This document shows, in pieces, positions 1 to 42,942 of a stretch of DNA of 42,942 bases. A model generated the notes under the pieces. The model saw only the letters and a list, made by a program, of their open reading frames with translations. It had not been told where the DNA came from and ran no database searches. Every line of letters starts with the position of its first letter. Position 1 is the first letter of the stretch. A program made the position numbers and the translations under genes. Source of the stretch: Fidelibacterota bacterium (GTDB lineage: Bacteria > Fidelibacterota > UBA8477 > JABMPR01). The DNA is taken from NCBI GenBank assembly GCA_021736185.1, contig JAIPGJ010000010.1:1-42942 (forward strand), read 5' to 3'.

Positions 1-22
1 CCATTTTTTCCCTAAACTTCAA

Positions 23-784
23 TTATTTTAAAAAATTTAAGATTGCCGAAGATAAAAGTTTGGGTTGATCGGCATGTAACCAGTGCCCGGCATCGGGTAT
101 GGTCTGTATTTGAGCGAAGGGAAAATAGTGGAGAATTTCAGGGGAGAGAGATGCTTCCAGATAATCTGAGTTTCCACCTCGGAGGAACAGAACAGAACCG
201 CTAAAGGACTGAAGAAGATTTAGTCCCGTAGTTAAGTCGCCATAATGTTCTAGCAGGACATCTCGATTAAATTTCCAAGCTAGACTGCCATCCAGTCTCC
301 TCAGGATATTTTTCATTAAAAATTGACGCACAGCTGGAGGCTTAATCGTGTTTTCCAGTTGCAATCGGATTTCATCCCGGCTGCTGAATTCATCAGGATT
401 AATCGTGGACAGCGCTTGCAGAATGGTCTCATGCTTTCCTTCCACACGGTCTATTCCAATATCAAGAATACATAAACTCATAACCATCTCTGGATAAGTT
501 GAGGCGAAAAGCATTCCGACTTTACCACCCATTGAGTGGCCGACGATATGGACGGGACCCAGATGCTCCTGACCAATAAACTGGTAGAGATCATGAGCCA
601 GCTCCTCATAATTCATTGCTGATTCATGAGGTGAACTACCATGGTTACGCTGATCCAGGGCAAAGACTTGAAATTCTCGTCCCCAGCGACGGGCCAGGGT
701 GTGCCAATTGTCTGATGATCCAAACAGTCCGTGTAGAATGACCAGGGGCTCACCCGCTCCATATTTCCGAAAATGGAGCCTCAT
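23..784 (-). CDS. alpha/beta-fold hydrolase (esterase YbfF-like)
   Basis: ORF track 23..958; the internal Met at 784 (MRLHFRKYGAGEPLVILHGLFGSSDNWHTLARRW) fits the family start. LHGLFGSSDNW oxyanion region and GHSMGG nucleophile elbow. ATGA overlap with the upstream MOSC gene. Confidence 0.88.
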   Translation of the reverse strand: MRLHFRKYGAGEPLVILHGLFGSSDNWHTLARRWGREFQVFALDQRNHGSSPHESAMNYEELAHDLYQFIGQEHLGPVHIVGHSMGGKVGMLFASTYPEMVMSLCILDIGIDRVEGKHETILQALSTINPDEFSSRDEIRLQLENTIKPPAVRQFLMKNILRRLDGSLAWKFNRDVLLEHYGDLTTGLNLLQSFSGSVLFLRGGNSDYLEASLSPEILHYFPFAQIQTIPDAGHWLHADQPKLLSSAILNFLK

Positions 785-1581
785 TCGATAATTGAAACTG
801 GATCCTTGAGACTCACAGTCCCGCTGCCCAGTGCCAGCAGATTCATGCCGAACATCACTTTCCCATTTTGTTTGCGGTAGCCAGCCAGGGTCTTGAGTGG
901 CTCTTTGGATGTGACTCCGGTTTTCTGATCGATGGTAGTGACCTGACAACGTGCACAAGGTTTTACGACCAGAAATTCAACAGGGCCAATCTTGATTCTT
1001 TTCCAATGATCCTCGGCAAACGCCTCGAACCCGCTCACCACCAGGTTGGCCCGAAATCTATCCATGGGTATTGGCTGCTTCAGCCGACCATTAAGGTCGT
1101 CCAGGGATGATTGTGAAGTGAGGAGATAGGGGTAGCCATCTGCAAAGCTGACATCAAATGAGCGATCCTGAGGTAGACCCACTCTGAGGATAGGCCGATG
1201 CACTTCTTCATTCATGTGAATGAGATGTACAGGTTGATCCAGAACAGCACTAAACCAATCATCACAAGCCTGGCTCACCCACAAAGCTTCCAAACTGTCT
1301 TTCCAGATCTTAACCGTATGGCGAACGTCACTATGAATATTCAGGTCCAGATAGAGCAGTGTTTTGTCGGGGTAGCTCACGATCAGCTGGTCTTTTTCAT
1401 GAGAAAGTTTGATCTGACTTAAAAGTGGCGTCGAGCGTTGAGAAATGAATTGTCCTTTTTCATCCACCAGCAACCAGCGCCTATCCAGAGGAAAACCGCG
1501 ATCCAATACGCGGCTGGATTGGAGATCAATGCCTGCACAGGATTTGATGGGATAGATGCATATCTGGTCCAAGGTGAACAT
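781..1581 (-). CDS. MOSC domain-containing protein (YcbX-like, N-terminal MOSC beta-barrel)
   Basis: N-terminal LDQICIYPIKSCAGIDLQSSRVLDRGFPLDRRWLLVD and C-terminal VKPCARCQVTTID are typical of the MOSC_N/MOSC family. Confidence 0.9.
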   Translation of the reverse strand: MFTLDQICIYPIKSCAGIDLQSSRVLDRGFPLDRRWLLVDEKGQFISQRSTPLLSQIKLSHEKDQLIVSYPDKTLLYLDLNIHSDVRHTVKIWKDSLEALWVSQACDDWFSAVLDQPVHLIHMNEEVHRPILRVGLPQDRSFDVSFADGYPYLLTSQSSLDDLNGRLKQPIPMDRFRANLVVSGFEAFAEDHWKRIKIGPVEFLVVKPCARCQVTTIDQKTGVTSKEPLKTLAGYRKQNGKVMFGMNLLALGSGTVSLKDPVSIIE

Positions 1582-1597
1582 AAAGGCGTGATCCTAA

Positions 1598-2698
1598 TTA
1601 GACATTGAAGTGAAAATAAATGCAGTCCCCTTCTTGAACGATGTATTCCTTGCCCTGTAAGGAGATCAAGCCTTTCTCTTTGAGGATCTTCTCTGAGCCG
1701 TGGATCATGAGATCATCAAACTTGAATATGGCGGCTTTGATAAACCCCTTTTCAAAGTCTGTGTGAATTTCAGCTGCAGCTTTGGGGGCGGTTGATCCTT
1801 TCCTGATAGTCCAGGCTCTGACCTCTTTTGGACCTGCAGTATAAAATGATTGGAGATGCAATAAATCGTATGCGCGATGGATCAGTTTATTCAAGCCAGG
1901 CTCAGCGAGGCCATATTCTTCACAAAAATCAAGCTTTTCAGCCTCATCCAGAATGGCAATCTCCTGTTCAAGTTTGCCACACAGTCGCAAAGCACCAGCA
2001 CCCGTTGCCTCGGCATAATCAAATAAACGCTGGGTCAAAATGCTTCGCTCTTCAGCTAATATTTCATCTTCATCCACATTGGCCACGTAGAGAACAGGTT
2101 TCATGGTGAGTAAAAAGTAGGTCCTGGCACGAATGATTTCATCTTCATCCAGATCCATGCTTCTGGCTGGCTTGATATCATCGAGATGAGTGCGGATTTT
2201 GGTGAGCAAGGCTTCATCCGCCTTGGCAACTTTATCACCTGATCTGGCCAATTTGGTGACACGATGCAGTTGTTTCTCTACAGAATCCAGATCCTTGATG
2301 ATGAGTTCACTTTCGATGGTTTCTATATCTCGAATGGGATCGATGGAGCCTTCAACGTGGGTGATGTTATCATCTTCAAAGCAGCGAACCACATGCACAA
2401 TGGCGGTGACTTCACGAATATGTCCCAGAAATTGATTCCCCAGTCCTTCACCTTTACTGGCGCCGCGAACCAGGCCGGCGATATCTACAAATTCCATAAC
2501 GGCAGGCGTTGTTTTAAGCGGTTCATAAATCTTTGCTAAAGCAAGCAGCTTTGCATCTGGGATTGGCACGATCCCCACATTGGGGTCGATGGTGCAAAAC
2601 GGATAATTCTCAGCCGGGATATCAGATGCTGTGAGTGCATTGAAAACTGTCGATTTACCCACATTGGGAAGACCCACAATTCCACAGGTTAAAGCCAT
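1598..2698 (-). CDS. ychF: redox-regulated ATPase/GTPase YchF
   Basis: GIVGLPNVGKSTVFNALT P-loop, C-terminal TGS-like domain, 366 aa; full-length match to the YchF/Ola1 architecture. Confidence 0.96.
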   Translation of the reverse strand: MALTCGIVGLPNVGKSTVFNALTASDIPAENYPFCTIDPNVGIVPIPDAKLLALAKIYEPLKTTPAVMEFVDIAGLVRGASKGEGLGNQFLGHIREVTAIVHVVRCFEDDNITHVEGSIDPIRDIETIESELIIKDLDSVEKQLHRVTKLARSGDKVAKADEALLTKIRTHLDDIKPARSMDLDEDEIIRARTYFLLTMKPVLYVANVDEDEILAEERSILTQRLFDYAEATGAGALRLCGKLEQEIAILDEAEKLDFCEEYGLAEPGLNKLIHRAYDLLHLQSFYTAGPKEVRAWTIRKGSTAPKAAAEIHTDFEKGFIKAAIFKFDDLMIHGSEKILKEKGLISLQGKEYIVQEGDCIYFHFNV

Positions 2699-2768
2699 TC
2701 TATAATTCCTAATTCATTTGTTCAATAGTTTATAATTGATTGAGATTTGGTGCTGTGGATGATTCTCA

Positions 2769-2921
2769 TCAAGCAAAAGACCTCTGATGGAAGCAAAACG
2801 CTCTCTCCCTATCTTCCCTGATCCCGATCTCGACGATTTCCCGCATCCTCAAGACATGGGCAGCGCTATCCAGATGAACGGCGCGTCTTTGGTCCAGGAG
2901 AAAGAAAATTGTTTGACTCAT
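2769..2921 (-). CDS. candidate 50-aa small protein, unknown function
   Basis: Read by eye on the minus strand: MSQTIFFLLDQRRAVHLDSAAHVLRMREIVEIGIREDRERAFCFHQRSFA*. Its ATG overlaps the stop of the upstream channel gene (ATGA). Below the length cutoff of the supplied ORF track. Confidence 0.35.
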   Translation of the reverse strand: MSQTIFFLLDQRRAVHLDSAAHVLRMREIVEIGIREDRERAFCFHQRSFA

Positions 2922-3913
2922 TTAATCAGAGCCTCACATAGTTTTTCAAAGCCAGTCAGGTTTTCCATGGAACCCAGGGCAATCAATTTGTCGTTTACCC
3001 TCAACTTATAGTTGGGGTCCGGATTAAAATTTGCCTCGCCAGTGCGCTGTTCTACGGCGGTAATGATGATATTATGATTTTTTCTTACTTCAAGTTCAAC
3101 GATCGATTTTCCCTCCGCTTGAGAGTTAGCCTCGATTGATATGGTTTCAAGGACGAGGTCCAGATTGCCCCTGTTCATGATGAGTTCGATAAAATCTACA
3201 ACCCCTGGTGTCATGGCCTGCCTGGCCAACTTGGTTCCAGCTGCTTCATAGGGGTTAATCACCGTATTCGCTCCAGCTTGTTTCATCTTGGGGATAGATG
3301 ATGGAATGGTGGCGCGGGTTAAAATAAAAAGATCCTGCTTTAGATTTCTAGCAGAAAGCGTTAAAAAAAGATTGTCCTGATCATCCTTCAAGACACCGAT
3401 GAGCGTGGTGGCTTTCTCAATGCCGGCAGTTAACAAAACCTCATCCTGGGTAGCATCTCCCTCAACAAGCACGATATCATTCTGCACCAGCGTGGTGATT
3501 TTATCTAAATCATTTTCGATCACCACAAAACTTTTACCAGCGTTTTTAAGTTCATTGGCAATGGCTTGTCCCATGCGTCCATACCCACAGAGGATATAGT
3601 GCTCATTCAACTTTTTAACTTGTTTCGCCATGCGAAACCTCCTGTAGCGTTTGAGATCCACCGCTCGCTGTGCAATATGCCCAGCAATGATGAAGAAAGT
3701 ACCAATTCCTGAAAACATAATAAATATGGTCCAGAGATGACCAAGATCTGACATCTTCCAGACCTCTTGAAATCCAACCGTAGCCAGGGTAATAGCCGTC
3801 ATATAAAAGGCGTCAAACCAGCCGACATGTTCAATAATGACATAACCAGTGGTCCCTAAAAGGATGATGCCCAGCATGCCCAGGATCAGATGTTCGATTC
3901 TCGTTTCCAGCAT
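2918..3913 (-). CDS. potassium channel family protein with TrkA-N (RCK) and TrkA-C domains
   Basis: Two N-terminal TM segments with pore motif TLATVGFQEV, then Rossmann YILCGYGRMGQAIANEL and a TrkA-C-like tail. Confidence 0.9.
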   Translation of the reverse strand: MLETRIEHLILGMLGIILLGTTGYVIIEHVGWFDAFYMTAITLATVGFQEVWKMSDLGHLWTIFIMFSGIGTFFIIAGHIAQRAVDLKRYRRFRMAKQVKKLNEHYILCGYGRMGQAIANELKNAGKSFVVIENDLDKITTLVQNDIVLVEGDATQDEVLLTAGIEKATTLIGVLKDDQDNLFLTLSARNLKQDLFILTRATIPSSIPKMKQAGANTVINPYEAAGTKLARQAMTPGVVDFIELIMNRGNLDLVLETISIEANSQAEGKSIVELEVRKNHNIIITAVEQRTGEANFNPDPNYKLRVNDKLIALGSMENLTGFEKLCEALIK

Positions 3914-4147
3914 GCGTAATAATAGTTTTGATAAGGGCTGAAGGCTACCAAAATTAGCGATTTATGGGGAGTCCCTTTACACGACTGCGTTACACGGCAC
4001 TGAGAATCTGGCTGGGATGAAAATTGTGGTTTACTTGGATCATAATTGAGTTTGATACTTCCCACTCCAAGTCTTTTGAACCCTATGCTTTTAGATTACA
4101 TTGTAAGCCAATGAATACCGCACTGAACACTATTAAATACCTCATAA

Positions 4148-5458
<1,311 letters not shown>

Positions 5459-5466
5459 GGATTCAC

Positions 5467-5829
5467 ATGGCGAACCAACGGTCACGTTCCACTAACACTC
5501 GCTCTGCCAGGAAAACAGGGGGCTTGTTTCAAAATAAAGTCGCCTGGATATCCGGGTTCATTATTCTGATGATACTCTTTCAGATTTTTGTGATGAGAGA
5601 TGAGGGACTGTATAGTCTCCTTCAGCTCAAGCAGGAAGTTAAAGATATGAAAGCGCATATTGCGCGCCTGGAAATAGAGAAGGCTGAGCTAGAAAGTGAA
5701 CGTGACCGTTTATTAAATGATCCAGATTATCTGGAACGGATCGCCCGTGAGAAATTTCGCATGGCCAAACCTGGCGAAAAGGTTTTTCATGTGGTTACCG
5801 AAACCAAAAAAGATGGAAAAACTCGGTAA
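5467..5829 (+). CDS. septum formation initiator family protein (DivIC/FtsB-like)
   Basis: 120 aa; one TM followed by a coiled coil (LKQEVKDMKAHIARLEIEKAELESERDRLLNDPDYLERIAREKFRMAKPGEKVF), immediately downstream of eno as ftsB often is. Confidence 0.87.
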   Translation: MANQRSRSTNTRSARKTGGLFQNKVAWISGFIILMILFQIFVMRDEGLYSLLQLKQEVKDMKAHIARLEIEKAELESERDRLLNDPDYLERIAREKFRMAKPGEKVFHVVTETKKDGKTR

Positions 5830-5888
5830 ATGGATCTCAAGCCCAGAAAAAATCAATTTTTGGATTATGTGTAAAGAATGAGCACTGA

Positions 5889-7763
5889 TTGCGAACCTGG
5901 CAATTTCATATCTTTCACCGGAGTGATCACAGGGCTGAAGCATTCAGATCCAATCCGACCACTCCACTTTTAAACATCTCTCTCAATTCAATTTTCGCTC
6001 ACAGGAATTTCCACATTTTACTCATCATGAGTGGATTCCTGACGAGCAATACTTTTGCTGCCGAGCAGGATTCTCTTGCCTACATTTTTCGGCAGGATAA
6101 TCTCTCCACAAATAATGATTTTCAGCTCAATTATAAACAAGCCTTCTCTGGAAGTGATCTTCTGGTAACGGATATTTTGAGATATAAAGTATTTTCCTTT
6201 GATAATGACCTCACTAATGAGAAACAATACTCTGTTGAGCACCGCCTGCAAAGTGATTATTCATGGGGCAAATACCGGAGTAAGAGCATCCGCCTGGAGA
6301 GTAGTCAGCATGAGGATCATCGGACGGGATTGGTTTCAACGATTGATAATTGGGCTTTATTAGCCGGCATTAAGCACAATGAGTCTCTAGCCTTTTTCGT
6401 AGGTGGAAGGTCCGTAGAGCGTTATGGGATTGTGGATGAGGGGTGGACCAGTGAATTGGATTTGAGGAAGTCCTGGCAGAGCACTCAACAGCAATCTTCA
6501 TTTGCCCTGAACGGATCCAGGGATCAGTTAAAAGACCACCTTAATCATACCCTGAATGCACGCGGGGAGTATCTCGTTCACTTTGGTGATATCTCCACCT
6601 TTCAAACCACCCTCAGCCGTGAAGCCCGTTTGCAGGCATTTTTCACTGATTCACTGGGCAGTTCCCAATCCCGTAATAATGAGAATCTGAATTGGCAGAA
6701 CCTGTTTGTTTATCACCTTGGAAAAGCCCTCAGCCTCACGCATCGTCTCGAGTGGGGTGATCAGTTGACAGAGATCAGTCGTGAAAAGGTGGATCAAAAT
6801 TCCACCCTCAACTTGTCTACTGAGGATAGAAAGCGTTTTTCCTTATTGAATGAAACATCCATTGAGTTGAACAACCCGAACCTCTCCACTTTAACTGCAT
6901 TCAAGGTTGAGAATTCACAAAACAAGTATTACGTGGATTATACACAGGTCCTTTATCAACTCAAGGAAGCCGTCCTCTGGCAAAATGCTGGACCCCTGGA
7001 CTCCTTGGCCTGGATTTCATCACTCTCAAGATTGGAGTATGATACTCCCGACACGACCAACGACGATGACAGAGATGAATGGAGACTTAATACTGAGATT
7101 AAAATGCTCTGGGAGCCTTCCCCCTTTTATAGGATTGAGCTTGGTACAAAATTGGGGTTGTTCCACCTGATTTATCTTTTCAACTCCCGGAGTTCCGAAA
7201 ATCATTGGAATCGAAATCTGGTTTTGTGGTCTGGAGTCGCCTGGCATAAAGGGGCCTGGTCAGGCGAAGGGCGTGCCAGAGTTTGGAGTAATTACTTTGA
7301 CTATGATTACGATGATATATTTATTGAATTAGATCAACCCTCACGCAGCTTTGTGCATCGGTCATTGGATTTGAATAAAAATATCGCATACAATTTTGGA
7401 CGACGTTGGTCGCTGAGTTCAAAAGCAGCTTTTCGCTGGGAGGATGAAGGCAAACTGAGATGGGATTCCTTCATTCAGCAGATCAATAGCAGCCGGGAAC
7501 AATCTGAATTGAGCCTGCAGCTTTCCTATAGCTACAGAGGTTGGGAAGGCTGGGTGGGCTATCTGACCCATGATCGGGTCATTAAATATGCATCAGCGAG
7601 TCGAGATTCGGATCATTGGGAGGGTCAGGGACCACTGGTGGGCGTTGTCTATCAATTGGGCAGACGAATCAACCTGAGGGGGGATGCACGATTTATCTCG
7701 GTGAAGGATGGTGACCGAGAATATTTGCTTCCCAAGGTCTATTTAACGCTGGTGTATCGCTAA
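5889..7763 (+). CDS. putative outer-membrane beta-barrel protein, unknown function
   Basis: Long ORF (TTG start in ORF track; true start uncertain) with a signal-peptide-like segment HILLIMSGFLTSNTFAAEQ and alternating aromatic/polar strands to a C-terminal YLLPKVYLTLVYR. Confidence 0.65.
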   Translation: MRTWQFHIFHRSDHRAEAFRSNPTTPLLNISLNSIFAHRNFHILLIMSGFLTSNTFAAEQDSLAYIFRQDNLSTNNDFQLNYKQAFSGSDLLVTDILRYKVFSFDNDLTNEKQYSVEHRLQSDYSWGKYRSKSIRLESSQHEDHRTGLVSTIDNWALLAGIKHNESLAFFVGGRSVERYGIVDEGWTSELDLRKSWQSTQQQSSFALNGSRDQLKDHLNHTLNARGEYLVHFGDISTFQTTLSREARLQAFFTDSLGSSQSRNNENLNWQNLFVYHLGKALSLTHRLEWGDQLTEISREKVDQNSTLNLSTEDRKRFSLLNETSIELNNPNLSTLTAFKVENSQNKYYVDYTQVLYQLKEAVLWQNAGPLDSLAWISSLSRLEYDTPDTTNDDDRDEWRLNTEIKMLWEPSPFYRIELGTKLGLFHLIYLFNSRSSENHWNRNLVLWSGVAWHKGAWSGEGRARVWSNYFDYDYDDIFIELDQPSRSFVHRSLDLNKNIAYNFGRRWSLSSKAAFRWEDEGKLRWDSFIQQINSSREQSELSLQLSYSYRGWEGWVGYLTHDRVIKYASASRDSDHWEGQGPLVGVVYQLGRRINLRGDARFISVKDGDREYLLPKVYLTLVYR

Positions 7764-8011
7764 GCCCTTTCGGGCAGGGGCTTTTCCAGTTCATCAATGC
7801 GCTCATTGAGTGTATCAACGTAGCCAGAGAGATGCTTTTGAACATCACGAATGGCCTGATTGTAATAATGTGGCCCAATATTCTCGCTGAAAAAGTCCAG
7901 CAGAAACTCAGCTTCAAAATTTCCTAATTCCTGACTCAATTCAGAGGTAAAGTATGCCTTAATCTGCTGAATGAGTTCGTCTTTCATTTGCCTGGAAAAG
8001 GTATTGATCAT
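7760..8011 (-). CDS. DUF2164 family protein
   Basis: 83 aa; IKAYFTSELSQELGNFEAEFLLDFFSENIGPHYYNQAIRDVQKHL resembles the DUF2164 pattern. Confidence 0.8.
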   Translation of the reverse strand: MINTFSRQMKDELIQQIKAYFTSELSQELGNFEAEFLLDFFSENIGPHYYNQAIRDVQKHLSGYVDTLNERIDELEKPLPERA

Positions 8012-8113
8012 GGTATGAAATCCTCAACTAAAAGCTGTTGCCACGCGCCGTTTTGTAAATTAATATAGCCTACACTTAAAAAACAATCTTCAAAGTTAAA
8101 AGTTGGGAAAATC

Positions 8114-8929
8114 ATGATACGCATCAAAAAAATGGTGTGTGTATGTTCTGTTTTTTGTACAGTCATACCACAATTTGTACCTGTCTTCGGTGCCTTTGAG
8201 TACCAGGGATTGGGTTGGCCTGCGGCCACAGCAAATATCAAGGTCATTGGAACCCATCCCAGTCAATTTGCCTTGAACCCCGCACTCATGCAGGAAGCTA
8301 TTCGACCATATTTTATCCTATCCTATCAAAAACCCTTCCAGTCCCTGAATCTACAGGCAGGTGCGCTGACGATTCTAAGCGCATGTAGAGGAAGATCCAC
8401 CATACATAATCTTGAATACTTTGGCGATGAAATCTATTCAGAGCTCAAGGCAAGTTCGGGAACTGACTGGAAAATCCAGGAAGGCTTCAAAGTGGGGGTG
8501 ACCCTGAATTATCTCAGGTTGCACATGTCTGGCTTTAGCAGGCAACAGACCGTGACATTATCTTTAAGTTTGCTTGCTGAACTGACCGATCAATTCAAAA
8601 TTGGATCTGTAGTAGAACATGTTGCTCAGTGGGAACATGGGCTAAAAATTCCACAAAGGTATCATGTCGGTACCGAATATCGACTTGGGATGTCTACCCT
8701 ACTCTTTGCTCTGGAAAAGGAAGCCGCCCTGCCACTGGAACCCTGCCTCGGTGTGCTCCTTTCGTCTCAATCTTTCTGGGAGCTAGGATTCGGATACAGG
8801 GATTTAAGCGGCATGCTTTCAGCTGGGTGGCGCATACATACTGAACGATTTGCTTTTTATTATGTGTGTGTTTTGCATCCTCAATTGCCAGTATCCAGTG
8901 GCTTTGGTCTGGAGCTTATCCTGCGGTGA
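8114..8929 (+). CDS. putative outer-membrane/PorV-PorQ-like beta-barrel protein
   Basis: 271 aa with a possible signal peptide; GTHPSQFALNPALMQEAIRPYFILSYQKPFQSLNLQAGAL and repeated amphipathic strands. Assignment by style rather than a definite motif. Confidence 0.5.
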   Translation: MIRIKKMVCVCSVFCTVIPQFVPVFGAFEYQGLGWPAATANIKVIGTHPSQFALNPALMQEAIRPYFILSYQKPFQSLNLQAGALTILSACRGRSTIHNLEYFGDEIYSELKASSGTDWKIQEGFKVGVTLNYLRLHMSGFSRQQTVTLSLSLLAELTDQFKIGSVVEHVAQWEHGLKIPQRYHVGTEYRLGMSTLLFALEKEAALPLEPCLGVLLSSQSFWELGFGYRDLSGMLSAGWRIHTERFAFYYVCVLHPQLPVSSGFGLELILR

Positions 8930-10683
8930 AGCTCGCATTATTTTTCCTGCTTTTTATTCAAGTTGCATTTCCGCAATCAAAAATTGATTTGGGAAGTGAC
9001 GCATTGGATGATCCTGATGAAAATCAATATATGGAACAACTTCTCACTAGCATTTTTCAGCGTATAAACATAGAGACCGCTGATTCAACAGCACTGAAAG
9101 ACAGGGGATATTCCCAACAGGGTATTGAGTCGATCCTCAGTTGGCAAAATCAGGAGGGTCGGAAAGGGTCAACGCGTTGGCTGGCCAAACAACTTCACGA
9201 TGAGGACCTGGTCCTCATGGAACACGATCTGACCACTGCATCATCGTTGACTCAATGCCAATTCCGTCAACGCTTACAATATTCTCCCTCACTGGATGGC
9301 TGGCGCCTTTTGCATAAGGGACGCTTATGGAATCGCTGGGGCTCTGTGAATATCCTGACTGAACAGGATCCGGGAGAAAGTCAATTAACAGATCACTCAA
9401 TTTTTACCTTGAACATTGATGCTCTCCATGGATTCCAAAATATTATCCTGGGTGATTTCCATGTCAACTGGGGTGGCGGACTTATCCTTAATCAACAGGG
9501 ATCCCGGGCTAGTCTAAACCCTGGGAGCCTCATGCGTAAAAGCGTATTGACTATTCGACCCCATTATTCAAGCAGGGAGTCCGATTATTTTCATGGACTG
9601 GCCAGTCAATTTTCATTCATGAACATGCGTGGCGCAGCATTCCTTTCCAGTCGGAAAGAAATCGGTCTCATGCAGGATGGGGAATTCAGAGAAGATGCCG
9701 ATGGAATTCACCCCATTGGAAAGACCTTCCAAATATATCGATCAAAAACCCTGGGACTTGCTATGGAAAGGTATGGATCTGGGTTTCAACTATATGGTTC
9801 GGCTCTGTATCATCCCCAGGAAAGGTCCGGGATAGACTATGAGTTGGGGTTTTTAAAAGCGTTTAACGATTCTCATCATATTCAAGTCTTCACCAATGGG
9901 CTTGACCTCAATGATTCCCGAATCCTCCTTACCTGGACTTATTCCACCAAACCTGTGATCCTCAGCCTTCAATACAGACGCTATTGCTCGGATTCAGAAT
10001 CATCTTCAGGAGCCATGCCAACCCTCCTGGGATCATCTGCAAAAAACGAAGGGGGACTTTCTTTCAGAGCTCAAATACGGCCTGGCAAAACCATGCGGAT
10101 TCGCTACGCATTGGAGACGGGAAGTTCAGTCAAAGTGAACTCCTGTTTCGATTACAGATCGATACAGCATCACAAGATCCAATTCACTCGGAAACTGAAT
10201 CATGGGGAATGCCAGCTTGATTTTAGCCGAAGACGAGAGCAACCCATTATCCAGGGGGATGTCTGGAATGCTCATTTCACTCAGGCAGAAATCTACAAGG
10301 AAGCCCTGTCGCTATTACACCAATTTTCACCGAATTTAATATATCGAATAAATCTTAAAGCTGCTTTGGACGGCCATGAAACAGCCTGGTTGGTGCAACA
10401 GCGTTTCTCCGGGAAACATGGCTTGTGGAAATGGACCATCGGCTATACCCGATATGGAGTACCAGATTATGTATTGAGGCTGAGTATCTATGAGACCAGC
10501 GTGGCAGAAAGCTTTAGCTTTTATACCTGCTATGATGATGGTGATCGATGCTTCCTTTACCTGAAGCAACAGACTCAAAATTGGTTCGACCTGGAGTTGA
10601 AATTGGATCAAACTCGTTCCTTCGATCCACTTATGCCATCTAAACAACTTGCGCTGAGTTTTCAGATGTCCGTTGTCTTATAA
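8926..10683 (+). CDS. helix-hairpin-helix (ComEA-like) domain fused to a large outer-membrane beta-barrel
   Basis: Signal peptide (GTG)KLALFFLLFIQVAFPQS with GTGA overlap to the upstream stop; HhH-like INIETADSTALKDRGYSQQGIESILSWQNQEGR; the remaining ~500 aa is barrel-like (ILGDFHVNWGGGLILNQ and following). ORF track gives 8866 as start. Confidence 0.65.
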   Translation: MKLALFFLLFIQVAFPQSKIDLGSDALDDPDENQYMEQLLTSIFQRINIETADSTALKDRGYSQQGIESILSWQNQEGRKGSTRWLAKQLHDEDLVLMEHDLTTASSLTQCQFRQRLQYSPSLDGWRLLHKGRLWNRWGSVNILTEQDPGESQLTDHSIFTLNIDALHGFQNIILGDFHVNWGGGLILNQQGSRASLNPGSLMRKSVLTIRPHYSSRESDYFHGLASQFSFMNMRGAAFLSSRKEIGLMQDGEFREDADGIHPIGKTFQIYRSKTLGLAMERYGSGFQLYGSALYHPQERSGIDYELGFLKAFNDSHHIQVFTNGLDLNDSRILLTWTYSTKPVILSLQYRRYCSDSESSSGAMPTLLGSSAKNEGGLSFRAQIRPGKTMRIRYALETGSSVKVNSCFDYRSIQHHKIQFTRKLNHGECQLDFSRRREQPIIQGDVWNAHFTQAEIYKEALSLLHQFSPNLIYRINLKAALDGHETAWLVQQRFSGKHGLWKWTIGYTRYGVPDYVLRLSIYETSVAESFSFYTCYDDGDRCFLYLKQQTQNWFDLELKLDQTRSFDPLMPSKQLALSFQMSVVL

Positions 10684-10712
10684 AAGCCAGCAGACTACTT
10701 TCAACGCTAAAT

Positions 10713-12245
10713 ATGAATCGGCTACGATATATTGCTCTCGCTCTCATTCTGATATTTTCGGTCTCTTCGCTACAGGCGAGAAGAACGGAACTTATTCTTC
10801 AAAAAGCCTCAGATGATCGATATGTCCCAGCTATCCCGGTTTACATTATAAATCAGTACCAATATATTTCTCTACAGGGTTTGTTAGATGCCTATAAAGT
10901 ATCTGCCTTCCAAAACCCTGCCGTTCGCAAATCTGTCTTCCGCTTGGGTCAGTTGAAATTTAAAGTGACTGCCTATAACCACTACGTCATGGTTGAAGAT
11001 AAAACCTTTCAGATGTCCCATGCGGTTATTCTCTTTGATGGAGAAACCTACCTGCCCATGGATGATTTTGTTGGGATATTGAAGCTGGTTGGCCTGGTTT
11101 CCCGGGTGACTATTCTATCAGGAACGGACACAGCAGACCTGCAGGTCCAGAAAGAAACAGAATTCCAGGAGTTTTCTCCTTATGAAATATTATCTGCCAG
11201 TATTGAAGAACGGCAGAATGGTACAGTTATTCGTATTCGAACAGCCAATCGTTATGATGCCAAATCCGTCAAAGCCTGGATTAACAGGGGGGAGTGGCTC
11301 TATGTCACACTGCCAGGTGCAAAAATAAATAAGCTGGGACTCGACGAGACTGAAATCCCTCAAAATAGCAGTATTCGCGATGTGACGGCTGATCAACTGG
11401 ACGGAACCTCTCAACTGACATTTAGACTGCGTGGAACGGTGGAAGGCGTTGATGTTTTGCATCGCGATTCACCCCCGGAAATATTACTGACCCTTCGTCG
11501 TCCCTATGTCATTGATCAAGCCCACTTCCTGGAAAAGGAACGGCAGAAATGGAAATTGGATAAAATCGTTCTTGACGCAGGCCATGGTGGACATGATCCT
11601 GGCGCTCGCGGAAATGGGCTCACCGAAAAAGATATTACCCTTGATGTGGTAAAGCGCTTGGGTAAACTCATTGAAACCCGCACAGATATTGAAGTGGTTT
11701 ATACTCGGAAAACAGATGTGTTCGTGCCTCTCTGGGAACGCACAAAAATCGCCAATGAAGCAGGCGGAAAAGTTTTCCTGAGTGTCCATGTCAATGCGAA
11801 TAAGAATAAAAAGGCTTCTGGTTTTGAAACGTATTTGTTGCGACCGGGAAAAACAGATGCCGCAGTAGCAGTGGCAGAGATGGAAAATGCGGTAATAAAA
11901 CTGGAAAAGAATACGGATCAATACGACAAGTTGAGCGCGGAACAACTCATCCTGGCCACCATGGCCCAAAGCTCATTTATGCAACAAAGCGAAACACTGG
12001 CAGATCTTACTCAACGAGAATTTGATAACACATTAGTAGGTCAGAATCGCGGGGTGAAGCAGGCTGGGTTTATTGTTCTGATTGGTGCTTCCATGCCCAA
12101 CGTTTTGATTGAACTAGGGTTTATCTCAAATAGAAATGATGCGAGAAGACTCAATCAAGCTGCCTATAGGCAAAAGGCTGCCCAGGCGATTTTTGATGCC
12201 TTGATGAAATATAAAACTCGACATGAAAAGTTGTTATCTCCGTGA
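10713..12245 (+). CDS. N-acetylmuramoyl-L-alanine amidase (Amidase_3, AmiC-like)
   Basis: IVLDAGHGGHDPGARGNGLTEKDITLDVVKRL, FLSVHVNANKNKKASGFETYLL, VLIELGFISNRNDARRLN motifs; N-terminal signal peptide. Confidence 0.95.
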   Translation: MNRLRYIALALILIFSVSSLQARRTELILQKASDDRYVPAIPVYIINQYQYISLQGLLDAYKVSAFQNPAVRKSVFRLGQLKFKVTAYNHYVMVEDKTFQMSHAVILFDGETYLPMDDFVGILKLVGLVSRVTILSGTDTADLQVQKETEFQEFSPYEILSASIEERQNGTVIRIRTANRYDAKSVKAWINRGEWLYVTLPGAKINKLGLDETEIPQNSSIRDVTADQLDGTSQLTFRLRGTVEGVDVLHRDSPPEILLTLRRPYVIDQAHFLEKERQKWKLDKIVLDAGHGGHDPGARGNGLTEKDITLDVVKRLGKLIETRTDIEVVYTRKTDVFVPLWERTKIANEAGGKVFLSVHVNANKNKKASGFETYLLRPGKTDAAVAVAEMENAVIKLEKNTDQYDKLSAEQLILATMAQSSFMQQSETLADLTQREFDNTLVGQNRGVKQAGFIVLIGASMPNVLIELGFISNRNDARRLNQAAYRQKAAQAIFDALMKYKTRHEKLLSP

Positions 12246-13075
12246 ATGAACTGAACTCAGAAAAAGCCATCGGTGTCTTCGACTCAGGACTGGGAGGCAT
12301 TTCGGTTGTACGGGCCATCATCAATTTATTGCCCCACGAACATCTCATCTATTTTGGGGATACTGCGCGCGTTCCCTATGGCTCAAAATCGGAGGAGACG
12401 GTCATCCGTTTCTCACATCAAATATCATCCTTTCTCAAGGAAAAACAGGTCAAGATGATTGTTGTTGCCTGTAATACAGCCTCAGCAGTTGCTCTGGAAA
12501 GCCTGCAAAAGAATTTTAGTATTCCCATTGTGGGTGTGATTGAACCAGGTTCAGAGGCAGCGGTAAAGGTTTCAAAGCATAAGCGTATTGGTGTGATCGG
12601 GACCGCTTCAACCATCAGATCTGGAGCATATCGGACAGCGATACGATCACTTGATCCCGACATTGAGGTCATCGATCAATCCTGTCCGCTCCTGGTACCC
12701 CTGGTAGAAGAGGATTGGCCTCATGATGGAGTGGTGAGACAGGTTCTGGAAAGCTATTTAAGTACATTCCAGGAGCATAAACCGGATGCGCTTATTTTGG
12801 GTTGTACCCATTACCCCTATCTGAAATCAATTATTCAAGAAGTCATGGGACCCTCAGTTAGACTGGTTGATTCCGGGGAGGAAGTAGCGACCCGAGTCCA
12901 ACGCACGCTGGCAGAAATGAATTTACTAAACCCAGAGAGTGGAGATCCAGGCAAACACAAATTTTACGTATCGGATTTCCCCCAAAAGTTTGAAGAGATT
13001 GCTTCCAGATTTTTAGGAAGGCCCCTGGAAAATCTGTTCAAAGTTGAACTCGAAGTTCTGGAATCATACAAATAA
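12242..13075 (+). CDS. murI: glutamate racemase
   Basis: IGVFDSGLGGISVVRAI, YFGDTARVPYGSKSEET, VVACNTASAVAL, LGCTHYPYL catalytic motifs; GTG start overlapping the amidase stop. Confidence 0.96.
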   Translation: MNELNSEKAIGVFDSGLGGISVVRAIINLLPHEHLIYFGDTARVPYGSKSEETVIRFSHQISSFLKEKQVKMIVVACNTASAVALESLQKNFSIPIVGVIEPGSEAAVKVSKHKRIGVIGTASTIRSGAYRTAIRSLDPDIEVIDQSCPLLVPLVEEDWPHDGVVRQVLESYLSTFQEHKPDALILGCTHYPYLKSIIQEVMGPSVRLVDSGEEVATRVQRTLAEMNLLNPESGDPGKHKFYVSDFPQKFEEIASRFLGRPLENLFKVELEVLESYK

Positions 13076-13118
13076 CACACAGCTCTTTTATTTCGTCAAA
13101 GATTGGGAATCACTCAAA

Positions 13119-14390
13119 TTGGTAAAACCGGATTCTAGCTCAGTTTTCGAATATATCTTCGGCTTGACGGTTCCTGGAGTCAAACTCGAACTATCTCGCG
13201 TAAAAGACTTTATGGAAGTGTTGGGGAAACCATATACAGCGTATCCAGTTATCCATATCGCCGGTACCAATGGAAAAGGGTCGACAGCAGCTATGTTGGC
13301 AGCTATCCTTGGGGCATATGGTTTCAAAACCGGCTTGTACACATCACCCCATTTAGTCACACCTAATGAACGTATCAGAGTGGGGAATACCCTGGTTCCT
13401 GATGAATTTATTATCAGACACGTCGAGGAATGGCGCGACACGATCGATGCTCTGGGAATCACCTTTTTTGAAGTCCTCACCGCTCTGGGCATGGTATATT
13501 TCAAACAGGAATCAGTAGATTATGCTGTCCTGGAAACCGGCCTGGGGGGACGGTTGGATGCCACGAATGTGGTGGACCCCATTGTCAGCATCATCACCAG
13601 TATTTCCATGGATCATGAGAATATCCTGGGGGATGATCTAGCAACGATTGCCGGAGAAAAGGCAGGTATTATCAAGCCTCTGCGGCCAATCATCCTGGGA
13701 AAAAATTTCCGAGTTGTGAGACAGGTCATTGAACAAAAAAGTCAGTTGGTGGGAGCTCCCTATACTTATGTTCCTGACAGCGTCAAAATTCGACAAGTGG
13801 AAATTCAAGGGCTTTCACAGCATGTGCGGCTAAGCATAGATCATCAGACTCTTGGGGTTGACCTGCCCCTGTTGGGACATCATCAGGTGGAGAATTTTGC
13901 CAATGTGTTGGCTACCCTGAATGTGCTGGGTTTTTCTCTGGATGCTTCCATAATTCAAAAGGGCTTAAACGAAATGGTTTGGCTCGGACGCCTGCAAACC
14001 CTTCGTAAAGGTCCCCTGGTACTCTATGATGTAGCCCATAATCCGGAAGGTCTGGCGCGTCTTCTGGAATCACTCCATGAGCTTGATATGGACGATTGTA
14101 TTGTGATTGCAGCCTTTAATGCCCGAAAAAATATTCGACCCATGGTGGACATGCTGGAGCAGTGGTCTGGGGCGGTAATCTATTCCATTTTTGCAGGACA
14201 CTCAGCCCTTACCATTGATGCTCTGGAACGTATGGGCGTTCATTCTGAAGACATATCCAGAAATTTGCAGGATGCCTACGAACGTGCCCTGGAGTTGCGA
14301 TCAAGTGGGCAGCAATCCATTTGTTTTGTGGGCAGCCATTATCTGGCTGAAACTCTCTTCCCGATGTTTCAAGATGTGGAAAATTCATAA
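13119..14390 (+). CDS. folC: bifunctional folylpolyglutamate synthase/dihydrofolate synthase
   Basis: GTNGKGSTAAMLAAIL, LYTSPHLVTPNERIRV, LETGLGGRLDATNVV, YDVAHNPEGL motifs. ORF track starts at 13044 inside murI; a TTG at 13119 is a more plausible start but unproven. Confidence 0.92.
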   Translation: MVKPDSSSVFEYIFGLTVPGVKLELSRVKDFMEVLGKPYTAYPVIHIAGTNGKGSTAAMLAAILGAYGFKTGLYTSPHLVTPNERIRVGNTLVPDEFIIRHVEEWRDTIDALGITFFEVLTALGMVYFKQESVDYAVLETGLGGRLDATNVVDPIVSIITSISMDHENILGDDLATIAGEKAGIIKPLRPIILGKNFRVVRQVIEQKSQLVGAPYTYVPDSVKIRQVEIQGLSQHVRLSIDHQTLGVDLPLLGHHQVENFANVLATLNVLGFSLDASIIQKGLNEMVWLGRLQTLRKGPLVLYDVAHNPEGLARLLESLHELDMDDCIVIAAFNARKNIRPMVDMLEQWSGAVIYSIFAGHSALTIDALERMGVHSEDISRNLQDAYERALELRSSGQQSICFVGSHYLAETLFPMFQDVENS

Positions 14391-14647
14391 TATTTGCTCT
14401 ATTTAAATGATCAAATCAGATACTGTTAAACCTCCGGTTAAATTGCTGTTAAGGATAGCTTGAATAATCAGGAAATGAATTTCAGCTGATTCAATAATAA
14501 ATAAGATTTTTAATTGACAAGGTATAGGTCGGGATTAAATTCAGCTTAGCATTTCAATTAACTGAATGTGCAGTTTTCATCTCCCGGTAATAATTTTTCA
14601 CAGAAATTTAATAAAAATATCAATCACAAAAGAACAGGTTTATTCCA

Positions 14648-15901
14648 ATGAGTTTTACTTTTACCCAGCTTCTGGATAAGAAGTTGAAAGAACTGGCAGA
14701 AATTGCCCAGGAATTAGCAGTACCAGCCGTCACAGGTCAAAAGAAGATAGATCTCATCGAATCTATTATCGAAGCCCAGACCGAGAGCGAAGGCATGATG
14801 TTTTCGAAGGGTGTTTTGGAGATTTTACCCGACGGATACGGCTTCCTTCGGGATGCTGACAATAATTATCTGGCCGGTGCACATGACATTTATGTTTCAC
14901 CATCCCAAATTAAAAGATTCGGATTACGTACTGGGCAGATCGTTTGGGGGCAAGTCAGACCACCAAAGGACAATGAACGCTATTTCGCCTTGCTCAAAAT
15001 TGAGGCGATAAATTATCAGAATCCTGAGGAAGGTAGAATTGTCCCGCAATTCGATACCCTCATTCCCCTGTATCCTGATAAAAAGCTTACTCTTGAAAGA
15101 GGTCCCAAGAGCTATTCCATGAGGGTCATGGACTTACTCAGCCCAGTTGGGAGGGGGCAGAGGGGACTCATTGTCGCCCAACCCAAAACAGGAAAAACCA
15201 TTCTCCTGCAGGACATTGCCAATTCCATTATCACCAATCACTCTGATGTCACCCTGATTGTACTCCTCATTGATGAGCGTCCCGAGGAAGTGACAGACAT
15301 GCGCCGTATGGTGGATGCTGAAGTGATTGCCTCAACTTTTGATGAGCCGCCAGAACGTCATGTTCAGGTTGCCGACATGGTATTAAACAAAGCCAAATGT
15401 ATGGTTGAATTCGGGAAGGATGTCGTCATCCTTCTGGACAGCCTGACCCGCCTGGCACGAGCTCACAACGCGGTCATACCCCACAGTGGTAAGATTCTGT
15501 CGGGTGGTATTGACTCGAATGCTCTCCACCGACCCAAGCGTTTCTTTGGAGCAGCCAGAAATGTAGAACATGGCGGTAGTTTAACAATCATGGCCACTGC
15601 CCTGATTGAAACAGGGTCGCGCATGGATGATGTCATCTTTGAAGAATTCAAGGGAACCGGTAACATGGAGCTCGTACTGGACCGTCGTCTGAGTGATCGC
15701 CGTATCTATCCGGCTATTGATATCAATCGTTCTGGTACCAGGAAAGAAGAACTTCTCCTTACCAAGGCAGAGTTGTCAAGAACCTGGATCTTGAGAAAAT
15801 TGCTCAACGAAATGACCCCCATCGAAGCCATGGAATTTCTCCTTGAGCGGATGCAGCGATCAGCCACTAACAAGGAATTTATTCAAACGATGAATTCCTA
15901 G
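14648..15901 (+). CDS. rho: transcription termination factor Rho
   Basis: Rho_N, cold-shock RNA-binding and ATPase domains: [48 protein letters not shown]. Confidence 0.98.
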
Positions 15902-15929
15902 CTTTAAGTTAATTATAATTAAAGATCAA

Positions 15930-15961
15930 GGGCGTGGAGCCATTTCCACGCTCTTTTTTTT
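15930..15961 (+). terminator. intrinsic terminator downstream of rho
   Basis: gggcgtgga-gccatt-tccacgctc hairpin (one G-U pair) followed by an uninterrupted T tract. Confidence 0.85.
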
Positions 15962-16080
15962 ATTAAAAACTATCATATGCAATTAAGTGTCAAGTCCAGA
16001 TTATTAATCCACCTTTCCCTTGCCAAGACAGGGGGGGTGCCGATATATTGCGCGGCTTTTTAAGGAGAGGAAGAAAGAAA

Positions 16081-17267
16081 TGAGTTTTGCCAAAAGAATC
16101 AACGCTTTACAGCCCTCAGCCACTATGGCTGTGATAGAAGCTGCAGCTCGTCTGCGCGAGCAGGGCGTTGATGTTATTTCCTTTGGTGCAGGGGAACCGG
16201 ATTTCGACACCCCGGACCACATTATTGCAGCAGCAAATAAAGCCCTGGCTGAAGGACATACTCGTTATACTCCTGGTTCAGGAACAACCAGTCTTAAACG
16301 GGCCATCGCTAAAAAGTTGAAAAAAGATAATGGTCTTGATTATGAGAGCAATCAGATCGTTGTATCCAATGGCGGGAAGCACTCGCTTTTCAATATCATG
16401 ATGACTTTGTTTGAAGAAGGTGATGAGGTCGTTCTGCTTACCCCATATTGGGTGACCTATCCTGAAGTTGTCAAACTGAGCGGAGCCAAGCCTGTTTATG
16501 TGGAAACCCGTGAAGCGGATGGCTTTCAAATTAGCCGTGAACAGCTGCTCCAGGGAATGACGGGCAAGACCAAAGGGATCATTGTAAATACTCCTTCCAA
16601 TCCTAGTGGAGCCGTTCTCAATCGGGAAAGTTTACAGGCCATTGTGGATGTGGCGAAGGAAAAAGATTTATGGTTAATCAGTGATGAGTGCTATGAAGCC
16701 CTGGTCTACGGTGGGGAACATTTGAGTCTGGCTGGATTTGAAGGGGCCTATGAGAAGACCATTACCGTCCAAACCATGTCCAAAGCTTTTGCAATGACAG
16801 GTTGGCGAATGGGTTATTCGGCTTCCTCAAAGGAACTTGCCTCAGCCATGGGCAAATTTCAGGGTCAGGCAACAGGTTGCCCCAATTCAATTGCCCAGTA
16901 TGCCTCAGAAGTAGCCCTCACAGAAGAACCGGTATTTCTTGATGGATGGCGGGCACAATTCATTGAGCGTAGGAACTATATGGTGAAAGCGCTTAATCAA
17001 ATGCCTGGTATTAGCTGTCTCATGCCAGAAGGCGCCTTTTACGCATTCCCAAAGGTTTCAGATCTCTTCGGGAAAAAAGCTGCTGGTTTTGAAATAAAAG
17101 ATGACACTGATCTGACAAATTATTTATTGGATGTCGCCCATGTTACCGTTGTCCCTGGCTCAGCTTTTGGAGCTGCGGAACATATAAGATTGTCCTATGC
17201 AACATCCATGGACGCCATTAAAACAGGCCTGGGCAGATTTGCCGAAGCCGTCGCTAAATTGAATTGA
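16081..17267 (+). CDS. pyridoxal phosphate-dependent aspartate aminotransferase (class I)
   Basis: [62 protein letters not shown] lysine region [18 protein letters not shown] track starts at 16020; Met at 16081 fits the family. Confidence 0.94.
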
Positions 17268-17286
17268 TGAAGGGAGTACCCATAAA

Positions 17287-17499
17287 ATGAAACCAGGAAT
17301 CCATCCTAAATACGAGTTGCACAAGGTTACCTGTGCCTGCGGGAATAGTTTTGAGACCTATACAACTGTCGGTGAACTGCATATAGAAATTTGCAATGCA
17401 TGTCATCCATATTTTACGGGCAAGCAGAAATTGCTCGATACGGCTGGTCGTATTGACAAATTCCGTAAAAAGTATGGAACTGCTGAAAAAGCGAAGTAG
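17287..17499 (+). CDS. rpmE: 50S ribosomal protein L31 (zinc-binding form)
   Basis: [63 protein letters not shown]. Confidence 0.97.
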
Positions 17500-17517
17500 A
17501 TAGTTATTAAAGCTGTT

Positions 17518-18513
17518 TTGATGCCCAAACGCTCACTTCGCGTTTTCATTCAGGCATTCCTCACCGCCCAGCAGACTATTCTGGTTGGTGGGCAGGCTAT
17601 CATCGAAGGTGTGATGATGCGAGTGCCTGGTGCTTATGCTATTGCTGTGAGGAATCCCAAAGGCGAGATTGTTACCAGACGTCAGGAATTCACCTCTCTC
17701 ACAGAAAAAATTGCCATTTTGAAAAAGCCGGTGCTGAGAGGCATGATTGCTCTTTTTGAATCCATGAAAATGGGTATTGGTACGCTCAACGAATCTGCGG
17801 AAATTGCCTACGAGGAAGATCACTCAGCAGAGCTGACGCTGAAGGATAAAGTATTGTCCACACTTGGGACCTTGCTGGCCCTGGGAATTGGCCTGGGTCT
17901 CTTTTTTGTTACCCCGCTCTTCGTTACGGGCAATCTGCTTCATCTTTCAGAAACTGCTTTTACTTTCAATGTGGTTTCAGGGATTATCAGAATAGCTCTG
18001 TTCCTGCTATATCTCTGGGGGATTTCGCTCCTGGATGATGTGAAGCGCCTCTTTCAATATCATGGAGCTGAGCATAAAGCAGTCTATACCTTTGAAGCTG
18101 GCAAGCAACTGGATCTTGATTCTGCTAGACCCTTCCAAACCCAACACCCGCGTTGTGGAACCAGTTTCATTTTTATCGTGCTTTTATCTTCCATTATCAT
18201 GTTTGCCCTGATCGACAGCGTTGTGAAACTCTTCGCTGGCGAAATGACCTTACAGATAAGGTTGCTGACTCATCTGCCACTCATCCCATTGGTGGCTGGT
18301 GTGGGGTACGAAATATTGAAGCTGAGCTCAAAATACCGTCATATTGCCTGGGTGAGAGCATTATCGGCTCCCGGAATCTGGCTGCAGAATATCACAACCA
18401 GCGAGCCTGATGATGACCAGCTCACAGTTGCCCTTGAATCACTCAAGTTTGCCTTTGGCGATGATCTGGAGAAATATCAGGGTAAATCATTTGTGGCTGA
18501 GGCCATTGACTAA
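17518..18513 (+). CDS. DUF1385 domain-containing protein (YqhQ-like membrane protein)
   Basis: [53 protein letters not shown] motifs characteristic of YqhQ. Confidence 0.93.
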
Positions 18514-19577
18514 TGTTGCTGGATAAACTTCCTGAACTAAAGAGAAAGTTTAAAGAACTCGAAGATCAACTTTCTGATCCAGAGCTCATGGCCAATAATC
18601 GGGCCTATGCAAAAATTGCCAGGGAGCACAATGAGTTATCGCATATTTTAAAAGTTTTCCACAAGTATGAAGAACTCATGGTCAGTATCGATGAGGATGA
18701 ATCCATCCTCCATGGTGAAGATGACGAGCTTAAAGAGATCGTTCGTGAAGAGCTGGACGGTCTTCACGAACAAAGAGCCCAACTCGAAGAAGATTTAAAA
18801 ATTTTACTGATTCCCACGGACCCAGTTGATAGCGGCGCTGCCATTCTGGAAATCCGAGCAGGTGCAGGTGGTGATGAAGCAGCCTTATTTGCCATGGATC
18901 TGGTTCGTATGTATATGCGTTATGCAGAAAACAATAATTGGAAGTATGAATTTATAACTCATAGTGAGATCGGTGGCGGAGGAACCAAAGAAGCCATTAT
19001 TCAGGTTACTGGTGAGAATGCATATGGTACGCTGAAATTTGAGAGTGGCGTCCATCGCGTTCAACGTATTCCGCAAACTGAGAGCAGTGGCAGAATTCAC
19101 ACATCCGCTGCCACCGTAGCTGTTTTACCCGAGGCTGAAGAAGTTGATATTGAAATCAATGCAGGTGATCTGAGAATCGATACCTTCCGCGCCAGCGGTG
19201 CTGGTGGACAGCATGTCAATAAAACTGAATCTGCAATTCGAATCACCCATATGCCATCTGGCATGGTGGTGTCATGTCAGGATGAATCTTCCCAACATAA
19301 GAATAAAGACAAAGCGATGAAGGTTCTGCGAGCCCGCTTGTTGGCTGCTGAGCGTGAAAAGCAGGACAGCCAAGTTGCTGCCATGCGTAAAACACTTGTG
19401 TCAACGGGCGATCGAAGTGCCAAGATTCGGACCTACAACTATCCACAGGGTCGGGTAACCGATCACCGCATAAATTTGACCTTGTATCGTTTGGAAGAAA
19501 TTACCAATGGTGATCTTTCCGAGCTTCATGAAAAACTCGTGGCTGCGGAGATGGTCAATCGACTGGAGTCACTCTGA
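18513..19577 (+). CDS. prfA: peptide chain release factor 1
   Basis: [24 protein letters not shown] motif; RF1 N-terminal coiled coil; TAATG overlap with yqhQ. Confidence 0.97.
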
Positions 19578-19579
19578 GC

Positions 19580-19996
19580 ATGAGTTCCTCTCGATCAATG
19601 CGTACCTGGCGGAAATTTCACAGATATACATTTGGTTATAGTAAGTGGGTGAGTTTGATCTCAGTACTCTTGCTGATTATTATTTCGATTACCGGGATAC
19701 TTCTCATTCACCAGGATGACTTGAAGTCCATCCAGACAACTCGAGTTCCCCTGAGTCTGCTGCCAGATCATTATGAAAATCGACTGGAGACCACCCGAGA
19801 TAGGCAGGGAACCAAAGATCTATTTACAGAAGATAGAAGTGTACCTCTGCGATGGGTGATACTTGATCTTCATACAGGCGACTTTTTTGGAAAATACGGG
19901 TTTCTCCTTTATGATCTCATGGCAGTGATTATACTTGTCATGGGGAGTACCGGGATTTACATGTATTTTAGAATTAGAAAAAACAGCACATTGTAG
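19580..19996 (+). CDS. PepSY-associated TM helix domain protein
   Basis: 138 aa, two TM helices (WVSLISVLLLIIISITGILLIHQDD; LMAVIILVMGSTGIYMYFRI) flanking WVILDLHTGDFFGKYG, typical of PepSY_TM proteins. Confidence 0.8.
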   Translation: MSSSRSMRTWRKFHRYTFGYSKWVSLISVLLLIIISITGILLIHQDDLKSIQTTRVPLSLLPDHYENRLETTRDRQGTKDLFTEDRSVPLRWVILDLHTGDFFGKYGFLLYDLMAVIILVMGSTGIYMYFRIRKNSTL

Positions 19997-20007
19997 AAGG
20001 GATTCAT

Positions 20008-20505
20008 ATGTTTAAACGCACACAAATTATTGTTTTACTTGTCTTAAGTTTTGGACTAATAGCTTGTAATTCAGAAAATGCAGAAGTGAGTGGTGATCAA
20101 TTTGGACAGAATCTGAGTTTAGCCAAAGTTCTTCCTGTGGCAGAGGTCTTTACCCAGGCTCAGGAGCTCAATGGTCAAATGGTTCGTGTCTCTGGCACCG
20201 TTACAGATCTCTGCAAACATAAAGGTTGCTGGATGCAGGTCAGTGATGGGCAGAATGTCCTGACCGTTCGATTTAAGGATGAAGCCTTTATTATCCCTGC
20301 CAATGCCGTGGGTCGGAGCGTCGATATGGAGGGGTTGTTTATCGTGGAAAAAGTCTCGAATCCTTTAGGGTCGCATCAGGCATGTGCTGAGGGTGGCGAG
20401 CATTCTGGCGAAGGTGCCTGCGAAAGTGAACGCGCTGAAAAGAGTGTCCAAAAGGTATCCGATATGCGTTATACCATGGTTTCAACAGGCTTGGTCCTGT
20501 CGTAA
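20008..20505 (+). CDS. DUF4920-like lipoprotein (OB-fold)
   Basis: Lipobox LSFGLIAC; VRVSGTVTDLCKHKGCWMQVSDGQNVLTVRFKDEAFIIPANAVGRSVDMEG. Confidence 0.78.
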   Translation: MFKRTQIIVLLVLSFGLIACNSENAEVSGDQFGQNLSLAKVLPVAEVFTQAQELNGQMVRVSGTVTDLCKHKGCWMQVSDGQNVLTVRFKDEAFIIPANAVGRSVDMEGLFIVEKVSNPLGSHQACAEGGEHSGEGACESERAEKSVQKVSDMRYTMVSTGLVLS

Positions 20506-20538
20506 ATATTATTTCAATCTGTAACGACTGAATAGGAA

Positions 20539-21150
20539 TTGCATCAAATCAATCGTGAGTTGACAATTGAAGAGACGCCGGAGCTAATCCAGGCAGCCCG
20601 AGATGGAGATAGGAAGGTACAGTCCCAGTTGGTGAACATGTACTCTTCCCGAATTTATAATCTGGGACTACGCATGCTGAGAAATAATGAAGATGCTGAA
20701 GATATGCTTCAGGAAACCTTTATTACAGCATTTGAGAAAATTCACACCTTTAAGGGGAATTCAAGTTTTTATACCTGGATTTATCGGATCGGTGTGAATA
20801 TCGCTCTTGGCAAATTGAGGAAGCAATCCAGGATGCAGATATCCTATTCTATTCAGGAACCAGATTTTGAGAATCTTCACGGTTTGAAAATTTCAGATTG
20901 GCCGGAGTATATTGAAACCAAAGTTTCAGATGAAGAATTCAGGATCGCCCTCAAAGTTGCTTTGGACGATTTGGATGAAAAATATCGATCAGTATTTGTT
21001 CTCAGGGATCTGGAAGAGCTTTCAACCTCAAAAACAGCCGAGATGCTGAAGCTTTCGGAAAGCAATGTGAAAGTCAGACTTATGCGGGCCAGACTCTTTT
21101 TGAGAGACCGGATGACTACCTTTTTAAAGCGCGAAGGTTGGTTGGTATAA
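20539..21150 (+). CDS. ECF-type RNA polymerase sigma factor (sigma-70 family)
   Basis: Region 2 LGLRMLRNNEDAEDMLQETFITAFEKIHTFKGNSSFYTWIYRIGVNIALGKLRK; region 4 LDDLDEKYRSVFVLRDLEELSTSKTAEMLKLSESNVKVRLMRARLFLR. TTG start. Confidence 0.94.
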   Translation: MHQINRELTIEETPELIQAARDGDRKVQSQLVNMYSSRIYNLGLRMLRNNEDAEDMLQETFITAFEKIHTFKGNSSFYTWIYRIGVNIALGKLRKQSRMQISYSIQEPDFENLHGLKISDWPEYIETKVSDEEFRIALKVALDDLDEKYRSVFVLRDLEELSTSKTAEMLKLSESNVKVRLMRARLFLRDRMTTFLKREGWLV

Positions 21151-21401
21151 TGAAACCGAAACATGATGTAGAGCTGCAAAAGAAAATCTGTCTCGATTTC
21201 GGAGCAGATATTGGCTCTGAATTATGCCAGGAAGTGGGCTTGCTGATGGAAGAATGTCCAGAGTGCAAAGTTTACTACGACACCATGCAACGTTCCGTAA
21301 AATTGTACCGGATTGTGGAAAATGAATGTAATCTTCCCAAACCAGTTTCAGAACGACTCTTCAAAGTTTTGAATTTAGATAATTTGAAGAAGGATGCATA
21401 G
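21150..21401 (+). CDS. putative Cys-rich soluble anti-sigma factor (ZAS-like)
   Basis: 83 aa, TAATG overlap with the sigma gene; cysteines at residues 14, 26, 36, 39, 60 including MEECPEC; no TM segment. Confidence 0.55.
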   Translation: MKPKHDVELQKKICLDFGADIGSELCQEVGLLMEECPECKVYYDTMQRSVKLYRIVENECNLPKPVSERLFKVLNLDNLKKDA

Positions 21402-21404
21402 CAG

Positions 21405-21659
21405 ATGGCAATATTGACAGCACAGGATAAAAAAGTAATCATGTTCACGACCCCAACCTGTTCGCACTGCACAACAGCAAAGCGATATTTGCGGGAAAAG
21501 GGGATTAAGTTTAAAGAAATCGATGTGAGCAGAAATCAAAAAGCTGCTCAAGATATGTTTAGAAAAACAGGGCAACAGGGCGTTCCTCAATTGTGGATTA
21601 ATAATCGTCCAGTCGTTGGCTTTGATAGAAATAAAATCAATACTTTATTAGGTTTATAG
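21405..21659 (+). CDS. glutaredoxin (NrdH/YruB-like) family protein
   Basis: VIMFTTPTCSHCTTAKRYLREKGIKFKEIDVSRN...TGQQGVPQLWINNRPVVGFD; CxxC plus cis-Pro. Confidence 0.92.
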   Translation: MAILTAQDKKVIMFTTPTCSHCTTAKRYLREKGIKFKEIDVSRNQKAAQDMFRKTGQQGVPQLWINNRPVVGFDRNKINTLLGL

Positions 21660-21669
21660 GAGAATAAAA

Positions 21670-21939
21670 ATGAAAATTCAACCTTTAGATGATCGTGTAT
21701 TAGTAGTTCCAGCTGGTGAGGAAGAAAAAACAGCCTCCGGTATTATTATCCCGGATACAGCCAAAGAAAAACCACGTCGTGGTAGTGTTGCTGCTGTGGG
21801 TAATGATGAAGAATTGCGGGAATTGATTAAAAAGGGTGATGTCATCCTTTATGGCAAGTATGCTGGTGATGAGCTCTCATATGATGGTATTGATTATTTG
21901 ATCTTGAATCGGACGGATATTCTGGCCAAACTCAGCTAA
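21670..21939 (+). CDS. groES: co-chaperonin GroES
   Basis: MKIQPLDDRVLVVPAGEEEKTASGIIIPDTAKEKPRRGSVAAVGN...KGDVILYGKYAGDE; mobile loop retained. Confidence 0.97.
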   Translation: MKIQPLDDRVLVVPAGEEEKTASGIIIPDTAKEKPRRGSVAAVGNDEELRELIKKGDVILYGKYAGDELSYDGIDYLILNRTDILAKLS

Positions 21940-21962
21940 GTATCAATTCCATTTGATTGAAA

Positions 21963-21988
21963 GAGGGAGCTTTTGCTCCCTTTTTTTT
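21963..21988 (+). terminator. intrinsic terminator downstream of groES
   Basis: gggagc-tttt-gctccc hairpin followed by T8. Confidence 0.88.
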
Positions 21989-22099
21989 CTTTAAGATGTT
22001 GATATCCATGAGTAAGTAAGACAGAATAAATTTGTCACCTCCTTGCTTTAGTTAACTCAAAGAGATGTGTTCAAAGTGCGATCCTGAGAGGGGAATTTC

Positions 22100-23449
22100 A
22101 TGAACAAAAAATATGTGATTATCGGTGGAGATGCTGCTGGAATGAGTGCTGCCAGCAAAATACGACGCTTAGAGCCTGAATCAGAAATGATTGTGTTTGA
22201 AAAGGGTCAGCATATTAGTTTTGCTGCCTGTGGGATTCCATATTGGATCAGTGGTGTCATTGAGAGTATGAGTAAATTAGAGGTGCTGACACCTGAAGAT
22301 GCCCGAAAAAAAAGAGGGATCGATATACGAGTGGGACATGAAGTGCTAAAAATTGAGACGGAAAAGAATTCCGTTTTGGTCCGTGATCTGAGTACAGGAG
22401 AGGACTTTTCTCAGGATTATGACTCACTCCTTATCGCAACGGGTGCTCGCGCCACCATCCCACCAATTCCAGGCGTAGAGAAGCAAGGCGTCTTCACTTT
22501 GCGCAATCTGGATGATGGACAGAAAATTATCGATTTCCTTGATGCCGGATCAATAAAGCACGCAACGATTATAGGAGCTGGTTATATCGGCCTGGAGATG
22601 GCAGAAACCTTTCGCCACCGGGGTATTGATGTCACCATGATTGAAATGCAGGATCAGATTGCTCCGACTTTTGACAAGGATACGCTTGAGCAAGTAACCA
22701 GTCATATTATTGAAAAGGGTGTTGCCTTGCATCTTGAAACCAGAGTGTCAGCAATAGAAAACTCAGTATCAGGACTTACAGTGATGAGCTCCGGTGGAAA
22801 TATAGAAACTGATTTAGTGATAGTGTCCACGGGAGTGAGACCTAACTCAGAACTGGCCAGTGAGACAGGGATTGGGGTCGGTAAGAGTGGGGCAATTGTC
22901 ATTGACGAACATATGCGTACCACGGTGGAAAATGTATATGCTGCCGGTGACTGTGCCGAGCATCTGCATCGAGTCCTCAATCAACCTGTATGGATTCCTC
23001 TTGCCCCTGCAGCAAATCGGGGCGGACGTATTGCTGGGGAAAATATGGCTGGACAATCCACGGTCTTTCCAGGAATTCTGGGGACAGCTGCAGTGAAGGT
23101 ATTTGACTATATCATTGCCCAGACAGGGTTGACAGAAAAACAGGCAGCAAGTACTGACTACTCAACAGATATGGAAACGACAACTATTACAGGTGGTAGT
23201 AGGGCACATTATTACCCGGGGTCCGTGCCATTAACAGTAAAGCTGGTGGTGCAAAGATCTACAAAGAGATTATTGGGTGCCCAAATTATTGGCAAACAGG
23301 ATGTGGCCAAACGATTGGATGTCCTGGCAACTGCCATCACAGCAAAAATGACTGTAGCGGATATTGGCATGCTCGATCTAACCTATGCACCTCCAATTGC
23401 ACCTGTTTATGATCCCATCCACATCGCTGCCAATGTAGCTAATAAGTAG
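22100..23449 (+). CDS. FAD-dependent CoA-disulfide reductase / NAD(P)H persulfide reductase-like oxidoreductase
   Basis: YVIIGGDAAGMSAASKIRRLEP, active-site Cys in ISFAACGIPYWISG, TIIGAGYIGLEMAETFRHRG, VYAAGDCAE, C-terminal dimerisation domain. Confidence 0.9.
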   Translation: MNKKYVIIGGDAAGMSAASKIRRLEPESEMIVFEKGQHISFAACGIPYWISGVIESMSKLEVLTPEDARKKRGIDIRVGHEVLKIETEKNSVLVRDLSTGEDFSQDYDSLLIATGARATIPPIPGVEKQGVFTLRNLDDGQKIIDFLDAGSIKHATIIGAGYIGLEMAETFRHRGIDVTMIEMQDQIAPTFDKDTLEQVTSHIIEKGVALHLETRVSAIENSVSGLTVMSSGGNIETDLVIVSTGVRPNSELASETGIGVGKSGAIVIDEHMRTTVENVYAAGDCAEHLHRVLNQPVWIPLAPAANRGGRIAGENMAGQSTVFPGILGTAAVKVFDYIIAQTGLTEKQAASTDYSTDMETTTITGGSRAHYYPGSVPLTVKLVVQRSTKRLLGAQIIGKQDVAKRLDVLATAITAKMTVADIGMLDLTYAPPIAPVYDPIHIAANVANK

Positions 23450-23510
23450 TTTGAATTTGGTGATTTAGAGGTCTTTTGGGTGTTGTGTTAAAGAAGATGG
23501 GGATTGGTAA

Positions 23511-23708
23511 ATGATAAGAAAAGATATGCTGATTGAGGATCTAGTACAGGAGTATCCCAAGCTTATCACCCCTCTCAAACTTGAGGGGATAGTATGTCTG
23601 GCATGTGGTGAGGCAGTATGGGGAACTCTCGAAGCCCAGGCACTTGAAAAAGGCATTGCCAACATTGATGAGATTGTGGATCGGATGAATAAACTACTTG
23701 CTAAGTAA
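23511..23708 (+). CDS. DUF1858 domain-containing CxxC protein
   Basis: 65 aa MIRKDMLIEDLVQEYPKLITPLKLEGIVCLACGEAVWGTLEAQALEKGI. Confidence 0.85.
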   Translation: MIRKDMLIEDLVQEYPKLITPLKLEGIVCLACGEAVWGTLEAQALEKGIANIDEIVDRMNKLLAK

Positions 23709-23805
23709 TCCTGCAGGATGCCAGGTTATCCCGGGTAAAAGAAGTAATTTGTTCATATTGTTGACGTACAATGAATTATAATCAAAGAGTAATGAGGATA
23801 TACAT

Positions 23806-24228
23806 ATGTCAGAAGTAAAAATACAACAACTCAAGGGAGCTTCTTTTGCAGCTCGCGGTAGCTCTGGTCACTGGGTGATGATGGATGGGACAGAAGCAGT
23901 CGGGGGTGTGGATGGTGCAAGTCGTCCCATGGAAATGGTTTTGTTTGGCCTGGGCGGATGTACCGCTGTTGATGTCGAAATCATTCTCAAAAAAATGAAG
24001 GTACCAGTTGAGAAGATAGAGATTGATATCAGCTCAGAACGGGCTGAAAATCACCCGAAAGTGTATACAAAAATTAACATGACATATCATTTCTATGGGA
24101 AGGATCTTCCCTTAAAGAAGTTGGAAAAAGCTGTGCAGCTTTCCAAAGAGACCTATTGCTCAGTAAGTGCCATGCTGGCTTCGACTGCCAAAATCACAGC
24201 AAATATTGAGAATCACAATACCCTATGA
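23806..24228 (+). CDS. OsmC family protein
   Basis: GASRPMEMVLFGLGGCTAVDVEIILKKMKV and KETYCSVSAMLASTAKI; both OsmC cysteines retained. Confidence 0.93.
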   Translation: MSEVKIQQLKGASFAARGSSGHWVMMDGTEAVGGVDGASRPMEMVLFGLGGCTAVDVEIILKKMKVPVEKIEIDISSERAENHPKVYTKINMTYHFYGKDLPLKKLEKAVQLSKETYCSVSAMLASTAKITANIENHNTL

Positions 24229-24629
24229 TCCATCGGCTTATTGCATATTCCCTTATCCTACTGGGAGTGGGGGGCACCATTTATATGGGTGTTGAAGGCA
24301 TTTATGGGGATCATTATGATATTCCCAAGATGGGCTATGAGTCATTTAGCCGACAATATTCAGATTCCAGTAATTATATATTAATCGATGTTCGCACTGA
24401 ATCAGAAATCAAAGCCAAACCTGCACCCTGGTCAAATACAATTCAGATGCCCTTGCTTGCACTTGAGGATCGGTGCATGGAGCTTAATAAATATAAGGAC
24501 CAGCCCATGATGGTTTTGTGTCCTACGGGGAATCGCTCCCGACAGGGTGCTCGCATCCTCAGATTGGCCGGCTTTGATGCCTGGTATCTGGAACAGGGAA
24601 TGTTTATGGATGGAAGAAGGCTAAAATGA
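24225..24629 (+). CDS. membrane-anchored rhodanese-like domain protein
   Basis: N-terminal TM (LIAYSLILLGVGGTIYMGV), YILIDVRTESEIKAKP, active-site loop VLCPTGNRSRQGARILRLAGFDAWYLEQGM; ATGA overlap with the osmC-like gene. Confidence 0.92.
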   Translation: MIHRLIAYSLILLGVGGTIYMGVEGIYGDHYDIPKMGYESFSRQYSDSSNYILIDVRTESEIKAKPAPWSNTIQMPLLALEDRCMELNKYKDQPMMVLCPTGNRSRQGARILRLAGFDAWYLEQGMFMDGRRLK

Positions 24630-24847
24630 ATAAAAGATACACTAAAATGTTATCAGGTTTGGCAATTGGAGCTGTGCTCGGTTACCTCTATTACTATTAT
24701 ATTGGCTGCGCCTCAGGGACTTGTGCGATCACGTCAAATCCTTACATTAGTACTGCCTACGGGGCTATGATTGGTCTGGTATTTATGTGGCCAGCTAAAG
24801 AAAAGGATACTGCGAGTGATGATAAGGAAAACACACAAACTATTTAA
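24626..24847 (+). CDS. DUF6132-like small membrane protein
   Basis: 73 aa LAIGAVLGYLYYYYIGCASGTCAITSNPYISTAYGAMIGLVFMWPAK; ATGA overlap with the rhodanese gene. Confidence 0.8.
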   Translation: MNKRYTKMLSGLAIGAVLGYLYYYYIGCASGTCAITSNPYISTAYGAMIGLVFMWPAKEKDTASDDKENTQTI

Positions 24848-25535
24848 ACTACTCGCTTTGGTGTTGACCCTTGCTGCTACCCTGTATGGGCAAACCAATA
24901 ATTTTCAATTTGTTCAGCATGACACGGCTTATTTGGGTAGTGACACATTGGTCATCCTTCACGGTGAGATTATAAGTCTTACCAATAACACTCAATCCAT
25001 ATCTGTAACCAGGGTCACAAATGAAATTGACAGCGCATGGACCAACTCGTTTTGTGTGGGTCCCGCTTGTTTGCCACCCTTTCTGAATACCTTCACTTTT
25101 GATCTGGCTGGATTGGATACAGCTGAATTTACACTTGATACCTTCACACACCATGAATTGGGATATGGAAGCTGGACTATTTTTGCTGTTGACTCTTCCA
25201 CCATGGAAGTTGATTCAGTCCATATCAGTATGGAAGTGGTGACCGTCTCCGTTGATGGATCAATCCCAAAACCAACGTCGTTTGAACTTTCCCGTGTTTA
25301 CCCCAATCCGACGAATGCCTCGGTTAACTTTGATCTTGAACTCGAACGGGAAGGGGATTATTCAATTATTCTCTATGCTCTGGATGGAAGAGAAATCATT
25401 TCGCGGAACTATCACCTGAGATCTGGTAAAAACCATCTTCAATGGTCTCTAAATTCCCTGCCCTCAGGGAATTATATCATTAGCGCTATTGGATCGGGTG
25501 CACAAATTTCCAGACAGTTGAGCGTGATAAAATGA
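24819..25535 (+). CDS. secreted protein with T9SS type A sorting domain and a C-x4-C motif
   Basis: Signal peptide MIRKTHKLFKLLALVLTLAATLYGQ (start 24819; ORF track 24771); DSAWTNSFCVGPACLPPF; C-terminal FELSRVYPNPTNASVNFDLELEREGDYSIILYALDGREI...LPSGNYIISAIGSGAQISRQLSVIK. Confidence 0.82.
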   Translation: MIRKTHKLFKLLALVLTLAATLYGQTNNFQFVQHDTAYLGSDTLVILHGEIISLTNNTQSISVTRVTNEIDSAWTNSFCVGPACLPPFLNTFTFDLAGLDTAEFTLDTFTHHELGYGSWTIFAVDSSTMEVDSVHISMEVVTVSVDGSIPKPTSFELSRVYPNPTNASVNFDLELEREGDYSIILYALDGREIISRNYHLRSGKNHLQWSLNSLPSGNYIISAIGSGAQISRQLSVIK

Positions 25536-26023
25536 TACGATTATTACCCGTTCTATTGATTGTTGCCCTGGTATTTGGTCAGGAGAAAAACCTGCCTCAG
25601 GCCAATCTTAAAGACATGAAGAATAAGACGCAGAGTCTTGATGAGCTTGTTAAGGGTCAGGTCACATTGATAAACTTCTGGGCAACCTACTGCGTTCCTT
25701 GTCGCAAGGAGATGAGCCATTTGAATCGAATTAATAGCTTCTATGCTGACCAGAACGTTCAGGTGATAGGCATATCTATTGATGATTCTCGAACAGTTGG
25801 CCGGGTGAAGTCAATGGTCAAGTCACAAAAACTTAATTACACGATTCTTCTCGACACAGAACAAAAATTATACAAGAATTTTAATACTTCAGCCATGCCC
25901 TTTTCCATTCTGGTTGATGCCCGGGGAAAAATTCTCTGGGAGCACACTGGCTACCTCCCCGGTGATGAAATTGAGATGGAATCAGAAATTAAAAAAGCTT
26001 TAGCTCCCCTTAAAAAGAGCTGA
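25532..26023 (+). CDS. TlpA-like thioredoxin/redoxin protein
   Basis: Signal peptide; LINFWATYCVPCRKEMSHLNRI; LVDARGKILWEHTGYLPGDE; ATGA overlap with the preceding gene. Confidence 0.93.
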   Translation: MIRLLPVLLIVALVFGQEKNLPQANLKDMKNKTQSLDELVKGQVTLINFWATYCVPCRKEMSHLNRINSFYADQNVQVIGISIDDSRTVGRVKSMVKSQKLNYTILLDTEQKLYKNFNTSAMPFSILVDARGKILWEHTGYLPGDEIEMESEIKKALAPLKKS

Positions 26024-26033
26024 TTCATCCCCA

Positions 26034-27731
26034 TTGCTTTTCCTGCTCAGAACGCTCATCCTCCTGACCATACCCCTGAGTATGTTGGCAGAAGAACTAT
26101 CCTGGGATTTCAGTCTTAAATCAAATCTGGGCCGAGGCGAACAAGTGGGCAATGATTACAATTATTTTGAAAACTTCATTAGTGGCTCTGTTGAGTTTGG
26201 ACAGTGGTATCTGGATCTAGCTATAGAGTCCAGTCAGCCACCAGAGTACGGCTTTGAGTATCAGGGAATAGATCGATTTTTTCTGAGCTATATCGGAAAC
26301 TCCCATTCATTGGAGCTCGGGGATATATCAGCTGTATTTGGTCGAGGTTTGGCTTTGAATCTGGATGAGAATCAAGCCATCGATTTTGACAATGAAATCA
26401 AAGGCATAAGATATTCGTCTGTTTTCATGGACAATCATGAATTTGATATACTGGCCGGGTTTAAAAAGGAGTATCGTTTTTATTCCCCGAGTTCAGAGCT
26501 TCGGGAGCCAGATGGCATGGCCGCCTATGAATTGGCTGGTGCTGAAGCAACTATCAATAGTGAAAATGGTAAATGGTCTATGATTCCCTACGTCGTTGTG
26601 AGTCACATGCAGTCTGATTTTGTTTGGCAGGAACTGGATATAGATGGGGGTGTTATCATTACAGATACGGTCACTCAAAACATGAATGCCATTCAAAGTG
26701 GGTGGGGCCAATCTATCTATGGGGAGAACTGGGATTTATATCTTGAATATAATAACACCTGGAAAGCTTTTGACTATCCAGTGCTTACCCAAAGCATCCA
26801 AGGTCTTGAAAATGGTCAAAGTCTGATTAATGATGCTCCTGAATATCGTGGGAACGGACAAGCCTTCAATTTGCAGCTTAACTGGTTCCCAGAATGGTTC
26901 ACCAGCCTTATTGAGTATAAACGCTATTTAAATGGCCCAGAAACAACCTCCCAGAAACGCAATCCACTGCTTCTGGCTACCAAGCCACTGCCCTGGCAAA
27001 TGGGTCCGACTGGAATCAGAGAGCATGATATCAGTCTCCTGGGCAATGTTACTCATCCAATCGATTACGGAGATGAATTGGGATGGAATCTGGAATTGCG
27101 GAAAACACTGTCCGATACCTGGTCAGTTGTGATTAATGGGGCGCGAACTTCGCAATCAGCAGCGCAGGGGGCACCAGGGATTCTTCCCACACAGGATCTG
27201 GATAGAAATCCCTGGCAGGAGTATTACGCAGAATTTGAATATTCTGGTTCAAACTTTTATCAAAGAATGTTGATTGCATATACAAAGTCGGTACTCAGCG
27301 GACAATCATCCGCAGAAGTGATGGAGCATGTTACCCTGGTTCCAGCATATTTATCCTGGCATCCCAATGAGAATCTGGTGCTTTCCACAGTTGTGGAATT
27401 ACAGACTTCAAAAGTGTATGGAGAGTTGTACGCAGGGGAAGTATTGGAAGGTCATAGTTTTCAGAGTGGTCACTTCATCGCCAGTGCCGACTACAGTCAC
27501 AATTATTCCGCTGCCATCATCTGGGACACCAGCAATGATCCAAACCTGATCTCGGGTGATGAGAGAACCCAACACTGGGTCAGTGGGGAAGTTTCGGTCA
27601 AACCCATGACTGGATTTTGGCTCCGCGCATCCTATGGCAAAGAAAAGGGCGGTGTCCGCTGTACCGGTGGCGTGTGTCGTGTAATAAATCCTTTTGAAGG
27701 CTTTCGATTGGCACTGGAGTGGCGACTATGA
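26034..27731 (+). CDS. DUF6029-like outer-membrane beta-barrel protein
   Basis: TTG start and signal peptide LFLLRTLILLTIPLSMLAEE; HSLELGDISAVFGRGLALNLDENQAIDFDNEIKGIRYS; barrel-like alternation to a C-terminal FRLALEWRL. Confidence 0.68.
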   Translation: MLFLLRTLILLTIPLSMLAEELSWDFSLKSNLGRGEQVGNDYNYFENFISGSVEFGQWYLDLAIESSQPPEYGFEYQGIDRFFLSYIGNSHSLELGDISAVFGRGLALNLDENQAIDFDNEIKGIRYSSVFMDNHEFDILAGFKKEYRFYSPSSELREPDGMAAYELAGAEATINSENGKWSMIPYVVVSHMQSDFVWQELDIDGGVIITDTVTQNMNAIQSGWGQSIYGENWDLYLEYNNTWKAFDYPVLTQSIQGLENGQSLINDAPEYRGNGQAFNLQLNWFPEWFTSLIEYKRYLNGPETTSQKRNPLLLATKPLPWQMGPTGIREHDISLLGNVTHPIDYGDELGWNLELRKTLSDTWSVVINGARTSQSAAQGAPGILPTQDLDRNPWQEYYAEFEYSGSNFYQRMLIAYTKSVLSGQSSAEVMEHVTLVPAYLSWHPNENLVLSTVVELQTSKVYGELYAGEVLEGHSFQSGHFIASADYSHNYSAAIIWDTSNDPNLISGDERTQHWVSGEVSVKPMTGFWLRASYGKEKGGVRCTGGVCRVINPFEGFRLALEWRL

Positions 27732-28990
27732 GAAGCTTGCTCGCAATCTCACTCCTGTTTATCTGGTCCTGTGAGTGGCGACCGGATGAGATTCAGATTG
27801 ATTCCACAGCGACTATAGAGAATATTAATGTCGTTATTGGTGATACGATTTCCCTTCACATTGAAGGCAGTAATTTTTCCCTTATTCAGGGGTTGGACAA
27901 TGCCATTGCGGAAGTGAACGACGTCGTAAATGTGGAGCAGGGCAGAGAGCTCGAGATCATCGGATTAAATCCTGGTGCGCTCAAATTATTCTTCAAATAC
28001 ACCAGCCCAACTGCCTCCGATTCTGAGCCTGTAACTGCTTCGTACTTAATACATCTTGGTGTTACCGAATCAATACCCTTATCCGTTAATGTCGGAGAAC
28101 AGCTTCAGCTTGATATTTCTACCTATTTATCATTAGAACAGCTCGTTCAACTTGATACAATCGCCATTATTGTTGCCCAGGAGATTCCTGGTGGGGAAAT
28201 AAGCATTGAAGAGCTAGCTGACTCAACAACGGGGATACTTATCTATGGTCTGAAGCCAGGATATTCCGGTCTTCAAATTTTATGTCTGGATTCCAATAAT
28301 AATCAAATTGCTGCATTTACCTTTATGGTTGAGATATCCATCCATAAAGTGGTACTAGCCGAATTGTTCACCAATACAGGTTGCGTTAATTGTCCACAAG
28401 CGAATGAATATTTAGACCGTATTTCGGCAGAATTTGGCAACGACTTCGCTCTGGTCAGATATCATGTTAACTGGACCGACCCTTTTGACCCCATGAATCT
28501 TTATAATCCAGGTGAAGTTGAATCCAGAAGAGCCTATTATAATATCTTTGCCGCTCCTGGTCTGGTGCTTGATGGCACGCTAGTCACCACCCTTGATGAA
28601 GATGATTGGTCTGGACGGGTAAGTAATGCAACCCTGCAAATACCGCAGGTGTACATCTCAGCAGTGGATATTGTGGAGAGCATCGACAGTCTTCATCTCC
28701 AAGTCGATGTAAATTCTTTTGGCACCTTGCTCGCTGACCTGACCGTCTGGTCCCTGGTGTTTGAAGACAGTATTGAATATGCTGGCTCCAACGGAGAGAC
28801 GCTTCACATGAACGTCATGCGAGATATGGCATTCAGTTCAATTGGTGAGTTAAACACCCTGAATACCATCCGACACAGTTTGAAAAAACCCGATGATTAT
28901 GGAGTTGCTGGTCCAATGAATTTGATGGTTTTTATCCAATCCGAGGATGATAAATCCATCCTCCAGACTCGTAAGCAGAAATTATATTAA
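27728..28990 (+). CDS. Omp28-related lipoprotein with thioredoxin-like CxxC domain
   Basis: Signal/lipobox-like MRSLLAISLLFIWSCEW; VVLAELFTNTGCVNCPQANEYLDRISAEFGNDFALVRYHVNWTDPFDPMNLYNPGEVESRRAYYNIFAAPGLVLDG; ATGA overlap with the barrel gene. Confidence 0.82.
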   Translation: MRSLLAISLLFIWSCEWRPDEIQIDSTATIENINVVIGDTISLHIEGSNFSLIQGLDNAIAEVNDVVNVEQGRELEIIGLNPGALKLFFKYTSPTASDSEPVTASYLIHLGVTESIPLSVNVGEQLQLDISTYLSLEQLVQLDTIAIIVAQEIPGGEISIEELADSTTGILIYGLKPGYSGLQILCLDSNNNQIAAFTFMVEISIHKVVLAELFTNTGCVNCPQANEYLDRISAEFGNDFALVRYHVNWTDPFDPMNLYNPGEVESRRAYYNIFAAPGLVLDGTLVTTLDEDDWSGRVSNATLQIPQVYISAVDIVESIDSLHLQVDVNSFGTLLADLTVWSLVFEDSIEYAGSNGETLHMNVMRDMAFSSIGELNTLNTIRHSLKKPDDYGVAGPMNLMVFIQSEDDKSILQTRKQKLY

Positions 28991-28998
28991 GCATTCCC

Positions 28999-29442
28999 AT
29001 GGCCGAGCTTCATCCCTTTTTTGTCCATTTCCCCATCGCCATACTGGTGGTGGCGGCACTGTTTGACCTATATGGTGTGATAAAAAATATTCAGCAGCAT
29101 ACCTGGACCGCCTACGCTTTACAATTAATGGCTGGTGTGTCGGCAATATTTGCGGCAATAACTGGCCATCGTGCCGAGTCCTTAATTGTCCGTCAGGAAG
29201 CCCTCCTCCAGGGGGTCACGGAGACCTTTAACCGACACATTTCGTTGGGTAATGCCATGGTTTGGATCATTGTCATCGCAGCCGTAGGACGGACATTTGC
29301 TGTTCTGGAAAAAAAAGAGTGGGCACTCAGGGGTTGGAGATTTCCTTTGCTTAGTCTTGGATTAGCAGTTCTGATCCTCATCACTGGGTTGTTGGGTGGC
29401 CAGTTAAGTCATGAAATATTGAGCTATTTTAAAGCAAATTAG
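28999..29442 (+). CDS. DUF2231 domain-containing membrane protein
   Basis: LHPFFVHFPIAILVVAALFDLYGVI followed by three further TM segments; 147 aa. Confidence 0.88.
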   Translation: MAELHPFFVHFPIAILVVAALFDLYGVIKNIQQHTWTAYALQLMAGVSAIFAAITGHRAESLIVRQEALLQGVTETFNRHISLGNAMVWIIVIAAVGRTFAVLEKKEWALRGWRFPLLSLGLAVLILITGLLGGQLSHEILSYFKAN

Positions 29443-29474
29443 CTTTTCCAAAGGCCCTTTTTAATCGGGTGAAA

Positions 29475-29505
29475 TAAAAAACGAGGAACATGTCCTCGCT
29501 TTTTA
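29475..29505. terminator. bidirectional intrinsic terminator between convergent genes
   Basis: aaaaaa-cgagga-acatg-tcctcg-cttttt: 6-bp stem flanked by A tract and T tract, between the DUF2231 (+) and ccp (-) genes. Confidence 0.8.
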
Positions 29506-29528
29506 TAAAATCCGGTTTGATTCTTACA

Positions 29529-30533
29529 TTAACTTTCGATAAATCGTTTCCCATTCATCGTCTTTAAAAACGCCGCGATCTTTGACGCCTCTTCATCAGA
29601 TATTTGCTGCATGAGTTGCATATCACCCATCATTTTGATCGTTTCCTCAAGAGTTTCTACACCACCATCATGGAAGTAGGGGGCGGTGAGCCCGATGTTT
29701 TTCAGCGAAGGAACCTTAAACATGAATTTATCCTGCTCCATGCCCGTAACCCCGAAGCGACCTTCGTCTTTAAGATTCTTATATGGTTTTATTAGACCAT
29801 TCTTCTGGTACATATTTGCACCCAGCATAGAGCCCATATGACAGGTTATGCATGCTTTGCCCATGAAGAGGTCAAGCCCCTCCACCTCTGTTTTTGTGAT
29901 TGCCTTGAGATCACCCTTTAAGAATGCATCAAAGCGGTCGTGAGTTATTAGCGTCCGTTCAAAAGCGGCCATGGCTTCGGTGATATTCTCGAAGTTGATG
30001 CTGTTTTCACCGAAAGCCTCAACGAATAATGAATCATACTCAGGGAGTGCTTTGATCTTTGCAACGGCAGTTGCAGAATCTGGTATGGCCATTTCAGCCG
30101 GGTTAAGAACTGGACCACCAGCCTGTTCATTCAGGTCTGCTGCGCGACCATCCCAGAATTGAACAAAATGAAACCCCGCATTGAATACAGTCGGGGAGTT
30201 CCTTGGTCCCGGAATTCCATTGGTCCCCTCTGAAGTGGGCTTGTTATCTACACCTGCCTTGGCAAGATCATGACAGGTGTTGCAGGACATGTCACCCGTA
30301 TTGGATAGCGCCGTTTCAAAATAGAGCTTTTCCCCAAGCTTGACCCGCGCTGGTGTATCATTTTCCGATCCCGGCATTTTATCAGGGATGACTGCAAACA
30401 TTGGTTTTGCTTTGCTCAGAACTTCTTCTTGATAGCTCATATCTTCTAAGGGCTGTTTATCAGCCTTGCCACCACACTGGATCAACCCGATGATCATCAT
30501 ACTCATGATAATCAGAACCACACCCTTTTGCAT
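29529..30533 (-). CDS. di-heme cytochrome c peroxidase
   Basis: Two CxxCH motifs (CNTCHDLA, CITCHMGS), LGEKLYFETALS, APYFHDGGVETLEETI; lipoprotein-like signal MQKGVVLIIMSMMIIGLIQCGG. Confidence 0.94.
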   Translation of the reverse strand: MQKGVVLIIMSMMIIGLIQCGGKADKQPLEDMSYQEEVLSKAKPMFAVIPDKMPGSENDTPARVKLGEKLYFETALSNTGDMSCNTCHDLAKAGVDNKPTSEGTNGIPGPRNSPTVFNAGFHFVQFWDGRAADLNEQAGGPVLNPAEMAIPDSATAVAKIKALPEYDSLFVEAFGENSINFENITEAMAAFERTLITHDRFDAFLKGDLKAITKTEVEGLDLFMGKACITCHMGSMLGANMYQKNGLIKPYKNLKDEGRFGVTGMEQDKFMFKVPSLKNIGLTAPYFHDGGVETLEETIKMMGDMQLMQQISDEEASKIAAFLKTMNGKRFIES

Positions 30534-30718
30534 AACGTTTCCCCTCGGTTTATAAGTGTTAAAAATTAAAAACTGTCGAACAGCAATAATATATATTTCT
30601 TGTTTGCTTATGCATCCTCAAAAATAAGAGATTTAAAAATTCAGGATTGAGCATGGTTGTTATGATGAATTTGAGGGTGGTTAATAAAGCCTGCTTGCAG
30701 AAAGTTTGTAAAGGTCTA

Positions 30719-30748
30719 TATTACATACCGACCAGTCGGTATGTAATA
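30719..30748. promoter_or_regulatory. TetR-family operator palindrome
   Basis: TATTACATACCGAC-CA-GTCGGTATGTAATA: 14-bp perfect inverted-repeat arms with a 2-nt centre, 24 bp upstream of the TetR ATG. Confidence 0.85.
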
Positions 30749-30772
30749 ATTGAAATATCTTTAGGGCCACAT

Positions 30773-31378
30773 ATGACAGAGAGAAGACCCAGTTCAGAAC
30801 GTCGGATTGAAATATTGGAAGCAGCCCTGACAATATTTGTTGAAAAGGGGTATTCTGATGCTAGAATGGATGATATTGTCCATGCCATCGGGCTGAGCAA
30901 AGGTGCTCTGTATCACCATTTCCATGGCAAGCGTGATTTGTTCATTGCCCTTATAGAGCATTGGATGGATCAGTTTTCACCCATCGAGCGTGGTGGGAAA
31001 ATGCGGGCGAAACCTTCACGGGAAATCATTCAACATATAGCCAAGTTCACTGCAAAGCTGTTCCAGCGCAATCCCAACTGGTTTCTGGTGGAGCCTGAAA
31101 TCTGGGCTTTTGCTAATCGTGACAAAGAAATACGGGAGTTGGCTGGCCAGCTGTATGCAAGAGTTCTCGGTGAATTTGAAGCGCTCATTAAGCGTGGCAA
31201 AAAGTTTGGTGAATTCAGAGATGTGAATGAGCGAATGATTGCCATGTCTATCATGACCTCCTTACACGGAATGATATGGTTTGCTCTGTTCAAACCCAGT
31301 GACTTTTCCCTCGAAGAATATGTAGACCTGAATATGGAACTCATTCTGGATGGTATCGCCGTCCAGGATATAAAATAA
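30773..31378 (+). CDS. TetR/AcrR family transcriptional regulator (FadR/YsiA-like by context)
   Basis: RRIEILEAALTIFVEKGYSDARMDDIVHAIGLSKGALYHHFHGKRDLFIALIEHWMD HTH. ORF track starts at 30647; Met at 30773 fits the family. Confidence 0.93.
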   Translation: MTERRPSSERRIEILEAALTIFVEKGYSDARMDDIVHAIGLSKGALYHHFHGKRDLFIALIEHWMDQFSPIERGGKMRAKPSREIIQHIAKFTAKLFQRNPNWFLVEPEIWAFANRDKEIRELAGQLYARVLGEFEALIKRGKKFGEFRDVNERMIAMSIMTSLHGMIWFALFKPSDFSLEEYVDLNMELILDGIAVQDIK

Positions 31379-31407
31379 AAAATTGGATTCAAAATAAGGA
31401 GAATGAG

Positions 31408-33180
31408 ATGAATAAGGGTGGCGCATTTCTAACCACACCCTTTGGCGTTGATGAAATCTTCACCAGAGAAAAATGGAGTGATGATCAAAAGGAGTTTTTT
31501 GAAGCGATTCAAAGTTTCGGTAGGGAAGCTGTTGCCCCCCGAAGCGATGACATAGAAAAACTTGACGAAGAACTCACTCGAGACTTCATGAAGCAAATGG
31601 GCGAAATGGGTACGCTCGGACTAGACGTTCCTGAACAATATGGGGGTATGGGGCTTGATAAAACAGCTGCGGCACTCGCATTGGAAGCTATGGGCGTTGG
31701 TGAGAGTTCCTCATTAATGGTAACTGTCACGGATCATACCGGCATTGGATTACTGCCAATTCTATGGTATGGAAATGACGAGCAGCGAACAAAATATATA
31801 CCCAAAATGATGAGTGGTGAATGGATGAGCTCATATGCTCTCACTGAACCCGGTGCCGGGTCTGATGCTCTCAACGGTACTGCTTCAGCAAAACTCAATA
31901 AGGAAGGTACTCATTATATCCTCAATGGCGTGAAGCAGTTTATTACCAATGGAGGCTGGGCAGACATCGGTGTCGTCTTTGCTAAAATTGATGGTGACAA
32001 GATGACTGCCTTTATCCTGGATCAGGAAACTACAGGATGGGAGCGTGGACCCGAAGAGCACAAACTGGGTATCAAAGGTTCTTCAACCACAACTTTTGTC
32101 CTTAATGATTGTATGGTTCCTGTGGAAAATGTGTTGGGGGGCGTTAATAATGGGGCTGCTGTTGCTTTTAATGTGCTCTACATCGGTCGCCTGAAACTGG
32201 GCGCTGTGACCATGGGTGGAGCCAAGCATGTTATTGAAACAGCTATGAAATACGCCAAGGAGCGTAAACAGTTTGCCCAGCCTTTGACCGCATTTGGCAT
32301 GATGCAGCGCAAGTTTGCCGATATGGTGATTCGTTGTTACGAAGCTGATACCATTACGTATCAGTCAACGGGGTCTATTGATGCCGCAGTAGAACGCTAT
32401 GAAACAGACGATCCGGAATATTATAACCATCTCTATTCAGTCATTGAAGACCATGCTATTGAAAACAGCACCAATAAAATATTCTCATCTGAAGCACTGT
32501 GGATTAACGCTGATGATGGTGTGCAGATATTTGGTGGCTATGGATTCTCTGAAGAATATCCATTGGCTCGACTCCTTCGCGATGAAAGAGTCAACCGCAT
32601 CTTCGAAGGTACCAATGAGATAAACAAGCTGATCATTTCCGGGATCGCCATGAAAAAAGCCATCCTGGAAGAACTGCCCATTCGTGAACAACTCCTTGAA
32701 ATGGGAGATGGATGGATGCCAGCAGTTGATATTCCTGTAGATCATCCAAGAGCCCAAGAAATCAAAGCTGTTGAATTGGGTCGAGGAATCGTGCTCAAAA
32801 CCCTCCATGAACTGATCCTGAAATATGGACAGGATTTCAAAAACACTCAATTTGAAATTGAAGCCTTTGCCAATATGGTGATCGCACAACAGGTCATTTT
32901 CAGCGTGCTGAGAAGATATTTGCAGCTCGATGAGAGTTACTCAAGACGGGATGTGGTCTGCTCTATTTTGAAAGTTTCAGTCCTGAGAAATCTTGAAGTG
33001 ATTGTTTCACATGCCAAAAAAATCTTACGACATATTCTCTCTGAAGAAGAGCGGGTTGTCAAGCTGGGCAAACTGGATCAAGCACTTACAGAACTAGATT
33101 ATCATGCAGATGTTATTGCAGAACAAAAAGTAGTTTTCCAGCTTCTGCTAAAGCGCGGTTCATACCCGTTGAATGATTAA
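31408..33180 (+). CDS. fadE: acyl-CoA dehydrogenase (long form, Bacillus FadE-like)
   Basis: YALTEPGAGSDALNGTASAKLN, FITNGGWADIGVVFAK, IFGGYGFSEEYPLARLLRDERVNRIFEGTNEINKLII; 590 aa. Confidence 0.93.
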   Translation: MNKGGAFLTTPFGVDEIFTREKWSDDQKEFFEAIQSFGREAVAPRSDDIEKLDEELTRDFMKQMGEMGTLGLDVPEQYGGMGLDKTAAALALEAMGVGESSSLMVTVTDHTGIGLLPILWYGNDEQRTKYIPKMMSGEWMSSYALTEPGAGSDALNGTASAKLNKEGTHYILNGVKQFITNGGWADIGVVFAKIDGDKMTAFILDQETTGWERGPEEHKLGIKGSSTTTFVLNDCMVPVENVLGGVNNGAAVAFNVLYIGRLKLGAVTMGGAKHVIETAMKYAKERKQFAQPLTAFGMMQRKFADMVIRCYEADTITYQSTGSIDAAVERYETDDPEYYNHLYSVIEDHAIENSTNKIFSSEALWINADDGVQIFGGYGFSEEYPLARLLRDERVNRIFEGTNEINKLIISGIAMKKAILEELPIREQLLEMGDGWMPAVDIPVDHPRAQEIKAVELGRGIVLKTLHELILKYGQDFKNTQFEIEAFANMVIAQQVIFSVLRRYLQLDESYSRRDVVCSILKVSVLRNLEVIVSHAKKILRHILSEEERVVKLGKLDQALTELDYHADVIAEQKVVFQLLLKRGSYPLND

Positions 33181-33221
33181 CCCTGAGCGATGAGAATATT
33201 TAGGAATGAGGAGAATTTAAG

Positions 33222-34355
33222 ATGAGTGAAAGATATAGCGTAATCGTAGATGCAGTTCGGAGTCCCATCGGTATTAAGAATGGTGAAATGATTGGCATGC
33301 GGCCAGATGATATTGCAGCGCAGGTTGTGAAAGCCCTGCTGGCCAGAAATCCTGCTGTCAAACCGGAGGCTGTAGAAGATTTGGTCCTGGGTTGTGCTTT
33401 TCCTGAAGGGAATCAGGGGATGCTCATGGGCCGAGGGGTAGCCCTGCTGGCAGGCTTACCGATTACCACAACCGGCAGCACTGTTAATCGTTTTTGTGGC
33501 TCATCCATGGATGCGCTTCATCAACTGAGTTCAGCGATTCTGGCTGGGGACAAAGAGATCGGAATTGCTGCTGGTGTTGAAGATATGTTTGGCGTTCCCA
33601 TGGGTGGTTATAACCCGGATTTTAATCCTGTCCTGTATGAAATGGATTATTACATGGGAATGGGTGAAACCGCTGAAAACCTGGCTAAGGAACTGAATAT
33701 CAGTAGAGAAGACCAGGAAGCCTTTGCCATTGCCTCTCACAAAAAAGCACTGGCTGCTCAAGCTGCCGGGAGATTCGATAATGAACTGGTTCCTATTGAA
33801 ATCGAAGGCATCACTGTCGCCAAAGATGAGGGTCCCAGAGAACCTGATGTTGCCAAAATCAAATCACTTTCACCTGCATTTTTAGCGGATGGTAGTATTA
33901 CTGCCGCTACCTCCAGTCCCATTAGTGTGGGAGCTGCAGCGGTTCTGGTCATGAGCAATACCAAAGCTGAAGAGTTGGGTCTCAAAGTCAGGGCAAAAAT
34001 CATTTCACGCGCCGTAGCCGGAGTCGATCCGACCCTTATGGGCTCAGGACCGCTTCCTGCAACTGAAAAAGCCTTGAAGCATGTTGGGATGACTCTGGAT
34101 CAGATGGATACTATTGAGTTAAATGAGGCTTTCGGAGCCCAATCTCTTTATGTCATACGTAAGGGAAATTGGCCAGTGGAAAAGATCAATCTAAATGGTG
34201 GAGCCATTGCACTTGGACATCCCCTGGGTTGCTCAGGAGCCAGAATTATAACCACATTAATTAATGTGATGGAACAGAACGATACTAAATACGGTCTGGC
34301 AACCATGTGTATTGGGACAGGACAAGGTATCGCAACAATTCTCGAGAGGATTTAA
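33222..34355 (+). CDS. fadA: acetyl-CoA acetyltransferase / thiolase (FadA-like)
   Basis: [66 protein letters not shown]. Confidence 0.94.
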
Positions 34356-34357
34356 TC

Positions 34358-36703
34358 ATGGCTTTAAAGGTAGAAAAGGTAGCCGTACTGGGAGCCGGTG
34401 TCATGGGCGCCCAAATTGCGACTCACCTGTCAAATGCTGGGATTCCCAGCTACCTCTTTGATATGAATCAGGAGTTGGCGGAACAGGGCTTGGAGGGGAT
34501 GAATAAGCTGAAACCCAGTCCAGTATATAACCCAAAAACTTTAGAGCTGATCACGCCTTGCAATTATGATGATCATTTAGATAAAATTGCCGAGGTTGAT
34601 TGGGTTATTGAAGTCATAGCCGAACGCCTGGATTGGAAACAGGGGCTTTTTGAGAAGATTGTTCCCAAGATGAATGCCACTGCCATTCTTACCAGTAATA
34701 CATCTGGTCTGGCTCTGTCTGATATGGCTTCATCCCTGCCGGAGAATATGAAAAAACGATTTTTCATCACTCACTTCTTCAATCCACCGCGCTATATGAA
34801 ATTAGTCGAACTGGTGGGTGGACCTGAAACGGATATGGAAGCCATGCAGGACATCGCCAGGTTTCTGGAGGACGATCTGGGTAAGGGTGTCGTCTGGGCG
34901 AAGGATACCGCCAATTTTATTGCAAATCGAATTGGTGTCTATGGCATGATGCTGACCCTGAAATTAGCCCGGGAAAAGCGTCTGAGTGTCGCCGATGTGG
35001 ATGCCCTTACGGGAACGCTTATTGGACATATGAAATCAGCAACATTCAGAACCGCTGATGTAGTAGGTCTGGATACACTGGTCCATGTGTCTGAGAATGC
35101 CTATGACAAGGGGGAAGATGATGAAGAACGTGACATTTTCCTCGTTCCGGATTACTTGCAGTCCATGCTTGATAAAAAGTGGTTAGGTCAAAAAACGGGG
35201 AGTGGTTTTTACAAGAAAGTCGATAAGAACATCTTGTCCCTGAATCTGGACACTCTGGAATACGAACCCTCAGTAAAAAAGAAATACGATGCAATTCGGG
35301 TCTCGAAAAATGAGACCTACTTGCCAGGTAAATTAAGAAGTCTGGTTAGCATAGACGATGTCGCTGGTAAATTTCTGTGGGAGTTAAACGCTGGAATTTT
35401 GATTTATTCAGCCAATCGTTTGCCTGAGATTTCAGATGATCTCGTCAATATTGATAATGGCATGAAATGGGGCTTTGGATGGGAATTTGGTCCCTTCGAA
35501 GTCTGGGATGCCTTGGGAGTAGCTGAAACTGTCCAACGGATGAAGCGGGATAGTCGCAAGATTCCCGCCTGGGTCGAGACCATGATCAGTAAGGGCTTCA
35601 CTTCTTTTTACGGTTTTGATGGAAAGGTGAAGACCTATTACGATCCCTCAAGTGAATCCATGCAAGCTGTGCCTACCCATCCACTGGCAGTCGATTTCAA
35701 TATTATCAAGAAAACCGGTGGACTCATTAAAAAGGATTGGTCCGCTTCCTTGATAGATCTTGGTGATAATGTGGCAGCTGTGACGATGCACTCTGTGCTC
35801 CAGCCCACCTTTAACCCCATTGATGGTTCTGTAATCAGCATGCTGGACCAGGCTGTTGATTGGGTGACCGAGCATAAGTACAAGGGTTTAGTTGTCGCCT
35901 CAGAAGCCACCCATTTTTCAGCGGGTGCGAATCTAGCCATGATGCTAAGTGCTATCGATGATAAGGACTGGGATGCCCTGGATGCCATGAGCAAGGCGAT
36001 GCAGGATACTTTGCAAAAATTACGCTTTGCTCCTTTTCCTGTGGTAGTGGCACCACATGGGATGGCCCTGGGAGGTGGATACGAAACCATTGGAGCCTGC
36101 GACCGGGTCGTAGCTGCAGCAGAGCTATACACTGGACTTGTGGAGGTGGGTGTAGGACTCATACCCGGTGGAGGAGGTAATCTGAGAATGATCATGAAAG
36201 CACAGGATCGTCTCGCAAAAGGACGTGCTGGTGCTTTCCAGGTTGCCCAAAAGGCTTTTGAGGCCATTGGGTTTGCCAAAGTCTCCATGTCGGCCAAACA
36301 TGCCGTTTCCATCGGGTATCTTACCAGGGACGATATTATCATCGTCAATGGAGATCATCGAGTTTCACGGGCCAAGTCAGAGGTTTTATCCATGAGTGAA
36401 GGCTATCAGCCGCCACAATATCGGACCGACCTGTTTCTTCCAGGTATGGGAGGCAGATTGGCTGTGAAGAGCACCGTGAAGGGTTTCCTCAAGTCGGGAA
36501 AAATTTCCGAGCATGATGCGCATATCGCTGAAAAGCTGGCCTTTGTGCTTACTGGTGGTGATAAGGGTGGCATCATGAAACCTGTGGACGAGCAGTATCT
36601 CCTGGATTTGGAGCGAGAAGCCTTTGTTTCGCTGGGTGGGGAACCCAAAACCCGCGCACGCATAGAATATATGTTGAAACGAGGGAGACCTCTTAGAAAC
36701 TAA
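34358..36703 (+). CDS. fadN: 3-hydroxyacyl-CoA dehydrogenase/enoyl-CoA hydratase fusion (FadN-like domain order)
   Basis: N-terminal VAVLGAGVMGAQIATHLSNAGIPSYLFD; C-terminal crotonase-like VVVAPHGMALGGGYETIGACDRVVAAAELYTGLVEVGVGLIPGGGG. ORF track starts at 34307; Met at 34358 is 2 nt after the thiolase stop. Confidence 0.92.
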   Translation: MALKVEKVAVLGAGVMGAQIATHLSNAGIPSYLFDMNQELAEQGLEGMNKLKPSPVYNPKTLELITPCNYDDHLDKIAEVDWVIEVIAERLDWKQGLFEKIVPKMNATAILTSNTSGLALSDMASSLPENMKKRFFITHFFNPPRYMKLVELVGGPETDMEAMQDIARFLEDDLGKGVVWAKDTANFIANRIGVYGMMLTLKLAREKRLSVADVDALTGTLIGHMKSATFRTADVVGLDTLVHVSENAYDKGEDDEERDIFLVPDYLQSMLDKKWLGQKTGSGFYKKVDKNILSLNLDTLEYEPSVKKKYDAIRVSKNETYLPGKLRSLVSIDDVAGKFLWELNAGILIYSANRLPEISDDLVNIDNGMKWGFGWEFGPFEVWDALGVAETVQRMKRDSRKIPAWVETMISKGFTSFYGFDGKVKTYYDPSSESMQAVPTHPLAVDFNIIKKTGGLIKKDWSASLIDLGDNVAAVTMHSVLQPTFNPIDGSVISMLDQAVDWVTEHKYKGLVVASEATHFSAGANLAMMLSAIDDKDWDALDAMSKAMQDTLQKLRFAPFPVVVAPHGMALGGGYETIGACDRVVAAAELYTGLVEVGVGLIPGGGGNLRMIMKAQDRLAKGRAGAFQVAQKAFEAIGFAKVSMSAKHAVSIGYLTRDDIIIVNGDHRVSRAKSEVLSMSEGYQPPQYRTDLFLPGMGGRLAVKSTVKGFLKSGKISEHDAHIAEKLAFVLTGGDKGGIMKPVDEQYLLDLEREAFVSLGGEPKTRARIEYMLKRGRPLRN

Positions 36704-36740
36704 CGCGCATCTCAGGTCTTCTCCTTAAGATGCAAGCTTG

Positions 36741-36780
36741 AGAAAAGGCGACGATTTTATCGTCGCCTTTTCTATTTATT
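36741..36780 (+). terminator. intrinsic terminator of the beta-oxidation operon
   Basis: agaaaaggcgacgat-ttt-atcgtcgccttttct perfect 15-bp stem followed by AT-rich sequence. Confidence 0.85.
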
Positions 36781-36872
36781 AAATCACATTAATAATTAAC
36801 TTAGTCCACAATCACTTATAACCCAGTAAGCTAAACATACATTACTTGAAATTTTACCATTTGGATGAAAAC

Positions 36873-37202
36873 ATGAAATACGAAGAAAAACAACAGTTAC
36901 GGGAACGCATCCATTCAGAGATTGAGAATACTACTGAACAGGTCATTGAGCTCAAAGCTTTGACTCAGCCCATTGCTCCAGACGCCGCAATTGGGCGCAT
37001 TTCTAGGATGGAAGCAATTAATAATAAAAGTGTGAATGAACATCTTTTATCAAAAACAGAAGCCAAACTCCAAAAACTTGAAACCTCCCTGGCCTTTATC
37101 GATAGAGAAGATTATGGCCTTTGTCGTGTCTGCAAAAAACCCATTCCCCTGGGACGCCTGATGATGTTGCCGGAATCTGATAAATGTGTGGATTGCGCTT
37201 AG
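36873..37202 (+). CDS. TraR/DksA-family zinc-finger protein
   Basis: IGRISRMEAINNKS...LAFIDREDYGLCRVCKKPIPLGRLMMLPESDKCVDC; four-Cys zinc finger. ORF track starts at a TTG at 36846. Confidence 0.85.
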   Translation: MKYEEKQQLRERIHSEIENTTEQVIELKALTQPIAPDAAIGRISRMEAINNKSVNEHLLSKTEAKLQKLETSLAFIDREDYGLCRVCKKPIPLGRLMMLPESDKCVDCA

Positions 37203-37210
37203 ATAAATAA

Positions 37211-39262
37211 TTGGGGGGAATCATAAAACAAATTTATGCCTCGCTGGTTGTTGTAGCTCTGGCTGTCCTATTCGCCTGTCAGCACGAAGATGCAAATGAA
37301 ATTGGTGATTGTTGGCAATATGCCTCCCAACATTACAAAAGATACCGAGCCAATCAACCTAGTGGTGATTTTTCTGATTCTTTGTATCTGGAATGTTTGT
37401 TTGATCTATTCTCTGAACAATATCAGAATAACAATATTAATCTAACAGGTTTGGCCGTTCTAAGTCACCAGGTTAAATCGGACAAAAGAAAACTCAACCC
37501 TGACACTTACCATGACACGATCCAGTTTATTGATTCAGAGATTCTGGAACTTCTTGATCTGCAAAATTGGGATTTATTTAGTGCAAGTTTGGATAATGCC
37601 GAGCTAGACACATCCCGATATCGTCCAAATATTCGCTTTCTTGGAATTTGGCTTGCAGACCGGATATTGACGACTGAAGGAGCTTACTCATTTCATATCC
37701 CCTGGATCGATGGAAAAACCTATCCAGATGATTCTAAAAATGATAGGTCTAGTCGTAAGCTAAAGATAAGGACATCTCTCGCATCCTCAACTGAGCTAAA
37801 GATGAGCAGGCCAATCAGTTTTGGAATTGCATTCAATTCTGCAACCAAGTCGCAAAACATCCTTGATGGTCAAGCTGCCACTCAGGAATATCAGGCTGTC
37901 CGGGATACTTTTAAATATGTCGGAAATACAGCATCATATCTGCTAGAGGTACTTAATGAGGAGCTCACCCGAATGAGAGGGTGTGGTGTCTCCGACTATG
38001 ATTCAATATCGGTTGATAATGTCTGGGAATTTCTGGGGGATGAAAGTTGGACGATTAAAAGATCCGTGGCAGAAGTTTCTGAGGGGATTCCCCTTGCTTA
38101 TCATTTCAGGATGGCCTGGCTAGATTCAAACAAACATGAACAGGGAGATTATGTTTTAACCCTTTGGCTTGAAAATCAGCAGTATGTTAGGACGATTAAC
38201 ATGATTCCATCCAGCTTATTTGAAAATCGCATTAAGCATGGATATGGCATAAGCACATTGGATCCACCTGGAATATTCAACGGACCAGATCCAGCATACT
38301 ATTTTAATCTTTCAGCTGCACCCTATCCATTGTTGGATTCTGGCAAGCAAAAAATAGATCAGGAACAACTGCTTCTCTTTCTTGATCTTATCACCGCTTA
38401 TAATCTCTCACCAAATAAAGATACATGGAGATCCAAGTATTTGAAATTCAAGGAGGCTGATACCCTCAGCTATTATTTTAATAGTCTGGGTAGAGTTTAT
38501 AAGAACTCCTGGACCCACTTCTTACGAAATTCTGGTATCCGCCTGGCTGGGGGGCGACATGTAAAACCGCCATACACGGACTTGGATACATTGAGGGCAT
38601 CCTACTATGGTACTGCGCTTATGACGCATGTATTCGAGTGGGACAACTGGAAAATTGATTCAATGAGTGTAGCCGTTCGTGCAACGCAGATAGATTTTTC
38701 AATTTTTGGGACCTGGATAAGTGTCGCTTATCTACAGAAAAATCGACCGTATACGCTGAAATTGAAAATCCCTCGAGATGAGTTAGAGCAACCCGGCATC
38801 CAATTGACCGCCAGAGCAAAGCCAACCAGAATTGAGCAAATAAACTCCGCAGTTACTTCTGATACAATGTTTCGAGAGCTGGAGTCACAATCAATATTTG
38901 ATAAATCGGGACCAAGCTATGTTAATTGGTTTGCACCCCTGTTCATCGAGCAGGGTTTGGATATTGCAGATTATCGTGATAAACCTGTTGAAGAAATCAA
39001 AGAGGAACTAACCCATATTATCTTCAGCCCTCATTTTATCCCTATCGTTTCAGCTGTGGAGATTGAAAACGACTTGCAAAGAACTTATTATTTTCGGGGA
39101 CACTTCTTTAATGGCGAGGATATTATTATTGAAATTAAACCTCCTCAAATCGACCCCTTCCCAATAGTTAAAGCATATTATATTTCATATCTTCAGAAGG
39201 ATAGAAACCATCAAAGTCTAGAAAAGATGATTTCCCTTGGACTTATAAAGGAAGCTTTATGA
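37211..39262 (+). CDS. putative lipoprotein, unknown family (683 aa)
   Basis: Lipobox-like VVVALAVLFACQ; long uninterrupted ORF; no domain recognised; ATGA overlap with the downstream peptidase. Confidence 0.6.
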   Translation: MGGIIKQIYASLVVVALAVLFACQHEDANEIGDCWQYASQHYKRYRANQPSGDFSDSLYLECLFDLFSEQYQNNNINLTGLAVLSHQVKSDKRKLNPDTYHDTIQFIDSEILELLDLQNWDLFSASLDNAELDTSRYRPNIRFLGIWLADRILTTEGAYSFHIPWIDGKTYPDDSKNDRSSRKLKIRTSLASSTELKMSRPISFGIAFNSATKSQNILDGQAATQEYQAVRDTFKYVGNTASYLLEVLNEELTRMRGCGVSDYDSISVDNVWEFLGDESWTIKRSVAEVSEGIPLAYHFRMAWLDSNKHEQGDYVLTLWLENQQYVRTINMIPSSLFENRIKHGYGISTLDPPGIFNGPDPAYYFNLSAAPYPLLDSGKQKIDQEQLLLFLDLITAYNLSPNKDTWRSKYLKFKEADTLSYYFNSLGRVYKNSWTHFLRNSGIRLAGGRHVKPPYTDLDTLRASYYGTALMTHVFEWDNWKIDSMSVAVRATQIDFSIFGTWISVAYLQKNRPYTLKLKIPRDELEQPGIQLTARAKPTRIEQINSAVTSDTMFRELESQSIFDKSGPSYVNWFAPLFIEQGLDIADYRDKPVEEIKEELTHIIFSPHFIPIVSAVEIENDLQRTYYFRGHFFNGEDIIIEIKPPQIDPFPIVKAYYISYLQKDRNHQSLEKMISLGLIKEAL

Positions 39263-41358
39263 AAAATTATCAGAACTCCGCTCTGCTCATGCTTTCAATC
39301 ATCTTAATCTTTGGGTGTGGTCAAATGAAAACTCAAAATGAAGCAATCAACAATGCTAACACCTCAGATCCATATATCTGGCTGGAAGAGGTTGAGGGTG
39401 ACTCAGCTTTGAGCTGGGTGAAAGAACAAAATGCTGCAACGCTTGCAGAACTACAGGCTGATCCCCGATTCAAACAATTTGAGAGTGAAGCGCTGGCTAT
39501 CTATGAAGCCAGGGACAGGCTGGTTTATGGCAAAATCAGAGGTGACTATATATATGATTTTTGGCAGGATGATGAACACGTCAGAGGGATTTGGCGACGC
39601 TCAACATTGAAGTCCTACCTTGATAACCAGCCGAAATGGGATATTCTGCTTGATATTGATGCCTTGGCTGAAGCCGAGCATGAGAATTGGGTCTATAAAG
39701 GTGCGACTGGTTTACCACCAGTTTACAACCGCTTCCTGCTTGAATTATCCAGAGGTGGCAAAGATGCTGTCGTCGTTCGAGAATTTGATCTTCCCTCCCG
39801 CACATTTCCAGCTTCGGGGTTTTTTGTCGCTGAGGAGAAATCATCCGTCTCCTGGATCAATAAGGATCAAGTGTTCATATCGACCAACTTTGGACCTGGC
39901 AGCATGACAGAAAGCGGCTATCCCGCCACGACAAGAATTTGGACTCGGGGTGAAGATCTGGCGAGCAGTCCTGTAGTTGCCAGTGTTCCCACCGAATATC
40001 TGGGGTCCTGGGGATGGACCATTTTCACGCCAGAAAAGCATTATTCACTCATTAGCAAAGCCAAAGATTTCTGGTCACATGAAATCCTTTTGCTCAGTGA
40101 AAAATGGGAAACTCGGCAACTGGACCTGCCCCTGGACGCAGATTTAAAAGGGGTCTGGAATAATCAGATCTTTGCGGTACTTAGATCAGATTGGAGGGGC
40201 AGCTCCAAAGGATCTCTCATCGCGCTGGATTTAAAAACAAATCAAAAAACAGATGTATTTGTACCTGACTCCAAGAGTTCAATTTCAGAGATCAATTTTT
40301 CTTCCTCACATCTCCTCCTGACTATTCAAGAGGATGTTGTTGATATAGTGTATCGCGGGTCACTTTTAGAAAAAAAGTGGGTTCTTGAAATGCTTTCAAT
40401 CCCCAGGGGAGGAACCATATCTATTTATGGGGCCGATCCGCTTAATGTTAATTTCTTTTATACTTACAATGACCTGATCACACCCACAATTCTGGGCTAC
40501 TTTAGTAATGCGGTAAACGAGCCCAAAGTCATCCGCCAGTCACCCGCCCGCTTCGATAGCAAAAACCTTATCCTGGAGCAAAAATTTACTCACAGTATAG
40601 ATGGTACAAAAATCCCTTATTTTCTGGTGCGTAACAGTGAAATGCCTTTCAATGGAGACAATCCCACACTCCTCTATGGATACGGCGGTTTTGAGGTTTC
40701 TGAAAAATCGGAGTACTGGCCCAAGACTGGAAAATTGTGGATGGAAAAAGGTGGAGTCTTTGCCCTGGCGAATATCAGAGGTGGAGGAGAATATGGACCC
40801 GCCTGGCATCAAGCTGCTCTGAAGACCAATCGGCATAAATCCTACGAAGATTTTATTGCCATCGCCGAACAATTAATGAGCGACAAAATTACCCGACCTG
40901 AAAAATTAGGGATTATGGGTGGCAGCGGGGGCGGGCTCCTGGTAGGGAGTGTTTTTACCATGCGGCCTGATCTATTCCATGCCATGGTTGCCCAAGTCCC
41001 CTTGTTGGACATGATGAGATATCATAAGCTTCTGGCAGGCGCGAGTTGGATGAGCGAATATGGTGATCCAGATGATCCCATTGAGGGAGCCTATCTTAAA
41101 AAATATTCACCCTACCATAACTTGCATGTGGAAAAAAAATACCCGAGGCCCTTATTTACCACATCAACCAAAGATGACCGGGTACATCCTGGACACGCCC
41201 GCAAGATGGTAGCGCGGATGATGGAGCAAGGGCATCCTGTGATGTACTATGAGAATATCGAGGGTGGGCATGCGGCAGGTGCAAATCTCAAGCAATATGC
41301 CACCATGGCAGCTATAGAATACACCTACTTACATCGACAATTAGGAGTCGCGGAGTGA
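39259..41358 (+). CDS. prolyl oligopeptidase family serine peptidase (S9A), lipoprotein
   Basis: Lipobox LIFGCG; DPYIWLEEVEGDSALSWVKEQNA; nucleophile GIMGGSGGGLLVG; TSTKDDRVHPGHA (Asp) and IEGGHAAGAN (His). Confidence 0.94.
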   Translation: MKNYQNSALLMLSIILIFGCGQMKTQNEAINNANTSDPYIWLEEVEGDSALSWVKEQNAATLAELQADPRFKQFESEALAIYEARDRLVYGKIRGDYIYDFWQDDEHVRGIWRRSTLKSYLDNQPKWDILLDIDALAEAEHENWVYKGATGLPPVYNRFLLELSRGGKDAVVVREFDLPSRTFPASGFFVAEEKSSVSWINKDQVFISTNFGPGSMTESGYPATTRIWTRGEDLASSPVVASVPTEYLGSWGWTIFTPEKHYSLISKAKDFWSHEILLLSEKWETRQLDLPLDADLKGVWNNQIFAVLRSDWRGSSKGSLIALDLKTNQKTDVFVPDSKSSISEINFSSSHLLLTIQEDVVDIVYRGSLLEKKWVLEMLSIPRGGTISIYGADPLNVNFFYTYNDLITPTILGYFSNAVNEPKVIRQSPARFDSKNLILEQKFTHSIDGTKIPYFLVRNSEMPFNGDNPTLLYGYGGFEVSEKSEYWPKTGKLWMEKGGVFALANIRGGGEYGPAWHQAALKTNRHKSYEDFIAIAEQLMSDKITRPEKLGIMGGSGGGLLVGSVFTMRPDLFHAMVAQVPLLDMMRYHKLLAGASWMSEYGDPDDPIEGAYLKKYSPYHNLHVEKKYPRPLFTTSTKDDRVHPGHARKMVARMMEQGHPVMYYENIEGGHAAGANLKQYATMAAIEYTYLHRQLGVAE

Positions 41359-41402
41359 GCATATTCCCATTTTTGTGGAATTATATCTACGATTTAATTT
41401 TC

Positions 41403-42902
41403 ATGAACCGAATTAAACTCCAGCAGGGAATACTTGCATCCATGGCGATGCTCGTTGTGATGGCTTGTGATCAGGGACCGGATGAGACGCCACCAGAAAT
41501 CCGCATTACCTCACCCCTAAGTGGCGCGGTGCTTTCCAATCTGAGTGTTATCCAAATTACAGTCGATGATAACCGCGGTTTGGAATTTGTCACCTTTATG
41601 ATTGATGGAGATTCAATTGGGACGGTATTTAATAAACCATTTCAGCTTGAATGGAATACCCGGAACCACGCCAACGGTTCACACCTGATTCAATGTCTGG
41701 CCAAAGATACTGCAGGAAATGAAACCCTTTCAAAATCAATTGAAATCACAGTGGATAATGCTCTGTTTACTGCAGTTTTTACTGATAATTGGTTATGCGG
41801 GGATTGTGGCGAGGGTGTGCTATTTGTGCACGACATGTCGGGGAATCTTATTGGCCAAAAGTCCTGGGTTGTTAATTCAACGGTCACTATTGAGGATCTT
41901 GAACTTCCCTTATCCGATACCGTACGATTGATGATAACGACTATAAGAGATGAAAGCTATGGCAATATTAAACTTACCAGCTATCTGGATGTCCCCCTCG
42001 GCGAAACCTGGACTTTCAAGGGGGTACCAGGTGTAGATTTTAATTCATTCCAGACTGTTGAACTGGATTTGGGTACTATTCCAAGCCACTCGGGATGGTC
42101 ATTTGCCAGTGGGTGGGCTGAGCTCTACAGTCTTACCGGTTCAATTCCCAACCCCATCAGTCTTAATACCTACCAATCAGCAACATCGATCTATTTACGA
42201 TTAAGCAACACCGATACAGGGACGAAGTATCTATGGGAACCAAATTTACAGGCGGGAGGATATGATCTGAACCCTAATGATTTGCTGCCGACGACCGCGA
42301 GGAGCATCCATTTCCCTGCAAATGCCCAGGAAGCCAGAGCCCTTCTCTATGGCTATGTGAATACCGGAGATTATTATCATGGGTCCTATCTGATGGATTT
42401 TACTCGGTTTACTATCAACACGACTGATATGTTGGTAGGAACCGCGCCAGATGTCATGTCAGAGTATCGAACTCAGCTGTATTATTTTACGAATTCGGGT
42501 TGGAACTATAATACGATTTATGGTGATGTTCCTTCTGATTTCAATGTGATTGAAGCGGACTTTGTAGTCAATTCTGCTGATAAAAATGATTTCCAAATAA
42601 CCACATCAGGAAGCTTTGATCAGATTAATTCGCAATGGCGCTACAGAACCACTGCAACCATCTATACTTGGAATGTGATTAGTGCCCCGGAAATCAATCA
42701 ATACCGACTTCCAACCCTGCCAAGTTTGGTCGCTGAATATTTCCCCAATTTATTCAGAAATCAATTTCTGTTGAGTAAAACTGAGTTGATTGATTATGTC
42801 GGTGTTTTATCCAATCAGGAAGTCTGGGAGATTCGTTTTAAGACGCCTGGTTATTTTATCCAGCATGTAAAAGAAACAAAGCGGCGCACAAAAAATAATT
42901 AA
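41403..42902 (+). CDS. lipoprotein with bacterial Ig-like domain
   Basis: Signal/lipobox MNRIKLQQGILASMAMLVVMACDQ; Ig-like PPEIRITSPLSGAVLSNLSVIQITVDDNRGLEFVTFMIDGDSIG...HLIQCLAKDTAGNETLSKSIEITVDN. ORF track starts at 41355. Confidence 0.72.
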   Translation: MNRIKLQQGILASMAMLVVMACDQGPDETPPEIRITSPLSGAVLSNLSVIQITVDDNRGLEFVTFMIDGDSIGTVFNKPFQLEWNTRNHANGSHLIQCLAKDTAGNETLSKSIEITVDNALFTAVFTDNWLCGDCGEGVLFVHDMSGNLIGQKSWVVNSTVTIEDLELPLSDTVRLMITTIRDESYGNIKLTSYLDVPLGETWTFKGVPGVDFNSFQTVELDLGTIPSHSGWSFASGWAELYSLTGSIPNPISLNTYQSATSIYLRLSNTDTGTKYLWEPNLQAGGYDLNPNDLLPTTARSIHFPANAQEARALLYGYVNTGDYYHGSYLMDFTRFTINTTDMLVGTAPDVMSEYRTQLYYFTNSGWNYNTIYGDVPSDFNVIEADFVVNSADKNDFQITTSGSFDQINSQWRYRTTATIYTWNVISAPEINQYRLPTLPSLVAEYFPNLFRNQFLLSKTELIDYVGVLSNQEVWEIRFKTPGYFIQHVKETKRRTKNN

Positions 42903-42942
42903 ATGATTATGCCCCCGTCGCAGGAATTTTAAGCGGCTGATT

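Follow-up and report, generated by a model that had tools for sequence, protein, structure and literature searches.

The window, that is the whole 42,942-nucleotide stretch of a Fidelibacterota genome analysed here (contig JAIPGJ010000010.1), carries on its plus strand a run of closely packed genes, listed below together with one motif inside the barrel gene.

23806 to 24228, plus strand: OsmC-like protein, upstream neighbour
24225 to 24629, plus strand: rhodanese-domain protein, upstream neighbour
24626 to 24847, plus strand: DUF6132 small membrane protein, upstream neighbour, conserved inside the window's order
24819 (ATG) to 25535, plus strand: putatively T9SS-sorted Ig-like dicysteine protein, with signal peptide, Ig-like domain with W-x4-C-x4-C, and Por_Secre_tail
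25532 to 26023, plus strand: TlpA/ResA-type periplasmic thioredoxin (WATYCVPCR), orthologous to the TlpAs of the Bacteroidota cassettes
26034 (TTG) to 27731, plus strand: DUF6029 predicted outer-membrane beta-barrel of about 24 strands (own count), N-terminal plug domain absent
27660 to 27677, plus strand: C-x4-C of the barrel (RCTGGVCR, residues 543-548), invariant, in the hairpin joining the last two strands
27728 (ATG) to 28990, plus strand: Omp28-like lipoprotein, with thioredoxin-like domain (TNTGCVNCPQ) and lipobox IWSC
28999 to 29442, plus strand: DUF2231 membrane protein, likely the last gene of the operon, kept within the window's order only

The T9SS-tailed gene and tlpA are joined by an ATGA overlap (25532-25535), as are the barrel and lipoprotein genes (27728-27731), and a gap of 10 nt (26024-26033) separates the tlpA stop from the barrel start. 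The earlier note had placed four genes connected in this way at 24819-28990 and had reported the sequences TNTGCVNCPQ and FCVGPACLPPF; positions and both motifs are exactly as described. The overlapping series extends beyond these four, however: the rhodanese (24225) and DUF6132 (24626) starts also form ATGA overlaps, and the series begins at OsmC, passes through rhodanese, DUF6132 and the four cassette genes, and ends at DUF2231. In the lineage of the window, genes for CoA-disulfide reductase, OsmC and rhodanese adjoin the cassette, and in the locus comparison such sulfur-gene neighbours were limited to the window's order.

The TlpA of the window matches the Redoxin profile with 87.1 bits against a cut-off of 26.6 (Pfam/NCBIfam profile search) and combines the Redoxin fold with a CxxC motif and an N-terminal hydrophobic segment, as TlpA/ResA proteins do. 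Elsewhere, TlpA-like proteins act as reductases of specific substrates. Against the TlpA of the window, each of the 54 TlpAs from Bacteroidota cassettes scores between 50.6 and 123 bits, whereas the five TlpA paralogues of the window's own genome reach 43.7 bits at most, which makes this TlpA an orthologous part travelling with the barrel.

The barrel matches DUF6029 (PF19494) over residues 52-562, with 58.6 bits against a cut-off of 27, and shares its C-x4-C with the Bacteroidota members of the family. This motif was found in all 121 barrels whose C-terminus is intact (56 from Neomarinimicrobiota and 65 from Bacteroidota/Ignavibacteria), 8-25 residues ahead of the barrel end and in most cases in a GG-x-x-C-x4-C context; in 73 of the 121 its cysteines are the only ones of the protein. 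The most conserved dithiol of the cassette is this pair of the barrel itself, which was absent from the earlier note. In the AF2 model (31 sequences, pLDDT 87.3, pTM 0.81), about 24 strands are seen by our own count and the first begins at residue 22, which argues that there is no plug, and Cys543 and Cys548 lie on the two arms of a hairpin (540-544/547-551) formed by the last two strands, at the end opposite to the termini. Given the standard topology of outer-membrane proteins, with the termini in the periplasm, the cysteine hairpin is predicted to be exofacial. A Foldseek search with the barrel returned large plug-bearing receptors (OprC, FrpB and Cir) and MtrB, all at TM ~0.47, a likeness that would reflect only gross shape and generic barrel similarity, and a PDB sequence search gave no meaningful match.

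The third gene of the cassette encodes a thioredoxin-fold protein predicted to lie at the surface. In the window the CxxCP motif (within TNTGCVNCPQ) and the lipobox claimed for it are present, but the Omp28 label amounts to remote homology below both cut-offs, with 14.8 bits against 34.9 for Pfam Omp28 (PF11551) and 36.7 against 150 for NCBIfam lipoprot_Omp28 (NF033782). The score of the same protein, which has Cys, against the Omp28-related selenoprotein profile NF045500 is 17.1, below the cut-off of 200, and the partner at locus L076 is a full match at 414 bits; Omp28-family/NF045500 proteins correspond to the third gene of the cassette, the member in the window being a cysteine-containing one that stays under both curated cut-offs. 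A thioredoxin-fold or Omp28-like partner lies at most two genes downstream or three upstream of the barrel in 108 of 125 loci, and it was unrecognised in the other 17, in part owing to contig ends. A lipobox or T9SS tail can often be made out in these partners.

Among the partners of the 60 Neomarinimicrobiota loci, at least 31 can be read as UxxC selenoproteins (WUGPC, TTUPSC, QUPYC): their frames stay open only when one TGA, which coincides with the first catalytic position, is decoded as selenocysteine. The signal of SECIS hairpins 3' of the UGA is weak (mean z -0.77). Of the genomes tested for a tRNA-Sec above the Rfam cut-off, 20 of 25 from Neomarinimicrobiota have one versus none of five from Bacteroidota, where the surface partners use Cys. 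The interchange of Cys and Sec suggests that the residue is redox-active in catalysis. Surface proteins of this kind have precedents: in Paraprevotella, a T9SS-dependent Omp28-related protein is active at the surface (PMC9477747), and HBP35 of Porphyromonas gingivalis is a T9SS-sorted surface thioredoxin with demonstrated thioredoxin activity that binds hemin (PMC2907840). HBP35 resembles the cassette partners in this respect but is not known to be linked to DUF6029 or TlpA.

The first of the four genes is of a different nature. Its product carries a Por_Secre_tail (34.9 bits, cut-off 27) and the genome encodes the T9SS sortase PorU (705.7 against 420), so that, as judged from sequence, it is probably a T9SS cargo. 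A thioredoxin fold can be discarded for this protein, the model of which consists of two Ig-like sandwiches. Homologues upstream of TlpA occur in the window's order, in genome G205 and at several second-phylum loci, and in all 20 compared the Trp and both Cys are unchanged, with a spacing of x3-x4; a loss of the cysteine pair in close homologues, which would have spoken against the proposal of a secreted thiol carrier or substrate, is thus not seen. The protein may carry or receive thiols, as had been proposed, but it is a lineage-specific Ig-like accessory outside the cassette core. What recurs as the core is TlpA, the barrel and a thioredoxin-fold surface protein.

The extent of this association was followed in the phylum of the window genome (245 genomes, the named records being Candidatus Neomarinimicrobiota) and in a second-phylum sample of 297 genomes drawn around a Rikenellaceae genome (Bacteroidota), in which one Ignavibacteriales genome (L096) was counted with Bacteroidota. 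DUF6029 is present in 135 of the former and 80 of the latter. Neighbourhoods were read at 125 loci, leaving out L165, whose DUF6029 match is below the cut-off and lacks the Cys motif. TlpA is the gene directly upstream of the barrel in all 57 Neomarinimicrobiota loci having upstream sequence and in 53 of 64 Bacteroidota/Ignavibacteria loci (50 by automatic gene calling, 52 with two missed genes, 53 with a fusion); in four further loci it lies at a distance of one or two genes, and seven have no linked TlpA. Four of the seven corresponding genomes contain an unlinked orthologue with 47-51% identity to a cassette TlpA, two more have relatives at 40% and 27%, and L102 was outside the comparison. 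That TlpA seemed to be missing from 14 Bacteroidota loci was partly an artefact of the ORF picker and the adjacency rule: a direct search places it next to the barrel in L112 and L119, and in L115 the two are fused.

Median distances between the two genes are 5 nt for one phylum and 3.5 nt for the other, and the background frequency of such a TlpA is 1 in 403 genes lying 5-9 positions from the barrel. A chance neighbourhood is ruled out by a linkage so far above this background, and the random association of families that might have undone the proposal of the earlier note is contradicted by its recurrence in both phyla. The cassette, composed of TlpA, the barrel and a surface thioredoxin-like protein, is encoded together across two bacterial phyla.

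In two related Bacteroidota, TlpA and the barrel form a single protein.

L115, 5939-7942: TlpA-DUF6029 fusion (genome G541)
L182, 284-2320, minus strand: TlpA-DUF6029 fusion (genome G564)

The L115 protein is a single 667-residue frame made of a signal peptide, TlpA (Pfam AhpC-TSA, 21-140) and DUF6029 (158-667, 583 bits), and that of L182 has the same build and 67% identity to it. In both, the mature barrel begins directly after the TlpA C-terminus, the signal peptide of the barrel being missing, and in the relatives compared beside them tlpA and the barrel are separate genes. The same clean join in two species argues against a sequencing error, and its position at the barrel N-terminus would put TlpA either within the barrel lumen or at its periplasmic side. 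Shared open-frame lengths had raised the suspicion of fusions in six other genomes, in which a reading of the DNA shows separate genes. No precedent was found for a natural fusion of a thioredoxin and an outer-membrane barrel, a statement that is provisional. A likeness exists to the TonB-dependent receptors, a 22-strand barrel class: in L115 and L182 a domain of about 140 residues is placed on the barrel N-terminus in the way of a plug; unlike the TonB-receptor plug, the extra domain of the cassette is a thioredoxin and, in nearly all genomes, the product of a separate gene.

Thiol relays across the inner membrane are known, and outer-membrane electron conduits are, to our knowledge, known only with hemes. 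DsbD, CcdA and ScsB likewise perform thiol-disulfide exchange across a membrane and reduce TlpA/ResA-type proteins, but they do so in the inner membrane through helical domains, whereas the cassette would use a beta-barrel in the outer membrane. MtrCAB of Shewanella is, like the cassette, made up of a large barrel, a small periplasmic protein and an extracellular redox protein (PMC7198977), and MtrB is among the fold matches of the barrel, a weak one (TMq 0.48) for which homology is not claimed. A sequence check found no CxxCH heme motif in the T9SS protein, TlpA, the barrel or the Omp28-like protein, so the cassette is not a member of the Mtr conduits; by analogy it may work like one, with thiols or selenols as redox groups instead of hemes. 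The parts belong to known families, and the novelty of their assembly is provisional. In the open-access literature neither the linkage of the Omp28 family/NF045500 to TlpA and DUF6029, nor a link of Omp28 with TlpA in the sense of a relay or with selenoproteins, was found described, and DUF6029 was met only as a possible polysaccharide porin (PMC9603273), subscription literature and preprints lying mostly outside the search.

These observations can be accommodated, with about even chances of being right, by a model in which the cassette would be a trans-outer-membrane thiol-disulfide relay running from DsbD through TlpA and the barrel to a surface acceptor; its membrane topology, the contacts among its parts, the flow of electrons through the barrel, their direction and the final substrate are what we infer. 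DsbD in the inner membrane would reduce TlpA, which would dock at the periplasmic mouth of the plug-less DUF6029 barrel or within it, in a manner pictured like the plug of a TonB receptor or like MtrA sitting in MtrB. Electrons would then go to the surface thioredoxin-fold acceptor, either directly or via the exofacial C-x4-C of the barrel; with an exofacial Cys loop, TlpA would have to reach into the lumen or pass electrons straight to the surface protein. The acceptor would be the Omp28-like lipoprotein in the window and T9SS-sorted UxxC selenoproteins in other lineages, and would in turn reduce oxidants outside the cell, such as disulfides or peroxides. In the window's lineage the Ig-like dicysteine protein with the T9SS tail would act as an additional surface carrier or substrate. 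The window's genome encodes, away from the cassette, a full-length DsbD that has a DWCIPCK domain of its own, and dsbD adjoins the cassette in five Bacteroidota loci (L103, L104, L107, L109 and L110), which favours an outward flow. As for the earlier choice between a surface redox and a secretion cassette, the fusion and the surface selenoproteins favour the redox role and nothing was found for secretion.

The C-x4-C of the barrel could, however, be a purely structural disulfide, which TlpA would reduce or isomerise at or after assembly, the surface thioredoxin-like proteins likewise serving exported proteins and no electrons crossing the membrane. The invariance of the pair, usually the sole one in the barrel, fits this reading, as does the substrate-specific reduction generally known for TlpA-like proteins elsewhere, and the fusion is also compatible with a tethered folding factor. 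We consider it rather unlikely: the hairpin is predicted to face away from the periplasm, a TlpA tether on the mature barrel would be of little use for one-time folding, and the surface thioredoxin-fold third gene, with Sec in many species, is left unexplained.

That the barrel moves a small substrate (a metal, heme, low-molecular-weight thiol or sulfur compound), with TlpA and Omp28 reducing this substrate or gating the pore through the Cys pair, is in our judgement quite improbable. The top fold matches are indeed receptors, among them the copper transporter OprC, the hemin binding of HBP35 (PMC2907840) would be in keeping with such a substrate, and the CoA-disulfide reductase, OsmC and rhodanese genes would suit a sulfur compound; yet these genes adjoin the cassette in the window's order only, the AF2 barrel lacks an N-terminal plug, and no transporter partner recurs. 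A 2022 study reported an HHpred likeness to DUF6029 of Wzi-type barrels near OPX genes (PMC9603273), from which a polysaccharide-secretion porin was proposed. For the cassette barrel this function seems very improbable, as redox proteins recur in the 125 loci and no recurrent polysaccharide-export neighbour was identified there, and the TlpA fusion would be left without a reason.

If the thiol-disulfide relay holds, the cassette would be the first outer-membrane thiol-disulfide conduit, in which TlpA, as a removable or fused plug, reduces surface Cys or Sec enzymes, so that the surfaces of Bacteroidota, Ignavibacteria and Neomarinimicrobiota would be kept reduced from the cytoplasm via DsbD, a possibility to which we give slightly less than an even chance. 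It would explain the reduced state of surface thioredoxins and selenoproteins in gut, oral and marine bacteria and would give DUF6029 a function, and direct tests are feasible in tractable Bacteroidota. The fusion of a thioredoxin and an outer-membrane barrel would be notable even without the crossing of electrons.

In three cassette loci of other genomes (L057 in genome G143, L058 in G140 and L061 in G138), the reading frame of the surface partner requires that UGA be read as selenocysteine (Sec), yet the three genomes, which belong to one genus, yielded no tRNA-Sec above the Rfam cut-off. At two further loci (L048 and L049) a T9SS-sorted protein encoded 3' of the barrel joins a propeller-like repeat region to a following UxxC thioredoxin domain.

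L088, L089, L090 and L092 carry a DUF6029 of a second, divergent kind (with GGPACTAGTCYE or a similar sequence); here too a TlpA gene lies upstream and, at three of the four, so does a T9SS thioredoxin (IGYGCPFCR). At the Prevotella-type locus (L105 and L106), TlpA and DUF6029 are accompanied by an Omp28 lipoprotein and by a protein of 933 residues that contains TGTWCGWC; Paraprevotella has an Omp28-related protein that recruits trypsin (PMC9477747).

In many Neomarinimicrobiota families (L046-L061, also L068), TlpA is preceded by glutamyl/glutaminyl-tRNA synthetase-like genes and by a 433-residue conserved exported protein without known function. The window cassette is flanked as follows:

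22100-24847, preceding gene run: CoA-disulfide reductase-like flavoprotein, DUF1858-like, OsmC, rhodanese, DUF6132
23511-23708, the DUF1858-like gene, between flavoprotein and OsmC
29529-30533, minus strand, gene for a MauG/MbnH-like diheme peroxidase that converges on the cassette

The peroxidase gene adjoins the cassette in most genomes of the window's genus. The OsmC-rhodanese-DUF6132 stretch is kept within the window's order and not elsewhere in the phylum, and this pattern suggests a link to sulfur or persulfide in the window's lineage.
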